Assembly (NCBI GenBank): GCA_019455285.1
Contig: JACFMS010000019.1
Span: 1 to 64,000, forward strand
Direction of reading: 5' to 3'
Origin: Sphingomonadales bacterium
Lineage (GTDB): Bacteria > Pseudomonadota > Alphaproteobacteria > Sphingomonadales > Govanellaceae
Length of the DNA: 64,000 nucleotides
Part shown: in pieces, positions 1 through 64,000 of the stretch
How positions within the stretch are numbered: position 1 is the first letter of the stretch
Layout: each line of letters opens with the position of its first letter
The notes under the pieces: model-generated
The model's input: only the letters and a program-made list of their open reading frames with translations
Told to the model about the DNA's origin: nothing
Database searches by the model: none
Made by a program: the position numbers and the translations under genes

Positions 1-351
1 CCTGTCTCGTTGGGCTTGCGGGCGGCGGCGCAGTTCGATGGCCCGGCGGAGGTCTATGGGTTCCACGCCCTGGCGCTGGGGGCGATTGGCGGCTTGACGC
101 TGGCGATGATGGCGCGCAGCGCCCGCGGCCATACCGGCCGTCCCTTGCGCGCCGGGCGGGCGGAGATCGCCGCCTTCGCGCTGATCCAGACAGCGGCGCT
201 GGCGCGGGTGGTGTTGCCGCAGCTCTCCTCCGACCTATGGACGCCCGCCATCGCCCTGGCGGCGGCCTCATGGTCGGTGGCGTTTTTGTTGTTCTTCGGC
301 CGCTTCCTGCCGATCCTGACGCAGCCGCGGTTCGACGGCCGGCCGGGATAA
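1..351 (+). CDS. nnrS: NnrS family membrane protein, C-terminal part (5' end outside window)
   Basis: The frame is open from the first base, so this is the C-terminal ~116 residues of a longer protein. It shows the NnrS-type signature HALALGAIGG...TLAMMARSARGHTGRPL followed by hydrophobic segments (AFALIQTAALARVVLPQL and AIALAAASWSVAFLLFFG) that would be membrane helices. NnrS proteins are haem- and copper-containing membrane proteins associated with nitric oxide metabolism in denitrifiers and relatives; that role is family knowledge and nothing nearby confirms denitrification. The gene ends in a strong hairpin terminator and faces the cold-shock gene convergently. Confidence 0.75.
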   Translation, partial: PVSLGLRAAAQFDGPAEVYGFHALALGAIGGLTLAMMARSARGHTGRPLRAGRAEIAAFALIQTAALARVVLPQLSSDLWTPAIALAAASWSVAFLLFFGRFLPILTQPRFDGRPG

Positions 352-358
352 AAGAAAA

Positions 359-395
359 CGCCCGCAGTCCCAAAGGGACGCGGGCGGATTTTTTA
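359..395 (+). terminator. Rho-independent terminator, probably bidirectional
   Basis: A perfect stem CGCCCGC/GCGGGCG (359-365 with 380-386) continues into GTCCC-aaa-GGGAC (367-379). It is followed on the plus strand by six T (389-394) and on the minus strand by a T-rich stretch (complement of 349-358). It lies between the convergent NnrS gene and the cold-shock gene and can serve both. Confidence 0.85.
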
Positions 396-412
396 GTGTG
401 TAGTGGCGCGTC

Positions 413-619
413 TTAGAGGGCGCGCAGGTTGATCGCTGATTCGCGACCGTCACGGCCTTTTTCCAGGTCATAAGAGACCTTCTGGCCGTCGGCCAGCGAG
501 CCGATGCCGGAGCGCTCGACGGCGCTGATGTGGACGAAAACGTCCTTGCCGCCAGTGTCGGGCTGGATGAAACCGAAGCCCTTTTGAGAGTTAAACCATT
601 TTACCGTACCGTTAGCCAT
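413..619 (-). CDS. cspA: Cold-shock protein, CspA family
   Basis: A 68-residue single cold-shock domain that binds single-stranded RNA/DNA and acts as an RNA chaperone in the cytoplasm. RNP1 (KGFGFIQP, about residues 13-20) and RNP2 (DVFVHISAV, about 26-34) are both intact and the length is normal for the family. It lies 118 bp downstream of an RhlE-type helicase on the same strand; cold-shock proteins and DEAD-box helicases both unwind structured RNA, so joint use is plausible. It ends just before the bidirectional terminator. Whether it is cold-inducible or constitutive cannot be told from the sequence. The paralogue letter is uncertain. Confidence 0.93.
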
Positions 620-680
620 GTATCGTCTCCAAAGATGTCAGTAAGTTTGAACGCGCGGGAAGGTTACTACACCAGGTTCC

Positions 681-736
681 TGCGCCCGCCCGGTCGGGCG
701 CACCTGATGGGTGCTTGTCCGGATAATCTAATCCGG
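681..736. repeat. Two short inverted repeats in the leader of the cold-shock gene
   Basis: TGCGCCCG/CGGGCGCA (681-688 with 695-702) and CCGGAT/ATCCGG (719-724 with 731-736) lie between the helicase stop codon and the cold-shock start codon. Neither is followed by a T-run on the minus strand, so these look more like leader-RNA structure or processing hairpins than terminators (inference). Confidence 0.45.
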
Positions 737-737
737 T

Positions 738-1985
<1,248 letters not shown>

Positions 1986-2222
1986 GTTATTATTAATCCT
2001 AAACACCAGGTGCCGCACATCGGTCCACGATGTTGCTGCGGCGCGTGTCGTCAATTCCCACGCGCTTCTGGGTCGGACGAAATTTCAAGGGATTATCTCG
2101 GATGAACCGCCGCCCCAAGGGGCAAGAAGTTGCGCGATCACGAGAAATCAGCGTGGCGTATAGATGAGCGTCCGGACCTTGAATGTCAAGGAGAATTCCA
2201 CAGGGGTGAAATTAGCAGGCTT

Positions 2223-2316
2223 CCATAGAAGTCTATGGTGGGCCGTTCGTGGTGAGCCTGTCGAACCATGAACGGCATAAATTCTGCTGTCCTTCGACAA
2301 GCTCAGGATGAGCAGA
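2223..2316. repeat. Dispersed palindromic repeat, TTCGACAAGCTCA / TTCGACAGGCTCA family
   Basis: The 363-bp gap between the helicase start (1985) and the next gene (stop at 2349) contains no credible gene. It holds three hairpins: CCATAGA/TCTATGG (2223-2238), a GCCGTTC..GAACGGC hairpin whose loop region reads GAGCCTGTCGAA (2242-2276), and CTGCT..AGCAG around CTTCGACAAGCTCAGG (2284-2315). The last two share their core with the copy at 11503-11577, so this is one dispersed intergenic repeat family. The promoter of the helicase must also lie in this gap, but I see no clear -35/-10. Confidence 0.75.
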
Positions 2317-2348
2317 TTTCTAGATTTCGGCTTTGTCAGCCGCCTATT

Positions 2349-3359
2349 TTAAAGTACGACGCGGGTACCCGCTCGCCTCTCCTGGGCGGCTTGAAAAACC
2401 GCCCAGGCGGCGGCCAAATCCTGGGCGGCGATACCCAGGGATTTGTAAACCGTGACCTCTTTCGGGCTGCGACGGCCTTCGATTTTGCCGGCCAGCACCG
2501 CGCCAATCTCGCCGGCAATATGGTCCTCCTTGATCAGGCCGGCCTGCAAAGCGGCCAGGAACTCGCCCGCCTGGTCCAGCGTCGAGGGCCGGTAATCCAC
2601 AAAAAAGCGGCTCTGGGCCACGGTTTCGCCGTCCACCTCGGCCGCAGTGGGCACACTCGATCCAACCAGGTTAAGGTGCTGGCCGGGACGCAACCATTCG
2701 CCCTTGAAAAACGGCGTTTTGGCGGCGGTTAGCGTGCAGATGATATCGGCCCCGGCGATGGCCGAGGCGAGGTCATCGGTGGCCGTCAGGCGGGCGGAAA
2801 CGGTTCGCCGCTGACAATCGATCACCGCCTGCGCCTTGGCCAGGTCACGGCCCCAGACCCGGATTTCCGTTAAGTCGCGGACGAGGGGCAGGGCCTGCAG
2901 ATGGGCATGAGCCTGTTCGCCGGTCCCCAAAATGGCCAGCACCTTCGCGTCGGCGCGGGCCAGCGCCCGGGTCGCCACCGCACTGGCGGCGGCGGTGCGG
3001 ATGGCGGTAATCACGTTGGCGTCCATCACCGCCAGCGGCCGCCCATGCTCAGGCTCGAAGAGGACGTAAAGCCCCAGGTGAGAGGGAAAGCCATGTTTGG
3101 GGTTATCCGGAAACAGGCTGATAAGCTTGATGCCAAAACAGTCCGGCTTGCCAAGATGCCCGGCCATCATGCCCAGCATGCCCTTTTTGTTCAAAAGCGG
3201 CATGCCCCGGCGCAGCGGCAGCTCGGCGTTGCCGGCGCTGACCTCGACCATGGCCGCGGCTACCGCCTCGATGCACAGCGGAAAGGTTAGCAGCCGTTCG
3301 ACCTCACGGCCGGAGATCCACAACACCTCGATGCCGTCGCTGGCGAAGGAAAAGGACAT
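2349..3359 (-). CDS. Ornithine cyclodeaminase / mu-crystallin family protein
   Basis: The protein is 336 residues, the usual family length (~310-350). It is an NAD(P)-dependent enzyme; members deaminate ornithine to proline, reduce cyclic imines or act as amino-acid dehydrogenases. Family features are the N-terminal substrate region (LPLRRGMPLLNKKG, GIKLISLFPDN), MDANVITAIRTAAASAVATRAL (about 110-130), and the Rossmann motif VLAILGTGEQAHAHLQAL (about 143-160), where Gly-X-Gly binds the nucleotide. The exact substrate cannot be assigned. It is a single gene on the minus strand with a weak ribosome-binding site, 69 bp from the hydroxylase gene. Confidence 0.85.
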   Translation of the reverse strand: MSFSFASDGIEVLWISGREVERLLTFPLCIEAVAAAMVEVSAGNAELPLRRGMPLLNKKGMLGMMAGHLGKPDCFGIKLISLFPDNPKHGFPSHLGLYVLFEPEHGRPLAVMDANVITAIRTAAASAVATRALARADAKVLAILGTGEQAHAHLQALPLVRDLTEIRVWGRDLAKAQAVIDCQRRTVSARLTATDDLASAIAGADIICTLTAAKTPFFKGEWLRPGQHLNLVGSSVPTAAEVDGETVAQSRFFVDYRPSTLDQAGEFLAALQAGLIKEDHIAGEIGAVLAGKIEGRRSPKEVTVYKSLGIAAQDLAAAWAVFQAAQERRAGTRVVL

Positions 3360-3428
3360 GGTCTAAAGGCTCCCGTTGCGCTAGGTGACGGGATAAGCTC
3401 TAGCCGAAGAATTGTTTGATATCAACCT

Positions 3429-4262
3429 TTATGACGAACGCTCGGCGGCGCGGTTTTGGGGCTGCGGAAGGAACGGCGCCGTGAGCATCCAGGACAAGCC
3501 GAGGCATTGCTCATCACGCATCTCCGGCAGCCCGAGGGACATGCCTTGATGGCCCGCCGCCGGCTGCGGGCGATAGGTCTGCATCAGCTTATCCCAGAAC
3601 GGGAAGACGGCACCGTAATTGCTGTCTTGTTCGACGCGCGCCGTGGAGTGATGCACGCGATGCATGTCGGGGGTGACGATGAGGGTGCGAAGAAGGCGAT
3701 CCAAACCCAGCGGCAAGCGGGCATTGGCGTGGACGAAAACGCCGGAGATGGCGGTCGCGGCTTCCATCAGGGCAACCACCGCCGGCGGCGCGCCGACCAA
3801 CATCACGGCGGCGACGACGAAGCCCATGGAATAAAGCCCTTCCAACGGATGGAAGCGCAGGCCGACGGTAAAATCGTAATCAAGGTCGGCGTGATGCACG
3901 CGATGCAGCCGCCATAGCGGCGACCAATGGTGCAGCAAAAAGTGTTGCAGGTAGCGGGCAAAATCGATGGCGAGAATGCTGACGACGGCGGCGATCCAAA
4001 ATGGCGCGTTAATAAGGTTAAAGAGCCCAAATCGCCAATCTTCCGCCAGCAACGCCATGCCCACCGCCGCCATGGGAAATACCAGGCGGATGACGATGAT
4101 GTCGAGTATGGTGATGGCGAAATTGCCGGTCCAGCGCCGCTTGAGGGACTGCGTCAAGGCACGGCGCGGCGCCGCCATCTCCCACACGGCGACGGCGGTC
4201 AGCGCCAAAAAATACGAGACGGAATAGATCTCCCGCTCGTTGGCTAGAATAAAATCGATCAC
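3429..4262 (-). CDS. Sterol desaturase / fatty acid hydroxylase family membrane protein
   Basis: A 277-residue integral membrane di-iron enzyme. Histidine clusters are in place: HFLLHH (about 111-116), HRVHH (about 124-128) and the later HRVHHS (about 204-209). Several hydrophobic segments precede and separate them (for example VVSILAIDFARYL and GFVVAAVMLVGAPPAVVALM). The family hydroxylates or desaturates sterols, fatty acids or other lipid chains; the substrate here is unknown. The start codon lies five bases after the stop of a tiny PEP-CTERM gene, and a second PEP-CTERM gene is upstream, so the three probably form one operon behind the sigma-54-type site at 4766-4781. That pairing is unusual and is discussed in the findings. 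Confidence 0.85.
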   Translation of the reverse strand: MIDFILANEREIYSVSYFLALTAVAVWEMAAPRRALTQSLKRRWTGNFAITILDIIVIRLVFPMAAVGMALLAEDWRFGLFNLINAPFWIAAVVSILAIDFARYLQHFLLHHWSPLWRLHRVHHADLDYDFTVGLRFHPLEGLYSMGFVVAAVMLVGAPPAVVALMEAATAISGVFVHANARLPLGLDRLLRTLIVTPDMHRVHHSTARVEQDSNYGAVFPFWDKLMQTYRPQPAAGHQGMSLGLPEMRDEQCLGLSWMLTAPFLPQPQNRAAERSS

Positions 4263-4267
4263 TGTTC

Positions 4268-4438
4268 CTAGCGGCGGAACAAACGATAGGCCAAGGCGGC
4301 GCCCGCCGCCGATACCGCCATGATGCTCAGGGTCGTCGGTTCAGGCACCGGCACCGGCGCGGTGGTGGCCCAGGCCGGCGATGCGGCGGCAATGCCGGCA
4401 AGTGTCAATCCAAAGGCGCGAACAACGGTCTTCAGCAT
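4268..4438 (-). CDS. Very short PEP-CTERM protein (second of a pair)
   Basis: The protein is 56 residues from the ATG at 4438, chosen because GGAGG sits six bases upstream; the longer frame to 4486 has no such signal. It has a Sec signal peptide (residues 1-24, cleavage after AWA), seven residues (TTAPVPV), the PEP motif PEP at 32-34, a hydrophobic helix (about 37-51) and a basic RLFRR end. This is the architecture of exosortase-processed PEP-CTERM sorting signals, but with almost no mature protein. The neighbour at 4499-4684 is a paralogue with the same helix and tail. No exosortase gene lies in the window. Confidence 0.8.
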   Translation of the reverse strand: MLKTVVRAFGLTLAGIAAASPAWATTAPVPVPEPTTLSIMAVSAAGAALAYRLFRR

Positions 4439-4498
4439 TATTGCCTCCACAATTAGAAGTTTAGGCCGCCCAGGGTGAGCGGCCACACTCCAGCTACC

Positions 4499-4684
4499 TT
4501 ACTTACGGCGGAATAGACGATACGCAACCGCCGCGCCGGCCGAGGCGACGGCGAATATACCCATGGTGGTGGGCTCCGGAATCGGTGCCGGCGCGGTGCC
4601 GGCAAAAACCACCGTTGGCGCGGTCAAGACGCCGACCGCGACGCCTGCCACCATGCCTTTTACAAGAACGTCTAATGATTTCAT
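4499..4684 (-). CDS. Very short PEP-CTERM protein (first of a pair)
   Basis: The protein is 61 residues from the ATG at 4684, preceded by GAGGG at nine bases; the frame is open upstream to 4741 without a better start. It has a signal peptide (1-28, cleavage after VFA), seven residues (GTAPAPI), PEP at 36-38, a hydrophobic helix (about 41-55) and a basic end RLFRRK. Compared with the 4268-4438 protein, the spacer, PEP motif, helix length and AYRLFRR terminus match, so the two arose by tandem duplication. A sigma-54-type promoter lies about 80 bp upstream. The function is unknown; the family knowledge is only that such tails are membrane-anchored and cut by exosortase. Confidence 0.8.
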   Translation of the reverse strand: MKSLDVLVKGMVAGVAVGVLTAPTVVFAGTAPAPIPEPTTMGIFAVASAGAAVAYRLFRRK

Positions 4685-4765
4685 GATCAGCATCCCTCTT
4701 ACCTTTATGTTGATCTTGCGACGGGGCAGCAAAAACGCCACATCGCCCCCGCAGCGGAGTTGCCA

Positions 4766-4781
4766 CGCAATATTTATGCCA
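4766..4781 (-). promoter_or_regulatory. Candidate sigma-54 (RpoN) promoter for the PEP-CTERM operon
   Basis: Reading the minus strand, the site is TGGCATAAATATTGCG. It keeps the invariant GG (-24) and GC (-12) at the exact consensus spacing of TGGCAC-N5-TTGC. It would start transcription about 70 bases before the ATG at 4684. The upstream stretch 4790-4887 is AT-rich and could hold integration-host-factor or enhancer-binding sites. Regulation of PEP-CTERM genes by RpoN together with PrsK/PrsR is known in other bacteria; its operation here is inference. Confidence 0.55.
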
Positions 4782-4887
4782 GGGAAAAATGTATAGCTAT
4801 TTTATATAGTTATTATGATCATGCGACGGAAGGTATGATGAAATCGTAAGAAAATCCGACAGTTATCGAGGGAATAGCGCTATATGA

Positions 4888-6426
4888 TCAGGCGGATTTC
4901 TGGAGATTCTGCCGCATACGTCGCGTCGTCTTGGCTTGCTTGGCGGCTTTAAAAGGAGCGGCGTCGTCGACGCTGCCGTCCTCTTCTCGGTAGACCACCG
5001 CCTGGCGGGCGCTGCCGAAGGTCAATTTCAGTTCCGAGGGGGTTGCAGCGGAGATTTCGCAGGATATTTGGCAAACGTCAGCCAGCTTCCATAACGAAAA
5101 CAGGCGCATGTCCATGCTTTCCGAGGAGCGGATGACATCATCGAAGTTGAGGTTATTGAGCCGGTCCAGATCGTGAAAAATTGAGGTCAGGGCGCTCGTC
5201 TGCGCGCCGCCCACGTCGCGAATAACGACGCTCTCGCCTTCGTCATCGAGATGTAAGATCCGCGGTTCCTTGCTTCTGGACGTGAACAGCTCCAAGAAGA
5301 CCTCGCAATAGCTCTCGATCATCTCGGGTATGGCTAATACCGGAAATGCAGTTGTGGCTGCCTTGAGGGTGAGGACCTCATCATCCTCCTGACGATTGAT
5401 GCGCTTGGCGATAGACTGGAAAATATCGATGATATTGACCTCCTCAGAATTGCTGTCATCGAAAACATCATCGATGCGGCGATACTCCAGAACGCTGTCA
5501 ATGAGTTTGCTCAGGCGGAGGCCGGCATCAACGACATAACGCATATATTCTTCGGCCTGATCGCGCCTGCCTTCTTGCGCATGATGCAGCGAAAGTTCGC
5601 TAAACCCCACCACGGCGTTCAGGGGTGTGCGCAATTCATGGGTAAATTGCGCGAAAAAGGCGCGCAGTCTTTTATCCGAGCGCGCCACTTCCGCCAGCGT
5701 CCTGCTTAACAGGATCTCGCGTTTTTCCAACTCCGTCACATCCCGTACGGTCGCCGTTGCCATGGGCGCGCCGTTCAAATCGCGATGGCGTACGATACGG
5801 GTGATGGTAGAGATTTCCCGTCCATCCTTGGTCAATCCCGGCACTATCCGCCACTTTCCCATGGTTCTGGCCGCTTCAGCCCCATCGGTGAAGTTTTTGG
5901 CGAATTCCTTGTGGCGGCGGCGGGATGGCGTGGGAATGAGCAAGTTAAGTGATTTGCCGATGATCTCCTCCGCCTTGTACCCGAACATGGCTTCTGCTTG
6001 ACGGCTGAAGTAGGTGATGTTCTGCCCAGCGTCGACGGAGATGACGGCATCGAAGGAGGCGTCCAAAATGCCTTGCAGAAAGTCATGGCTATTGCTGGCG
6101 CTTTGCTCTGCATGACGACGGGATTTTTCCAACCGCCCATATTCCCAATGAGCGACCCCCACCACCAGTAGTAAGACCGCGGCGACTGACAAAACATGAA
6201 GCAGGATCAACTGATCGGATTTTATGAAGAGCTGCTCGGCCGGCGAGAGGGTCACAAACAAATAGAAAGAAATGCTGGATAACACGCCGACGATCAGGGC
6301 GATGGGGAGCAGCCAAAATCCATGTTTTTTTCGGCTGTGGTCGGCGGCGGCGGTTGGCGGAAGTTGCAGCGGCGGTTCGTTGGCGGGTCGGCCGGTCTGT
6401 TGCGGCATGCCCAGTGTGATTGTCAT
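4888..6426 (-). CDS. Membrane PAS-domain histidine kinase with degenerate ATPase domain
   Basis: The protein is 512 residues. Two membrane helices lie near the N-terminus (about 36-58 and 73-93), then a PAS domain (about 112-230; ISVDAGQNITYFSRQAEAMFGYKAEEIIGK) with a PAC-like tail, then a HisKA dimerisation domain with the phospho-acceptor FTHELRTPLNAVVGFSEL (His near 262). The C-terminal part should be a HATPase_c domain, but the N box is replaced by a region reading ESYCEVFLELFTSR and the G1 box DxGxG by DVGGAQ. ATP binding is therefore doubtful. It could act as a pseudokinase, be phosphorylated by a partner, or only sense. It lies upstream of, and on the same strand as, the PEP-CTERM operon. 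No response regulator is adjacent. Confidence 0.8.
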   Translation of the reverse strand: MTITLGMPQQTGRPANEPPLQLPPTAAADHSRKKHGFWLLPIALIVGVLSSISFYLFVTLSPAEQLFIKSDQLILLHVLSVAAVLLLVVGVAHWEYGRLEKSRRHAEQSASNSHDFLQGILDASFDAVISVDAGQNITYFSRQAEAMFGYKAEEIIGKSLNLLIPTPSRRRHKEFAKNFTDGAEAARTMGKWRIVPGLTKDGREISTITRIVRHRDLNGAPMATATVRDVTELEKREILLSRTLAEVARSDKRLRAFFAQFTHELRTPLNAVVGFSELSLHHAQEGRRDQAEEYMRYVVDAGLRLSKLIDSVLEYRRIDDVFDDSNSEEVNIIDIFQSIAKRINRQEDDEVLTLKAATTAFPVLAIPEMIESYCEVFLELFTSRSKEPRILHLDDEGESVVIRDVGGAQTSALTSIFHDLDRLNNLNFDDVIRSSESMDMRLFSLWKLADVCQISCEISAATPSELKLTFGSARQAVVYREEDGSVDDAAPFKAAKQAKTTRRMRQNLQKSA

Positions 6427-6678
6427 TGTTTTACCCCACAGCCCAGTAAGTCGAGCATGATTGTAGTTAGAGAAGCGGCTGCGACGCGGAGCGTGGGGCC
6501 TACCCTTGGCGCAGACGTGACTGTTTGATAAAAAACAAACAACCCTTTCCTTTATATAACATAGATTTCAAAAATAGATTAATATTTTATTATGATTAGA
6601 CGATCTTCCTCTATGAGTTGCGGCAATGAATAGAGATATTTAGCGGATGCCGCCTCCGTGGCGGAGCATTGCCGGAGT

Positions 6679-7632
6679 TTATCTGCCTACTGCCGCCGCC
6701 AGCAATTGTTGCAAGACGGTAAACGGCGCCTGTGGGGAGGCAGGGGCATAGCGAAGAGAACGGCCGAAGACCGCAGCGAGTTTGTTGATGGCTCGTCCCT
6801 GCCGGAGCAGCCGGGCCTCCTCCATTAGAAATTTGGCGATCTGCCGTTGCAGCACGGCGCGACATTCGCGCATCATTGGGTCATGCAAATGTTTTTCATA
6901 GATCTTGATCTTCCAGGCGCGCGACGGCTCAATCTGGGTCATGGAGCTGCCGTGTATGCGATAATAGGTAACAGGGGTACGGGTGAAAATGTAATCCTCC
7001 GTCCGCGCCAGACGCAGCCACATGTCGATGTCTTCGGCCTTACCAAGGTTCTCATCAAATAATCCATGGGCCAGCATCCGATCGCGGCGGACCATGACTG
7101 CGCTGGGCATTGCCAGGGTGATGGTGGCGAATATTTTTACCGGCTGCGCTAGTCGCACGTACGCGGCGGCGTCGCCATAAAGCCAGTCGCGGGTGTGGGG
7201 GCGCGTGGCGTAGAAGGGCTGCTCGCTCGGCCGCAGCTCGGCATCGCAATAAATGAAGTCGCCGCCGATCCAAGTGGCGTCCGGATATGCATCGAGCGCC
7301 GCCATCCGCGCCGCCAGGGCGCCCTCGAGAAATGCGTCGTCGGCGTCAAGCAAGGCAAGCCAATCGGCATCCGACGCTCGAATGGCGAAATTGCGCGCGC
7401 CGGGACAGCCTTTATGGCCTTCATTCACCAGCACGCGCACTTTGGGGATTTGCGATACTTCCTCCAGAACCGCGCAGGAGACGGGATCGCTGGAGCGGTC
7501 GTTGGCGATGATGATGTCTTTCAGAATGAAGTTATCGCCCTTTTGCGCCAGCACGGAAGCGACGGCCTGACGTAGATAAACGCCGGAATTATAGCTCGGG
7601 ATGACAACGGAGATGGTGGGTACGGAGGGCAA
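6679..7632 (-). CDS. Family 2 glycosyltransferase
   Basis: The protein is 317 residues from a TTG at 7632 with AAGGGA upstream. It is a GT-A fold enzyme with the N-terminal strand ISVVIPSYNSGVYLRQAVASV (about 7-27), NDRSSDP, the metal-binding LALLDADDAFLEG (DAD, near 94-99) and DIDMWLRLARTEDY in the acceptor region. It transfers a sugar from a nucleotide sugar to an unknown acceptor, probably in surface polysaccharide synthesis. No membrane helix is evident. It is a lone glycosyltransferase; the 252 bp between it and the kinase (6427-6678) are AT-rich around 6520-6610, presumably the kinase promoter, and contain no other gene. Confidence 0.88.
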   Translation of the reverse strand: MPSVPTISVVIPSYNSGVYLRQAVASVLAQKGDNFILKDIIIANDRSSDPVSCAVLEEVSQIPKVRVLVNEGHKGCPGARNFAIRASDADWLALLDADDAFLEGALAARMAALDAYPDATWIGGDFIYCDAELRPSEQPFYATRPHTRDWLYGDAAAYVRLAQPVKIFATITLAMPSAVMVRRDRMLAHGLFDENLGKAEDIDMWLRLARTEDYIFTRTPVTYYRIHGSSMTQIEPSRAWKIKIYEKHLHDPMMRECRAVLQRQIAKFLMEEARLLRQGRAINKLAAVFGRSLRYAPASPQAPFTVLQQLLAAAVGR

Positions 7633-7718
7633 ATCCTGGTCCCTTCTTTGCTGCCATAAGATTTATCCTCAGAAAGGTTACCGCCCTCTTAAGTGAGCTT
7701 AAAAGCCTGGCAAGCGCC

Positions 7719-8513
7719 TTATATGGGCGCGCTGACCGCGCCACCGTCCACCGGCAGAAAAACCCCGGTGACATAGCTGGCCCGCTCGGAGGCCAGGAAG
7801 GTCACCACGTCCGCCAGTTCCTCCGGACGGCCTAATCGACCGGCGGGAATGGCGGCGGTAATGGCGCGTTCAATCTCATCCTCGCTGATCTTGGTCCGCG
7901 TGGCGCGGCTTTGGAAGATCTGCGTCACCCGGTCGGTGCGGGTCCAGCCGGGACCGACGGTGTTGACGGTGATGTTGTCGGCGGCGCACTCGCCGGCCAG
8001 CGCCTTGGCCATGCCAACTACGCTCAAGCGCAGGCTGTTTGACAGCAGCAGATCGCGGATCGGCTGTTTGACTGAGTTGGAGGCGATGTTGATGATGCGT
8101 CCCCACTTCTGGCGGCGCATATGGGGCAAGGCCGCGCGGGACAGCCGTACCGCCGACATCACGGTGAGCTGATAGGCGCGCTGCCAGTCCTCGTCGGACA
8201 CCGCGTCAAAGGTGCCGGGCGGCGGCCCGCCGGCGTTGGTGACGAGGATATGAATGGCGCCATAAGCGGCCACCGTATCCGCCACCAGCCGTTCGATGTC
8301 CTCTGGTTTGGTCACGTCGGCGACGATGGCGCGCACCACCGCGCCGGGGACGGCGGCTTCAATCTCCGCTTTGGCGGCGCTGAGCGCCGGCTCCTGGCGG
8401 CCGCTGATCACCACCCGCGCCCCTTCGCGGGCCAACGCCAGCGCCGTCGCCTTGCCCAGCCCCTGGCTGGAGGCGGCGACAAGGGCGATTTTATCTTTCA
8501 GACCGAGATCCAT
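7719..8513 (-). CDS. SDR-family protein with atypical active site
   Basis: The protein is 264 residues, normal for classical short-chain dehydrogenases. The nucleotide-binding motif reads AASSQGLG where TGxxxGxG is expected, and NAGGPPPG is the usual NNAG element. The catalytic Ser is present (NIASNS), but the YxxxK pair is replaced: aligning SNSLRLSVVGMAK with YSASKAAVLGLTK gives Tyr to Ser and Lys to Arg. This pattern is known in one SDR subgroup related to beta-ketoacyl reductases. Activity is therefore uncertain and the substrate unknown. The end LPVDGG is standard. It is the last minus-strand gene before a divergent plus-strand cluster. Confidence 0.85.
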   Translation of the reverse strand: MDLGLKDKIALVAASSQGLGKATALALAREGARVVISGRQEPALSAAKAEIEAAVPGAVVRAIVADVTKPEDIERLVADTVAAYGAIHILVTNAGGPPPGTFDAVSDEDWQRAYQLTVMSAVRLSRAALPHMRRQKWGRIINIASNSVKQPIRDLLLSNSLRLSVVGMAKALAGECAADNITVNTVGPGWTRTDRVTQIFQSRATRTKISEDEIERAITAAIPAGRLGRPEELADVVTFLASERASYVTGVFLPVDGGAVSAPI

Positions 8514-8650
8514 GGCTGTTTACTCCGCTCCGCGTGACGATCGAGCGGGCAGTTTGCCAAAGCCTTACTCCCGGCACAATGCGCGATTCTCTTGATCGCG
8601 TGCGCCAGCTCGTTAGGATGCCCTTCGCGTAAGGGGGGAGGGAGTTTTTG

Positions 8651-9841
8651 ATGACGCGAAAGAAAAACCAGCACGGCAACCTGGCTGATGCGCCGATGAT
8701 TGCGGTGACGCTGATCGGTGACGGCGGCATCGCCTTGTGGGGGATGACGCCCAAGGCCCGGCTGATCCGGGCGCTGGCGAAGTCAAAACGCCCGGCGGTC
8801 TATGCCGAGCAGCCGCCCGCAGGCGCGGCGGCGGCGCTGTTGCGCGCCGACTGGTACCTGGAACCCCGGGTGCTCAACGCCATCCTGGACAATCCCGGCG
8901 TCATCGTCACCGCCAGGAGCCAGGCGGGGGAGGCGGTGATCGCCGCCCACGCCCCGGCGGGGGCGGTTGCCGATGTACGCCAGTTGGTGGCGGCAGGCGG
9001 CCTGGGCGGCGCGTCGATTCCGGCCGGCATGCGGGTGGTGACGGTGGACGATATCTGCGGTGCCTACAACAAGGCCCTGCGCAAGGCGGAACCGCCGCTG
9101 GTGGCGTCCATGCGCGAGCATTCCGAACGCGCCATCGAATGGGCGATGTACCGCGCCGCCTATAAGGGCGTGACTGACATCGTGACCAAATACGTCTGGC
9201 CGATCCCCGCCTTCTGGGTGACGCTGGCGGCCTCCAAACTCAAACTAACCCCCAATATGGTCACCAGCGTCGGTCTTCTCTTGGTGCTGTTGACGCAATG
9301 GCTGTTCTGGCGCGGCGACTTCTGGCCGGGTCTGCTGGCGGCCTACCTCATGGTGTTTCTCGATACCGTGGACGGCAAGCTGGCGCGGGTGACGCTGACC
9401 TCCTCCAAGCTCGGCAATATCTTCGACCATGGCATCGACCTCATCCATCCGCCCTTCTGGTGGTGGGCGTGGTGGATGGGCCTGCAGGCCACGGGCTACG
9501 CCGAGGGCAGCCTGATGGCCGCCTATGGCGCGCCGGCGCTGGCGGTCATTCTCATCGGCTATGTGGTCGGCCGCGTCGCCGAGGCCATCTTCATGCACAG
9601 CTTCGGCTTTCACATCCATGTCTGGCGGCGGCTTGATTCCGTGATGCGGGAGATCACCTCCCGCCGCAACCCCAACATGGTGATCCTGACCGTCAGTCTG
9701 CTGTTCGGTCGGCCGGATTTGGGCTTCCTGGCGGTGGCGGTGTGGACGCTGATCTGCGTGCCGTTTCACATCGTCCGCCTCCTGCAGGCCGGGGCGGAGC
9801 GGCTAATGGGCCGTCCGATTCGCTCCTGGCTCAGCGAGTAG
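8651..9841 (+). CDS. CDP-alcohol phosphatidyltransferase family protein with N-terminal extension
   Basis: The protein is 396 residues from the ATG at 8651, with GGAGGGAG upstream. The C-terminal half carries the CDP-alcohol signature D-x2-D-G-x2-A-R-x8-G-x3-D-x3-D (DTVDGKLAR ... GNIFDHGID, about 237-262) among several membrane helices; it swaps CMP for an alcohol. The N-terminal ~145 residues are soluble, with a segment LWGMTPKARLIRALAKS that resembles a nucleotidyltransferase fold lacking the GxGxR loop. This layout recalls fused inositol-phosphate cytidylyltransferase/di-myo-inositol-phosphate synthases. A HAD phosphatase and a real nucleotidyltransferase follow, so CDP activation of a polar alcohol and its transfer to a lipid or second alcohol is the likely theme (inference). 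Confidence 0.82.
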   Translation: MTRKKNQHGNLADAPMIAVTLIGDGGIALWGMTPKARLIRALAKSKRPAVYAEQPPAGAAAALLRADWYLEPRVLNAILDNPGVIVTARSQAGEAVIAAHAPAGAVADVRQLVAAGGLGGASIPAGMRVVTVDDICGAYNKALRKAEPPLVASMREHSERAIEWAMYRAAYKGVTDIVTKYVWPIPAFWVTLAASKLKLTPNMVTSVGLLLVLLTQWLFWRGDFWPGLLAAYLMVFLDTVDGKLARVTLTSSKLGNIFDHGIDLIHPPFWWWAWWMGLQATGYAEGSLMAAYGAPALAVILIGYVVGRVAEAIFMHSFGFHIHVWRRLDSVMREITSRRNPNMVILTVSLLFGRPDLGFLAVAVWTLICVPFHIVRLLQAGAERLMGRPIRSWLSE

Positions 9842-9857
9842 GTGAAATTTTTCAATC

Positions 9858-9876
9858 ACTTAAGCATGGCTTAAGT
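9858..9876. repeat. Short perfect inverted repeat between the CDP-alcohol and HAD genes
   Basis: ACTTAAGC-atg-GCTTAAGT with only TTTG after it. It is too short of T to be a convincing terminator, and could be an operator or attenuating hairpin inside the cluster. Confidence 0.4.
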
Positions 9877-9965
9877 TTGCCGATCTATGGTAGCGCCGGT
9901 CGAAAAGGCCAAGCAATGGATCGGCGACGAGGATGTCAGCGCTGCGCTACGAGGTCAGGCAAGCC

Positions 9966-10652
9966 ATGACCGCGCCCCGGGAAACCACCTCGGGGGCGGC
10001 GGTGTCGGCTGTCTTTGATCTTGATCGGACGATCACGGTGCGCGGCACCTTTACCCCCTTTTTGCTGTTTTGCCTGTGGCGGCAAGGCAGGCTGTTGCGC
10101 GGCGTGCCGGGGATCGTGGCGGCGATGGCGGCCTATGTCCGCCAGGCGATTGATCGCAAGACCTTCAAAGAACGGATGCTCGCCGTCACCATCGCCGGGC
10201 TGACCCGTGGCGAGGTGGCGCGGTTTGCCGACATGTTCGTTGATCGATTGATGGCGGGTGGTCTGCGGCCGGGGGCCGAGCGCGCTATCGAGCGCCATCG
10301 CGCGGCCGGTCATACTCTGATCATGGTGACGGCGAGCTTCGATTTCCTGGCCGAGCGCATCGGTCGCCGTCTCGGTTTTGATGCGGTGGTCTCCACCCGC
10401 TCGACCTGGGACCGGCATGCGCGGCTGCTGCCCTTAATCGACGGCGAGAATTGCTATGGTCCGGCCAAGATTAGGGCCTTGGCGGCGGTCAGCGCGCTGA
10501 CCCAGGGCCGGCATGTCATCGCCTATTCCGACCACCACACCGACGCGCCGCTGTTCGAGTGGGCGAGCGACGCCGTGGCCGTCAACCCGACTAGTAAGCT
10601 CCGCCGCCTGGCCAAGGCGCGCGGGATGAAAATTGAAGACTGGAACGCCTGA
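9966..10652 (+). CDS. HAD-IB family phosphatase
   Basis: The protein is 228 residues from the ATG at 9966. An in-frame ATG at 9933 has its purine-rich stretch directly abutting it, so the later start is preferred. Motif I is FDLDRTI (nucleophile and acid Asp), motif II is TASFD, the conserved Lys is in YGPAKIRAL and motif III is YSDHHTDAP. The cap is helical, as in the serine-phosphatase-like HAD-IB group, which includes phosphatidylglycerophosphate and related lipid phosphatases. Lying between a CDP-alcohol transferase and a nucleotidyltransferase, it may dephosphorylate the product or precursor of that pathway (inference). The 3' end is 40 bp from the next start. Confidence 0.82.
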   Translation: MTAPRETTSGAAVSAVFDLDRTITVRGTFTPFLLFCLWRQGRLLRGVPGIVAAMAAYVRQAIDRKTFKERMLAVTIAGLTRGEVARFADMFVDRLMAGGLRPGAERAIERHRAAGHTLIMVTASFDFLAERIGRRLGFDAVVSTRSTWDRHARLLPLIDGENCYGPAKIRALAAVSALTQGRHVIAYSDHHTDAPLFEWASDAVAVNPTSKLRRLAKARGMKIEDWNA

Positions 10653-10692
10653 AAGCTTCAGGCGCAAACCTGCGACAAGAGGAAAAAATATC

Positions 10693-11481
10693 ATGGTGCG
10701 TAAAGCCATCATCTTAAGTGCCGGGCAGGGCTCACGACTGTTGCCGATGACCGAAGCGCTGCCGAAGTGCCTGCTGCCGCTGTCCGCGATGTCGGTGCTG
10801 GAGTGGCAGATAAATCGCCTGGTCGATTGCGGCATTTCGGAAATTGTCGTGGTGACCGGCTTTTACGCCGAAAAGGTCGAAGAACGGCTGGTGGCGCTGC
10901 GCGCCCATGGCATCAATGCGCGCGCGCTGTTCAATCCGTTTTTCAAGGTCGCCGACAACCTCGGCAGCTGCTGGCTGGCGCGCGATGAAATGAGCGAAGA
11001 TTTCGTGCTCCTTAACGGCGATACGATTTTCGAGACGCCGGTATTGGGGAAACTGCTGGCCGAAGCGGCGGCGCCGATCACGCTGACCATCGATTGCAAG
11101 GAGCACTATGACTCCGACGACATGAAGGTTCAGCTCAACGGCGATGCGCTGACCGCCATCGGCAAGGATTTGCCGCTCGATGCGGTGGACGGCGAGTCCA
11201 TCGGCATGCTATGTTTCAAGGGCAAAGGGCCGGCGCTGTTCAAGAACGCCCTTGAGGCCGCCATGCGGCAGCCGCAGGGCACATCGTCGTGGTACCTGCG
11301 GGTGATCGGCGCCATCGCCCGCGAGGCCCATGTCGGCACGGTGTCGATCAATGGTCTGGAGTGGGGCGAGATCGATTATCCCATGGACCTGGAAAACGCC
11401 CGCCGCCTGACCCGCGGCTGGCTGGTGCGGGAATCGCAGACAGGGAACGAGCGTCGTCCGGCTAAGGCGGCAAGCGCTTAA
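10693..11481 (+). CDS. Sugar/alcohol-phosphate nucleotidyltransferase
   Basis: The protein is 262 residues from the ATG at 10693, preceded by AAGAGGA; the frame is open back to 10633 without such a signal. It has the nucleotidyltransferase signature AIILSAGQGSRLLPMTEALPKCLLPL at the N-terminus (Gly-rich loop plus the PK pair), the metal Asp in VLLNGDTIFE (near 112), and the later EWGEIDYPMDLENA that binds metal and sugar-like substrate. It resembles cytidylyltransferases of the phosphocholine/inositol-phosphate/aminoethylphosphonate type, which fits the CDP-alcohol transferase two genes upstream. The actual substrate is not known. The operon ends at the terminator 11503-11543. Confidence 0.82.
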   Translation: MVRKAIILSAGQGSRLLPMTEALPKCLLPLSAMSVLEWQINRLVDCGISEIVVVTGFYAEKVEERLVALRAHGINARALFNPFFKVADNLGSCWLARDEMSEDFVLLNGDTIFETPVLGKLLAEAAAPITLTIDCKEHYDSDDMKVQLNGDALTAIGKDLPLDAVDGESIGMLCFKGKGPALFKNALEAAMRQPQGTSSWYLRVIGAIAREAHVGTVSINGLEWGEIDYPMDLENARRLTRGWLVRESQTGNERRPAKAASA

Positions 11482-11502
11482 AAAATATCGGATAAAGGCA
11501 AT

Positions 11503-11543
11503 AAACCGTTCGCCCTGAGCTTGTCGAAGGGCGGGCGGTTTTT
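11503..11543 (+). terminator. Terminator formed by one half of a dispersed repeat
   Basis: AAACCG (11503-11508) pairs with CGGTTT (11536-11541) and CGCCCT (11511-11516) with AGGGCG (11528-11533), followed by TTTTT. The loop carries the repeat core GAGCTTGTCGA, so a dispersed repeat is being used as the terminator of the nucleotidyltransferase operon. Confidence 0.75.
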
Positions 11544-11548
11544 GCGTT

Positions 11549-11577
11549 GTTCATGGTTCGACAGGCTCACCATGAAC
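11549..11577. repeat. Dispersed palindromic repeat, second half
   Basis: GTTCATGGT/ACCATGAAC (11549-11557 with 11569-11577) encloses TCGACAGGCTC. It has the same core as the hairpin at 2242-2276, and the paired arrangement with the TTCGACAAGCTC hairpin occurs at both sites. Confidence 0.75.
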
Positions 11578-11588
11578 GATGATGCAGG

Positions 11589-12944
11589 TCATTTTCTTTT
11601 CCGCAGCGGGAAACGCACGGTGACAATGAGGCCACCCTCGGGACGGTTGGCAAGGTCGATAGTGGCCTTGTGCAGTTCGACGATGCGCTGGACGATGGAA
11701 AGGCCCAGTCCCGATCCTTCCGCCTTGTTGCCGACCATGCGATAGAAGCGCTCGAAGACGGCGCGGCGTTCGCTCTCGGGAATGCCGGGGCCGCTGTCGC
11801 TGACCGTCAGTAAAGCGGCGGCGTCGGCGCAGGCCACGGTGACATTCACCTGGCCGCCCGCTGGCGTATAGCGCAAGGCATTATCGATGAGGTTACGCGC
11901 CAGAATGGTGATGGCGGCATGATCACCCTCGATGATCGCACCATCTTGCACCTCGACAACCAACGTAATGTTGTTGGTATTGGCGGTGTCGCGCAAACCG
12001 CCGGCGACGTCGCGTACCGCCGCACCGAGATCCACCGCGTCCCGACGCAGCTCCGCATGCGGCGGATCGAGCCGCGCCAAGGTCAGGAGCTGTTCAACGA
12101 GCTTGGCCGTGCGTTCGACGCCGGTGGCGATGTGCTCCACCGCCTTTTGCCGCTGCCGGTCGTCGCGCGCCGCCAGCGCCACATGGGCCTGAGTTTTCAG
12201 GGCGGCCAGCGGCGTGCGCAGTTCATGCGCCGCATAGGAGGTAAAGCGCCGTTCGCGCTCCAACGCCTCGACCAGCCGGGCGAACAGCGCATTGAGCGCA
12301 ATGATCACCCGCGAGATTTCCTTCGGCACCGTGCTGGTATCCACCGGCCTCAGCTCTTCCGGCGTGCGGCGGCGGATGTCGTCGCGCACCCGGCGCAGCG
12401 GCAGCAAGGCCTGACGGATGCCGACGAGCGTGGCGAGCGCCAGCACCGGCAGCGCCAACAGGAGCGGCCACATCGCCTCGATGGCGACGCTCTGCACCAG
12501 CCGCGTCCGCTCGTCCCGCCGCCCACCGACGATAATGATCGCCGGGTTGTCCGCCGCCTGATAGCGCAAGACGCGCCAGCGGTTGCCGCTTTCCTCCAGG
12601 CTCTTATAGCCGGGACGATCCCAGATCGGCGCCATGGGCGCGCTTTGCGAGCGCATGACGACGGTGTCGTCGAGCAGCACCTGGAACATGAAATCGGGTT
12701 CCAGATCGTGGATCTGAATGGAGAGCGCATCATCGGCGATCGCCCCGCCCTCGCCGAGTTCCTTGACTTCATCCCGCACCAGCGTCGCCAGCACCCGCGC
12801 CGCCTGCGCCAGTTGGGCGTCGAATACATCTCGCACTTCCCGCCGCACGTTCATGAAGGTGATGGTCGCCACCGACATCCAAACGACGGCGAATATGCCC
12901 AGCAGAATGACCAGCATCCGTCGCTTGATGGAGGGCGCCGCCAT
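11589..12944 (-). CDS. Sensor histidine kinase, QseC/TctE type
   Basis: The protein is 451 residues. A membrane helix near 10-30, a periplasmic loop to about 155 and a second helix (about 160-180) are followed by a HAMP-like linker, HisKA with HELRTPLAALKTQAHVALAA (His near 239), and a complete HATPase domain: NLIDNALRY (N box), DSGPGIP (G1) and GSGLGLSIVQRI (G2). It autophosphorylates on His and passes the phosphate to the regulator encoded four bases upstream. The ligand is unknown; QseC/PmrB-like kinases respond to envelope conditions, metals or signals. Its 3' end faces the repeat-borne hairpins. Confidence 0.9.
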   Translation of the reverse strand: MAAPSIKRRMLVILLGIFAVVWMSVATITFMNVRREVRDVFDAQLAQAARVLATLVRDEVKELGEGGAIADDALSIQIHDLEPDFMFQVLLDDTVVMRSQSAPMAPIWDRPGYKSLEESGNRWRVLRYQAADNPAIIIVGGRRDERTRLVQSVAIEAMWPLLLALPVLALATLVGIRQALLPLRRVRDDIRRRTPEELRPVDTSTVPKEISRVIIALNALFARLVEALERERRFTSYAAHELRTPLAALKTQAHVALAARDDRQRQKAVEHIATGVERTAKLVEQLLTLARLDPPHAELRRDAVDLGAAVRDVAGGLRDTANTNNITLVVEVQDGAIIEGDHAAITILARNLIDNALRYTPAGGQVNVTVACADAAALLTVSDSGPGIPESERRAVFERFYRMVGNKAEGSGLGLSIVQRIVELHKATIDLANRPEGGLIVTVRFPLRKRK

Positions 12945-12947
12945 GGC

Positions 12948-13607
12948 TCACGCCGCTTCCATGATGTAGCCGACGCCGCGCACGTTCTTGATCAGATCGA
13001 CGCCAAGCTTTTTGCGCAGGTGGTGAATGTGCACCTCCACGGCGTTGCTGCTGACGGGATTGTTCCATTGGTAAAGCCGGTCTTCGATCTGGGCGCGGGA
13101 AAGATACTGTCCGGCATGCTCCATCAAAACCCGCAATACCAGGAACTCCTTGTGCGACAGCTCGATCCGTTGGCCGCTGACCGATACGGCATGGGCGGTC
13201 GGATCAAGCGCGATGGGGCCAACCTCGAGGGCGACAGAGGCGCGGCCCTTGGCGCGCCGCTCCAGGGAGCGCACGCGGGCGAAGAATTCCTTCATGTCGA
13301 ACGGCTTGACGAGGTAATCGTCGGCCCCAAGATCGAGCCCCTTTACCCGGTCGTCGATGGCGTCCATGGCGGTCAAGATCAGCACCGGCGTGGCGTCGCC
13401 GCGGCCGCGCAAGGCGCGCAGCACTTCAAGCCCGGACATTTTCGGCAGCCGCAAGTCAAGCACCACGAGATCGAACGCGCCGGCGCGGAGCGCCGCATCG
13501 GCGCTCTCGCCATCTTCTACCCATTCGACGGTATGGCCTTCGTTGGACAAGGCCACTTGCAGGCCGTCGCCCAATAGATCGTCGTCTTCCACCAAGAGGA
13601 TGCGCAT
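12948..13607 (-). CDS. OmpR-family response regulator, QseB/TctD type
   Basis: The protein is 219 residues. The receiver domain has acidic residues VEDDD (7-10), phospho-acceptor Asp51 (VVLDLRLP), the conserved Thr (LTAMD) and Lys near 101 (LVKPF). The C-terminal winged helix includes SHKEFLVLRVLMEHAGQ and VEVHIHHLRKKL, and binds DNA. It is the first gene of a two-gene operon with the kinase (three-base gap). Targets cannot be deduced. Confidence 0.93.
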   Translation of the reverse strand: MRILLVEDDDLLGDGLQVALSNEGHTVEWVEDGESADAALRAGAFDLVVLDLRLPKMSGLEVLRALRGRGDATPVLILTAMDAIDDRVKGLDLGADDYLVKPFDMKEFFARVRSLERRAKGRASVALEVGPIALDPTAHAVSVSGQRIELSHKEFLVLRVLMEHAGQYLSRAQIEDRLYQWNNPVSSNAVEVHIHHLRKKLGVDLIKNVRGVGYIMEAA

Positions 13608-13642
13608 TCGCGCATATTATCAGCGCTGCCGCCGCCGCCAAG

Positions 13643-14323
13643 TCATTCCTCACCGGTCCAGCCGCAGGCGCGCAACGGCCCTTGCATGTGGGGCGGCGGC
13701 GGGGCGGCGACGCGAACGGGGTCGCGGTTGGGGTATAAGGGGATGACAAGCGCCCGGGCATGGAGCAGAAGCGGCCCATCGCGGCCGCCTTTGCCGTAAA
13801 CCGGATCGCCGACGATGGGGCAGCCCATATGGGCGCAATGGACGCGGATCTGGTGGGTGCGGCCGGTGCGGGGCCTCAGCTCCAGCCAAGCGCGGCCGCC
13901 GTCGGTTCCCAGTACCCGATACTCGGTCACCGCCTTCTGGCCGTCCGGCGATACCTTCATATGCCAGCCGGTTTTCTGATTCTTTTTGATAAGCGGCGCG
14001 TCAATGGTCCCCTGATCCGCCGGCGGCCGGCCGTCGACCACCGCCCAATAGGTTTTCTCGATCCTGCCTGAAGAGAACAGCCGCCCCAGTTTGGCCAGCG
14101 CCTTGCGATGGCGGCCGAGAATGAGGCAGCCGGACGTGTCGCGGTCCAAGCGATGGGCCAGCGCCGGCGCGTGAGGCAGACCGAAGCGCAGGGCGTCGAG
14201 ATAACGTTCCAGATGATCGCCGCCGCCGGGTCCGGGATGCACCGCCAGTCCCGCCGGCTTGTCGATGACCAGCATCAGGCCATCGCGGTAGAGGAGGCGG
14301 GCAAGGATCTCGTCGGGAGTCAT
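13643..14323 (-). CDS. RluA-family pseudouridine synthase
   Basis: The protein is 226 residues from the ATG at 14323. The frame continues to 14683, but the upstream part is antisense to the next gene and does not look like protein. The catalytic motif HRLDRDTSG (Asp attacks uridine) is intact, with VIDKPAGLAVHPG (motif I) and RTGRTHQIRVH (motif III). It lacks an N-terminal S4 domain, like RluA/TruC-sized members. It isomerises uridine in rRNA or tRNA; the site is not predictable. The start codon overlaps the stop of the upstream hydrolase gene in TAATG, so translation is probably coupled. Confidence 0.88.
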   Translation of the reverse strand: MTPDEILARLLYRDGLMLVIDKPAGLAVHPGPGGGDHLERYLDALRFGLPHAPALAHRLDRDTSGCLILGRHRKALAKLGRLFSSGRIEKTYWAVVDGRPPADQGTIDAPLIKKNQKTGWHMKVSPDGQKAVTEYRVLGTDGGRAWLELRPRTGRTHQIRVHCAHMGCPIVGDPVYGKGGRDGPLLLHARALVIPLYPNRDPVRVAAPPPPHMQGPLRACGWTGEE

Positions 14324-14970
14324 TAGCGGGCGAGCGCGCGGTCGCCGACGAAGGGGTTGGAGCGGCGCTCGTCGCCGAAGGTGGAAAGCGGCCCGTGGCC
14401 GGGGATGAAGGTTACGTCGTCGCCCAGTGGCCACAGTTTCTCGACAATGGAGCGGATGAGCGTGGCGTGATCGCCGCGGGGAAAGTCGGTGCGGCCGATG
14501 GAGCCTTGGAACAGCACGTCGCCGACGATGGCGAGCCGGTCTTGCGGCGAATAGAACACGATATGGCCCGGGGTATGGCCGGGGCAGTGCAGGACCTCCA
14601 GGGTCTCCTCGCCGAAGCTGACTTGGTCGCCGTCCTCCAGCCAGCGGTCGGGGGTGACGGGCTTTGCGCCGGGAAAACCCCATTGCCGGCCTTGATCCGC
14701 CAATTTGTCGAGCCAGAAGGCTTCTTCCCGCTGCGGTCCTTCGATGGGCAGATTGAGCTCATCGGCGAGCGCTCGGGCGCCGCCGGCATGGTCGATATGG
14801 CCATGGGTGAGAAGGATTTTCTCCAGCCTGACGCCGTACTGTTCCGCCGTTTCCTTGATCAGCGGCAGGTCGCCGCCGGGATCGACCACCGCGCCGGCCA
14901 TGGTCTTCTCACACCACAGAATGCTGCAGTTTTGCTGAAAAGGCGTGACGGGTACGATGGCGGCCTTCAT
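14323..14970 (-). CDS. MBL-fold hydrolase, GloB-like
   Basis: The protein is 215 residues from the ATG at 14970; longer open frame upstream is not used because the family N-terminus (KAAIVPVTPFQQNCSILW) begins here. The zinc ligands are THGHIDHAGG (HxHxDH), CPGHTPGH and GDVLFQGSIGR, plus a C-terminal PGHGP. It hydrolyses thioesters or similar, as in the glyoxalase II-like YcbL group. It is translationally coupled to the pseudouridine synthase gene. The 170 bases upstream of the start hold the terminator of the chemoreceptor gene. Confidence 0.9.
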   Translation of the reverse strand: MKAAIVPVTPFQQNCSILWCEKTMAGAVVDPGGDLPLIKETAEQYGVRLEKILLTHGHIDHAGGARALADELNLPIEGPQREEAFWLDKLADQGRQWGFPGAKPVTPDRWLEDGDQVSFGEETLEVLHCPGHTPGHIVFYSPQDRLAIVGDVLFQGSIGRTDFPRGDHATLIRSIVEKLWPLGDDVTFIPGHGPLSTFGDERRSNPFVGDRALAR

Positions 14971-15054
14971 GGCGACTCCCGACGATTGAATGGCGCTTGA
15001 TGTATCAGGGATCGCCGGGGAGGTAAAGGCGCACGCGCTGGCCCCAAAATAATA

Positions 15055-15080
15055 CGAGCAAGGAGGGGCATCCTTGCTCG
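15055..15080 (-). terminator. Hairpin terminator of the chemoreceptor gene
   Basis: A perfect ten-base stem CGAGCAAGGA/TCCTTGCTCG with a six-base loop. On the minus strand it is followed by TATTATTTT. It lies 62 bases past the stop codon at 15142. Confidence 0.75.
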
Positions 15081-15141
15081 TGAGGTGGTGGCTTGGGGGT
15101 CGCGGGCCGGGGGGCAACCAACCCGCGATGCCTTATTGTTG

Positions 15142-16743
15142 TTATTTTTTGGCGAGGAACGTGTCGACCAGTGTTTTCAATTCTCCTGCTTTCTTGGCGA
15201 GGGCGATGGAGGCTTGGTTGACTTCATTGGCGGCCGTGCCGGTTTCCGCGGCGGCCTGGTTGACGTCAACAATGATGCGGCCAACCTCCGAGGTGCCTTC
15301 CGAGGTCTGCGCCACGCTTTGGGCGATCTCTCGGGTCGCCGCATCCTGTTGCTCCACTGACGCCTGAACACTGATTGAAGATTCGCTGATCCGGGCGATG
15401 GCTTTGGTGATGTCCTGAATCGCCGAAACCGCCTGCGCGGTGACGCTTTGAATCTCGCCGACCTGACTGCCGATTTCCTCGGTTGCCTTGGAGGTCTGTT
15501 CGGCCAGGCTCTTGACTTCCGAGGCGACCACCGAGAAGCCCTTGCCGGCCTCGCCGGCGCGGGCGGCCTCGATGGTGGCGTTAAGCGCCAGAAGCTTGGT
15601 CTGCGCGGCAATGTCGTCGATGATTTTCACGATTTCCCCGATGCGGTCGGCGGCGTGAGCCAGGGTCTGCACCGTCTGGTTGGTCACTTCCGACTGCTCG
15701 GTGGCGTCCTTGGACATCTTCGCGGCGGTGGCCACCTGTTGGGCGATCTCACTGACCGAGGCGCTCAATTCCTCGGTCGCCGAGGCCACCGCCTGAACAT
15801 TAGTCGAGGCTTGTTCAGCGGCCGCCGCGACGCTGGCGGACTGGGCGGAGGTCTTGTCGGCCATGGTGCGCAGCGAGCCGGCGGTGGCTTCCAACTGTTG
15901 GGTTGTCGAGGCGACCGCGCCGACCACTTCCTGGACGCTGTTGGCGAGTTTAATCTCGTCGGTGGCCAGCCGCCAGGTCAACATCGGCGCGATGTAGGCG
16001 CCGGTCTTGTCGTAGACCGCGGCCACGGACAGCTCTAGAAACTGGTCGCCCAGCGTGATCACCGCCCGGTGCGGCAGGTTTTTCGGATCAGCCAGCACGC
16101 GGCGAGGATGCGCCGGATTCTTATGGAAAATATCGATACTCTGGCCAAGGATATTGTCGACCTTCACCGGCAAGAGATGCTCGATCTTCCGCAAGGTGGT
16201 TTTGCTGGTCTCATTCATGTAGATGATGCGAAATTCCTTAGGGTCGCACATCATGACGTTGATCGGCATGCTGTCGAGCATCTGCATCAGGCGCTCAATA
16301 TCGAGCTCCTTCTTTACCTGCTCGGTGATCAGGCTCCAGGTCACCATGGGAGCGATGTACTGGCCGTTGGCGTCGCGCAGCGCGCTGACCAGAAGGTCAA
16401 GGGTTTCTTCACCCAAACGGATACGGGCGCGATGCGGCAGGTTGGCCGGGTTTTTCAACAGCGCGCGCTGCCGCTCCGGCATCTTGTGGAAGACGTCGAT
16501 GCTGCTGCCCAACAGCGCTTCTACCTTGATCGGCAGCAGGTGCTCGATCTTTTTTAGCGTCGTGTTGGTCGCCTGGTTGGTATAGGTAATCCGAAAATCC
16601 GTCAGTTCGCAGGCCATGACGTTGACCGGCATCTGTTCGACCATCTGGCGATAGCGATCCCGCTCCGCGGTAACCTTCGCCAGTTCCTGTTCTAGGGAAT
16701 GTCTATTATTGCTGCGCTCTGTGCGCGCCAATTTCAGCATCAT
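15142..16743 (-). CDS. Soluble methyl-accepting chemotaxis protein with two PAS domains
   Basis: The protein is 533 residues with no membrane helix, so a cytoplasmic receptor. After a short N-terminal coiled coil (about 10-35), two PAS-like modules (about 36-145 and 155-265) are near copies of each other: both contain KKIEHLLP or RKIEHLLP, then a GSSIDVFHK or GQSIDIFHK element, then NLPHRA and YIAPM.TW. The signalling domain follows (about 270-533), with the hairpin tip around [20 protein letters not shown] and [20 protein letters not shown] that binds CheA/CheW. No C-terminal CheR-binding pentapeptide is visible. The start ATG overlaps the stop of the upstream PAS-like gene (ATGA), with GGAGAAGG as ribosome-binding site. 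Confidence 0.92.
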
Positions 16744-17252
16744 CCTTCTCCTCGACTATGGGATAGTTCGTGAATTGGGACGCACTCAGCCATCTTTGTT
16801 GTAGAGTTGGTTTTTTGTGTTATGTTATACGTTAACTTTACGTCCGACTTGGCTGCCGCAGGGCCGTTGTCGGCGTCTTCAATGGATAGCGCAAGGCCAT
16901 GCGCCTTGCCGAATTGCGGCATCGAACTCAGAGAGACGGTTTTGGCTACCCGGACTTCGGCGAGCGGTCTGTCATCACAGATCAGTTCGCGGGAGCAGTG
17001 TCGTTCGCTGCAAATATCACGCCATGCTGCGATCCGGCGGATCAACAGCGAACGAAGATCCGCTGGCGGCTTATTATCCGTATAAAATTGAGCGGCTTTG
17101 TTGAGCCGTAAGATACGGAGGTCCTGGTCAATGGCGGCAGCGGGCGCGGGGCTGAAGCTTAGCAGCGATAACAGGTCGGGGCGCAACTTTTCCGCACCTG
17201 CTTTTTCGCAAGTCAGACGGTTGGCATTGACGTTGTTAATTCGCGATTGCAA
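16740..17252 (-). CDS. Small PAS-like protein coupled to the chemoreceptor
   Basis: The protein is 170 residues from a TTG at 17252 with GGAG eight bases upstream. I do not recognise the family with certainty. Residues about 28-140 look like a PAS fold: [20 protein letters not shown] is the usual opening strand and helix, and [13 protein letters not shown]...[10 protein letters not shown] could be the closing sheet. The remaining tail is Thr/Lys-rich and not hydrophobic. The stop overlaps the chemoreceptor start by four bases, so the two are made together; it may modulate the receptor or supply a ligand-binding PAS domain in trans (inference). Base composition is poorer in GC than in the neighbours, especially near 16800-16850. 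Confidence 0.6.
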
Positions 17253-17497
17253 CAGCGGTCTCCACGAAAGGCCTCATTGTCTGGGCGGGAATATTGCGAG
17301 GATTTAAATAAAAAGATGGTTAATATTGATTTTTTATTCTTATATACAAATATTGGATACAAAAGAACGAAACATATGTTATGTTTTTTACTTAATAGGA
17401 CATGACAATAATAAAGCCTAGTCGTGCGAGGATTACATGATTATTTGATTGCCTGACCGCTTTAATTGATTTTTAGTGTAATTATATCAATCTTGCG
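17253..17497. other. AT-rich divergent intergenic region
   Basis: These 245 bases separate the divergent PAS-like and Crp/Fnr genes. The stretch 17305-17490 is strongly AT-rich for this genome and has an AACATATGTT palindrome within a longer run near 17368-17386. Promoters for both genes should lie here, and the Crp/Fnr protein could autoregulate, but no site matches a consensus well enough to call. Confidence 0.4.
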
Positions 17498-18232
17498 GTG
17501 TCACAAAGAGTAATGAAACTCAAAAACAAGGCTGACACTTTGCACGCGAACCGAACGGTAACCGACGACATTACCGGTAAATTGGCATCTATGGCGCGCT
17601 CCGGCATCAAACTGCGGACACGCGCTACCTTGGTGCACGCCGGCGATCGTCCGTCTGATCTTTATCTATTGAAATCAGGCTGGCTGTTTCGCTATCAGCT
17701 GCTGGCTGATGGCCGCCGCCAGATCTTTTGCTTTTTCACGCCCGGCGAGTTGGTGGCGCCCACGCTTATTTTTTCGCCGATCTGCCACTATTCCATCGGC
17801 GCGCTGACCACGGCTGAAGTGTTGCCCATCGACCGCGCAAAGCTCTTAGACGCCATGGCGCGCGACGCAAACTTCCGGGATATGATGTATGCGCAGCTTA
17901 CGGTGCGCAGTCGATTTACGGATGAGCGGATGATCGAGCTTGGCCGCCTGACCGCCTTGGAGCGGATGTGCGTCCTCATCGCGCGGCTTGCCGCCAAGGT
18001 CATGGCGCCGAGCGATGACCGCTTCGAGGTGCCGCTCACCCGCGAACTGGTGTCCGATGCTTTGGGATTAACGCCAGTGCATGTGTCGCGGACGCTGAAA
18101 GTTCTGGAGCAGGAAGGGGCGGTGCGGTGGCGGCGGACGGTTCTCGAAATCGTCGATTTGCAAAAAATCTACGCTAACGTGCCGAGGAATTTCGCCGTTC
18201 ACGGCGGCGATCAACCGACGGCGCTGATCTGA
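17498..18232 (+). CDS. Crp/Fnr-family transcriptional regulator
   Basis: The frame gives 244 residues from a GTG at 17498; an ATG at 17513 is an equally plausible start, since neither has a strong ribosome-binding site. The N-terminal cyclic-nucleotide-binding-type beta-barrel includes LVHAGDRPSDLYLLKSGWLF and FFTPGELV (about 40-90), followed by a dimer helix and a C-terminal winged helix-turn-helix (LTRELVSDALGLTPVHVSRT, about 183-202). There is no N-terminal Fnr Cys cluster, so direct iron-sulphur oxygen sensing is unlikely; the effector is unknown. It lies upstream of the cobalamin operon, but the riboswitch alone can explain that operon's control. Confidence 0.85.
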   Translation: MSQRVMKLKNKADTLHANRTVTDDITGKLASMARSGIKLRTRATLVHAGDRPSDLYLLKSGWLFRYQLLADGRRQIFCFFTPGELVAPTLIFSPICHYSIGALTTAEVLPIDRAKLLDAMARDANFRDMMYAQLTVRSRFTDERMIELGRLTALERMCVLIARLAAKVMAPSDDRFEVPLTRELVSDALGLTPVHVSRTLKVLEQEGAVRWRRTVLEIVDLQKIYANVPRNFAVHGGDQPTALI

Positions 18233-18285
18233 AGGCGTTCTTCACGCCCGTCTTGCCCTTCCTCTAATCTCGCGCTATAACCCGC

Positions 18286-18470
18286 CCCAGATGGTGCCCC
18301 TGTTACGGGGGGTAAAAGGGAATGCGGTGCGGGGATATCCCCAATGCCGCAGCTGTACCCGCAACTGTCAGCGGCGAGTTCTCGATCTAAATAGCCACTG
18401 AGATTCTTCATCTCGGGAAGGCGGATCGGCAGAACAGCGACCCGCAAGCCAGGAAACCTGCCATCGCGTC
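18286..18470 (+). ncRNA. Cobalamin (B12) riboswitch
   Basis: Conserved blocks appear in order: GGTGCC (18293), AAAAGGGAA, CGGTGC, AATGCCGCAGCTGTACCC with GCAACTGT (the B12 box region), GCCACTG, GGGAAGGC, and GACCCGCAAGCCAGGAAACC followed by GCC. This is a full class I aptamer. Bound cobalamin normally lowers expression of the downstream genes, here btuB and the transporter. The expression platform would lie in 18470-18633, which has GC-rich stems and no T-run before the btuB start, suggesting translational control (inference). The 400-bp gap contains no other gene. Confidence 0.95.
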
Positions 18471-18633
18471 GTCCTTCCCGGGACCGGGCTTTGTCCGTGG
18501 GAGCGGCCTTCCGTCATGGGCGACACCTCAAACCGGGGGTCGGGCCATGGCGTCTTTTAAGATAGCACCAATAGCGCATTCGGCGGACGTACTGCCGATC
18601 CCCTATGTCAACATGCTCAACGGGGGAACTTAT

Positions 18634-20469
18634 ATGCGCCCATTCGCACTTTTTCTGCTTTCCACTACCGTCTTGTCCATGGCCTCCAGCGCCGCCCTTG
18701 CCGACGCGGCGGAGGAGGTGGTGGTCACCGCCACCCGCACGCCGCTGTCCATAGCTCAGGTCGGCAGCAGCATTTCGCTGATCGACGCCGCGGAGATCGA
18801 GCGCCGGCAGATCGCCTTTATCGCCGATGCCCTGGCGACGCTGCCCGGCGTTACCGTCAACCGCAACGGGCCGTTCGGCGGCGTCGCCTCGGTGCGTCTG
18901 CGCGGCATGCGCAGCGAACAGACGCTGGTGCTGATCGACGGCATCGTGGTCAATGATCCGTCCTCGCCGTCGGCGGGCTTCAACTTCGCCACCCTCGATC
19001 CCAACGATGTCGAGCGCATCGAGGTCTTGCGCGGCGCGCAAAGCACGCTTTACGGCTCGGACGCCATCGGCGGTGTGGTCAACATCATCACCAAGCGCGG
19101 ACAGGACAAGTTCGGCCTGCGTGGCTTTGCCGAGGGCGGCGCTTATGAAACCTTGCGCGGCGGCTTGACCGTTCGCGGCCGCGCTGACGCCATCGATTAC
19201 CATTTCTCCGCCAGCGGCATCACTTCGAACGGCAATTCCAAGGCGGACGTTCACGACGGCAATACCGAAAAAGACGGCTATGATGATGTGACGGTATCCG
19301 GCAATGTCGGAGTGGAGCTGGCCGACAATCTGCGCCTGGAAGGACTCTTGCGCTATACCGACAGCACCACCGAGTACGACAGCTTCGGTTTCATCACCGG
19401 GGTGACCGACGGCGATGAGGAGAGCACCGCAAAAGAATTGGTGGCGCAAGGCCGGGCCATCTTGAAGCTGTTCGATGATCGTTTGGAGAACATCGTCAGC
19501 GTCGGCTACAGCGACATCGATCGCGATTACTTCACCGACGGCATCCATAATTTCGGCGCGGTGGGCAAGCGTCAAGCGCTGGAGTACCAGGGCAATCTGC
19601 GCGTCATTGACGAGGTCTTGCTCACCCTTGGCGCCAAAAGCGAGGAGGTGCGGCTGCGGACCGATTTCGAGCGCGCCGATATCACCACCAACAGCGTATA
19701 CGCGCAGCTTCAGGTAAGACCGATGGACGCGCTGAACTTGGTCGGCGGCGTGCGCGTCGATGACCATGAAACCTTCGGCTCGACCACCACGGCGCGTTTT
19801 GCCGCGGCCTATAACATTGCCGCAGTCGGTACTACTTTACGCGCCAGCTGGGGCGAAGGCTTCAAGGCGCCGACGCCATTCCAGTTGACCTTCTTCTGCT
19901 GCGGCGCGCCGGGGCCCAATGCCGATCTGGAGCCGGAAGAAACCAACGGCTGGGATGCCGGGATCGAGCAGTCGTTTTTGAACGACAAGGCGAGCGTCAG
20001 CGTGACCTATTTTTATCAGAAGACGCATAACCTCATCGATTTCGTCTTTCCCGACGGCTACGTCAACATCGCCCGCACCCGCTCCAAGGGTGTCGAGGCG
20101 ACGCTCAAGGCGGCGCTCGGCGAGCATGTGACGGTGGACGGCAGCTTCACTCATACCTTGGCGATCGACCGCGCCACCGATTTGCGTCTGGTCGGCATTC
20201 CCAAGAATGCCGCCAGCCTCAGCGTCACGGTGCGACCGATGGAACCTTTCAGCATTGCCGTCGATGGCCGCTATGTAAGCCGGAAACCCGATAGCTGGGG
20301 TACGGTGGATGATTGGCTGCGCGTCGACTTGCGCGCTGGCTACAAGGTCACGGACAAGATCGAAGTCTATGGCCGCATCGAAAACCTGTTTGACGTGCAT
20401 TACCAGGAAGTCTTCGGTTTCGGTACGCCGGGAATTTCCGCCTATGGGGGCGTGCGTGCGACGTTCTGA
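18634..20469 (+). CDS. btuB: TonB-dependent receptor, vitamin B12 type
   Basis: The protein is 611 residues from the ATG at 18634, with GGGGGAAC upstream and a signal peptide of about 24 residues (cleavage after ALA); a frame opening at 18547 lies in the riboswitch leader. The TonB box is close to EEVVVTATRTP. The plug domain (about 40-160) includes VRLRGMRSEQTLVLIDGIVVND and RIEVLRGAQSTLYGSDAIGGVVNIIT. The 22-strand barrel ends in the expected aromatic residue (RATF). It imports cobalamin through the outer membrane using energy from TonB-ExbBD. The assignment rests on the riboswitch and the following BtuFCD genes. Confidence 0.92.
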   Translation: MRPFALFLLSTTVLSMASSAALADAAEEVVVTATRTPLSIAQVGSSISLIDAAEIERRQIAFIADALATLPGVTVNRNGPFGGVASVRLRGMRSEQTLVLIDGIVVNDPSSPSAGFNFATLDPNDVERIEVLRGAQSTLYGSDAIGGVVNIITKRGQDKFGLRGFAEGGAYETLRGGLTVRGRADAIDYHFSASGITSNGNSKADVHDGNTEKDGYDDVTVSGNVGVELADNLRLEGLLRYTDSTTEYDSFGFITGVTDGDEESTAKELVAQGRAILKLFDDRLENIVSVGYSDIDRDYFTDGIHNFGAVGKRQALEYQGNLRVIDEVLLTLGAKSEEVRLRTDFERADITTNSVYAQLQVRPMDALNLVGGVRVDDHETFGSTTTARFAAAYNIAAVGTTLRASWGEGFKAPTPFQLTFFCCGAPGPNADLEPEETNGWDAGIEQSFLNDKASVSVTYFYQKTHNLIDFVFPDGYVNIARTRSKGVEATLKAALGEHVTVDGSFTHTLAIDRATDLRLVGIPKNAASLSVTVRPMEPFSIAVDGRYVSRKPDSWGTVDDWLRVDLRAGYKVTDKIEVYGRIENLFDVHYQEVFGFGTPGISAYGGVRATF

Positions 20470-20494
20470 AAATTTTTCGGATGGGTTGAAAGAA

Positions 20495-20590
20495 CCCCCT
20501 CACCCTAACCCTCTCCCCCTGCAAGGGGGAGAGGGATGCGAAGGCTTGGCGAAGTCGAAGACTGAGCTTAGCCGGAGCTGGGTGAGGGGG
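20495..20590. repeat. Dispersed palindromic repeat, CCCTCACCC / CTCTCCCC family
   Basis: CCCCCTCACCC at one end and GGGTGAGGGGG at the other enclose an inner CTCTCCCCCT-gcaa-GGGGGAGAG hairpin. A related copy is at 44241-44333. It separates btuB from btuF and reaches into the btuF start region. Confidence 0.75.
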
Positions 20591-21436
20591 TGCTTGATCG
20601 CGCTTTTTCTCGCCTCGCCGGCGGTTGCCGCGCCGCAGCGCATTGTCTCCCTCGACTACTGCGCCGATCAGTATGTGCTGGCGCTGGCTGACAAGGAGCA
20701 GATCGCGGCGGTGAGCCGTGATGCCGACAGTTCACGCTCCAATTTGCCGGATGCCGCCGTCGGCCTTCGCCGCACCAGTGAAAATGTCGAAGAAATTTTG
20801 CTCTTAAAGCCGGATCTGGTGGTGCGCGCGTGGGGCGGCGGGCTGGCCATCGAACCTGCTCTGGCGCGGTTCCATATACCGGTGGCGACCTTGGGTTTTG
20901 TCGAGAGCATTGCCGATGTGCGACGCAGCGTGCGCGATATCGGCGGCGTGGTCGGACATCCCGATCGCGCTGCCGCCATCGTCGCCGACATGGATCGCCG
21001 CTTGTCGGATGTGGCCAAGCGGGTGGCGCTACTGCCGCCGGCGCGCCGTCCGGTGGCGGTCTATGTGACGCCGGGCGGCGTGACCACCGGCGGCGGTACG
21101 TTGGTCGATGACGTATTCGCCGCCGCCGGGCTGCGCAACCAAATCGCCGAACGCGGACAACAAGGCTGGGTACGGCTTGATTTGGAAGGCATGGTGATGA
21201 TGCCGCCGGAAGCGGTGGTGGCGAGCTTTTATGATTTGCGCTACATCGCCACCGACACTTGGCGCATGGGCCGACATAAGGCGCTCATGAATCTGTTGGC
21301 GGCGCGGCCCACGGTCTATGTGCCGACTCGCAAGCTTGCCTGCTCCACCTGGTATTTTGTCGATGCGGTAGAGACCATTTTCAAGGCCCTGGTGGCGCCG
21401 CGCCTGATGACCGCCGAAGGCAGGCAAACGCCATGA
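20582..21436 (+). CDS. btuF: Cobalamin ABC transporter, periplasmic binding protein
   Basis: The protein is about 284 residues. The start is uncertain: GTG at 20582 (GGAG four bases upstream) gives a signal peptide VRGCLIALFLASPAVAA; a TTG at 20594 is an alternative. The frame is open far upstream, but that part overlaps btuB and the repeat, whose translation PHPNPLPLQGGEG is typical repeat read-through, not protein. The mature part has the helical-backbone binding-protein features QRIVSLDYCADQYVLALAD and EEILLLKPDLVV. It delivers cobalamin to BtuCD. The stop overlaps btuC by four bases. The small N-terminal region is built from a dispersed repeat, which is unusual. Confidence 0.85.
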   Translation: MRGCLIALFLASPAVAAPQRIVSLDYCADQYVLALADKEQIAAVSRDADSSRSNLPDAAVGLRRTSENVEEILLLKPDLVVRAWGGGLAIEPALARFHIPVATLGFVESIADVRRSVRDIGGVVGHPDRAAAIVADMDRRLSDVAKRVALLPPARRPVAVYVTPGGVTTGGGTLVDDVFAAAGLRNQIAERGQQGWVRLDLEGMVMMPPEAVVASFYDLRYIATDTWRMGRHKALMNLLAARPTVYVPTRKLACSTWYFVDAVETIFKALVAPRLMTAEGRQTP

Positions 21437-22422
21437 TGGATGTCCGCCTCCTCAGCGCGCTGGGCGCGATTCTACTGGCGCTGATGGCAGGGTCGATGGT
21501 GGTCGGTTCGGCCACCGTGCCAATGGATGCGGTGCTGGCTTTCTTGACAGGGCAGGCGGAGCCGGCGGTGCGGGTGGTGCTGCTCGATATTCGCCTGCCG
21601 CGCGTGCTCCTGGCCGCTGTGGTCGGCGGCGCGTTGTCCATGGCCGGGGCGGCGCTGCAAGGTCTGATGCGCAATCCCTTGGCCGACCCCGGCATCATCG
21701 GCATCACCGCCAGCGCTTCCCTTGGCGCGGTGCTGTCGCTCTATCTGGGGCTTGCCACGGCGTTTTCCCTGGCGCTGCCGCTCTGCGCCATCGCCATGGC
21801 GCTCTTTGCCACGCTCTGTATGACGCTGATTGCCGGCCGCGACGCCTCGGTGTTGACCTTGGTGCTGGCGGGCGTCGCCATTTCCAGCTTCGCCAGCGCG
21901 CTGACGTCGCTGGTGATCAATCTGTCGCCCAATCCCTTCGCCCTGGGCGAAATCGTGCTGTGGTTGTTGGGCTCGCTGACCAACCGCAGCGTCAGCGATT
22001 TGTTATTGGCCGCTCCGTTCGTCATCGCTGGCGGCGGGCTGCTGTTGCTCACTGGCCGGCAGCTTGACGCCTTGACGCTGGGCGAGGAGACGGCCGCCAC
22101 CCTGGGCGTGGATCTAAAAAGGCTGCGTTATCTCGTGGTGTTCGGCGCGGCGCTGGCGGTGGGCGCCAGCGTGGCGGTCGCGGGCTCCGTCAGTTTCGTC
22201 GGCCTGATCGTGCCCCATGTGCTGCGTCCTTTCGTCGGCCATGCGCCGTCGCGGCTCTTGTTGCCCAGCGCGCTCGGCGGCGCCATCCTCATCGTCTTTG
22301 CCGATCTGGTGGTGCGGCTGACGCCGACCATTCAGGAATTGAAGCTCGGCGTCATCACCGCGCTCCTGGGCGCGCCGTTTTTTCTCCATCTGTTGTGGAC
22401 GACGCGAAAGGCCATGCGATGA
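21433..22422 (+). CDS. btuC: Cobalamin ABC transporter permease, FecCD family
   Basis: The protein is 329 residues, a BtuC/FecCD-type permease with about ten membrane helices. Family segments include DIRLPRVLLAAVVGGALSMAGAALQ (about 51-75), NPLADPGIIGITASASLGA and GSVSFVGLIVPHVLRP (about 254-269). It forms the inner-membrane channel with BtuD. The start overlaps the btuF stop (ATGA) and its stop overlaps the btuD start, so the three subunits are translationally coupled. Confidence 0.92.
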   Translation: MMDVRLLSALGAILLALMAGSMVVGSATVPMDAVLAFLTGQAEPAVRVVLLDIRLPRVLLAAVVGGALSMAGAALQGLMRNPLADPGIIGITASASLGAVLSLYLGLATAFSLALPLCAIAMALFATLCMTLIAGRDASVLTLVLAGVAISSFASALTSLVINLSPNPFALGEIVLWLLGSLTNRSVSDLLLAAPFVIAGGGLLLLTGRQLDALTLGEETAATLGVDLKRLRYLVVFGAALAVGASVAVAGSVSFVGLIVPHVLRPFVGHAPSRLLLPSALGGAILIVFADLVVRLTPTIQELKLGVITALLGAPFFLHLLWTTRKAMR

Positions 22423-23192
22423 CGACGGTGATGGCGCGGCAACTGGCGGTGGTTGCCGGTAAGAGCGAAATCTTGAGCGATGGCAATCTGACGGCTCGGG
22501 CGGGTAGGGTGGTCGGCCTCATCGGTCCCAACGGCGCCGGCAAGACGACGCTATTGCGCGCCATTCTCGGCCTGGCGCCAGTGGCGCGCGGCGTGGTGAC
22601 GGTGGATGGCGTCGATATGTCCGCCGCGCCGGCCCATCGCCGCGCCCGCACGTTGGCCTACCTGCCGCAAGGCGGCGTCATTCACTGGCCGATCACCGTG
22701 GAGCGCTTGGTGCTCTTGGGCCGTCTGCCGCATCTGGAGCCCTGGGCATCGCCGGGTGAGGAGGATCGCCGGGCAGTTGAGGCGGCGCTGGCGGCGGCCG
22801 ATGTGAGATCTCTTTGCGTGCGGTTGGCGACCACCCTTTCGGGCGGCGAGCGCACTCGCGTGCTGTTGGCCCGCGCGCTGGCTACCGAAGCGCCGGTGCT
22901 GTTGGCCGATGAGCCGGTGGCGGCGCTCGATCCTTATCACCAGCTTACCATCATGGCTTTGTTCCGCCGTCTGGCGGCGGCCGGCCGGGCGGTGGTGGTG
23001 GTGCTGCACGATCTGGGGTTGGCGGCGCGCTATTGTGATGACCTGGTGCTGATCGCCAAGGGAAAAACCGCGGCCTGTGGCACGCCGACGGAGGTGTTGA
23101 CGCCGCAGGTGCTGACAGAGGTCTACGGTGTGCGACCCTTGAGCGATCTGGCGCGCATGGGCCTGGAGCTTGCGCCGCCCCCCATGAATTAG
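22419..23192 (+). CDS. btuD: Cobalamin ABC transporter ATPase
   Basis: The protein is 257 residues from the ATG at 22419, which overlaps the btuC stop. Walker A is GPNGAGKTT (about 38-46), the ABC signature is LSGGERTRVLLARAL, Walker B is VLLADEPVAALD (about 165-176) and the switch His is in VVLHDLG. Length and order match FecE/BtuD-type importer ATPases. It is the last gene of the riboswitch-controlled operon; the next gene begins about 65 bases later with its own ribosome-binding site. Confidence 0.92.
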   Translation: MTTVMARQLAVVAGKSEILSDGNLTARAGRVVGLIGPNGAGKTTLLRAILGLAPVARGVVTVDGVDMSAAPAHRRARTLAYLPQGGVIHWPITVERLVLLGRLPHLEPWASPGEEDRRAVEAALAAADVRSLCVRLATTLSGGERTRVLLARALATEAPVLLADEPVAALDPYHQLTIMALFRRLAAAGRAVVVVLHDLGLAARYCDDLVLIAKGKTAACGTPTEVLTPQVLTEVYGVRPLSDLARMGLELAPPPMN

Positions 23193-23257
23193 GGGGTTTG
23201 ACAATCAGCCGCCAACCGCCCTAAGTGGAATTTAGGAAGGTTTCAGGGGAGAGGCTG

Positions 23258-25162
23258 GTGTCGCACGATTTCGACCGCTTGTATGAAAAGTCCAGAATCG
23301 ACTCGACCGCCTTTTGGACCGAGGCGGCGTCGCATATCAAGTGGCTGAAACCTTTTGCGTCCGTGCTTGACGACAGCCGCGCGCCGTTCGTGCGCTGGTT
23401 TTCCGAGGCGCTGTGCAATACGTCCGAAAATTGTCTCGATCGTCACGTGGCGGCCGGCCATGGCGACCGCCTGGCGCTGATCTATGACAGCCCGGTCACC
23501 GGCGTGGTGGCCAAACTGACGTACGGCGAACTTCTCGACCGGGTGAGCCGATTTGCTGGCGCGCTGAAGAAGCTGGGCGTGGGCAAGGGCGATCGCGTTA
23601 TTATCTATATGCCGATGGTGCCCGAGGCGGTGATCGGCATGCTCGCCTGCGCCCGGCTGGGCGCCATCCATTCGGTGGTGTTCGGCGGCTTTGCCGCCCA
23701 CGAACTGGCGAGCCGCATCGATGACGCCAAGCCGAAGCTTATCCTGTCGGCGAGCTGCGGCATCGAGCCGACGCGGATCGTCGCCTATAAACCGCTTCTC
23801 GACAAGGCGCTGGAGCTGGCCCGGCACCAGATCGACCATGCTGTGATTCTGGAGCGGCCGCAGTCGCCGGTGGCGTTGGTCGCGCCGCGCGATCTTGATT
23901 GGCGGGCGGTGGAAGCGATGGGTGAACTGACCGCGCCGACGCCGGTCTTATCCACCGATCCCCTTTATGTGCTTTACACCTCCGGCACCACCGGCCAGCC
24001 CAAGGGCATCGTGCGCGACAACGGCGGCCACATGGTGGCGCTCGCCTGGAGCATGCGGAACGTCTATGGCGTTTCGCCCGGCGACGTGTTCTGGGCCGCC
24101 TCCGACATCGGCTGGGTGGTCGGCCATTCCTATATCGTCTATGGCCCGCTTCTCAACGGCAACACCACCATTCTGTTCGAGGGCAAGCCGGTGGGCACGC
24201 CGGACGCCGCCGCCTATTGGCGTTTGATCAACCGCCATCAGGTCAAGGTGATGTTCACCGCGCCCACCGCCATCCGCGCCATCAAGCAGCAAGACCCCGA
24301 CTGCGCGCTGTTGCCGGACCATGATATCTCCAGCCTGGCGGCGCTCTATATCGCCGGCGAGCGGGCCGACCCCGATACCGTGCATTGGGCCAACCGGCAT
24401 CTTGGGGTGCCGGTGGTGGATCACTGGTGGCAGACCGAAACCGGCTGGCCGATCACCGGCAACTGCCTGGGGCTTGGGCTCTATCCGATCAAGGTGGGCT
24501 CGCCCGGCCGCGCCGTGCCTGGCTATCAGGTCGAGGTGGTGGACGAGGCGGCGCGACCGCTGCCCGCCGGCGCCCAAGGCTCGATCGTGGTCAAGCTGCC
24601 GCTGCCGCCGGGCTGCCTGCCGACGCTGTGGGGCAACGATCAGGCGTTCGTTGATAAATACCTCACGGAGTTTCCCGGCTATTACAAGACCGGCGACGCC
24701 GGCTACCTCGATGACGAGGGCTACCTTTATGTCATGAGCCGTACCGACGATGTGATCAACGTCGCCGGCCATCGCCTGTCCACCGGCGCGCTGGAGGAAG
24801 TGCTCGCCGGCCATCCGGCGGTGGCGGAATGTGCGGTCTTTGGCGCCAATGATGAGTTGAAAGGTCAGGTGCCGGTGGGGCTGGTGGTGCTCAAGGCGGG
24901 GGTGACGGCAAACCCCGGCGAGGTGGAGCGCCAGCTCATCGACCGGGTGCGGGACGACATCGGCCCGGTGGCCGCCTTCCGCAAGGTCGCCATCGTCAAG
25001 CGCCTGCCCAAGACCCGTTCGGGCAAGATCCTGCGCGGCACGTTGCAGAAGATGGCCAATGGTGACAGTTACAGCATCCCGCCGACCATCGATGACCCGG
25101 CGGTCTTGAGCGAACTAGCCGGCGCTCTGGCTACCCTTGGCTTCGTGCCTGCTCAGGCGTGA
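23258..25162 (+). CDS. prpE: Propionyl-CoA synthetase (acyl-CoA synthetase, PrpE/ACSS3 type)
   Basis: The protein is 634 residues from a GTG at 23258 with AGGGGAGAGG upstream (an earlier in-frame GTG at 23225 lacks one). It activates propionate, or a similar short acid, with ATP and CoA. Adenylate-forming motifs: YTSGTTGQPKGI (about 242-253), DHWWQTETGWP, YYKTGDAGY and the C-terminal catalytic Lys in PKTRSGKILRGTL (about 589-601). The N-terminus YEKSRIDSTAFWTEAASHIKW is typical of PrpE relatives. Its place next to cobalamin import fits propionyl-CoA breakdown through B12-dependent methylmalonyl-CoA mutase, but that mutase is not in the window. Acetate or butyrate as substrate cannot be excluded. 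Confidence 0.88.
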   Translation: MSHDFDRLYEKSRIDSTAFWTEAASHIKWLKPFASVLDDSRAPFVRWFSEALCNTSENCLDRHVAAGHGDRLALIYDSPVTGVVAKLTYGELLDRVSRFAGALKKLGVGKGDRVIIYMPMVPEAVIGMLACARLGAIHSVVFGGFAAHELASRIDDAKPKLILSASCGIEPTRIVAYKPLLDKALELARHQIDHAVILERPQSPVALVAPRDLDWRAVEAMGELTAPTPVLSTDPLYVLYTSGTTGQPKGIVRDNGGHMVALAWSMRNVYGVSPGDVFWAASDIGWVVGHSYIVYGPLLNGNTTILFEGKPVGTPDAAAYWRLINRHQVKVMFTAPTAIRAIKQQDPDCALLPDHDISSLAALYIAGERADPDTVHWANRHLGVPVVDHWWQTETGWPITGNCLGLGLYPIKVGSPGRAVPGYQVEVVDEAARPLPAGAQGSIVVKLPLPPGCLPTLWGNDQAFVDKYLTEFPGYYKTGDAGYLDDEGYLYVMSRTDDVINVAGHRLSTGALEEVLAGHPAVAECAVFGANDELKGQVPVGLVVLKAGVTANPGEVERQLIDRVRDDIGPVAAFRKVAIVKRLPKTRSGKILRGTLQKMANGDSYSIPPTIDDPAVLSELAGALATLGFVPAQA

Positions 25163-25257
25163 CGATTATTAACGTCTATATGAAAATTTTAACGATCGGT
25201 TTACCTCCTACCCGTACTATGGGCAATCGAGGGGAAAGGGACGAACGTCATTCGCTC

Positions 25258-25345
25258 CCTCCTTGTTTAAGAGCAAACCGCCGGCAACGGTGGGACGCAA
25301 AGCCTCCGGTCCAGGCATCTGGATAGCGGGGCTGCCAAGAGGAGA
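25258..25345 (+). ncRNA. Cyclic di-GMP-I riboswitch (GEMM)
   Basis: The diagnostic core is present: GCAAACC (25273-25279), a hairpin CCGCCG-GCAA-CGGTGG with a GNRA tetraloop, GGGACGCAAAGCCTCCGG (25292-25309), and the second hairpin GGCA..TAGCGGGGC..TGCC with the tetraloop-receptor-like segment (25314-25335). The outer stem could pair CTCC/TTG (25256-25265) with CAAG/GGAG (25336-25344); the 3' arm contains the Shine-Dalgarno GGAG of the next gene. Ligand binding would then hide it and switch translation off (inference from pairing). It lies 8-95 bases before the 61-residue protein gene. Confidence 0.93.
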
Positions 25346-25352
25346 GACAGAC

Positions 25353-25538
25353 ATGGTTCAGCAAACCACCTGGCCAAGCGAGGCCGAACCGGTATCGGGC
25401 GGCAGCAGCAAGCACTCCCGCGAACTGGCGCAACAGTTGGTGCGTCATCTGGGTATCGAGGGCGCAACCCGCACCTGCATCGAGAATCACTGGCAAGGCG
25501 TCCTGGACGTGGTCCGCGCCCTGTCGCCCCGCACGTAG
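25353..25538 (+). CDS. Unrecognised 61-residue protein controlled by a c-di-GMP riboswitch
   Basis: The protein starts at an ATG at 25353 with GGAGAG eight bases upstream; the open frame to 25263 runs through the riboswitch and is not coding. I do not recognise the family. It has a polar N-terminal third (QQTTWPSEAEPVSGGSSK) and a probable amphipathic helix pair (HSRELAQQLVRHLGIEGA and NHWQGVLDVVRAL), one Cys, no signal peptide and no membrane helix, so likely a small cytoplasmic protein. The riboswitch ties it to c-di-GMP-dependent lifestyle change. Twelve bases separate its stop from the convergent DUF6491-like gene. Confidence 0.8.
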   Translation: MVQQTTWPSEAEPVSGGSSKHSRELAQQLVRHLGIEGATRTCIENHWQGVLDVVRALSPRT

Positions 25539-25550
25539 CCGCCGCCGGCT

Positions 25551-25943
25551 TTACTCAGCGGGCTTGGCGTCGTCCTGCTTTTTCTGCTTTTCAACCGGCA
25601 GGTCTTCCACCGTGGCGATCGGGCAATGGGCGCCGTTGCGGCTGACGATGGTGTCGAAGCGGGCGCACAGCCGGTTGTTATGAACCCGGTAGCTGAAGCT
25701 TTCATAGAACTTCAGGGAGGGGCAGCCAAACGCCAACGTCATCTTTTTGACATGACCGCCGGTCATATAGAAAAGGATGGTGTTATCGTCGACCACTTCC
25801 GTCCGCCGCACCTGGGAAAGATTAATACAGTCATTGCCCAGGTTAGGTTTTTCGGCCTTCTCCTCGGCCATTGCCGGCGCGGCCGGAGCCAGCGCCGCTC
25901 CGACCGTCAGGGCCACAACAAGACGCAAAAGGACGCGGTTCAT
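25551..25943 (-). CDS. Secreted DUF6491-like protein
   Basis: The protein is 130 residues from the ATG at 25943 (GAAGGTG upstream). It has a signal peptide of about 26 residues ending PAMA, then a compact domain with four Cys (NDCINL, FGCPSL, RLCARF, AHCPIA) that may form two disulphides, and a Lys/Asp-rich tail. The order CINL..VVDDNTILFYM..GCPSLKF..LCARFDTI..CPI matches my recollection of DUF6491 proteins, whose function is unknown. It would be periplasmic. It is convergent with the riboswitch-controlled small gene and divergent from the TipF-like gene. Confidence 0.7.
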   Translation of the reverse strand: MNRVLLRLVVALTVGAALAPAAPAMAEEKAEKPNLGNDCINLSQVRRTEVVDDNTILFYMTGGHVKKMTLAFGCPSLKFYESFSYRVHNNRLCARFDTIVSRNGAHCPIATVEDLPVEKQKKQDDAKPAE

Positions 25944-26124
25944 TACACCTTCAAACAACCATTAGACCTAATGACATCATGCTCTAGTTTCACAACGAGG
26001 CATGAGCGCGCCCCCTTGGTAGCTTTCATCCTATCCCACCGCAACTGAACTGATGATGAATTTCCTGGGGGGGGACGCCATCGTCCCTCCGTCAGAATGA
26101 TTCCCTATCCGTCAATCATGCTCT

Positions 26125-26154
26125 AAAGTATCGCCAGTTAAAGTACCGCCAGTT
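26125..26154. repeat. Tandem 15-bp direct repeat upstream of the TipF-like gene
   Basis: AAAGTATCGCCAGTT is followed immediately by AAAGTACCGCCAGTT, one mismatch. It ends 19 bases before the start codon, in the promoter or leader region. It could be a pair of regulator half-sites on one DNA face pattern (15-bp period) or simple slippage. Confidence 0.55.
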
Positions 26155-26173
26155 AAGATCGGTCGCGAGAGGA

Positions 26174-27448
26174 ATGATGAGCGCTTTAAGCCGAGTTTTG
26201 TGGACGTTGACCGGCGGCATCCTTGCCGTTGCCGCGAGCCTCCTGGTTCATCGCCTGCTCGGCTATGACCCGATCTTTGCCGGTCTGGTGGGGGTCATTG
26301 CCTTTTTGATCTATCTGCAACTTTTGGCGGCGGTGGACTGGCGGGTGGAGCGGCGGGCGCTGGAGCACCGCATGATGGCGTTGCATGCCGATTATCAGGA
26401 CGCGGTGACGGCGGTGGAGGATACCCGGCAGGATATCCAGACCTTGCGGCGGGAAGCGGCGCAAGGGGGCAAGCTGTCCAGCTCCGAACTGATCGCCGAA
26501 TTGCGGGTGCTGCAAACCTTATTGTCGCAGGTGGCGCAGAAATCCGCCTCGCCGATGAGGACGCCGTCGACATTGAGCGATCGCCTGAACCATACCGCCA
26601 GCGCGCATGCGCTCGACCACGGCGTATTGAAGGGCGAAAAGATCCCGCCGGCCTTTGGCGCCGCGGCGACGCCCGATACGGAGCGCCGCGAGATCCTCGG
26701 CGTCATGCATCACGCCCTGGAGGAAAACCGCATCGACCTTTATCTGCAACCGATCGTTCGCCTGCCGTCGCGTAAGGTGGCGCATTACGAAGCATTCTCG
26801 CGGGTGCGCGACGACAAGGGGCAGATCATTTTCCCCCGCCAGTTCCTGCCGGTGGCTGAGGAGTCGGGGCTGGTCGGCACGCTCGATAATCTGCTGCTGT
26901 TTCGCTGCATCCAGGTCATCCGCCGGTTAGGCCCGCGCCGGCCGGGGGTTCGCTTCTTCTGCAATATTTCCTCACGTTCGCTGGATGACGAGGACTTCTT
27001 TCCCCAGTTCGTGGATTTCATGTCCAACAATGCCGACTTGAACGATCGCCTGACCTTCGAATTCGCCCAGGACGACGTGCGCCGGCACTCGGACGACGTG
27101 GCGCGCGGTTTGGCCACCTTGGGCCGGCAGGGCTTCCGCTTCTCGATGGATCAGGTGCGTGATCTTGATATCGACGCGCAAGGCCTGGCGCTGCGTCATT
27201 TCAGCTTCGTCAAGATCGCTGCGGACGTGTTTCGAGCCGGGCAAGGGCCGCTGCACCGCGCCGATCTGAAGGGCATCCTCGCCCGCCATGACATGGAGCT
27301 CATTGTTGACAAGATCGAGGACGAGGGCACGGTGATCGACATTCTCGAGGATGGCGTCGAGCTCGGGCAGGGGTATCTCTTTGGCGAACCGCGCCCGAGC
27401 CGGGATTCCTCCGCCGCCACCGCCGACGACGCCCGGGACGAGCTCTGA
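26174..27448 (+). CDS. TipF-like protein with degenerate EAL domain
   Basis: The protein is 424 residues. The start is ATG-ATG after GAGAGGA; the second ATG (26177) has better spacing. Two membrane helices (about 10-27 and 32-55), a coiled coil (about 57-125) and an EAL fold (about 175-410) give the layout of Caulobacter TipF, a c-di-GMP receptor needed for flagellum assembly. The EAL triad reads EAF, the catalytic DDFGTG loop is FSMDQVRD and the Lys region is FVKIA, so phosphodiesterase activity is improbable. Binding of c-di-GMP in place of hydrolysis is a reasonable inference. It lies near the c-di-GMP riboswitch and, further on, cheYZ. A HAD gene follows after eight bases. Confidence 0.82.
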   Translation: MMSALSRVLWTLTGGILAVAASLLVHRLLGYDPIFAGLVGVIAFLIYLQLLAAVDWRVERRALEHRMMALHADYQDAVTAVEDTRQDIQTLRREAAQGGKLSSSELIAELRVLQTLLSQVAQKSASPMRTPSTLSDRLNHTASAHALDHGVLKGEKIPPAFGAAATPDTERREILGVMHHALEENRIDLYLQPIVRLPSRKVAHYEAFSRVRDDKGQIIFPRQFLPVAEESGLVGTLDNLLLFRCIQVIRRLGPRRPGVRFFCNISSRSLDDEDFFPQFVDFMSNNADLNDRLTFEFAQDDVRRHSDDVARGLATLGRQGFRFSMDQVRDLDIDAQGLALRHFSFVKIAADVFRAGQGPLHRADLKGILARHDMELIVDKIEDEGTVIDILEDGVELGQGYLFGEPRPSRDSSAATADDARDEL

Positions 27449-27456
27449 TCATAGCG

Positions 27457-28311
27457 ATGACGCCAGCTTCCCCAGAGGTTCCGGTCCTTGCCGGGGTCGG
27501 TGACCTGGCCGGCCGCTTCGAGGCCGTCATCTGTGATGTCTGGGGGGTGGTGCACGACGGCTGCCGCGCCTTTCCCGAAGCCTTGGACGGGTTGACCCGC
27601 CTGCGCGCCGCCGGACTGCCGGTGGCGTTGGTATCGAACACGCCGCGGCCCCATGGCCCGATTCTCGATCAGCTCGCCGGCCTGGGCGTCGATCCGCGCT
27701 ATTTTGATGAGCTGGTGACGGCGGGCGACGTGGCCCGGGCGGCGCTCTTGGAGCTGTCGGCCGGCAGGCGCTGTTATCATATCGGGCCGGCGCGCGATCT
27801 GCCGCTGTTTGAGGGCGTTGCCGCCATCCGGGTGGACAGCATCGCCGCCGCCGACCTCATCGTTTGCTCCGGCTTTGCGGACGAGGAGCGGGAGACGGCG
27901 GAAGACTATCGCGCTTATCTGGCGCCGGCGGCGGCCGCGGGTCTACCGCTCTATTGCGCCAATCCCGACCTGGGGGTCTTTGAGGGCGGCAAATTCCTGC
28001 CCTGCGCCGGCTCAATCGCTAAGCTTTATGAGGAGATGGGCGGCGCCGTGCGGTATTTTGGAAAGCCCTATCCGGAGGTCTATGACTGGACCCTGGCGCG
28101 GCTGGCGGCGCATCGCGGCAAACCGCTTTTGCGGCATCGCGTGCTGGCCATCGGCGACGGCCTGGCGACCGATGTCGCCGGCGCGCGTGCGCAGGGTATG
28201 CCGGTGGTGCTGATCGCATCCGGGCTGCATCGGAACGAGCTTGCCGGGACGTCGAACAAGCTGTTTGCAAAGGCCCGACCCGATTGGATTTGTGAACGGC
28301 TGCGGTGGTAG
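27457..28311 (+). CDS. HAD-IIA family phosphatase (TIGR01459 type)
   Basis: The protein is 284 residues. Motif I is ICDVWGVVHDG, with DxD altered to DVW as is usual in this alphaproteobacterial subfamily; motif II is VSNTPRP, the conserved Lys lies in FGKPYPEVYDW and motif III is AIGDGLATDVAGAR. The cap resembles the NagD/4-nitrophenylphosphatase class. The family is called TIGR01459; its substrate is not established. It starts eight bases after the TipF-like stop, so they are probably co-transcribed. Confidence 0.88.
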   Translation: MTPASPEVPVLAGVGDLAGRFEAVICDVWGVVHDGCRAFPEALDGLTRLRAAGLPVALVSNTPRPHGPILDQLAGLGVDPRYFDELVTAGDVARAALLELSAGRRCYHIGPARDLPLFEGVAAIRVDSIAAADLIVCSGFADEERETAEDYRAYLAPAAAAGLPLYCANPDLGVFEGGKFLPCAGSIAKLYEEMGGAVRYFGKPYPEVYDWTLARLAAHRGKPLLRHRVLAIGDGLATDVAGARAQGMPVVLIASGLHRNELAGTSNKLFAKARPDWICERLRW

Positions 28312-28340
28312 TTTAACGACCTGATGCCGCAACAAAAAAA

Positions 28341-28427
28341 GCTTTATATAAATAGGCAAATTAGGACGCATAAATGAGCGATATAAAAAAATCCTCTGAG
28401 ATGCGTATTTGCGCCTATTTTATAAGC
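28341..28427. repeat. Long AT-rich imperfect inverted repeat upstream of tonB
   Basis: Arm 28341-28371 (starts GCTTTATATAAATAGGC, ends GACGCAT) pairs with arm 28401-28427 (ATGCGTATTTGCGCC ... TATAAGC) across a loop of 29 bases. Arm length is about 27-31 with a few mismatches or bulges. It lies in the 323-bp gap between the HAD gene and tonB, which contains no credible gene. It could be a cruciform, an RNA end structure or an operator for the TonB operon. Confidence 0.65.
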
Positions 28428-28482
28428 TCTTCAGGGTGCTAGTATAATGGCTCCAGTTGTGACGTCAGCGGGAATCTTTTTC

Positions 28483-28511
28483 TTGACTTACCCTACGGCA
28501 GCTCTTATTCA
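28483..28511 (+). promoter_or_regulatory. Candidate sigma-70-type promoter of the TonB operon
   Basis: TTGACT (28483-28488), 17 bases, TATTCA (28506-28511). A TATAAT also occurs at 28443-28448 without a good -35. Both are within 200 bases of the tonB start. No Fur box was clear. Confidence 0.4.
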
Positions 28512-28634
28512 CGTTTCCTATTACCGCCCAGGCGTCGGTAAACCCCATCGCAGCGTGAGCTTAATGCCAGAATTCTGCGGAATTTGGCTGGGTTCTTGCG
28601 GTGGTAAGCTCAAGTAAAGGACTGTAGCAATTTC

Positions 28635-29267
28635 ATGGCATATGCCTCGCAAGCAACCAATCCCGCACGCTTGATCGGCATCGGGATAGTGATCGTGATG
28701 CACATCGGCATCGTCATTGCCCTGAAGGAAGGGCTGTCGCGATCGATCGTCGAGTTGGTCAAGGGTCCGATTGAGACGAAAATCATTGAAGAAATTAAGG
28801 AAGAAAAGAAACTTCCGCCGCCGCCGCCCGCTAATCCTTTAAAACCGCCGCCCGTTTATGTGCCGCCGATTGACACGCCGATGATCGATTTGGAGCCGGC
28901 GCCGGATACCAGGGCGATCACCAGCACCACGTCACAAAAACCGGTCAAGCAGGCGCCGGCCATTCCCGGCACGCCGATTCAGCTTAACCGCAAGCGGACG
29001 CTGTCTAAGCCGCATTATCCGCCAAGCTCCATGCGGCTGGGTGAAGAAGGCTTGGTCACCATTAATCTATGTGTGGGCGAAAACGGCAAGATTACCGACG
29101 CCAAGTTGGTTAAAACCAGCGGCTTTCCAAAATTGGACGCTGCGGCGGTCGAACATGCCATGAGCGGCGCATGGGATAAGAATTTCATTCCGGCGACGCA
29201 GAACGGGAAACCGATCACTGCCTGCTCGAATGTACCGGTGCGCTTCAAGATTGAAAATGAGCGATAG
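28635..29267 (+). CDS. tonB: Energy transducer TonB
   Basis: The protein is 210 residues. An N-terminal membrane anchor (about 13-31) is followed by an acidic/basic stretch, a proline-rich periplasmic spacer (PPPPPANPLKPPPVYVPP, about 55-72) and the C-terminal TonB domain (about 125-210: HYPPSSMRLGEEGLVTI, then GFPKLDAAAVEHAM). It carries proton-motive energy from ExbBD to outer-membrane receptors such as the BtuB encoded here. It is the first gene of tonB-exbB-exbD-exbD-TPR. The ribosome-binding site is weak and distant (AAAGGAC). Confidence 0.92.
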   Translation: MAYASQATNPARLIGIGIVIVMHIGIVIALKEGLSRSIVELVKGPIETKIIEEIKEEKKLPPPPPANPLKPPPVYVPPIDTPMIDLEPAPDTRAITSTTSQKPVKQAPAIPGTPIQLNRKRTLSKPHYPPSSMRLGEEGLVTINLCVGENGKITDAKLVKTSGFPKLDAAAVEHAMSGAWDKNFIPATQNGKPITACSNVPVRFKIENER

Positions 29268-29336
29268 GGATTAATAATAACAATAAAGCTTTAAGGCTCG
29301 GACATCCTAACCACATTCCTACTAAAGGACCTTAGA

Positions 29337-30272
29337 ATGACCACGTTGGCTTCTGTTTTGAGAAAGATGACTTTATCGGCTGTAACGGCCATTGTTGCTG
29401 TTGTTTTCGCGGCCGTTGTATCGCAGTCGGCTGTTGCCCAGGAGGCGACCGAGGCTGCGGTTGACGAAGCGCCGGCCGTAACTGATATGGCTGCTCCGGC
29501 TCCTGCTGAAGAAGCTGCTCCGGCTGAAGAGGCCGCCCCTGTGGTGGACGTGCCGACGGTCGAACGTAAAGGCGACGTGGCGGAAGTGGAAAATCCCTAC
29601 GGCCTCGGCGCGCTATGGGCGCAGGGTGACTTTGTCGCCAAAGGCACGCTCATCATTCTGGTGATCATGTCCATGGGCACTTGGTACATCTTGTTCACCA
29701 AGCTGTGGGAACAGCAGGTGATCATGAAGCATGCCAAGACCGTGGCCGCCAAGTTCTGGACCGCGGGCAACATTCAGGAAGCCGCCAACCGCCTGGAAAA
29801 GACCAGCGCCTTCCGCGGCATCGTGGAAGACGGCTTGAAGGCCAGCGAGCACCATGAAGGCAAGATGACCGATCAGATCGATCTTCATGAATGGGTCAGC
29901 ATGGCCCTGCAGCGCTCGGTGGAAGCGATTAACAGCCGCATGCAGACCGGCCTGTCCTTCCTCGCCACCGTCGGCTCGACCGCGCCGTTCGTCGGACTGT
30001 TCGGAACGGTGTGGGGCATTTATCACGCCCTGATCGCCATCGGCATCGCCGGCCAAGCGTCGATCGACAAGGTGGCCGGCCCGGTGGGTGAGGCGCTGAT
30101 CATGACCGCTATCGGTCTGGCCGTCGCCGTGCCTGCGGTGTTGGCCTATAACTGGCTGATTCGTCGCAATAAGTCGGTTCTGGAAAATGTTCGGAACTTC
30201 TCGTCCGACGTCCATGCCTATCTGTTGAGCGGCTCGCGCGTCGCTAAGCAAGCCGCCGCTCGGAGCCACTAA
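29337..30272 (+). CDS. exbB: ExbB / MotA-TolQ-ExbB family proton channel protein with long N-terminus
   Basis: The protein is 311 residues with AAAGGA upstream. It has an apparent signal sequence (about 1-32, ending VVAQ/A), an Ala/Glu/Pro-rich linker (about 33-75: PAEEAAPAEEAAPVVDVP) and three membrane helices with the MotA/ExbB core: FVAKGTLIILVIMSMG (about 95-115), STAPFVGLFGTVWGIYHAL (about 215-235) and MTAIGLAVAVPAVLAYNWL (about 255-275). It forms the proton channel with ExbD. The extended N-terminus is found in this TonB-system type and may reach into the periplasm. Next gene starts three bases later. Confidence 0.93.
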   Translation: MTTLASVLRKMTLSAVTAIVAVVFAAVVSQSAVAQEATEAAVDEAPAVTDMAAPAPAEEAAPAEEAAPVVDVPTVERKGDVAEVENPYGLGALWAQGDFVAKGTLIILVIMSMGTWYILFTKLWEQQVIMKHAKTVAAKFWTAGNIQEAANRLEKTSAFRGIVEDGLKASEHHEGKMTDQIDLHEWVSMALQRSVEAINSRMQTGLSFLATVGSTAPFVGLFGTVWGIYHALIAIGIAGQASIDKVAGPVGEALIMTAIGLAVAVPAVLAYNWLIRRNKSVLENVRNFSSDVHAYLLSGSRVAKQAAARSH

Positions 30273-30274
30273 TC

Positions 30275-30700
30275 ATGGCAATGAGTGTTGGCAGCGAGGG
30301 CGGAGAGGAGGAAGTCATCTCCGCCATCAACACGACGCCGCTGGTCGACGTCATGCTGGTGCTGCTGATCATTTTCTTGATCACCATCCCTGTTGTGACG
30401 CAGACCGTACCCGTGGCACTGCCCAGCGTGTCCAATATTCCGACCATTACTAAGCCGGAAAACGTCGTGATCGCGGTTGATCGGGATGGCAACGTTTATT
30501 GGAATACCGCTCTGGTACCCAATAACCAGATGTTGCGTGAGCAGTTTCAGGGCGTTGCCGTCATGACGCCACAACCGGAAGTCCATATCAGGGCTGACAA
30601 GAATGTCCGCTATGAATATGTCGGCCGGGTTGTGGTTGCGGCCCAGCGCAGCGGCATCATGAAGGTCGGCTTCATCACCGAACCTGCTGCAGCGCGGTAG
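30275..30700 (+). CDS. exbD: ExbD-type biopolymer transporter (first copy)
   Basis: The protein is 141 residues: a short cytoplasmic start, one membrane helix with the essential Asp (INTTPLVDVMLVLLIIFL, Asp near 25) and a periplasmic domain. It completes the proton channel with ExbB. Start three bases after exbB. The paralogue that follows keeps NTTPLIDIMLVLLIM. Two different ExbD proteins in one operon are common in Xanthomonas- and Caulobacter-like TonB systems. Confidence 0.93.
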   Translation: MAMSVGSEGGEEEVISAINTTPLVDVMLVLLIIFLITIPVVTQTVPVALPSVSNIPTITKPENVVIAVDRDGNVYWNTALVPNNQMLREQFQGVAVMTPQPEVHIRADKNVRYEYVGRVVVAAQRSGIMKVGFITEPAAAR

Positions 30701-30718
30701 GGTAGGGGAGATAAAATC

Positions 30719-31156
30719 ATGGCTATGAACGTAGGACCGAGCTCGGGTGGCGGCGATTCCGAGCCGATGATGGAGATCAACACGACGCCGTTGATCGACA
30801 TCATGCTGGTGCTGCTGATCATGTTGATCATCACCATTCCGATCCAAACCCACGCCGTGAAGCTGGACATGCCGCGTCCCAATCCTAACCAAGTCACGCC
30901 GCCAGTCGAACCGGAAGTCGTTGAATTGGATGTGGATTTTGACGGCACGGTATACTGGAACGGCAATATGGTGGCGAGCGAGGACACCTTGCTGGCTTAT
31001 TTCCGCGATGTGGCGGCAAAGGATCCCCAGCCTGAGGTCCACCTGCGTCCCAACCGGCTGGTCAAGTATGATTATGTCGCTAAGGTGCTGGCTCATGCCC
31101 AACGTCTAGGGGTATTGAAGATCGGTTTTGTCGGCAACGAGCAGTACGTAGAATAA
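30719..31156 (+). CDS. exbD2: ExbD-type biopolymer transporter (second copy)
   Basis: The protein is 145 residues, with one membrane helix carrying the essential Asp (NTTPLIDIMLVLLIMLI, near residue 25) and a periplasmic domain that diverges from the first copy. Both share DGTVYWN or DGNVYWN and PQPEVH.R blocks. The gene is followed by a hairpin terminator, which probably lowers read-through into the TPR gene. Confidence 0.92.
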   Translation: MAMNVGPSSGGGDSEPMMEINTTPLIDIMLVLLIMLIITIPIQTHAVKLDMPRPNPNQVTPPVEPEVVELDVDFDGTVYWNGNMVASEDTLLAYFRDVAAKDPQPEVHLRPNRLVKYDYVAKVLAHAQRLGVLKIGFVGNEQYVE

Positions 31157-31170
31157 ACAATCCATACATT

Positions 31171-31215
31171 TGGCGTTCAGGATCGAAGAATTATCCTGAC
31201 GCCACTTGTATTTTT
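31171..31215 (+). terminator. Hairpin terminator or attenuator between exbD2 and the TPR gene
   Basis: TGGCGTTCAGGAT (31171-31183) pairs with ATCCTGACGCCA (31193-31204) with one bulge, followed by a T-rich stretch ending TTTTT. The TPR gene starts 21 bases after it, so partial read-through is likely. Confidence 0.65.
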
Positions 31216-31236
31216 AACGACCTGGAAGAGGATCGT

Positions 31237-32502
31237 ATGAAAAAGGCTAAACTGGCTTCAATTCTGATGCTTTCCGCCGCGTGGGTGTTTGGGGCAGCGA
31301 CCGTGACCTATGTCGCTGCGCCAGAGGCCGCTTATGCCGCAAAAACCGATAGCAAAAAGGTCATTAAGAACAAGAAGATCGGCGCACCGTTGAAGGCGGC
31401 GCAGGAACTGATGGCGAAAAATGATTACGCCGGCGCGCTGCCTAAGATCAAGGAAGCCGAGGCGGTGGCCGAGAAGACCCCTTACGAGGCCTACGTCATC
31501 AATCAGTTTCTATCGATTTCTTATTTGAAGACTGGGGATTATCGCAGCGCCGCCAAAGCCTTCGAGGCGATCTTGAAGTCGCCGGAAATGCCGGCCGAAG
31601 ACCTCGGCCAGAATTTGATGGTGCTGACCCAGCTGAGTTATCAGTTGAAGGACTATTCCAAAGCGACCGAGTACGGTAACCGCTACCTAACTACGGTCGG
31701 CCCGCGGGAAGACATCCAGTTGATGGTCGGCAATGCCTACTATCTGCAAAAGAACTACAAGCAGGCTTCCAATATCCTTCGCAACGCCATTCAAACCTCG
31801 GAAAAGGCGGGCAAAACTCCGCCGAAGGAATGGTACGACGTGCTGATGAGCAGCGAGTATGAGCTGGGCAACAGCGAAGGCGTAAAGAACGTATTGATCG
31901 AAAAGATCAAGAATTATCCGTCCGCCGGCGACTGGAGCAAGGTGCTGGATTTCACGGAACGGCGCCCGGCCATGAGCGATCGGCTCAGCCTTGACGTCTA
32001 CCGTTTGCGGCTGCTGACGGGCGGCTCTCTCGGTTCGGCTGATTACATGGAAATGGCGCAGTTGGCGATGCAGGTAGCGTTGCCAGGCGAAGCCAAGGCC
32101 ATTCTGGATAAAGGTTATGCGGCCGGCATTTTGGGTAAAAACGCCGAAAAGGAACGTCAGGACCGCCTGATGAAAATGGCCAAGACCCAGGCTGACGCTG
32201 ACTTAAAATCATTGTCGCAGCAGGAAAAGTCGGCGATGAAGCTGAAAACCGGCGATGCCGAAATCAAAATCGGCGAGGCCTACGGCAGCTATGGCCAGTA
32301 TGACAAGGCCATCGAGGTCATCCAGCGCGGCATCGCCAAAGGCGGCTTGAAAGCCCCTGAGGAAGCCACCCTGCGGCTGGGGATAGCGCAGATGTTTGCC
32401 GGCAAGAAGCAGGAAGCTCTCAATACCTTACGTAGCATCAAGGGTGACAGCAACGTGGCGGAAATCGCCCGCCTTTATGCGATCTACGCGCGGCAGCGCT
32501 AG
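31237..32502 (+). CDS. Periplasmic TPR-repeat protein of the TonB operon
   Basis: The protein is 421 residues with GGAAGAGGATC upstream. It has a signal peptide of about 35 residues (ending AAYA), a Lys-rich start and helical tetratricopeptide-type repeats over most of its length (for example AYVINQFLSISYLKTGDYRSAAKAFEAIL and IKIGEAYGSYGQYDKAIEVIQRGI). Proteins of this kind often follow exbD genes and are thought to assist TonB-dependent uptake; the mechanism is not settled. It is the last gene of the operon and faces cheZ across a repeat. Confidence 0.85.
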   Translation: MKKAKLASILMLSAAWVFGAATVTYVAAPEAAYAAKTDSKKVIKNKKIGAPLKAAQELMAKNDYAGALPKIKEAEAVAEKTPYEAYVINQFLSISYLKTGDYRSAAKAFEAILKSPEMPAEDLGQNLMVLTQLSYQLKDYSKATEYGNRYLTTVGPREDIQLMVGNAYYLQKNYKQASNILRNAIQTSEKAGKTPPKEWYDVLMSSEYELGNSEGVKNVLIEKIKNYPSAGDWSKVLDFTERRPAMSDRLSLDVYRLRLLTGGSLGSADYMEMAQLAMQVALPGEAKAILDKGYAAGILGKNAEKERQDRLMKMAKTQADADLKSLSQQEKSAMKLKTGDAEIKIGEAYGSYGQYDKAIEVIQRGIAKGGLKAPEEATLRLGIAQMFAGKKQEALNTLRSIKGDSNVAEIARLYAIYARQR

Positions 32503-32554
32503 GCTTCTTTTAAGCCTAAGCCATACGCTGCCGGACTCCTGCACTCATATCGTC

Positions 32555-32617
32555 ATCCCCGCGCAAGCGGGGATACAATTGTTTGATTTTACAATGGATT
32601 CCCGCTTCCGCGGGAAT
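32555..32617. repeat. Dispersed palindromic repeat, ATCCCCGC / ATTCCCGC family
   Basis: Two adjacent perfect hairpins: ATCCCCGC-gcaa-GCGGGGAT (32555-32574) and ATTCCCGC-ttcc-GCGGGAAT (32598-32617), preceded by the TCGTC that usually accompanies this widespread repeat. It occupies the gap between the convergent TPR and cheZ genes and may serve as a terminator for both, although T-runs are lacking. Confidence 0.75.
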
Positions 32618-32644
32618 AACGCTTATGAGTTTCGGGGGGTAACG

Positions 32645-33484
32645 TCACCCGAACAGGGCGTCGATGTCGGCCTGGGTGGTGCGCCCGTCCTTGTCTTTCG
32701 GCATCTCGATTTTTTCCACTTCGCCCTCGGTCACCCGGCCGCGCTTGGCGGACCGGCCGTTGACCTCCTGGGGCTTGGCGGCTTTGCCGGCCGCCCCGGC
32801 GGCCGGCATCGGCGCGGGGTCCGGTTGCTGCGGCGGCGTGGCGGCCGGCTGCTTACCGGCCAGCAGCGCGTCAACCTCGGTCTGGTCGATGCCTTCGCCG
32901 TCGAGCGCAGGCCCGGACATGAGGTGGCTATCATCAGTGGGGGTGGGATCAACGGCCTGGATTTCGCGCAGGTCGATGCCTAGGATGTTCTTCAGGTCAT
33001 TGGCGCGGTGTTCGATATAGGACAGCGTTTCCACCACCTTGCTGATGCGCTGACCGGTGATGTCCTGGAACGAGCAGGCCTCGAAAATGCGCATGACCTC
33101 GCCTTGTACCGTCGCCTTGTAAGTCTCCAGATCATCGCCGTCGGCGGCCATGATGACCTCGGCGGCCTCCATGATGGTATTGGTTGCTTCCTCGGTGGCG
33201 CGGACGATGGCGTCCAGTTCCTTGCCGGCGCGGGGGATGCTGGCGCCCTTGGTATTCTCCGGCTGCAGGGCGGCGATTTCGCGCCGCGCGTTGGAGATGT
33301 ATTCGCTTAACGACTGGCATTCCTGGTAAATACGCAGATCCACCGAGCGGAAATACATCTGCATGGTCTTGATCAAGACCTCGGTCACAGCGGCGACCTC
33401 GGTCAGGGAAACAGACGGGTTCTCGCGTTTCCGCAGGGAATCGACCAGCGCCTCGATCTGCTTCGGGAGCGCGCCGGACAGCAT
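32645..33484 (-). CDS. cheZ: Protein phosphatase CheZ
   Basis: The protein is 279 residues. It dephosphorylates CheY-P. The long four-helix-type region (about 1-165) contains the catalytic element FEACSFQDITGQRISKVVETLSYIE, with Asp and Gln as in CheZ. Then comes a low-complexity Ala/Pro linker (about 200-245) and a C-terminal TQADIDALF, the CheY-binding peptide of CheZ. The start overlaps the cheY stop by one base (TGATG), so the pair is coupled. Confidence 0.92.
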   Translation of the reverse strand: MLSGALPKQIEALVDSLRKRENPSVSLTEVAAVTEVLIKTMQMYFRSVDLRIYQECQSLSEYISNARREIAALQPENTKGASIPRAGKELDAIVRATEEATNTIMEAAEVIMAADGDDLETYKATVQGEVMRIFEACSFQDITGQRISKVVETLSYIEHRANDLKNILGIDLREIQAVDPTPTDDSHLMSGPALDGEGIDQTEVDALLAGKQPAATPPQQPDPAPMPAAGAAGKAAKPQEVNGRSAKRGRVTEGEVEKIEMPKDKDGRTTQADIDALFG

Positions 33485-33870
33485 CAGAAGTTCCCCAGAA
33501 CGGCTTGCAGCTTGGTTTTCAAGGTGTCGGCGTTGAACGGCTTGACGATGTAATTATTGACCCCGGCCTGCTTGGCGGAAATGACGTTCTCGGTCTTCGA
33601 TTCCGCTGTCACCATGATGAAGGGGATGTGCTTCAACTGGGCGTCGGCGCGCACTTCCTTCAAAAGCTCATAGCCGCTCATCGGGTCCATGTTCCAATCG
33701 GAAATCACCAGACCGTATTTCTTGGTGCGCATCAGACTGAGGGCGCTGGCCCCGTCCGTCGCCTCATCGACGTTTTCAAACCCGATTTGTTTCAATAGGT
33801 TACGGACGATCCGCAGCATCGTCTTGTAATCGTCCACGATCAGCACCGGCATAGTTTTCGTATCCGCCAT
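33484..33870 (-). CDS. cheY: Chemotaxis response regulator CheY
   Basis: The protein is 128 residues from the ATG at 33870 (GGGGAAA upstream); the frame to 33948 is not used because the CheY N-terminus begins at PVLIVDDYKTMLRIV. It has acidic residues at 13-14, phospho-acceptor Asp58 (VISDWNMD), Thr88 (MVTAES) and Lys110 (IVKPF), as in E. coli CheY. A single receiver domain. It binds the flagellar switch. The other chemotaxis genes are not in the window. Confidence 0.93.
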   Translation of the reverse strand: MADTKTMPVLIVDDYKTMLRIVRNLLKQIGFENVDEATDGASALSLMRTKKYGLVISDWNMDPMSGYELLKEVRADAQLKHIPFIMVTAESKTENVISAKQAGVNNYIVKPFNADTLKTKLQAVLGNF

Positions 33871-34077
33871 GGTTTCCCCACTTTGTGTTGCGGTGTTGCG
33901 ACAAACTTTGGCGGCAGGGTCTCTGTTTACGCCTCTACTCCCTGCCATGTCCGATAAACGCTAAGCTATAGGGCTTAAAAAAACGGTTAACTTGATGCAC
34001 CCCGCGGCCGGAACGGCTTCCCTAGGCCGGGATCACGTTCTATAGTCCCGACCGCTTTTGACACAGGGGATAGCCGC

Positions 34078-34527
34078 ATGACCAGGACCGTCGCCAGCAG
34101 CCGCCAGGGGGTTTATATCGACGATATGGCGGTGGGCGATGCCGCGACCTTCGCCAAAACCGTCACCGAGGCCGATATCCTGCTGTTCGCGGCGGTCAGC
34201 GGCGACACCAACCCGGTCCATATCGACCAGGATTTCGCCGCCGCCACGCCGTTCAAAAGCCGGATCGCCCACGGCATGCTCTCCGCCTCGTTCATCTCGG
34301 CGGTGTTGGGGGTGCGTCTGCCGGGGCCGGGCACCATCTACCTGAGCCAATCCATGCGTTTTCGCGCCCCGGTCCGGGTCGGCGACACCGTGGTCGCCAC
34401 CGCCACCATCAAGACGCTGGATGTGGACAAGCGCCGGGTGACGCTGGAAACCGTGTGCAAGGTGGGCGACACTGTGGTCATCGATGGCGAGGCGGTGGTG
34501 ATGGCCGACCGCCGGCCGACCGCCTGA
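34078..34527 (+). CDS. MaoC-family (R)-specific enoyl-CoA hydratase-like protein
   Basis: The protein is 149 residues with AGGGGATAG upstream. It is a hot-dog fold with the hydratase signature DTNPVHIDQDFAAATPFKSRIAHGMLSAS (about 42-70), where the Asp and His are catalytic. Such PhaJ-type enzymes hydrate trans-2-enoyl-CoA to (R)-3-hydroxyacyl-CoA for polyhydroxyalkanoate or fatty-acid metabolism; the substrate is not established here. ribF follows after 25 bases. Confidence 0.9.
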   Translation: MTRTVASSRQGVYIDDMAVGDAATFAKTVTEADILLFAAVSGDTNPVHIDQDFAAATPFKSRIAHGMLSASFISAVLGVRLPGPGTIYLSQSMRFRAPVRVGDTVVATATIKTLDVDKRRVTLETVCKVGDTVVIDGEAVVMADRRPTA

Positions 34528-34552
34528 GCCGGGCCTGCATATCCGATCCGCC

Positions 34553-35542
34553 ATGCGCCTGTTTCGTCATTATGACGCCATCCCCCCGGAATGCCGGGGC
34601 GGCGTCGTGGCGCTGGGCAATTTCGACGGCTTTCACAAAGGCCATCAGGAGGTGGTCGCCACCGCCGCGCGTGAGGCCGAGCTGTTGGGCGCGCCCCTTT
34701 GGGTGCTGACCACCGAGCCCCATCCGCGCAGCTTCTTCCAACTCGATGCGCCGCCTTTTCGCCTCTCCACATTGCGTACCAAGGCGCATATGCTTGATGC
34801 CTTCGGGGTGGAAAACCTGCTGATCCTGCCGTTTGATGCCGCCCTTGCCGGCATGCTGGCCCAGGATTTCGTCCTTATGGTGCTGATCGGCGGTTTGGGG
34901 CTGCGTCATGCCGTGGTTGGCTACGATTACCGCTTTGGCAAGGGGCGGGGCGGCGGCGTCGACGTGCTGCGCTATATGGCCGAGATGGAGGATTTCGGCG
35001 TGACCGTGGTGGCCCCGGTGACTGAAAATGCCAATGGCCCCATCGTCTATTCCTCCACCGCCGTGCGCGAGGCGTTGGTGCGGGGTGAGGTTGGACGCGC
35101 CACTGAGGTATTGGGTCATTGGTGGATCATCGACGGGCATGTGTTCAAGGGTGATCAGCGCGGCCGCACCATCGGTTTTCCCACCGCCAATCTGGCTCTG
35201 GGCGAGCTGTTGCACCCTGCCTTCGGGGTTTACGCGGTGCGGGCGGTGGTGCCGGATGGGCCGCAGGCTGGGGTTTACGATGGCGTCGCCAACATCGGCC
35301 GCCGCCCCACCTTCGGAAAGAGCGACGTTACACTGGAAATCCATCTCTTCGACTTTGCCGGCGATCTTTACGACCGCATCATCAGCGCCGAGGTGGTGGA
35401 GTTCATCCGCCCGGAACGGAAATTCTCCGGCATCGACGAGCTGAAGGCGCAGATCACCGAGGACTGCCGGACGGCGCGCCGTATCCTGGCCGATCCGGCC
35501 TATGCCCGCGACCGCTACGCCCTGCCGCGGTTTATGCCTTAA
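34553..35542 (+). CDS. ribF: Bifunctional riboflavin kinase / FMN adenylyltransferase
   Basis: The protein is 329 residues. The N-terminal adenylyltransferase domain has ALGNFDGFHKGHQE (about 18-31; HxGH nucleotide-binding motif) and the C-terminal flavokinase domain has GDQRGRTIGFPTANL (about 199-213) and ANIGRRPTF. It converts riboflavin to FMN and FAD. Gene order ribF-ileS-lspA is conserved in many alphaproteobacteria, though a 319-bp repeat-rich gap separates ribF from ileS here. Confidence 0.96.
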   Translation: MRLFRHYDAIPPECRGGVVALGNFDGFHKGHQEVVATAAREAELLGAPLWVLTTEPHPRSFFQLDAPPFRLSTLRTKAHMLDAFGVENLLILPFDAALAGMLAQDFVLMVLIGGLGLRHAVVGYDYRFGKGRGGGVDVLRYMAEMEDFGVTVVAPVTENANGPIVYSSTAVREALVRGEVGRATEVLGHWWIIDGHVFKGDQRGRTIGFPTANLALGELLHPAFGVYAVRAVVPDGPQAGVYDGVANIGRRPTFGKSDVTLEIHLFDFAGDLYDRIISAEVVEFIRPERKFSGIDELKAQITEDCRTARRILADPAYARDRYALPRFMP

Positions 35543-35557
35543 GGAGTGGGTTAATTT

Positions 35558-35818
35558 ACCTCCCCCTTGATGGGGGAGGTCGTCGCGCCGGAGCGTTAAG
35601 CGACGGCGGACGGGTGGGGGTGATGACCTAAGCAACCTCCTAATTTTATGGCGCCCACCACCCCCATCCAAACCTTCCCCCATCGAGGGGGAAGGCTTTC
35701 AAAGGGCAGCGCGCGTAGGCCCATGGTCGCCACAACGAATACTCGACATCCCTCCCGCCCCCTTGCTACAAGGGCCACCTGTCATTGCGAGCCCTGAAAA
35801 GGGCGAAGCAATCCAGGC
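35558..35818. repeat. Cluster of palindromic repeats between ribF and ileS
   Basis: This 319-bp gap has no gene. It holds ACCTCCCCC-ttgat-GGGGGAGGT (35558-35580), CCTTCCCCC-atcga-GGGGGAAGG (35672-35694) within a larger inverted arrangement (GGGTGGGGGTG near 35615 and CACCCCCATCC near 35659), and a GTCATTGCGAG..CGAAGCAATCC element (35781-35814) of the family seen at 42350 and 48729. Confidence 0.75.
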
Positions 35819-35861
35819 TGGAAAAAGGCATTGAAGGGCTTTCATCCCTAAGGTTTGCGAC

Positions 35862-38717
35862 ATGACCAAAGACTACCGCGCCACGGTGTTCCTGCCGGCC
35901 ACCGATTTTCCCATGAAGGCCAACCTGCCGCAGCGGGAACCCGACTTTCTCGCCCGCTGGGAGGCGATGGGGCTTTACCGGCGGCTGCGCGACACGGCCA
36001 AGGGCCGGGAGAAATTCGTCCTCCACGATGGCCCGCCTTACGCCAACGGCAACATTCACATTGGCCATGCGATGAACAAGATCCTCAAGGACGTCATCGT
36101 GCGCTCGCAGCAGATGCTGGGCAAGGACGCGCCTTATGTCCCCGGCTGGGACTGCCACGGTCTGCCCATTGAATGGAAGATCGAGGAGGAATACCGCAAA
36201 AAGGGCAAGAACAAGGACGAGGTGGACCCGGTGGCGTTTCGCGCCGAGTGCCGCGCCTACGCCGATCACTGGCTGGGCCAGCAGCGCCAGCAGTTCAAGC
36301 GCCTCGGCGTCAGCGGCGATTGGGACAACCCTTACACCACCATGACCTATGAGGCGGAGGCCACCATCGTGCGCGAGCTTTTGAAGTTCGCGATGGACGG
36401 CAGCCTTTATCGCGGCGCCAAGCCGGTGATGTGGTCGCCAGTGGAAAAAACCGCGCTCGCCGAGGCGGAAGTGGAATACGAGGACATCACCTCGACCCAG
36501 ATCGATGTCGCCTTCAAGATCGTGAAGTGCCCCAAACGTCCCGAACTCGTCGGCGCCTACGCCGTGATCTGGACCACCACGCCATGGACCATCCCCGCCA
36601 ACCGCGCGCTCGCGTATGGAGAGGATGTTGATTATGTGCGGCTGGAGGTTGATGGCCGAAAATTTGTAGTTGCGGCTTGCTTAGATATTGAGTTCTTGAA
36701 TAGGGCGGGCATTGGCGTTGAAACAATAGAGGTTAATGGACACACAAAATTTAAAGTCGATCCCAGTAAGTTCAAGAAATCAGAAACTTTCAAAGGCTCT
36801 GAACTCGCCGGCACGGTATGCGAACATCCTTGGAAGGGCAAAAGCGATTTCTTCAACGAACCGCGTCCTATGTTACCCGGCGAGTTCGTCACCACCGATG
36901 CCGGCACCGGCATCGTGCATATGGCCCCCGATCATGGCGAGGATGACTTTTACTTGTGTCAGGCGCACGGCATTGGCCCTAAGTTCGTGGTGCAGCCCGA
37001 CGGCACCTACCAAGGCGATTGGCCCGTTGTCGGCGGCAATCATGTTTATAAGGTAAACGGCAAGGATGGGCCGGTGTGTACGGCGCTGCGCGAAGCGGGC
37101 GCGCTGTTGGCGGTCGGCGAGATGCGCCACAGCTATCCCCACTCCTGGCGCTCCAAGGCGAAACTGATTTACCGCTGCACGCCGCAGTGGTTTGTGTCGA
37201 TGGAAAAGACGGGCTTACGCGCCAAGGCGCTCGCCGCCATCGATAACACGCGCTGGGTGCCGGCTGGCGGCAAGAACCGCATCAAGGCGATGGTCGAAGG
37301 ACGGCCCGATTGGGTGCTGTCGCGCCAGCGCGCGTGGGGCGTGCCGATCACCATTTTCGCCGACAAGAAATCCGGCGCGGTGTTGCGCGATGACGCGGTG
37401 AACGCGCGCATCGTCGCGGCGGTGGAGAAGGGCGGCGCGGATGCCTGGTACACCACGCCGGCGCAAGAGTTTTTGGGTAATGACTACAATGCTGCCGATT
37501 ACGAGCAAGTCACCGATATTCTCGACGTGTGGTTTGACTCAGGCTCCACGCACTCGTTCGTGCTCGACTCCGGCAAGTGGCCGGACCTGAAATGGCCCGC
37601 TGATCTTTATCTTGAAGGCTCCGACCAGCATCGCGGCTGGTTCCAGTCATCGCTTTTAGAATCCTGCGGCACGCGCGGCCGCGCGCCTTACAACGCGGTG
37701 ATGACCCACGGCTTCGTCCTTGACGGCAAGGGCGAGAAGATGTCGAAGTCCAAGGGCAACGTGGTCGATCCCTTGAGCGTGATGGAACAATCGGGCGCGG
37801 ATATTCTGCGCCTGTGGGTCGTCTCCACCGATTATTTCGACGACGTGCGCATCGGCAAGGAAATTTTGGCCGGGCAGATCGACGCCTACCGCAAGATCAG
37901 GAATACCTTGCGCTATCTGTTGGCCAATCTCGCCGGCTTTGACGACAGCGAGCGCTTGCCGGAAAACGACATGCCGGAGCTGGAGCGCTGGGTGCTGCAT
38001 CGCTTATATGAGCTCGACGGTCTGGTGAAGAAGTGCAACGAGGAGTTCAACTTCACCAAGCTTTACGCGGCGCTCTATAATTTCTGCGTTGTCGATCTGT
38101 CGTCGATTTATTTCGATATCCGCAAGGACAGTCTTTATTGCGACGCCGTCACCGCCACCCGCCGCCGCGCCGCGCGCACGGTGATGGACCGGCTGTTTCA
38201 TTGTCTGGTCAAGTGGCTGGCGCCAATCCTGGTGTTCACGGCGGAAGAAGCGTGGCTGACCCGTTTTCCCGGTGACGCCTCAAGCGTGCACCTTCAACTT
38301 TTCCCCGACGCGCCGGCAAACTGGCGGGACGATGCCTTGGCCGCCAAGTGGGCCAAGGTGCGCGACGTGCGCCGGGTGGTGACGGGCGCGCTGGAGATCG
38401 ACCGCCGGGAAAAGCGCATCGGATCGAGCTTGCAGGCGAAGGTCACGGTCTATGTGGCCGACGATTCCTATATCGCCGCTTTTGCCGGCGTGAATTTGGC
38501 CGAGATCGCCATCACCTCGGCCGCCGAGATCAAGGTGGGGGCCGCGCCCGATGGCGCTTTTACGCTCGACGATACGCCCGGCGTCGCGGTGGTCACCGGT
38601 CTGGCCGATGGTCATAAATGCGCCCGCTGCTGGCAGGTGCTGCCGGAGGTGGGCAGCGTCGCCGGCGTCGACGACCTGTGCCAGCGCTGCGCCGATACGG
38701 TGTTGGAGGTGGCATAA
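35862..38717 (+). CDS. ileS: Isoleucyl-tRNA synthetase
   Basis: The protein is 951 residues, a normal bacterial IleRS length. HIGH motif 66-69, WDCHGLPIE, editing (CP1) domain about 190-400 with TTTPWTIPANRAL, KMSKS 626-630, anticodon domain, and the C-terminal zinc finger CARCWQV...CQRCAD (about 919-944). The stretch about 36615-36810 (residues ~250-316, editing domain) is conspicuously AT-rich: I count 19 G/C of 60 in 36721-36780, while flanking sequence is well above half. Codon use differs there too. The reading frame and length are intact. lspA follows after five bases. Confidence 0.97.
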   Translation: MTKDYRATVFLPATDFPMKANLPQREPDFLARWEAMGLYRRLRDTAKGREKFVLHDGPPYANGNIHIGHAMNKILKDVIVRSQQMLGKDAPYVPGWDCHGLPIEWKIEEEYRKKGKNKDEVDPVAFRAECRAYADHWLGQQRQQFKRLGVSGDWDNPYTTMTYEAEATIVRELLKFAMDGSLYRGAKPVMWSPVEKTALAEAEVEYEDITSTQIDVAFKIVKCPKRPELVGAYAVIWTTTPWTIPANRALAYGEDVDYVRLEVDGRKFVVAACLDIEFLNRAGIGVETIEVNGHTKFKVDPSKFKKSETFKGSELAGTVCEHPWKGKSDFFNEPRPMLPGEFVTTDAGTGIVHMAPDHGEDDFYLCQAHGIGPKFVVQPDGTYQGDWPVVGGNHVYKVNGKDGPVCTALREAGALLAVGEMRHSYPHSWRSKAKLIYRCTPQWFVSMEKTGLRAKALAAIDNTRWVPAGGKNRIKAMVEGRPDWVLSRQRAWGVPITIFADKKSGAVLRDDAVNARIVAAVEKGGADAWYTTPAQEFLGNDYNAADYEQVTDILDVWFDSGSTHSFVLDSGKWPDLKWPADLYLEGSDQHRGWFQSSLLESCGTRGRAPYNAVMTHGFVLDGKGEKMSKSKGNVVDPLSVMEQSGADILRLWVVSTDYFDDVRIGKEILAGQIDAYRKIRNTLRYLLANLAGFDDSERLPENDMPELERWVLHRLYELDGLVKKCNEEFNFTKLYAALYNFCVVDLSSIYFDIRKDSLYCDAVTATRRRAARTVMDRLFHCLVKWLAPILVFTAEEAWLTRFPGDASSVHLQLFPDAPANWRDDALAAKWAKVRDVRRVVTGALEIDRREKRIGSSLQAKVTVYVADDSYIAAFAGVNLAEIAITSAAEIKVGAAPDGAFTLDDTPGVAVVTGLADGHKCARCWQVLPEVGSVAGVDDLCQRCADTVLEVA

Positions 38718-38722
38718 AGACC

Positions 38723-39202
38723 ATGTTCGCCCGGGGGCTGGTGACCGCCATTATCACCCTGATCGTCGATCAGGCGAGCAAATGGTACCTGCTCGAGATC
38801 TTCCGGCTGCCCAGCCGGGGGATGGTGGAGGTACTGCCGTTCTTCAACCTGACCATGGTGTGGAACCGCGGCATCAGCTTCGGCCTGTTTCCCGCCGATG
38901 GCGATCATGGCCGCTGGTTCCTGGTGGCCTTCACCCTGGTGGTGGCCGGGGTGGTTATTTTGTGGCTGAAGAAGGCGGAGGATAGGCTGGCCGCCCTGGC
39001 CCTTGGCCTGATCCTGGGGGGAGCCCTGGGCAATATCATCGACCGCATCCGGTTTGGCGCGGTGGCCGATTTTGTGCAGCTTCATGCCGCCGGCTATTCG
39101 TTCTTTATTTTCAATGTCGCCGATGCGGCGATCAGCGTCGGGGTTGCGCTCCTGTTCCTGGATGCTATCTTGTCCCATCGGGGAGCTAAAACAAAGGCTT
39201 GA
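38723..39202 (+). CDS. lspA: Lipoprotein signal peptidase (signal peptidase II)
   Basis: The protein is 159 residues from the ATG at 38723, five bases after ileS; longer frame upstream overlaps ileS. Four membrane helices. The catalytic Asp pair lies in GNIIDRI (near 111) and FNVADAAI (near 133), with VWNRGISFG (about 46-54). It cleaves prolipoproteins, such as the lipoprotein encoded next. Confidence 0.95.
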   Translation: MFARGLVTAIITLIVDQASKWYLLEIFRLPSRGMVEVLPFFNLTMVWNRGISFGLFPADGDHGRWFLVAFTLVVAGVVILWLKKAEDRLAALALGLILGGALGNIIDRIRFGAVADFVQLHAAGYSFFIFNVADAAISVGVALLFLDAILSHRGAKTKA

Positions 39203-39210
39203 GTGCATCC

Positions 39211-39612
39211 GTGAGCAACCATCCAGTATCCATCAGATCGACCATCGGCCGCCTGGCGGTCGTGGGCTTATGTCTTCCGCTTCTGGCCGGCTGCGGCAGC
39301 ATCGGCAAGGCGCTGGGCTTTTCCAAGCGTCCGCCGGACGAGTTCGAGGTGCTGGCCAAGGCTCCCCTGGTGGTGCCGCCGGATTATAACCTCCGCCCGC
39401 CGGCCGAGGAGGAGCAGGGTCTGCGCGAGCGCAATCCCCGCGAGATGGCCTTCAAGGCGCTGTTTCCGGCAAAACAGACGACCGCCATGCCGGCCGTTCC
39501 CGCCGGCAGTGTCGGCGCCGCGCCGTTGGCCGAGCCGCCAGCGGAGCAATCGGTGGCGCCGCAGGAAGGCGTCTTTACTGATGATATCAGCACCGGCCAG
39601 CCGGAGAACTAA
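39211..39612 (+). CDS. DUF3035 family lipoprotein
   Basis: The protein is about 133 residues from a GTG at 39211 (a TTG at 39199 is possible). The signal peptide ends in a lipobox LLAGC, so Cys is lipidated. The domain core PPDEFEVLAKAPLVVPPDYNLRPP is the DUF3035 signature of alphaproteobacterial lipoproteins; function unknown. The C-terminal third is Ala/Pro-rich. Its place after lspA and before M16 peptidase genes is conserved in the group. Confidence 0.85.
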   Translation: MSNHPVSIRSTIGRLAVVGLCLPLLAGCGSIGKALGFSKRPPDEFEVLAKAPLVVPPDYNLRPPAEEEQGLRERNPREMAFKALFPAKQTTAMPAVPAGSVGAAPLAEPPAEQSVAPQEGVFTDDISTGQPEN

Positions 39613-39617
39613 GTACG

Positions 39618-40976
39618 GTGCGGGTGTGGTCGGCGATCTTTCTGCTGGCGTGCCTTGCCGGCGCTTCCGTCGCCAGCGCGGCGGGGATCGAGGTTAAATC
39701 TTATACCTTAAAGAATGGTGTCGAGCTTTTGGTGCTGCCGGACCACCGCGCCCCCGTGGTCACCCATATGGTGTGGTATCGGGTCGGCAGCGCCGACGAG
39801 CCGGAGGGCCTGTCCGGGGTCGCCCATTTCTTCGAACACCTGATGTTCAAGCGCACTAAGCGCTTGAAGGACGGCGAGTTCTCCAAGATCGTCGCCGAGA
39901 ACGGCGGCCAGCATAATGCCTTTACCAGCTATGACCAGACCGCCTATTACCAGAGCGTCGCCGCCGACCGCTTGGCGCTGATGATGAAGCTGGAGGCGGA
40001 CCGCATGGTCAACCTCAACTTGAAGCCCAAGGACATCGCCACCGAGCGCGACGTGATCATCGAAGAGCGCCGCATGCGGGTTGAAAACAACCCTTCGGCC
40101 CTGATCGGCGAGCAGATGATGGCGATGCTGTTCATGGCTCACCCTTACGGCACGCCGGTGATCGGCTGGAAGTCGGAGATGGCGGCGCTGTCCTATGACG
40201 CGGTGATGGACGTCTACCGTCAATTCTATTCGCCGGCCAACGCCATCGTCATAATTGCCGGTGATGTCGAGCCGGAAGCGGTGCGCAAGCTGGCGGAAAA
40301 AACTTACGGCCGCAACCATGGCCCCAAGGCGGAGCCGCGGTTACGCCGCGCCGAACCGCCGGCATTGGCGGCGCGGCGAGTGGTGATGGAAGACAGCCGG
40401 GTGCGCCAGCCGGAGTGGGAGCGGGTTTATCTCGCCCCGAGCTATCGCGCTGGGGAGAGCAAACACGCGCCGGCGCTTTCGGTGCTGGCGCAGCTCCTGG
40501 GCGGCGGTCCCACCAGCCGGCTCTATCGCCGTCTGGTGGTCGAGGATCAAACCGCAACCGATGCCGGCGCCTATTACAGCGGCACCATGTACGATCTCGG
40601 GCAGTTCAGTGTCTATGCCGTACCGACGCCCGAAAGTGACCCGGCGCAGGCGCGCCAACGCCTGGCGGCGGCTGAGGCCTCGGTGGAGGCGGCCTTGGCC
40701 GAGCTGTTGCAAAACGGCGTCGAGGCGGCCGAGCTGGAGCGGGCCAAGCGCCGCCTGCGCGCCGACGAGATTTACGCCCGCGACAACCTGATGACCCTGG
40801 CGCAGACTTTTGGCCGGGCGCTCACCGCTGGCCTGACCATTAACGATGTGCTGGCTTGGCCCGACCGCATCATGGCGGTCACCGCTGAGGACGTCAGGGC
40901 TGCCGCCCAGGCGGTGCTGCGGCCGGAAGGGTCGGTAACCGGGCTATTGTTACCTAAGGCGGAGGCCAAGCCATGA
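39618..40976 (+). CDS. M16 family zinc peptidase (catalytic member)
   Basis: The protein is 452 residues from a GTG. It has a signal peptide of about 22 residues (ending ASA), the zinc-binding inverted motif HFFEH (70-74) and the distal Glu in ERDVIIEERRMRVENNP (near 150), so it should be active in the periplasm. The C-terminal M16 half lacks the motif, as usual. It pairs with the next gene, whose product has no zinc site; heterodimers of active and inactive subunits are typical for this arrangement. The stop overlaps the next start by four bases. Confidence 0.92.
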   Translation: MRVWSAIFLLACLAGASVASAAGIEVKSYTLKNGVELLVLPDHRAPVVTHMVWYRVGSADEPEGLSGVAHFFEHLMFKRTKRLKDGEFSKIVAENGGQHNAFTSYDQTAYYQSVAADRLALMMKLEADRMVNLNLKPKDIATERDVIIEERRMRVENNPSALIGEQMMAMLFMAHPYGTPVIGWKSEMAALSYDAVMDVYRQFYSPANAIVIIAGDVEPEAVRKLAEKTYGRNHGPKAEPRLRRAEPPALAARRVVMEDSRVRQPEWERVYLAPSYRAGESKHAPALSVLAQLLGGGPTSRLYRRLVVEDQTATDAGAYYSGTMYDLGQFSVYAVPTPESDPAQARQRLAAAEASVEAALAELLQNGVEAAELERAKRRLRADEIYARDNLMTLAQTFGRALTAGLTINDVLAWPDRIMAVTAEDVRAAAQAVLRPEGSVTGLLLPKAEAKP

Positions 40977-42298
40977 AGCGGCTGATCCTGGCCTTGATCG
41001 TGCTGCTGGCGGGCGCGTTGCCCGCCCAGGCGCTTGATATTCAAACCGTTGACGTGCCCGGCGTCGGTACCGCCTGGCTGGTGGAAAATCACAGCCTGCC
41101 CATCATTGCGGTGCAGCTGGCGTTCCGCAACGCTGGTACTGCCCAGGACCCTCAGGCCAAGGAGGGTACAGCGACTTTCGTCGCCGGTCTCTTGAACGAG
41201 GGCGCGGGCGACATGGACGCCGCCGCTTTTCAACAGCGGTTGGAGGAACTCGCCATCGAAATGAGCTTTGCGGCGGAGCGGGACGAAAGCTTCGCCGTCA
41301 TGAAGACATTGACGGAGAACCGCCGCGAAGCCTTTCGCCTCTTAGGGTTAGCCCTATCCCAGCCGCGCTTTGACGCCGACGCCATCGAGCGGGTGCGCCA
41401 GCAGCTCTTCGCCGCCGTGGCGCAAGCCGAACAAACGCCGTCCGCGGTGGCCGCCAAACGTTGGTACGCCGCCGCCTTTGCCGGCCATCCCTACGGCCGG
41501 CCCAAGGAGGGTAGCGTCGACAGCCTCAAGGCCATCACCCGCGATGACCTGAGGGCCTTCGCCGCCAGCCACTTCGCCCGCGGCTCGCTGGTCATCGCCA
41601 TCGTCGGCGATGTCACGCCCGAGGAGGCCAAGGCGCTGCTTGGCCAGGCATTCGGCGCCCTGCCGGAAAAGGCGACGCCCGCGCCGGTGGCCGAGGTCAA
41701 GGCATCGCCGCCCGCCGGCATCGAGGTGGTCAATCGGCCGATCCCGCAAAGCACCATCGTGTTCGGTCATACCGGCATCAAGCGGGACGATCCCGACTGG
41801 TACGCGGCGCAGGTAATGAACTATACCTTGGGCGGCGGCGGCTTTTCTTCGCGCTTAGTTAATGAAGTACGCGAAAAACGTGGCTTAGCATATTATATTT
41901 ATACGATTTTTGCGCCATTTGACCATGCCGGGATCATGCTTGGATCGGTCGGCACCCAGAATGAGCGCGCGGCAGAATCCATGGCGATCATCGGCACCGA
42001 AATCACCAAGATGCGGGATGGTGGCGCGACCGAGGCCGAGCTGGCATTGGCGAAGAAATATCTGACCGGCTCCTATCCCTTGTCCTTCGCCTCGAGCGGC
42101 AAGATTGCCGGCGAACTGGTGGCGTTGCAGCTGGATGGCTTTGCGCCGGATTTCGTCGCTAAGCGCAATGCCTATATCGAGGCGGTGACGCTGGACGACG
42201 TCAACCGCGTTGCCAAGCGCCTCTTGTCGCCGGAAAACCTCCATTGGGTGGTGGTGGGCGCGCCCGACGGCGTGGCGAGCACGGTTCCTGCCAAGTAG
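40973..42298 (+). CDS. M16 family peptidase-like protein without zinc motif
   Basis: The protein is 441 residues with a signal peptide (about 1-20, ending AQA). It has the M16 fold but the HxxEH position reads EGTATFVAGLLNEGAG. The substrate-side GGGGFSSRLVNEVREKRGLAYYIYT is well kept (about 284-308). It is likely the non-catalytic partner of the preceding peptidase. The short stretch 41860-41925 is locally AT-rich compared with flanks. Coupled to the first peptidase by ATGA. Confidence 0.9.
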   Translation: MKRLILALIVLLAGALPAQALDIQTVDVPGVGTAWLVENHSLPIIAVQLAFRNAGTAQDPQAKEGTATFVAGLLNEGAGDMDAAAFQQRLEELAIEMSFAAERDESFAVMKTLTENRREAFRLLGLALSQPRFDADAIERVRQQLFAAVAQAEQTPSAVAAKRWYAAAFAGHPYGRPKEGSVDSLKAITRDDLRAFAASHFARGSLVIAIVGDVTPEEAKALLGQAFGALPEKATPAPVAEVKASPPAGIEVVNRPIPQSTIVFGHTGIKRDDPDWYAAQVMNYTLGGGGFSSRLVNEVREKRGLAYYIYTIFAPFDHAGIMLGSVGTQNERAAESMAIIGTEITKMRDGGATEAELALAKKYLTGSYPLSFASSGKIAGELVALQLDGFAPDFVAKRNAYIEAVTLDDVNRVAKRLLSPENLHWVVVGAPDGVASTVPAK

Positions 42299-42349
42299 TT
42301 TAAGGATGTCACCTCCGCCCCCGGGCCAGACCAAAGACCTATTTTTATT

Positions 42350-42427
42350 GTCATTGCGAGGAGGCTTTAGCCGACGAAGCAATCTACATGCCTAAAAATG
42401 GATTGCTTCGCTGGCGCTCGCAATGAC
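42350..42427. repeat. Dispersed palindromic repeat, GTCATTGCGAG / GAAGCAATC family
   Basis: GTCATTGCGAG ... CGAAGCAATC ... GATTGCTTCG ... CTCGCAATGAC: a nested palindrome of about 78 bases between the M16 and mutL genes. A second full copy is at 48729-48808 and a half copy at 35781-35814. Confidence 0.8.
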
Positions 42428-42486
42428 ATCCTAACCCTGCATAAAGCGGGCATAACAGCTATTCCCTTAATCCAAAGAGTTCCCCC

Positions 42487-44238
42487 GTGACCATTCGCGT
42501 CCTCTCCGAGCGCACCGTCAACCGCATCGCCGCCGGCGAGGTGGTGGAGCGGCCGGCCAGCGCGCTGAAAGAACTGGTGGAGAACGCCCTCGATGCCGGC
42601 GCGCGCCGCATCGAGGTGGCGATCGAGGGCGGCGGGCGGTCGCTCATTTCTGTCAGTGACGACGGCATCGGCATGACCGCTGCGGAACTGGCGCTGGCGG
42701 TGGAGCGCCACGCCACCTCGAAAATCAGCGATGATGATGACCTCACCGCCATCGCCACCTTAGGCTTCCGGGGCGAGGCGTTGCCCTCCATCGGCGCGGT
42801 CAGCCGGCTGCGGATCACCAGCCGGGCGCGGGGCTCCGACGCCGCTTGGACCTTGGCGGTGGAGGGGGGCCGCAAGGGCGCGGCGGAACCGGCAGCGCTG
42901 GGAAGCGGCACCCGGGTCGAGGTGCGCGATCTCTTTTACGCCACGCCGGCGCGGCTGAAGTTCCTCAAAAACGACCGCACCGAGGCCGGTCATATTCTTG
43001 ACACCCTGCGTCGGCTGGCGATGGCGCATCCCGAGGCGGCGTTCGAGTTTACCGACGAAGGCCGCATGCTCCTCAAATTGCCGGCGGTCGGCGGTGAAGG
43101 CGGCCTGCGTAAGCGGCTTGCTGCTATTCTCGGCGACGAGTTCATCAACAACGCAGCGGCGGTGGCGGCGGAGCGGGAAGGGGCGCGGCTTTCAGGCTTT
43201 GCCGGGCTGCCCACCTACAGCCGCGGCACGGCGCAGCAGCAATACCTGTTCGTCAACGGCCGGCCGGTGCGCGATAAGCTCCTGGTGGGCGCGTTGCGCG
43301 GCGCTTACGCCGACGTGCTGGCCCGCGACCGTCACCCGGTGGCGGCGCTGTTCCTCGACGTTGATCCGCAGACGGTGGACGTCAACGTTCATCCGGCCAA
43401 GGCCGAGGTGCGGTTTCGCGATGCTGGACTTATTCGCGGCCTGATCGTCGGAGCCTTAAAGCACGCCTTGGCTGAGGCGGGGCATCGCACCGCCAGCACC
43501 GTCACCACGGCGGCATTGGGGCTGGCCCGTCCGCCCCTGCCGTCTTCCTGGCAGCACTCATTTTCATTGCCCGCGCCGCGCCTGCGCGAGGCGGCGGCAG
43601 CCTACCAAGCGCCCTTGCCGGGCGAGGTCGAGGAGATCGCGCCGCCGCCCGTCGAGACGCCGCCGTTGGGCTACGCCCGGGCGCAGCTCCACAATACCTA
43701 TATCGTCGCCGAGACGGCGGACGGGTTGATTCTGGTCGATCAGCACGCCGCCCATGAGCGGCTGGTGATGGAGCGCATGAAGCGGCAGATGGCCTCATCC
43801 GGCGTGGCGCGGCAGGCGCTCCTCTTGCCGGAAGTGGTGGAGCTTGATCCGGCGGCGGCGGACCGCGTGATCGCCCGCGCCGAGGAGTTGGCTGCGCTGG
43901 GGCTGGTGGTGGAAGCTTTTGGCAATGGCGCGGTGCTGGTGCGCGAGACGCCGGCGCTGTTGGGCCGCGCCGATGTCAAAGGGTTGATCATGGATTTGGC
44001 CGATGAACTAGCCGAAATGGATGCCGCGCTGTCGTTGACGGAACGCCTGGACGAGGTGTGCGCCACCATGGCCTGCCACGGCAGCGTGCGGGCCGGGCGG
44101 CGGTTGACCATTGATGAAATGAACGCGCTGTTGCGGGAGATGGAAGCGACGCCCCGCTCCGGCCAATGCAACCATGGCCGCCCGACCTACATCGCGCTCA
44201 GCGGCGCCGACATCGAGCGGTTGTTTGGGCGGAGGTGA
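42487..44238 (+). CDS. mutL: DNA mismatch repair protein MutL with endonuclease motif
   Basis: The protein is 583 residues from a GTG. The GHKL ATPase domain has [11 protein letters not shown] (about 30-40), DDGIGM and [12 protein letters not shown]. The C-terminal domain carries [12 protein letters not shown] at residue 418 on, matching the endonuclease signature DQHA-x2-E-x4-E, and the companion motifs ACHGSVRAG and CNHGRPT that bind metal. It is therefore probably a nicking MutL, as in bacteria without MutH. A Pro/Ala-rich linker joins the domains. A palindromic repeat follows. Confidence 0.95.
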
Positions 44239-44240
44239 AG

Positions 44241-44333
44241 GCCCCTCACCCTGGCGCTCCGCGCCCTCCCTCTCCCGCCGGGAGAGGGAAAATGAAAGTC
44301 CCCTCTCCTTGGGGAGAGGGTCAGGGTGAGGGG
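44241..44333. repeat. Dispersed palindromic repeat, CCCCTCACCCT / CTCTCCC family
   Basis: CCCCTCACCCT ... AGGGTGAGGGG with inner CCCTCTCCC-gccg-GGGAGAGGG and CCCTCTCC-ttg-GGGAGAGGG hairpins. It fills the gap between convergent mutL and rsmD; its last 13 bases encode the C-terminus of RsmD. Related to 20495-20590. Confidence 0.75.
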
Positions 44334-44896
44334 ATGTTCTTGGGAAAAGGAGATTTCACCACCGTCACCACCAACTTAGCCTCGCCGACGGTGCGGTCTT
44401 TGACCGCATCGAGGAACGGCGGCAGGGCAACGTCTTCGTCATGGCCGATTTCAATCACCACCACGCTCCCCGCTTTGAGCCAGCCTTGACGGTGGAGCGC
44501 CGCCAACGTTGGCAGTATCAGGCCCTGGCGATAGGGCGGATCGAGGAACGCTAAATCAACGGGAGCCTCTGCTGGCGGCAGCCGGCAGGCGTCAGCGCGG
44601 ATGATCTTAGCCGCGTCTTCTGCGCCCAACACAGCCGCGTTGCGGCGCGCCAGCTCCAGCGCGGCGGGATTTTGGTCGACGAAGACGGCGCGCGCCGCGC
44701 CCCGACTTAGCGCCTCAAACCCCAAGGCCCCGGTGCCGGCGCAGATATCGGCGACGGTCGCGCCATTGAGCGTCGCCACGCCGTGGGCGAGCATGTTGAA
44801 CAAGCTTTCCCGCGCCCGGTCTGCGGTGGGGCGGATGGCGGCGGTCTTGGGCGCAAGGAGCCGCCGCCCGCGCCACTTGCCGCCGATGATCCTCAC
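44321..44896 (-). CDS. rsmD: 16S rRNA (guanine(966)-N2)-methyltransferase
   Basis: The protein is 191 residues from a GTG that overlaps the preceding gene's stop (GTGA). RsmD features: [13 protein letters not shown] start, [15 protein letters not shown] (about 22-36), the S-adenosylmethionine loop [19 protein letters not shown] (about 48-66) and the catalytic LDPPY. It methylates G966 of 16S rRNA. The last few residues (KNIPSP) are encoded by a dispersed repeat, which suggests the original C-terminus was replaced or extended. Confidence 0.93.
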
Positions 44897-45726
44897 CGTT
44901 TGCGTCCCTTGCCGGGTTTGGTGGGTTTCGGCTTGGCCTTGGCCCAGCCCTTGCGGGTGGGCGGCGGCGGCAGTTTGACGTCCGGGTGGCCCGCCGCCAC
45001 CTCGGGCAACACGCCGCGTAAGGTGGCGGCCGGCACTTCCTCCACCCGGCCGCGTTCCAGATGGCCGAGGGCGAACGGGCCGTAGGCCTCGCGGATGAGG
45101 CGGTTCACCTTCAGGCCTAGGCTCTCGAAAATGCGCCGCACCTCGCGGTTCTTGCCTTCATGCAAGGTGACGCGATACCACATGTTGGCCCCTTGGCCCC
45201 GCTCCCGCGTCACCTCGACGGGACCATAGCGCACGCCGTCAATCTCGGCGCCTTGCGCCAACGCCGCCAACGCCTCATCGCTGACCTGGCCCAAGGCGCG
45301 GACCTTGTAGGTACGCGCCAGGCCGGTGGCCGGCAGCTCCAGCCAGCGCGCCAGCGCGCCGTCGTTGGTCAACAGCAGCAGGCCTTCGCTGGTGATGTCG
45401 AGCCGGCCGACGGTGATCACCCGCGGCATGTCCTTGGGCAGAACGTCGAATACCGTCTGGCGGCCCTGCGGATCGCGCGAGGTGGTGACCACGCCCACCG
45501 GCTTGTGAAAACGCCACAGCCGCGCCGCTTGCGCTGCCGCCACCGCCTGGCCATCCACCGCCAACCCTTCGGTGGAGGCGACCAGGGTCGCCGGCGTGGT
45601 CACCGGCTGGCCGTGCAGCGACACCCGGCCCTCGGCGATCAGGCGTTCCACATCGCGGCGGGAGGCAACGCCTGCCCGCGCCAGCACCTTGGCGATGCGT
45701 TCGCCTTTTTGATCGTCCGCGGTCAA
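44893..45726 (-). CDS. rluB: Ribosomal large-subunit pseudouridine synthase, RluB/RsuA family
   Basis: The protein is 277 residues from a TTG with GGGGGA upstream. An N-terminal S4 domain ([21 protein letters not shown], about 10-30), the catalytic [17 protein letters not shown] (Asp near 105), and the family's [22 protein letters not shown] (about 204-225). The tail is Lys/Pro-rich. It modifies 23S rRNA near position 2605 if RluB; RluE or RluF specificity cannot be excluded. Coupled to rsmD. Confidence 0.9.
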
Positions 45727-45742
45727 AGAGTCCCCCTAGTGG

Positions 45743-46765
45743 TTATTTGTAGGCGATACCGGCGCTGGCCGGTCCGGCCAGATGCATGGTCTCGCATTTG
45801 ATAAAACCGACCTCCTTGCACCAGCCGGCGAAGTCAGCGCCGGAATAATCGAAGCCGGTGCCGGTTTCAATCAGCATGTTCAAGGACATCATGAGGCCAA
45901 AGACGTTGCTGCGCCGGGCATCATCGATGAGGTTTTCCACCACGATGAAGGCTCCGCCCTTGGGCAGCGCCTCATAGGCGGCGCGGATGAGGTGCATCTT
46001 TTTCGGCAGATCCCAGTCATGCAGAATGAGCCCCATGGTGATGACGTCGGCCTTGGGCAGCGGCGCGGCGAAGAAATCGCAGAGGCCGGTTTTTACTCGG
46101 GCTTCTAGGCCTGCTTTCTTGATGGCGCGCTGGGCAATCGGCTCCACCACCGGCAGGTCCACCGACAAACAGGACATATGAGGATGACGGCGCGCGACGG
46201 CGATGGCCAGTCGTCCCGATGCGCCGCCGACGTCGCAGAGGGTCTTATAGCGCGAGAAATCGAACTTTTCCGCCAAGGCGTCGACATTGGGTCCGGAAAT
46301 GGCTGCCATGGCGGCGATGAATTGCTCCAGCCGCGCTTCGTCTTGGTATAAGACGTCAAAGAGCGGCTTTTGCCCGTGCGCCGACTCATTTTGCTGTATG
46401 CCGGTTTTCAAGGCGGTGCTGAGGCCGCCCCAAAACGGGTAGAGGCGGTCGTTGGACATTTCCAGAATGCCGCCAAGATACGATGGCTTATTGCGGTCGA
46501 GGAAGGTGGCCGTAAGCGCCGTGTTGCGATAGCGCGCTGCCGTCCCATCGCCGTCACGTTCCAGAAACCCCAACGCCACCAGGGCGTCGGTGAAATCGGG
46601 TATGGCGCGGGGGTGGAGCTGCAAGTCCCGGCGCAGTTCCTCGCCGGTCATGGCGCGATCGCCGAGGACGGTAAATAGTCCTAAATCGACGGCGCTCAAG
46701 ACGGTTTTGGAGGCCATAAATCCCATGCCGATTTCAAGCAGACGAGATGGATCAGGTTTGGTCAT
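45743..46765 (-). CDS. SAM-dependent O-methyltransferase, class I (acetylserotonin-MT-like)
   Basis: The protein is 340 residues from the ATG at 46765 (GAGGG eight bases upstream; an ATG at 46780 has none). The N-terminal dimerisation helices (about 1-95, winged-helix type) are followed by the Rossmann domain with LCDVGGASGRLAIAVA (about 166-181) and LILHDWD (about 238-244), where the His may act as a base. These enzymes methylate hydroxyls of small aromatics or quinone- or carotenoid-like compounds; the substrate is unknown. No biosynthetic cluster surrounds it. Confidence 0.85.
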   Translation of the reverse strand: MTKPDPSRLLEIGMGFMASKTVLSAVDLGLFTVLGDRAMTGEELRRDLQLHPRAIPDFTDALVALGFLERDGDGTAARYRNTALTATFLDRNKPSYLGGILEMSNDRLYPFWGGLSTALKTGIQQNESAHGQKPLFDVLYQDEARLEQFIAAMAAISGPNVDALAEKFDFSRYKTLCDVGGASGRLAIAVARRHPHMSCLSVDLPVVEPIAQRAIKKAGLEARVKTGLCDFFAAPLPKADVITMGLILHDWDLPKKMHLIRAAYEALPKGGAFIVVENLIDDARRSNVFGLMMSLNMLIETGTGFDYSGADFAGWCKEVGFIKCETMHLAGPASAGIAYK

Positions 46766-46879
46766 GGTTTTTTCCCTCATTGTTGAGCGGTTTCTCTATG
46801 CGATCGCCGAACCTACCTCGGTTGCGCCAGTGAAGGGAAGCGTCTTGACCTTCTGCGCGCTCCCCGCCATGGTCCGCCC

Positions 46880-47335
46880 ATGACGGGCAAGAGCAATCAT
46901 TTCATGGCGGCGGCCCTCGATGAGGCGCGCCTGGCGGCATCACGGGGCGAGGTGCCGGTGGGGGCGGTGATCGTCGATGCCGAAGGCAGGATCATCTCCC
47001 GCGCCGGCAACCGGGTGATCACCGACCGCGATCCGACGGCGCACGCCGAGCTGTTGGCGATCCGCGCCGCCGCCGCCGCCCTGGGCAGCGAGCGGCTCGC
47101 CAATTGCGACCTCTACGTCACCCTGGAGCCGTGCGCCATGTGCGCCCAGGCCATCGCCTTCGCCCGCCTGCGCCGGCTCTATTATGGCGCGGAAGACCCC
47201 AAGGGCGGCGGCGTAGCGCACGGGGCGCGGGTTTTCAGCCAGCCCACCTGCCACCATCGGCCGGAGGTCTATGGCGGCATCGGCGAGCGGGCGGCAGCGG
47301 CCATTTTGAAAGACTTTTTTGCTGTCCGACGATAG
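46880..47335 (+). CDS. tadA: tRNA-specific adenosine deaminase
   Basis: The protein is 151 residues. The zinc site and proton shuttle are HAE (55-57) and PCAMC (about 84-88). It deaminates A34 to inosine in tRNA-Arg(ACG), essential in most bacteria. It starts 114 bases from the divergent methyltransferase. Length is normal. Confidence 0.93.
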   Translation: MTGKSNHFMAAALDEARLAASRGEVPVGAVIVDAEGRIISRAGNRVITDRDPTAHAELLAIRAAAAALGSERLANCDLYVTLEPCAMCAQAIAFARLRRLYYGAEDPKGGGVAHGARVFSQPTCHHRPEVYGGIGERAAAAILKDFFAVRR

Positions 47336-47368
47336 ACTGCCTTGTACCACTCGGCAGGGGAGGCGCAA

Positions 47369-48697
47369 GTGCACGTGCTTGATACCCTCATGCTCAAGGC
47401 GCAGAATTTTTTAATGTGGCTTGAGCAATGGCTGTTGTCGCCGGAAACTTTGATGCAATTGGCGGCGGTCGGCATGGCGTTGGCGGCCGCCGTCATTCTC
47501 GGCCGCTTGATGCGACCGCTCAATCGCCGCGCCGCGCGTCACATTCCCTATTACAATCGCATCGCACCGTTTCTCATTCCCCTGCGGCTGCCGGTTCTGT
47601 GGCTCATCGCCATTGGGCTCGTGCTGGCCGCCTTTGATCGCATCAGCCATCCGGTTGACATCTTGCAGCCGGCGGCGAGTTTGATCCCGGCGTGGCTGAT
47701 CATCCGCTTTGCCGCGCTGTTCATCAAGAACGCCGAGTTGGGGCGGCTGTTCGTCATCGTCGCCTGGTCCATCGCGGCGTTGAAAATTTCCGGTCTGTTG
47801 ACGCCGGCGGGCGCATTTCTCGATTCCCTGGCCATCGAGTTGGGCAGGACGCGGATTTCGGTGCTGGCCATCATCTCCGGCATTTTTATCTTCGTCATCA
47901 TGGTATGGACGGCCCTGTTCGCGGCGCGGCTCTTGGAGCAGGGATTGGGGCGCATGTCGACCTTGACGCCATCGGCGCAGGTGCTGCTCTCAAAATTGGC
48001 GAAGATTCTTTTCGTCACCTTCGCCGTGCTGGCGGCGTTCACTGCCATGGGCGTCGATTTGACGGCGCTGGCGGTGATCGGCGGCGCGGTGGGGCTCGGC
48101 CTCGGCTTCGGTTTGCAGAAGGTGGTCTCCAACCTGATCAGCGGCGTCATTCTGCTGTTGGACCGCTCCATCAAGCCGGGCGATGTGATTGAGGTCGGCG
48201 GCACCTACGGTTGGATCAACAAACTGGCGGCGCGCTACACCTCGGTGATTACCCGCGACGGCCGCGAGCATCTGGTGCCCAATGAAGACATGATCACCCA
48301 GCCGGTGATCAACTGGACCTACTCCAGCACCAAGGTGCGACAGCGAATTCCGGTGGGCGTGTCTTACAAAAGCGATTTGAGAAAGGCCATGGACCTGACG
48401 GTCGAGGCGGCATTGGAAACGCCGCGGGTATTAAAGGATCCTGAGCCGCGATGTTTGGTCAGAGGATTTGGCGACCGCGCGGTCAATCTGGAGCTCAGGT
48501 TATGGATCGCCGACCCTCACAACGGTGTCGCCAACGTGGCGAGCGACGTGTTGTTGAAGATTTGGGACAAGTTTCATGAGCACGGTATCGAGATACCCTA
48601 CCCGCAACATGATCTGCATTTGATCTCGGCGCCGGCGATCGACGGCCCGGAAGTGCGGTCGTTGTTGGAGAAGATCAGGGGAATAACGGAATCGTAA
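47369..48697 (+). CDS. MscS-family mechanosensitive channel
   Basis: The protein is 442 residues from a GTG at 47369 with GGGGAGG five bases upstream; an open TTG at 47342 is less likely. It has about six membrane helices (residues ~25-230), longer than E. coli MscS, then the pore helix and beta domain with ALAVIGGAVGLGLGFGLQKVVSNLISGV (about 230-257) and KPGDVIEVGGTYGWI. It relieves osmotic pressure. The C-terminal cytoplasmic cage is complete. A GTCATTGCGAG repeat follows. Confidence 0.92.
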   Translation: MHVLDTLMLKAQNFLMWLEQWLLSPETLMQLAAVGMALAAAVILGRLMRPLNRRAARHIPYYNRIAPFLIPLRLPVLWLIAIGLVLAAFDRISHPVDILQPAASLIPAWLIIRFAALFIKNAELGRLFVIVAWSIAALKISGLLTPAGAFLDSLAIELGRTRISVLAIISGIFIFVIMVWTALFAARLLEQGLGRMSTLTPSAQVLLSKLAKILFVTFAVLAAFTAMGVDLTALAVIGGAVGLGLGFGLQKVVSNLISGVILLLDRSIKPGDVIEVGGTYGWINKLAARYTSVITRDGREHLVPNEDMITQPVINWTYSSTKVRQRIPVGVSYKSDLRKAMDLTVEAALETPRVLKDPEPRCLVRGFGDRAVNLELRLWIADPHNGVANVASDVLLKIWDKFHEHGIEIPYPQHDLHLISAPAIDGPEVRSLLEKIRGITES

Positions 48698-48728
48698 GAA
48701 GCGCTGCTCAGATGAATAAGTAAGCAGT

Positions 48729-48808
48729 GTCATTGCGAGCGAAGCGAAGCAATCCATGTGCGACGTCTTGGATTGCCGCGTCGGCGCTACGCGCCTCCTC
48801 GCAATGAC
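48729..48808. repeat. Dispersed palindromic repeat, GTCATTGCGAG / GAAGCAATC family
   Basis: GTCATTGCGAG..CGAAGCAATCC..GGATTGC..CTCGCAATGAC between the convergent MscS-type and phosphotransferase genes; it is the same family as 42350-42427. Confidence 0.8.
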
Positions 48809-48827
48809 GGTCATATAGTTTGCGCAA

Positions 48828-49895
48828 CTAGCCCAGCCCCAACCGCTCCACTTCGCTCCACGCAATCTCGGCGATGGGTTTGGCGAGCTTGCCTTGGCTG
48901 ACGGCATGCGCGCTGGTGGCGGTGCCGGCCACCACGCGGCCCATGATGCCTTGCAAAATGGCGGCGATGCGGAACATGTTGTAGATCATATAAAAGTCCC
49001 AGCCGGGAATTTCGGCGCGTCCCGTTCGACGGCAATAGGCGGCGACGTAATCTTCCTCGCTGGGGATGCCAAGCTCGGCCAGCGGCAGCCCTTTCAAGCC
49101 GTTGAAGATATGCGGCGGCAAGCGCCACAGCATGGTGGCGTAGGAAAAATCGGCTAACGGATGACCGAGTGTGGACAGCTCCCAATCCAAAATCGCGAGC
49201 ACGCGGGGCTCGGTTTTATGGAAGATCAGATTATCGATGCGAAAGTCGCCGTGGACGATGGCGACTTCCTCGCCCGGCGGGATATTGCGCGGCAGCCACG
49301 CCATGAGGCGATCCATGGCCGGGATATCTTCGGTCTTGCTGGCGTCATACTGGCTCGACCAGCGGGCGATCTGGCGGGCGATGTAGTCGCCGGTCTTGCC
49401 ATAGTCGCCAAGTCCCACCGCCTGGTAGTCGACCTGATGCAGCCGGGCGATGACATCGTTCATGGCGTCATATATCGCGGCGCGCTCGTTGACCGTGCTG
49501 CCGGGCATGGCGGCTTCCCAGAAGATGCGGCCATCGACGAAGCTCATGACATAAAACGCGGTGCCGATGATGCTGTCGTCTTCTTCCAACAGATAGGGCC
49601 TGGCCACCGGCATGCCGGCGCCATGAAGCGCCTTGATGACGCGGTACTCGCGGTCCACCGCATGGGCGGACTTTAAAAGCTTGCCCGGCGGCTTGCGGCG
49701 CAGCACATAGGCGCGGGCAGGGGTGACGAGTTTGTAGGTGGGGTTCGACTGGCCGCCCTTGAACTGCTCGATGGTCAACGGACCGGCGAAGTCGTCGATC
49801 TTGGCGGCTAAATATCGGGCAAGCTTCTCGGCATCGATTTCCTGACCGGTGCGTACCGGCCCCGTGCCTTCGTTCGCTTGCTGCCGCGACGTCAT
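48828..49895 (-). CDS. Aminoglycoside-phosphotransferase-fold kinase (ACAD10/11-like)
   Basis: The protein is 355 residues from the ATG at 49895 (GAAGGAAG upstream). The kinase-like fold has [12 protein letters not shown] (about 46-57), the nucleotide Lys in [12 protein letters not shown], the catalytic loop [13 protein letters not shown] (about 211-223) and the metal Asp in [12 protein letters not shown]. The closest known type is the APH-like domain of ACAD10/ACAD11, which phosphorylates 4-hydroxyacyl-CoA intermediates; some bacterial relatives act on other small alcohols. Substrate here is unknown. The start overlaps the purD stop by four bases (ATGA), an odd partnership with a purine gene. 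Confidence 0.82.
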
Positions 49896-51190
49896 GTGGT
49901 CGTTGCTTCCTTCTCTCTGGCGATGGCGCGCCAACCGATGTCGCGCCGGCAAAAGCCCTCCGGCCAGTGAATTTTATCCACCGCCGCATAAGTGCGCGCC
50001 TGAGCCTCGGCCACCGTGCGCCCGCGCGCGGTGACGTTCAGCACCCGGCCGCCGGTGGCCAAAATCCGCCCGTCTTGGCGCGTCGTGCCGGCATGGAAGA
50101 TTTGCACGCCGGGGACCGCCGCCGCTTCGCTCAGCCCCTTGATCTCGCTGCCCTTGTCATAGGCGCCGGGATAGCCCTTGGCGGCCATGACCACGGTCAG
50201 CGCCACATCGGGGTACCATGTCAAACGAACGTTTGAAAGTATTTTCTGCGCCACCGCCAGCAACGCCTCCAGAAGATCGGATTCCAGGCGCATCATCAGC
50301 ACCTGGGTCTCGGGATCGCCGAAACGGACGTTGTACTCGATGAGCTTGGGGCCATCGGCGGTGATCATCAGCCCGGCATAAAGCACGCCCCTATAAGGCA
50401 TGCCCCGCGCCGCCATGGCGCGCACCGTGGGTTCGATGATCTCCCGCACAACCCGCGCCTCCAGCGCCGGGGTCATGACAGGGGCGGGGGAGTAGGCCCC
50501 CATGCCGCCGGTATTGGGGCCGGTGTCGCCGTCGCCCACCCGCTTGTGGTCCTGGGCGGTGGCCATGGGCAGGATGGTTTCGCCATCGCTCAGCGCGAAA
50601 AAGCTCGCCTCCTCGCCAACAAGAAACTCTTCGATCACCACTGCCGCCCCGGCGGCGCCGAAGCCGCCGCCGAACATGTCGTCGATGGCCTCATCCGCCT
50701 GCGCCAAACTCTCGGCGATGATGACGCCCTTGCCGGCGGCCAGGCCATCGGCCTTGATGACGATGGGCACGCCCATTTGCCCCACATAAGCCTTGGCGGC
50801 GGCGGCCTCGGTAAAGCGCCCATAGGCGGCGGTGGGGATGCCGTTTTCGGCGCATAAATCCTTGGTAAAGCCTTTGGAGCCTTCCAGTTGCGCCGCCGCC
50901 GCCGAGGGCCCGAAGGCGGCGATGCCGGCGGCTTCCAAGCGGTCCACCAGGCCGGCGACCAGGGGCGCTTCCGGCCCCACCACGACGAGGCCGATGTCAT
51001 GCCGGCGGCAAAACTCGATTACCGCCGCGGCATCCTCGACCTTCAGCTCGACGCAGGTCGCCGCCTCGGCGATGCCGCCGTTGCCGGGCGCGCAATAAAG
51101 CTCCCCAAGCTCGGGCGATTGGCGCAGTTTCCAGCACAAGGCATGCTCCCGCCCGCCGGAGCCGATCACCAATACGTTGATGCGCGTCAT
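49892..51190 (-). CDS. purD: Phosphoribosylamine-glycine ligase
   Basis: The protein is 432 residues. N-terminal [18 protein letters not shown] (about 5-22), ATP-grasp central domain with [15 protein letters not shown] (about 145-159) and [14 protein letters not shown], and [10 protein letters not shown]...[10 protein letters not shown] (about 270-296). It joins glycine to phosphoribosylamine in purine synthesis. Divergent from xseA across a 93-base gap that must carry both promoters. Confidence 0.96.
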
Positions 51191-51283
51191 CTTGTTCTAA
51201 GCCCTGCTTGGTTTTTTGTCCCGGCTCCTTGTAACATAGGCTGCCCGGCGCGCAAGCGCCGCAACAGCCCGCAAGGAGTAGGC

Positions 51284-52687
51284 GTGTCGAACAGCGTATT
51301 GGCCAACCTGAAAGAATACACCGTTTCCGAGCTGTCGCTGGCGTTGAAGCGCACGGTGGAGGAAGCGTATGAGCTGGTGCGGGTGCGGGGCGAGGTGTCG
51401 GGCTTCAAGCGCGCCGCCTCGGGCCATCTTTACATGGCGCTCAAAGACGCCGACGCGCTCATCGACGCGGTGTGCTGGCGTGGCACCGCGGTGCGGCTGC
51501 CGGTGCAGCTTGAAGACGGCTTGGAGGTGGTGGCCATCGGCAAGCTCACCACCTATCCCGGGCGCTCGAAATATCAGCTCGTCATCCAGCATCTGGAATT
51601 GGCCGGCGTCGGCGCATTGATGGCGCTTCTGGAGGAGCGCAAGAAAAAACTGGCGGCGGAAGGGCTGTTTGACGCCGCACGCAAGCGGCCGCTGCCGTTT
51701 CTGCCTCAAGTCATCGGCGTGGTCACATCGCCCACCGGCGCGGTCATCCGCGATATTCTGCATCGTCTCGCCGATCGCTTCCCGCGCGACGTGCTGGTAT
51801 GGCCGGTGTTGGTGCAGGGCGACGGCGCGGCGGAGCAGATCGCGGCGGCGATCAACGGCTTTAACGCCTTGGAACCGGGTGGCGTCGTGCCGCGCCCGGA
51901 TGTGCTCATTGTGGCGCGGGGCGGCGGCAGCATCGAGGACTTGTGGGCTTTCAACGAGGAGATCGTGGTGCGCGCCGCCGCCGCCAGCCGCATTCCCGTG
52001 ATCTCCGCCGTCGGCCATGAAACTGATACCACCTTGATCGATTTCGCCGCTGACTTACGCGCCCCGACGCCGACGGCGGCGGCGGAAAAAGCGGTGCCGG
52101 TGCGCGCCGAATTGCAGGCGATGATCGCCACCCTGGACAAGCGTTTGGGCCAGGCGCGGCGGCGCATGATCGATGATCGCCGGGAACGCTTGACGGGATT
52201 GGCGCGCGGACTTCCCAGCCCCCGTGATCTGTTGGTGCTGCCGGCGCAGCGCATCGATGATCTGGGCGAGCGATTGCCGCGCGCGCTCCTCTCAAATGTG
52301 GAAAAGCGACGCGGCCGCTTGGTTGGCCTCGCCGCCAAGGTGACTCCTATTCTGCTGTTGGAGCGGGTGCGTCAGGCTAACGCCCGGCTTGGCGAATTGA
52401 GCGCCCGCGCGGCGCGGGAGGCGCGCGCGCTCCTGAGCGAGCGTAGCGCCAACGTGGCGTCGCTGGCGCGCATGCTGGAGAGTTTAAGTTATGAGCGGGT
52501 GCTGGCGCGAGGCTTTGCCGTGGTGCGCGACCGCGCCGGAGAGCCGCTGACAAAGGCTGCCGCAATTTCGCCAGGCTTGGAGCTTAGCCTACAATTTGCC
52601 GATGGCCGGGTGGCGGCGCGGGCAGCGGGCGGCGATCTGCCAAAACGACGCGACAAGAGCAGCGAAGATCAAGGACGACTGTTATGA
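51284..52687 (+). CDS. xseA: Exodeoxyribonuclease VII large subunit
   Basis: The protein is 467 residues from a GTG at 51284 with AAGGAG seven bases upstream; the open frame further up is antisense to purD. The N-terminal OB fold (about 10-105) has [24 protein letters not shown]; the nuclease domain has [15 protein letters not shown] and [13 protein letters not shown] (about 207-258), and a coiled coil follows. It degrades single-stranded DNA in repair with XseB, which is not in the window. Its stop overlaps the DUF2093 start. Confidence 0.95.
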
Positions 52688-52902
52688 AAACCATTTTCGA
52701 CGGCGAGCGGGAAGCGAAGATTCAGTACTTCTCCGGCGATTACAAAATCATCACGCCCGGCCGCTATGTAACCTGCGCGGTGACCGGACAGAAAATAGAT
52801 CTCGTCAATTTGCGCTACTGGTGCGCGGTGCGTCAGGAAGCATACCTCAACAGCGAAATCGCCACCCGCCGTCATTACGAAGCGGGCGATCGCCAATCCT
52901 GA
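52684..52902 (+). CDS. DUF2093 family small protein
   Basis: The protein is 72 residues, starting in the last bases of xseA (ATGA overlap). It has the DUF2093 core: [22 protein letters not shown]...[17 protein letters not shown]. It has two Cys, no signal peptide and no membrane helix. Function unknown. It follows xseA in many alphaproteobacteria, and overlaps the peptidase start (TGATG). Confidence 0.9.
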
Positions 52903-53720
52903 TGCGGTATCTGGCGTCTATTCTGGGAGCATGGCTATTGCTGTCAGGCATTGCCTGCGCCGGCGGCGACCATACGCTAAAACTTGACGGCAACTTCACC
53001 CAAGGCGGCTTGATCAAGGGCGTGGCGACGCCGGGCAGTGATATCACCGTTGATGGCGCGGCGCTGCGGCTTGATCGCTTCGGCCGCTTCGTGTTCGGCT
53101 TCGGGCGCGATGCACCCGCCAGCGCTACGCTGGTCGTTCGTTATCCCGACGGGAAAACGGAAACCCGCGTTCTTGCCATCGAGCAACGGCAATTCGATAT
53201 TCAGCGCATCGATGGTCTGCCGCCAAAAATGGTGACCCCCGATGCCGCGACATTGCAGCGCATCGAGCAAGAAAACGCGATGGTCGCCGCGGTGCGCAAG
53301 GTAGACACTCACGCCGCTTGGTTCTGGGATGGCTTTCGCCGTCCCGCCGAGGGGCGCGTCAGCGGCGTCTACGGCAGTCAGCGCATTCTGAACGGCGAAC
53401 CGCGCCAGCCGCATTATGGCCTTGATATCGCCGGGCCGCGCGGCAGTCCCGTCTTGGCGCCGGCGGCCGGCATCGTGCGTCTGGCCTCGCGCGATTTTTA
53501 TTATACCGGCGGCACCGTGATCATCGATCACGGGCACGGCGTTTCCTCCAGCTTTCTTCATCTCGACCGGGTGGAGGTGAACGTGGGCGACAAGGTGGAG
53601 GCGGGGGATTTGATCGGCGCTCTCGGCGCCACCGGGCGCGCCACGGGTCCCCACCTTGACTGGCGGGTCAACTGGTTTGAGGTGCGTCTTGATCCGGCGC
53701 TGTTGTTAGAGGCGCGGTAA
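52902..53720 (+). CDS. M23 family metallopeptidase-like protein with altered HxH
   Basis: The protein is 272 residues with a signal peptide of about 20 (ending ACA). An N-terminal beta domain (about 21-120) precedes the LytM fold (about 150-265). Zinc ligands H-x3-D are present in HYGLDIAGPRG (about 168-178), but the last motif, normally GPHLHFEV, reads GPHLDWRV, so the final His is Asp. Zinc binding or activity may be changed, as in LytM activators. It would act on, or regulate hydrolases of, peptidoglycan in the periplasm. It ends overlapping the convergent WaaA-like gene by 15 bases. Confidence 0.85.
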   Translation: MRYLASILGAWLLLSGIACAGGDHTLKLDGNFTQGGLIKGVATPGSDITVDGAALRLDRFGRFVFGFGRDAPASATLVVRYPDGKTETRVLAIEQRQFDIQRIDGLPPKMVTPDAATLQRIEQENAMVAAVRKVDTHAAWFWDGFRRPAEGRVSGVYGSQRILNGEPRQPHYGLDIAGPRGSPVLAPAAGIVRLASRDFYYTGGTVIIDHGHGVSSSFLHLDRVEVNVGDKVEAGDLIGALGATGRATGPHLDWRVNWFEVRLDPALLLEAR

Positions 53721-55034
53721 AATCGGCTCGATGGCGGCCAATAGGCGCGTCATGGCGACCCATTCCTGGGCAGCGACTCGCTCCGCCGCTGCCGCCCGCT
53801 GGCGGGCGAAATTAAGGTCTTTGAGCAGTCGCGACACCGCGACGGCAAGGCAGCGGCCATCCTGCACCATTTGCACCGCGCCGGCGGCCTGCAGCTCGGC
53901 CATGGGGTCGATGTAATTTTGCACCTGCGGCCCGCTGACCACGGCGCAGCCCAAATGCGCCAATTCCAAAGGGTTGTGGCCGCCCGAGGCGACGAAGGAG
54001 CCGCCAAGGAAGGCGACCGGCACCAAGCGGCAGGCCAACACGGCATCCAGCGGGCCTTCCAAAAGCGCGATCGAGGTGGTCTCATCAATGGGGATGCCGG
54101 CGGCGGGCCGGGCGATGCTATCGGTTTTTCCCAGCCGGCGGGCGACCTCGGTGATGCGATGGCCATGGCGCGGCGCCAGCAGCAGCACCGCCTCGGGAAA
54201 CTGCCGGCGAATTTCGCGGTGGGCCTCGGCAACCAGCTCTTCCTCGCCGGGATGGGTATAAACCGCCGCCCAGGCCAACCGCTTGTTGAGCTGCCGTTTC
54301 AGCGCGGCGGCCGCGATTTCATCGATCCGGGGCTGCGGCCGGGCATATTGAAGGTTTCCGAAGCGGTAGGCATGGCGGCCGGACAACAGCCGCAGGCGGG
54401 CGGCGTCGCGGCCGCTTTGCGCCGTCACCAGCGCGAAGGCGCGGCTTAATGGGCGGTAGAGCCGCTTGCGCCAGAGGAGGTGACGGAACGCCATATCGCC
54501 CAGCTGCGCATTGACCAGCGCCGCCGGTATGTGGCGCCGGGCCGTCTCGCCCAAGAGGTTGGGGGAGAAGGGCGAATCGATCCACAACAGCGATGCCGGC
54601 CGCCAGTGATCAAGGAAACGGCAGACCGCATGAGGATGGTCTACTGGCGCATATTGATGTAGCGCCGACGGCGGCAGGCGCGCCGCTAAATAATCGGCCG
54701 CCGGCCGGGTTACCGTGGTGGCGAGCACCAAATGACGATCGCTTAAGCTGTCAATCAGGGTGCGGGCGGCGCTGGCCGCCTGGCTGCCGTGGGCATGGAC
54801 CCACACGATGGGCCGCGTCGCCGCCGGCTGACTGGGGATGCCCAAGCGCTCGCGGAAGCGAACGGGATCCTCCTTGCCGGCGCGCAACCGCTGATAGAAC
54901 CACGGTTTCAGAAAAGGGCTGGCGATGATATTGGCGAACCAGTGCGCGCGAAGAACCCAGCTTTCTCCTTCCTCGAACATCGGTTCGGGAACGGCGTCAG
55001 CCTTGGAAAGTCCCGGAAGTCCCACCGTCATCAT
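53706..55034 (-). CDS. Divergent WaaA (Kdo transferase)-like glycosyltransferase
   Basis: The frame runs to 55181; I take the ATG at 55034 (442 residues), but no start has a clear ribosome-binding site (another ATG at 54980). Family features: FYQRLRAGKEDPVRFRERLGIP near the N-terminus with a membrane-anchoring stretch before it, SPNLL, THPGEEELVAEAHR, LLAPRHGHR and the C-terminal GGSFVASGGHNPLELAHLGCAV. The catalytic Glu of the SVGE motif is absent (WVHAHGSQAA) and the ETEIWPN element is IDSPFSPN. So it is WaaA-related but may not transfer Kdo normally. A true waaA may lie elsewhere. Confidence 0.75.
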   Translation of the reverse strand: MMTVGLPGLSKADAVPEPMFEEGESWVLRAHWFANIIASPFLKPWFYQRLRAGKEDPVRFRERLGIPSQPAATRPIVWVHAHGSQAASAARTLIDSLSDRHLVLATTVTRPAADYLAARLPPSALHQYAPVDHPHAVCRFLDHWRPASLLWIDSPFSPNLLGETARRHIPAALVNAQLGDMAFRHLLWRKRLYRPLSRAFALVTAQSGRDAARLRLLSGRHAYRFGNLQYARPQPRIDEIAAAALKRQLNKRLAWAAVYTHPGEEELVAEAHREIRRQFPEAVLLLAPRHGHRITEVARRLGKTDSIARPAAGIPIDETTSIALLEGPLDAVLACRLVPVAFLGGSFVASGGHNPLELAHLGCAVVSGPQVQNYIDPMAELQAAGAVQMVQDGRCLAVAVSRLLKDLNFARQRAAAAERVAAQEWVAMTRLLAAIEPILPRL

Positions 55035-55317
55035 ATCGACTGCCGGGCGATGTTCGACCGCTATCCCACGCTCACTATCTCCCCACAGGTGATCATCAAG
55101 GCGAAAAGTATACGTCGATCCGCGCCGAGACGAAAATGTTAAGTTCGGGAAGAAACGCCGATCGCCCAATTCTGACCACATTTGCCGGTTTATTGTGCAG
55201 CAGCCGTTTGCGGCTGCGTAATAATTGTGCGTTGCACAAACATCACCGAGGCCAGTGATTGACCGTCTTTTGAGGAATCGCTGCGCCAGCCTTGATTAAG
55301 CAGATTTTTACCAAGAT

Positions 55318-55333
55318 TGGCATGAAACTTGTA
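55318..55333 (+). promoter_or_regulatory. Weak sigma-54-like site upstream of the TorF-type porin
   Basis: TGGCATGAAACTTGTA keeps the -24 GG and spacing, but the -12 GC is GT. It is 80 bases before the porin start. The surrounding gap (from about 55182) is AT-richer than the flanks and contains no gene. Confidence 0.25.
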
Positions 55334-55412
55334 ATGAGTTGAGAGCTAAGTTGTCGGCCCATCGCCTAAGGTCCGGCTCTTGGAGGAAACACTAAAATAA
55401 GGAAATGCATAG

Positions 55413-56135
55413 ATGACGTCAGAGAATTGGAATAAAAAAATCGCGCTTCGCACTGGCCTCATGGCGGCGGTGATCGGATTAGGTTTAAGCAGCGCGGCGC
55501 TCGCCGAAGAAGCAACGGATGATGGTTTCCCTGGTACGTTTAGCGGTTCCGTGACCTTGGCTTCGGAATATGTCTTTCGCGGCATTTCCATGAGCGATGA
55601 GGATCCGGCTATTCAAGGCAGCCTGAATTGGCAGCATGACTCCGGCGCTTATGTCGGCGTGTGGGCATCGAGCGGCGAATTCGCCGAGGGTTCCATCGAG
55701 GCGGATTACTACATTGGCTATGGCAACGAAGTAAACGGCGTTAACTACGACATCTCGGTCATCTATTACACCTATCCAGGCGATGAGGTTGACGCCAATT
55801 ATTTTGAGATCATGGGTAAAGTTGGTTATGACCTCGGTGTGGTGTCGTTGACCACCGGCGTTGGCTATGTGCCGGAAGGTCAAGATGCTTATGGCGATGA
55901 TGATGCTGTCTATTTGTTCTCCGATGCGACGGTGCCGATACCCAATACGCCGCTGAGCGCCGGCTTTCACATCGGCTATACCGATTTTGGCTCCAGCGAC
56001 TACACGGAGTGGAGTGCGGGCCTTTACGCTACGGTTGTCGGCCTTAATCTTGGATTGGTTTATCAGGATACCGACATCAGCAATTTCGACAACGCCGACA
56101 GCCGCGTGGTGTTCTCGGTTTCGAAGTCATTTTGA
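55413..56135 (+). CDS. TorF family putative outer-membrane porin
   Basis: The protein is 240 residues with a signal peptide of about 30 (ending LA/EE). Beta-barrel pattern with alternating strands and a C-terminal aromatic (SVSKSF). The TIGR02001/TorF signature GSVTLASEYVFRGISMSDEDPAIQGSLNW (about 45-73) is clear. The acidic loops are poor in Lys. It is probably a general or specific diffusion channel; the substrate is unknown. It has its own terminator. Confidence 0.88.
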   Translation: MTSENWNKKIALRTGLMAAVIGLGLSSAALAEEATDDGFPGTFSGSVTLASEYVFRGISMSDEDPAIQGSLNWQHDSGAYVGVWASSGEFAEGSIEADYYIGYGNEVNGVNYDISVIYYTYPGDEVDANYFEIMGKVGYDLGVVSLTTGVGYVPEGQDAYGDDDAVYLFSDATVPIPNTPLSAGFHIGYTDFGSSDYTEWSAGLYATVVGLNLGLVYQDTDISNFDNADSRVVFSVSKSF

Positions 56136-56148
56136 TTTTATCACCGAG

Positions 56149-56183
56149 CGGGGTCGCCCCTCGGGGTGGCCCCCTACTTTTTT
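56149..56183 (+). terminator. Terminator of the TorF-type porin gene
   Basis: GGGG/CCCC outer and GCCCC-tc-GGGGT inner pairs (56150-56174), followed by TTTTTT. It ends at the stop codon of the convergent pmbA. Confidence 0.6.
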
Positions 56184-57520
56184 CAGCTGCCGGCGAGGGT
56201 CATGCCGTCGATGCGCACCGTGGGCGCATCGGTGCCGTAGCGAAATTCCAGGTCATTGGCTGGAACGAGCGCCGCGAACATCGAGATTAAATTACCGGCG
56301 ATGGTCAGTTCGCTCACCGGATAAGCAAGTTCGCCATTCTCGATCCAAAAGCCCGATGCGCCGCGGCTATAATCACCGGTGACGCCATTAACGCCCATGC
56401 CGATAAGCTCGGTGACATAAAATCCTGATTTGATGTCAGCCATCAATTCGGCCGGCGATACTTTTCCCGCCGCCAGATAAAAATTCGATGTCCCCGGCGA
56501 TGGCGGGCCCGAGGTGCCACGCCGCGCATGTCCGGTGGAGACGAGCTTGAGTTGCTTGGCGGACGCGCTATCAAGAAGCCAGCTTTGCAATACGCCATTC
56601 TCCACCACCGCCAGCCGCCGTGTAACCACGCCTTCGCCATCAAAGGGACGCGATGATAAGCCGCGCGTCAGCAAGGGGTCGTCGATGACGGCAACGCCAG
56701 GCGCGAAAATCGCAGCGTTGAGCTTATCCTTCAAGAAGCTGGTGCCGCGGGCGATCGCCTGGCCGTTGATGGCGGATGACAGATGGCCTAAGAGCGTGCG
56801 CGAAACGCGCGGATCGAAAACCACCGGCACCTTGGCCGACTTCGGCTTCTTCGGATTCAAGCGTCTGACCGTTCGCTCGCCGGCGCTGCGGCCGACCGTC
56901 GCGGGATCGGCAAGATCAGCGAGATGACGGGTGGAAGAATAATCGTAATCGCGTTCCATGGCGGTATCGGTTCCGGCCAGCACCGAAACGCTGACACTAT
57001 GCGAGGTTCCGGCATACGTACCGGCAAAGCCATTGCTGGCGACAAGACTGACCCGACTAAAGCCCCAACTGGCGCCGCCGCCTTCGGAATTGGTGATGCC
57101 CTTGACCGCCAGCGCCGCATCCTCGGCGGTGCGCGCGCGCGTCAATAGTTCATCGGTAGTGGGCGCTGCGCTGTCGGCAAGATCGAGCGCGGGAAAGGGC
57201 GGTTGCGCCAGCAGGCTTGTCTCGGCTAGGCCGCAATAAGGATCTTCCGGCGCCAGCTGCGCCATGGCGATGGCGCGCGAGACCATGGCGTCAAGGGTTG
57301 GCGATGACAGATCGGTGGAGGAGACGATGGCTTGCCGCTTGCCGATGAACACGCGCAAGCCCAAATCGGAACTTTCCGAGCGCTCCACATCCTCGATGTT
57401 GCCCAGGCGCACGCCGACGCTTTCCGATCGGCTTTCAATCAGGATGGCGTCGGCGGCGTCGGCGCCGCTTTTGCGCGCCTTGGCGATCAAGTCGCTCAAC
57501 TGATTTAATGCATCGCTCAT
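56183..57520 (-). CDS. pmbA: TldD/PmbA family protein (PmbA/TldE type)
   Basis: The protein is 445 residues. GGGASWGFSRVSLVASNGFAG (about 147-167) and the C-terminal block with RRGTSGPPSPGTSNFYLAAG (about 333-352) are PmbA markers; the HExxxH zinc motif of TldD is absent, as expected for the TldE partner. TldD/TldE digest or mature peptides such as microcin B17 precursor and antitoxin CcdA. tldD is not in the window. It follows ubiD by four bases on the same strand. Confidence 0.88.
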   Translation of the reverse strand: MSDALNQLSDLIAKARKSGADAADAILIESRSESVGVRLGNIEDVERSESSDLGLRVFIGKRQAIVSSTDLSSPTLDAMVSRAIAMAQLAPEDPYCGLAETSLLAQPPFPALDLADSAAPTTDELLTRARTAEDAALAVKGITNSEGGGASWGFSRVSLVASNGFAGTYAGTSHSVSVSVLAGTDTAMERDYDYSSTRHLADLADPATVGRSAGERTVRRLNPKKPKSAKVPVVFDPRVSRTLLGHLSSAINGQAIARGTSFLKDKLNAAIFAPGVAVIDDPLLTRGLSSRPFDGEGVVTRRLAVVENGVLQSWLLDSASAKQLKLVSTGHARRGTSGPPSPGTSNFYLAAGKVSPAELMADIKSGFYVTELIGMGVNGVTGDYSRGASGFWIENGELAYPVSELTIAGNLISMFAALVPANDLEFRYGTDAPTVRIDGMTLAGS

Positions 57521-57524
57521 GATG

Positions 57525-59042
57525 TCAGGGCTCCTTGCGCCAGATCGGCGCTCCCGATCCCGGAATGCCGAGACGCGGCCATTTTTCCGTCACCCGCGCC
57601 ACGATATCATCGGCCATGGCGATTTTCCGCCCCCACTCGCGGGCCGTCTCGCCCGGCCACTTGTTGGTGGCGTCCAATCCCATCTTGGAACCCAAGCCCG
57701 ACACCGGCGAGGCGAAATCAAGATAATCAATGGGCGTGTTTTCGATGACGGTCAGATCGCGCGCCGGATCGACCCGGGTGGAGACCGCCCACATCACATC
57801 TTTCCAGTTGCGGGCATTGATGTCGTCATCGACGACGATGACGAACTTGGTGTACATGAATTGCCGCAAGTACGACCATACCGCCATCATGACGCGCTTG
57901 GCGTGCCCCGGATAGCCTTTGCGGATCGACACCACCGCGATGCGATAAGAACAGCCCTCGGGCGGCAGCCAGAAATCGACGATCTCGGGAAACTGCTGGG
58001 AAAGGAGCGGAATGAATACTTCATTGAGCGCCTCGCCAAGCACCGACGGCTCATCCGGCGGCCGGCCGGTATAGGTGGTCAGATAGATCGGCCGCTCGCG
58101 CCGGGTGATGGCGCTCACCGTGAACACCGGAAAGCGCTCCACCGAATTGTAATAGCCGGTATGATCGCCATAAGGCCCTTCATCGCCGTAGTCGCTGAGC
58201 GAGACATGGCCCTCAAGCACGATCTCGGCTTCCGCCGGCACTTTCAAGGGCACCGTCTTGCAATCGACGAGTTCCACCTTGGCGCCGCGCAACAGACCGG
58301 CGAAGGCGTATTCGGAAACGGTCTCCGGCACCGGCGTCACGGCGGCCAGGATGGTGCCGGGGTCAGCCCCCAACACCACCGCCGCCGGCATCGGCTCGGG
58401 CCGTTCCTGGCCCCAACGCTGGTGGTGCTGCGCGCCGCCGCGATGTTTAAGCCAGCGCATTAGCGTGGTGTTCTTTCCCGTCACCTGCAGGCGGTAGATG
58501 CCGAGATTATAATCGTCTTCCCGACGATTGCCCGGTCCCTTGGTGACCACCAAGGGCCAGGTGATCAATGGCGCGGGCTCGCCCGGCCAGCACGATTGAA
58601 TGGGCAGTTCCGATAAGTCGATGTCATCGCCTTGCAGCACCACCTCGTGCACCGGGGCGCGGCCAACGGTTTTCGGGCGCATCGACATTACGGTTTTTAA
58701 AAGCGGGAACATCTCCAGGGCTTCGCGCCAACCGCCCGGCGGCTCGGGCTGACGCAGGAAGGCCAACGTTTCGCCCACCTGGCGCAGTTCGTGGGGTTCG
58801 CGGTTCATGCCCCAGGCGACGCGCTCCACGGTGCCGAACAGATTGGTTAGCACCGGCATGGCGCTCAGGGTTCCGTCGGCCTTGGTGACGTTTTCAAAAA
58901 GGAGCGCCGGTCCGCCCTCGGCCAAGACGCGGGTATGAATTTCGGTCAGTTCAAGAACGCTGGAGACCGGCTCCTTGATCCGCGCCAAACGGCCGGCGGC
59001 CTCCAGGCGGTCGATGAATTCCCGTAGCGAACGATATGCCAT
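57525..59042 (-). CDS. ubiD: UbiD family decarboxylase
   Basis: The protein is 505 residues, normal for the family, with GAGGGCG upstream. It has the prenylated-FMN decarboxylase features: [24 protein letters not shown]-type DHTGYYNS (about 285-295) and [14 protein letters not shown]. It decarboxylates 3-polyprenyl-4-hydroxybenzoate in ubiquinone synthesis, or another aromatic acid. Its neighbour ubiA supports the ubiquinone role. The UbiX partner is not in the window. Confidence 0.9.
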
Positions 59043-59090
59043 GCCGGATCGCCCTCGCGCTCGATTTAGTGACGGTCAGTCATACAAGGC

Positions 59091-60029
59091 CTAGCCAACC
59101 CACGCAACCAGCTGGGCAAGGGCGAGCGCGGCAAAGACGATGCCGCCGAACAGGTGATTGAAGCGAAAGACCTTCAGGCAGGTCTCGGGATTATCGATAT
59201 TGACCCAAATGAGTTGTACGACAAGATGCAGCGCGGCCATCGCCAGGAGGTAATAGTAAATCTGGTGCAGATTGGCGAGCCAGCCGCTGAGCGCGAAGAA
59301 GAGAATGGTCAAGGTATAAAAAAGGATGAGCCACAACCGGGTATGCTCGGCAAAGAGGAGAGCAGTGGAGCGCACGCCGACCACGGCGTCATCCTCCTTG
59401 TCCTGGTGGGCGTAGATGGTGTCGTAGCCCAAGGTCCAGAAGATGCCGCCGATGTAAAGCGCCACCGGGGCAAGCCCAAGGTTGCCCTTGACCGCCGCCC
59501 AGCCGAGAAGCGCGCCCCAGTTGAAAGCAAGCCCCAGGATCAACTGCGGCCAATCGGTGAAGCGCTTGGCGAAGGGATAGATCACCACCAGCGCCAGCGA
59601 GCTCGCCCCCAGCGCGATGGCGAACGGGTTCATCAGGAGAAGCACCATCAGGCCGATCAGCATCAACCCGGCCATCATTAGGATCGCCTGCGTCAGGCTG
59701 AGCGCGCCCGAGGCTAAGGGGCGCTGGCGGGTGCGCTCGACCTGCGCGTCGATGTCGCGGTCGACGATGTCGTTATATACGCAACCCGCCGCGCGCATGG
59801 CGAACGCGCCAATGAAGAACAGAAGGTAAAGAGGCAAGTGACGCCAGCCGGGACCGGCCAGGGTGACGCTCCACCAGCACGGCCATAATAGCAGCCAAGC
59901 GCCGATCGGGCGGTCGAAGCGGGCGAGCCGCAGGTAGGGCTGCGACCAGGCCGGGGCGTGATCCACCCAGTTGCCGACAACCGCGTCCGCCGGGCGTTCC
60001 CCCTTGCCATTCCCCTCAGCGTCCGTCAT
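59091..60029 (-). CDS. ubiA: 4-hydroxybenzoate polyprenyltransferase
   Basis: The protein is 312 residues from the ATG at 60029; the longer frame to 60089 would overlap the divergent rsmE. About nine membrane helices. Asp-rich motifs YNDIVDRDID (about 85-94) and GYDTIYAHQDKEDD (about 207-220) bind the prenyl diphosphate through Mg. It attaches the isoprenoid tail to 4-hydroxybenzoate, the step before UbiD. It begins 49 bases upstream of ubiD on the same strand. Confidence 0.95.
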   Translation of the reverse strand: MTDAEGNGKGERPADAVVGNWVDHAPAWSQPYLRLARFDRPIGAWLLLWPCWWSVTLAGPGWRHLPLYLLFFIGAFAMRAAGCVYNDIVDRDIDAQVERTRQRPLASGALSLTQAILMMAGLMLIGLMVLLLMNPFAIALGASSLALVVIYPFAKRFTDWPQLILGLAFNWGALLGWAAVKGNLGLAPVALYIGGIFWTLGYDTIYAHQDKEDDAVVGVRSTALLFAEHTRLWLILFYTLTILFFALSGWLANLHQIYYYLLAMAALHLVVQLIWVNIDNPETCLKVFRFNHLFGGIVFAALALAQLVAWVG

Positions 60030-60072
60030 TGTCTGCGCGCCCCTTGATAACCTTAGCCACTGATCGAATCTC

Positions 60073-60831
60073 ATGCCCGAGACGGACATCGGCCCTTATC
60101 GCCCCCCCTTGAGGCTTTATGTCGCCGATGCCCTCGCGCCGTCGGCGATTATACGCCTTGGGAGCGATCAAGCCCATTATCTTCAGCATGTGATGCGCCG
60201 CAAGCCGGGCGACGCCGTGGCGCTGTTTAATGGCCGTGATGGCGAGTGGTCAGCAACCATCGAGAAATTCGGCAAAACCTCGGCAGAGGCGAGGGTGGGC
60301 GAACGCCTCCGCCCGCAAGCCACCGCCCCCGACCTGTGGCTGGTGTTTGCGCCGGTCAAACGCGCCCGGCTCGATTTCATGGTGCAAAAGGCGGTGGAGC
60401 TCGGGGTATCGGCGATCAAACCGGTGCTGACCCGCTTTACCGTCGTCGAGCGGGTCAAGGAGACGCGGTTGATCGCCAACGCCATCGAGGCCGCCGAGCA
60501 GTGCGGCCGCCTGGATGTGCCGGAGGTCGCCGAGCCGCAACCGTTGATGCGGCTTCTGGATGCCTGGCCCGCCGGCCGGCGGCTCTACTTTTGCGACGAG
60601 GCGGGTGATGCCCAACCGCTGGCTGCCGCGCTCAAGGCCGATGCCCCTCAGCCCGCCGCCATGCTGATCGGCCCCGAGGGCGGCTTTCATCCTGATGAGC
60701 GGGCGGCCTTGCGCGCCTTGCCGGCGGTGACGCCGGTAACCCTGGGGCCCCGGATCTTGCGCGCCGATACCGCCGCCATCGCCGCCCTCGCCATCTGGCA
60801 GTCCCTGGCCGGCGACTGGCGGTCAACTTAA
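60073..60831 (+). CDS. rsmE: 16S rRNA (uracil(1498)-N3)-methyltransferase
   Basis: The protein is 252 residues. An N-terminal PUA-like domain (HYLQHVMRRKPGDAVALFNGRDGEW, about 36-60) and a SPOUT domain with the trefoil-knot motif LIGPEGGFHPDERAAL (about 197-212) and LGPRILRADTAAIAAL. It methylates U1498. Divergent from ubiA with 43 bases between starts. Confidence 0.94.
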   Translation: MPETDIGPYRPPLRLYVADALAPSAIIRLGSDQAHYLQHVMRRKPGDAVALFNGRDGEWSATIEKFGKTSAEARVGERLRPQATAPDLWLVFAPVKRARLDFMVQKAVELGVSAIKPVLTRFTVVERVKETRLIANAIEAAEQCGRLDVPEVAEPQPLMRLLDAWPAGRRLYFCDEAGDAQPLAAALKADAPQPAAMLIGPEGGFHPDERAALRALPAVTPVTLGPRILRADTAAIAALAIWQSLAGDWRST

Positions 60832-60847
60832 GTCAACGGGTGTTTTC

Positions 60848-61414
60848 ATGTTTGATGCGTTTTTTACCTCCACCGTTGCCGTCGCCATCGCCGAGATCGG
60901 CGATAAGACGCAGCTTTTGTCGCTGCTGTTGGCGGCGCGCTATCGCCGGCCGGCACCCATCATCCTGGGCATTCTGGTAGCTACCCTGGCCAACCATACG
61001 GTGGCGGCGGCGCTGGGTCTGTGGCTCGCCGAGCTGGTGCCGGCGACGATGTTGCAGATCGCGGTCGGCGTCTCGTTCATCGCCATGGCAGCCTGGGCGC
61101 TGATCCCCGACAAGATCGACCCGGATACAACTAAGCGGGTGCCGGATTTCGGCGCTTTCATCGCCACCCTGATGCTGTTCTTTCTGGTGGAGATCGGGGA
61201 TAAGACCCAGATCGCCACGGTGGCGCTGGCGGCGCGCTTTCATTCCATCTTCGCCGTCACCCTGGGCACCACCTTAGGCATGATGATCGCCAATATCCCG
61301 GTGGTCATCTTCGGCGAGGCGATCACCCGGCGCCTGCCCCTTTCCGTCATCCGCTGGATCACCGCGGGGCTGTTCGTCATCTTCGGCGTGGTGATCCTGC
61401 TCGCCGAATTGTGA
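60848..61414 (+). CDS. GDT1/TMEM165 (UPF0016) family cation transporter
   Basis: The protein is 188 residues with six membrane helices and two copies of the E-x-G-D-K-T motif: [18 protein letters not shown] (about 15-32) and [18 protein letters not shown] (about 117-134). Relatives export Mn or exchange Ca/Mn for protons. No manganese riboswitch was seen. gshA follows after a 107-base gap. Confidence 0.9.
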
Positions 61415-61521
61415 CGGACTTTTCATTCAATCCGCTTGCAGGGGGCTTGTCCTTCAGTCTAACTAACCCAACTTCTACCGGATGGGGGCTATCTAGTCCT
61501 CTTGCGACCAAAGGGGCAGGG

Positions 61522-62892
61522 ATGAGCACACGTAAGGGGAGTTCGGCGGCCGACGCAGCCATCGACAGCAAACAGGCGCTGGTCGATCATCTGGCGGCGG
61601 GGGCTAAGCCGCCGTCTGATTGGCGGATCGGCACCGAGCATGAAAAATTCGGCTTCGATCTCGCCACTTTGGCGCCCGTTCCCTATGACGGGCCGCGGGG
61701 CATCCGCGCCATGCTCGAAGGCTTGCAGCGTTTCGGCTGGCGGCCGGTGCGGGAGGGCGATAACGTCATCGCCCTGGAATTCGACGGCCAGACAGTAAGC
61801 CTGGAGCCCGGCGGCCAGTTGGAATTGTCCGGTGCGCCGGTGGAGACCATTCATCAGACTTGCGACGAGGTGCATACCCATTTGGCGCAAGTCAAGACGG
61901 TGGCCAACGAGCTCGGGCTGGGGTTTCTGGGCGCGGGCTTTCATCCCCAGGCGCGGCGCGACGACATGCCGGTGATGCCCAAGGGGCGCTACAAGATCAT
62001 GCGCGCCTACATGCCGAAGAAGGGCAATCTCGGCCTCGACATGATGTTTCGCACCTGCACGGTGCAGGTCAATCTCGACTTTTCCTCAGAGGCCGACATG
62101 GTGCGCAAGTTCCGCGTCAGCCTGGCGTTGCAGCCGGTGGCGACCGCGCTCTTTGCCAATTCGCCTTTCACCGAAGGCAAGCCCAACGGGTTCGTCAGCT
62201 ATCGCAGCCATATCTGGACCGATACCGACTCTGACCGTTGCGGCATGCTGCCCTTTGTGTTCGAAGAGGGCATGGGCTTTGAGCGTTACGTGGATTATGC
62301 GCTCGACGTGCCGATGTATTTCGTCTACCGCGACGGCAAGTATATCGATGCGTCCGGTCAATCGTTCCGTGATTTCCTGGCCGGCAAATTACCGGCGTAT
62401 TCCGGTCACAAGCCAACCCTGGACGACTGGAACGATCACTTGACGACGTTGTTTCCCGAAGTGCGCCTGAAACGTTTTCTGGAGATGCGCGGGGCCGACG
62501 GCGGGCCGTGGGGGCGCTTGTGCGCGCTGCCGGCGTTGTGGGTCGGCCTGCTTTACGACGACGTGGCGCTCGATGCGGCGGCGGCGCTGATCAAGGATTG
62601 GACTATTGAGGAGATGGAGGAACTGCGCCGCCATGTGCCGCGGCTGGGGCTGAAGACGCCGTTTCGCGGCTACACCTTGCGCGAGGTCGCACGAGAAACG
62701 CTCGCTATTGCCGAAAAGGGCCTGAAGCGGCGGCGCAAATTCAACACCTTTTGCGAGGACGAGGCGCATTTCCTGTCCGCGCTATTCGCCATCGTCGAGG
62801 ATGGCCGCACGCCGGCGGAAGTTCTGCTGGAAGCCTACCACGGGCGTTGGAAAGGCCGCCTGGAGCCGCTCTTTAAGGAATTTGCGTATTAA
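61522..62892 (+). CDS. gshA: Glutamate-cysteine ligase, alphaproteobacterial/plant type
   Basis: The protein is 456 residues from the ATG at 61522 (AGGGGCAGGG upstream). Features: [12 protein letters not shown] (about 38-49), the Mg-binding [19 protein letters not shown] (about 86-104), and [23 protein letters not shown]. It makes gamma-glutamylcysteine, the first step of glutathione synthesis. Convergent with glmM, one base apart. Confidence 0.95.
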
Positions 62893-64000
62893 TCACGCCG
62901 CCTTGCACACGCCTTCGACGGTGGTGACGATGTCGTTGACGATGGTTTCCACCAGCGACTGATCCTCGCCTTCGGCCATGACGCGGATCACCGGCTCGGT
63001 GCCCGACTTCCTAATGACGATACGGCCGTTGCCGTTCAAACGATTCTGCCCGGCCTCGATGGCCTGCTTGACGATCGGCTCGTCCAGCGGCTTGGCCCCC
63101 GCCGCATAGCGCACGTTGCGCAGAATCTGCGGGAACGGCGTGAACATGCGGCACACCTCGCTGACCGGCTTGCCGGCGCGCATCACCACGGCCAGCACTT
63201 GCAACGCAGCGATCAAGCCGTCGCCGGTGGTGGTGAAATCGCTTAAGACGATATGACCCGATTGCTCGCCGCCGACGTTATAACCGCCGTCGCGCATTTT
63301 CTCCACCACATAGCGGTCGCCCACTTGCGTGCGCACCAATTCCAGACCGATGGAGTTGAGATATTTTTCCAACCCCAAATTCGACATGATGGTGGCGACC
63401 ACGCCACGGCCTTTCAGCTTTTCCGACACGTTCCAATAATGCGCGATCAGCGCCATCAGTTGGTCGCCGACCACCAACTGCCCTTGCTCGTCGGAAATCA
63501 GCATGCGGTCGGCGTCGCCATCAAGGGCGATGCCGAGATGCGCGCCGTGCGCCACCACCTGCTCGCACACATAGGACGGTTCGGTGGAGCCGCAGCCCTT
63601 GTTGATGTTGGTGCCGTTGGGCGCGACGCCCACCGGCACCACCTCGGCGCCCAGTTCCCACAACACCGCCGGCGCGGTCTTATAGGCCGCGCCGTTGGCG
63701 CAATCGACCACTACTTTCAAGCCGTCAAGGCGCAACTGCTTGGGAAACGTGTTCTTGGCGTATTCGATATAGCGGCCGGCGGCGTTTTCCAGCCGCTGGG
63801 CGCGCCCGAGCTTCTCGGCCGAAGCCAAATGGTCGGCGTAGCCGTTGTCCATGCGCGCCTCGATCTCGCGTTCGATGTCGTCGGACAGCTTATAGCCATC
63901 GGGACCGAAGAGCTTGATGCCGTTGTCTTCATATGGGTTATGGGAGGCGGAAATCATCACGCCGAGGTCGGCCCGAAGCGAGCGGGTGAGCATAGCCACC
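62893..64000 (-). CDS. glmM: Phosphoglucosamine mutase, N-terminus outside window
   Basis: At least 368 residues are present; the family has ~450, so about 80 N-terminal residues are missing at the window edge. The catalytic serine loop is [17 protein letters not shown], the metal loop ALDGDADRM, the sugar-binding GGEQSGHI and the phosphate-binding [12 protein letters not shown]. It converts glucosamine-6-phosphate to glucosamine-1-phosphate for UDP-GlcNAc and cell wall synthesis. Confidence 0.95.

Follow-up and report, generated by a model that had tools for sequence, protein, structure and literature searches.

A 64,000-nucleotide stretch of the genome of a Sphingomonadales bacterium (hereafter, the window) carries two tandem genes whose products consist of little more than a putative signal peptide and a PEP-CTERM tail, and which are followed, after a few nucleotides, by a gene encoding a membrane hydroxylase. 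This arrangement raises the question of what exosortase substrates with almost nothing to deliver might be for, and of why they should be encoded together with such an enzyme.

Organization of the Operon

The whole cluster lies on the minus strand. A sigma-54 −24/−12 promoter-like site, TGGCAT-N5-TTGC, with GG-N10-GC spacing, can be read directly at positions 4781–4767, and the predicted transcription start of the operon falls at about position 4755. The first gene (mini-PEP 1) spans 4499–4684 (61 amino acids) if translation begins at ATG 4684, or 4499–4693 (64 amino acids) if it begins three codons upstream, at ATG 4693, just 5′ of which the sequence AAGAGGG is found; both ATG codons are found again in the congener G001 (QEVO01000002), a proteobacterium with a metagenome-assembled genome. 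The second gene (mini-PEP 2, 56 amino acids) spans 4268–4438. Sequence inspection and a hydropathy filter revealed, at the N-terminus of both proteins, a hydrophobic core and an A-x-A-like site, i.e., a putative signal peptide, whose predicted ends are ..VVFA (before G) and ..PAWA (before T), respectively. Exactly seven residues separate this end from the PEP motif in both cases: GTAPAPI (4580–4600) in mini-PEP 1 and TTAPVPV (4346–4366) in mini-PEP 2. The C-terminal part of both is made up of PEP (4571–4579 and 4337–4345, respectively), a hydrophobic helix, and RLFRR(K), the helix and RLFRRK tail of mini-PEP 1 occupying 4502–4570 and the tail of mini-PEP 2 occupying 4271–4336. The third gene (3429–4262) encodes a membrane hydroxylase of 277 amino acids belonging to PF04116 (fatty acid hydroxylase/sterol desaturase superfamily), and its GTG start is located five bases past the stop codon of mini-PEP 2. 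A first-pass annotation of this DNA had described the same promoter-like site, the two paralogues with their common architecture, and the closely following sterol-desaturase-family gene, and each of these elements was found in its place.

As for the surroundings, a gene encoding a PAS-domain histidine kinase (4888–6426, minus strand) is located directly upstream of the operon and is kept in G001; PrsK is absent from the best-scoring models listed for it. Downstream of the hydroxylase gene, an ornithine cyclodeaminase/mu-crystallin family gene (2349–3359, minus strand) was considered as a further member of the operon and rejected, since in G001 it is missing from this position and a DEAD-box helicase gene follows the hydroxylase instead. 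A few kilobases away, on the plus strand (8648–9841), the window also harbors a gene for a 397-residue protein with a CDP-alcohol phosphatidyltransferase domain; no evidence obtained here ties this lipid or polymer enzyme to the operon.

Family Assignment of the Peptides and of the Hydroxylase

Both mini-PEPs pass the cut-off of PF07589 (20.7 bits), with 23.3 bits for mini-PEP 1 and 24.0 bits for mini-PEP 2. When TIGR02595 (cut-off 16) is used, mini-PEP 2 passes with 18.2 bits and mini-PEP 1 falls narrowly below with 15.4; the tails of the mini-PEPs of related genomes are mostly recognized by this model. For the sequences of the module, the general PEP-CTERM domain is the sole named NCBIfam family scoring above its cut-off. 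The possibility that the mini-PEPs correspond to the midcut-by-XrtH protein (NF033207) was discarded, their scores being 16.8 and 13.0 bits versus a cut-off of 45.

The hydroxylase scores 99.3 bits against PF04116 (cut-off 31) and possesses the histidine motifs H107xxxH, H120xxHH, and H201xxHH; the pattern HxxxH, HxxHH, HxxHH is invariant across the 10 mini-PEP-linked hydroxylases that were compared. The nearest named NCBIfam model for all the linked hydroxylases is OlsE (NF052566), with scores of 50–93 bits. With 77.4 bits versus a cut-off of 475, the window enzyme was not assigned to the OlsE ornithine lipid hydroxylases. An AlphaFold model of the hydroxylase, obtained from a four-sequence input, had a pLDDT of 52.8. 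The genome of the window contains a second PF04116 hydroxylase (L178:3285–4112; G000:C42:171326–172108) without a mini-PEP.

Exosortase System and Putative Sigma-54 Control

The search for an exosortase, suggested beforehand by the first-pass annotation as a check of its reading, disclosed a single enzyme in the genome, i.e., XrtA (337 bits, cut-off 208), embedded in a whole accessory cluster that comprises an XrtA-system chain-length determinant, a tyrosine autokinase, an outer membrane protein, an ATPase, a deacetylase, a FemAB-like protein, a glycosyltransferase, an amidotransferase, an export protein, a decarboxylase, and an acyl-CoA ligase. The pst/phoU/phoB phosphate genes adjoin this cluster (L002:1–6128; G000:C37). 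The regulator PrsR, whose search had been suggested as well, is also present (711 bits, cut-off 502.6).

Thirteen PEP-CTERM matches in the genome are above the Pfam cut-off, and those whose frames were read, apart from the mini-PEPs, correspond to proteins of about 165–290 residues. A sigma-54-like site, defined as one that matches the consensus at 8 or more of 10 bases, has exact GG-N10-GC spacing, and lies no more than 130 bases from the start codon, precedes all of the PEP-CTERM units tested (11/11), the mini-PEP operon among them; in dinucleotide-preserving shuffles, the mean was 0.19 and the maximum 2, the start codons of the units being partly the analyst's choice. RpoN-dependent control of a PEP-CTERM gene (pepA) has been demonstrated in Aquincola (PMC9850573).

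Conservation and Recurrence of the Module

In G001 the promoter-like site is identical, and the promoter, both peptides, and the hydroxylase are kept at 92% DNA identity. The dN/dS values between the two genomes are 0.29 for mini-PEP 1, 0.24 for mini-PEP 2, and, over most of the hydroxylase gene, 0.16; within the peptides, the value is 0.11 for the linker plus tail and 0.32 for the signal peptides, few changes underlying these figures. The peptides are under purifying selection, which is strongest in the linker plus tail. Apart from the congener, a contig scan using the hydroxylase as a query matched nothing but two distant relatives from the Bacteroidetes.

In order to find related peptides, a profile constructed solely from the four peptides of the window genus, and thus blind to gene context, was searched against 385 genomes of the class. 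It retrieved short proteins in G288, G151, G370, and G204, each of them encoded immediately ahead of a PF04116 hydroxylase. Further searches brought in G733, G807, G826, and G867, belonging to one gammaproteobacterial family, and the more distant G904, of the same class as G733, which harbors four tandem mini-PEPs and a hydroxylase sharing 43% identity with that of the window; three tandem peptides are present in G288. The class of G733, which we take to be the Gammaproteobacteria, belongs to the same phylum as the window and is distinct from the window's own class. Altogether, the arrangement of one to four mini-PEPs immediately followed by a hydroxylase is shared by 11 alpha- and gammaproteobacterial genomes, with gaps of about 5–120 bases and with 4–10 residues between the signal peptide and the PEP-CTERM-like tail. 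The other neighboring genes are unrelated from one genome to another (EF-Tu and NusG; a Clp ATPase and a gamma-glutamyltransferase; a phosphoesterase and a cation efflux protein), so that only the mini-PEP/hydroxylase pair is kept.

Since the operon is conserved in G001 with low dN/dS values and recurs in nine further genomes, it can be regarded as more than a chance arrangement; the same two lines of evidence led to the rejection of the mini-PEPs as chance frames or pseudogenes. The conservation of the pair in relatives, which the first-pass annotation had required of its reading, is found intact in the congener and, more loosely, far beyond it.

XrtA scores above its own cut-off in six of the module genomes (G000, G001, G151, G204, G288, and G826), and an exosortase is present in G733, G807, and G867. 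This amounts to nine of the 10 genomes tested, a count that does not include G904; no exosortase was found in the remaining one, G370, a draft that is 95% complete. In G904, VSEP replaces VPEP in three of the four mini-PEPs (L296:6392–7269; G904:C6), and in one of these VSEP proteins a Cys closely follows the signal peptide (ASCVVIPVSEP). A short protein with a signal peptide and a PEP-CTERM-like tail in which PEG replaces PEP is encoded at L185:1241–1468 (G019:C3), and Roseobacter plasmids harbor hydroxylases with 47–50% identity.

Linkage Between Mini-PEPs and Hydroxylases

In order to assess the strength of the association, PEP-CTERM-like genes were counted in the loci retrieved by the peptide or PEP-CTERM searches, recording whether a hydroxylase gene was located within 1.5 kb downstream. 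This was the case for 17/24 mini-PEPs versus 1/85 longer, ordinary PEP-CTERM genes (Fisher p = 2 × 10⁻¹³, relatedness being ignored); the mini-PEP of G204 just misses the automatic filter used for this count. The first search represents the strongest part of the test, since linked peptides had been included in some of the profiles used afterwards. Among the seven unlinked genes that passed the filter, three have a longer linker and four are true solitary mini-PEPs of 47–60 amino acids, all from the class of G733 (G954, L267:1498–1644; G1013, L271:1498–1674; G1031, L272:1498–1641; G1037, L275:1459–1641), with no hydroxylase nearby. The reverse comparison revealed a mini-PEP at 0/77 other loci containing hydroxylase relatives, even when any xEP motif was allowed. 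The hydroxylase can thus work without a mini-PEP, as most of its relatives have none.

The linked state was then mapped onto a careful phylogenetic tree of 70 hydroxylases, where it requires four changes versus 10.4 after shuffling. A first group, which is supported (100/94), contains the hydroxylases of the window genus, G151, and G904; six other linked ones make up a second, weaker group, and that of G370 stands apart. Since the linked hydroxylases fall apart on the tree, the linkage seems to have been gained or lost more than once, and the topology suggests about three separate linkages of a mini-PEP with a hydroxylase, a count made unsure by the long branches; on the first tree, a single origin was not rejected by the AU test (p = 0.33).

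Comparison with Known Systems

The closest known system is PEP-CTERM/exosortase A (XrtA, EpsH) sorting with its PrsK/PrsR/sigma-54 control (Haft 2006, PMC1569441; PMC9850573). The window and the rest of its genome share with it the C-terminal PEP, helix, and basic end, the signal-peptide-like N-terminus, the XrtA cluster, PrsR, and the sigma-54-like promoter. However, known XrtA substrates usually have an ectodomain and are mostly encoded in single-gene operons, whereas the mini-PEPs keep seven residues, are arranged in tandem, and share their operon with a hydroxylase. The PExPT-CTERM model (TIGR04200, 57 positions) likewise describes a very short exosortase target with a PEP-like tail, and mini-PEP 2 aligns with it over positions 3–48; nevertheless, its identification as a target of XrtJ was rejected on the basis of its score (16.5 bits versus a cut-off of 40) and of the exosortase of the genome, which is XrtA.

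Lipid enzymes have been associated with sorting systems in other cases. N-acyl amino acid synthases are said to have been linked to PEP-CTERM/exosortase by Craig in 2011; they resemble the module in that a lipid-making enzyme is reported to be tied to the exosortase system, and differ from it in being acyltransferases, with no hydroxylase involved. In Haloferax, lipid anchoring through the archaeosortase requires PssA and PssD (PMC7157517), i.e., a tail-cutting, transpeptidase-like enzyme depends on lipid-biosynthesis enzymes, some of which are encoded alongside it. Since PssA and PssD serve a related archaeosortase, a lipid-enzyme partner for an exosortase has a precedent; unlike the module, though, that system is archaeal, its lipid enzyme is encoded beside the sortase rather than beside the substrate, and it includes no hydroxylase. 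As regards the enzyme itself, the linked hydroxylases share with OlsE, an aminolipid head-group hydroxylase (PMC11631085), the PF04116 superfamily and histidine motifs of the membrane di-iron type, even though all of them score far below the OlsE cut-off. No paper pairing PEP-CTERM with a sterol desaturase or a fatty acid hydroxylase was found among the open papers, a set that leaves out most subscription papers; no mention of the module was found in the searchable open literature, the component families themselves being known.

Possible Role of the Module

These data might suggest that the mini-PEPs and the hydroxylase represent a two-gene module conserved within the exosortase A system, in which minimal substrates would be expressed along with an enzyme tailoring a membrane lipid that is possibly their own anchor. 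We put this forward tentatively, as a reading that is quite possible and yet stops a little short of being probable. According to it, sigma-54 and PrsR would activate the operon along with the remaining PEP-CTERM genes. After Sec-dependent export of the mini-proteins and cleavage by signal peptidase, exosortase A would recognize and remove the PEP-CTERM tail and attach what is left, a peptide of roughly 7–12 residues, to an acceptor in the membrane or envelope. The hydroxylase belongs to a class that hydroxylates lipid acyl chains or head groups; its target would be a lipid in that membrane, in the simplest case the one carrying the peptide. The end product would be either a hydroxylated, lipid-linked oligopeptide at the surface or a surface lipid, the quantity of which a minimal exosortase substrate would determine. 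The mature peptide, of seven to ten residues, might itself be secreted, act as a lipid-linked anchor, or be a ligand of the exosortase. The PEP-CTERM tails, the XrtA cluster, PrsR, the exosortases of other module genomes, the bicistron shared by 11 genomes in differing surroundings, the linkage counts, the constraint on the linker plus tail, the intact histidine motifs, the archaeosortase precedent, and OlsE as the nearest named hydroxylase family argue for this explanation, whereas the VSEP variants of G904, the solitary mini-PEPs, the failure to find an exosortase in G370, and the hydroxylase relatives, most of which have no mini-PEP, argue against it. The first-pass annotation had pointed in a similar direction, and its expectations concerning the exosortase and the conservation were borne out; the presence of PrsR and the sigma-54-like sites before 11/11 PEP-CTERM units agree with the rpoN-dependent transcription that it had also proposed. 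Its claim can be widened from a single odd operon to a recurring two-gene module with one to four tandem peptides.

The recurring pairing suggests an unrecognized link between protein sorting and lipid modification, and a conserved operon in which an exosortase substrate reduced to the bare minimum accompanies a lipid-type hydroxylase points toward a lipid as the acceptor. We know of no attachment partner identified so far for the PEP-CTERM substrates of exosortases; given the small size of a mini-PEP, its product could be analyzed intact by mass spectrometry, and the acceptor question thereby becomes directly testable. A bolder version, which we regard as unlikely, is that the product is a new kind of ribosomally encoded lipopeptide, in which exosortase A joins the 7–12-residue peptide to a lipid modified by the hydroxylase of the operon; the exosortase would then act as a lipopeptide ligase rather than as a protein anchor, and the precursor protein would exist only to supply the peptide.

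The main rival to the two-gene exosortase module is that the mini-PEPs serve the hydroxylase as small membrane subunits or as regulators, the signal peptide, perhaps uncut, and the tail forming a helical hairpin that would bind or position the enzyme, and PEP only allowing the exosortase to switch off or move the subunit. The tight coupling of the genes is in agreement with this idea, as is the composition of the hydroxylase-linked tails, which are richer in Ala than ordinary PEP-CTERM tails and bear an aromatic residue near the C-terminus in 94% versus 60% of cases, as if fitted to a partner, although these differences stem from few independent lineages. A plain subunit, however, would need neither PEP (or SEP) nor the basic end, which are kept while the linker and the helix vary, and the four solitary mini-PEPs have no adjacent enzyme to serve, so that we consider this role not very likely.

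Solitary genes would be easier to understand if the mini-PEPs regulated or reported on the exosortase itself, as cheap competitive substrates or through released tails adjusting XrtA or PrsK/PrsR, with the hydroxylase as a passenger. Substrates with no domain to deliver make sense as ligands, and up to four tandem copies would raise their dose; the explanation appears quite improbable, however, as it does not account for the same enzyme family following mini-PEPs on about three branches of the tree. It is also conceivable, albeit highly improbable, that a hydroxylase gene landed by accident behind a PEP-CTERM gene and that the mini-PEPs are degenerate remnants of larger PEP-CTERM proteins. Even though most PF04116 relatives are unlinked, which favors this view, degenerate remnants are hardly compatible with a purifying selection that is strongest on the linker plus tail, and an accidental neighbor would not be expected to recur in 11 genomes with unrelated surroundings, nor behind 17/24 mini-PEPs versus 1/85 ordinary PEP-CTERM genes.
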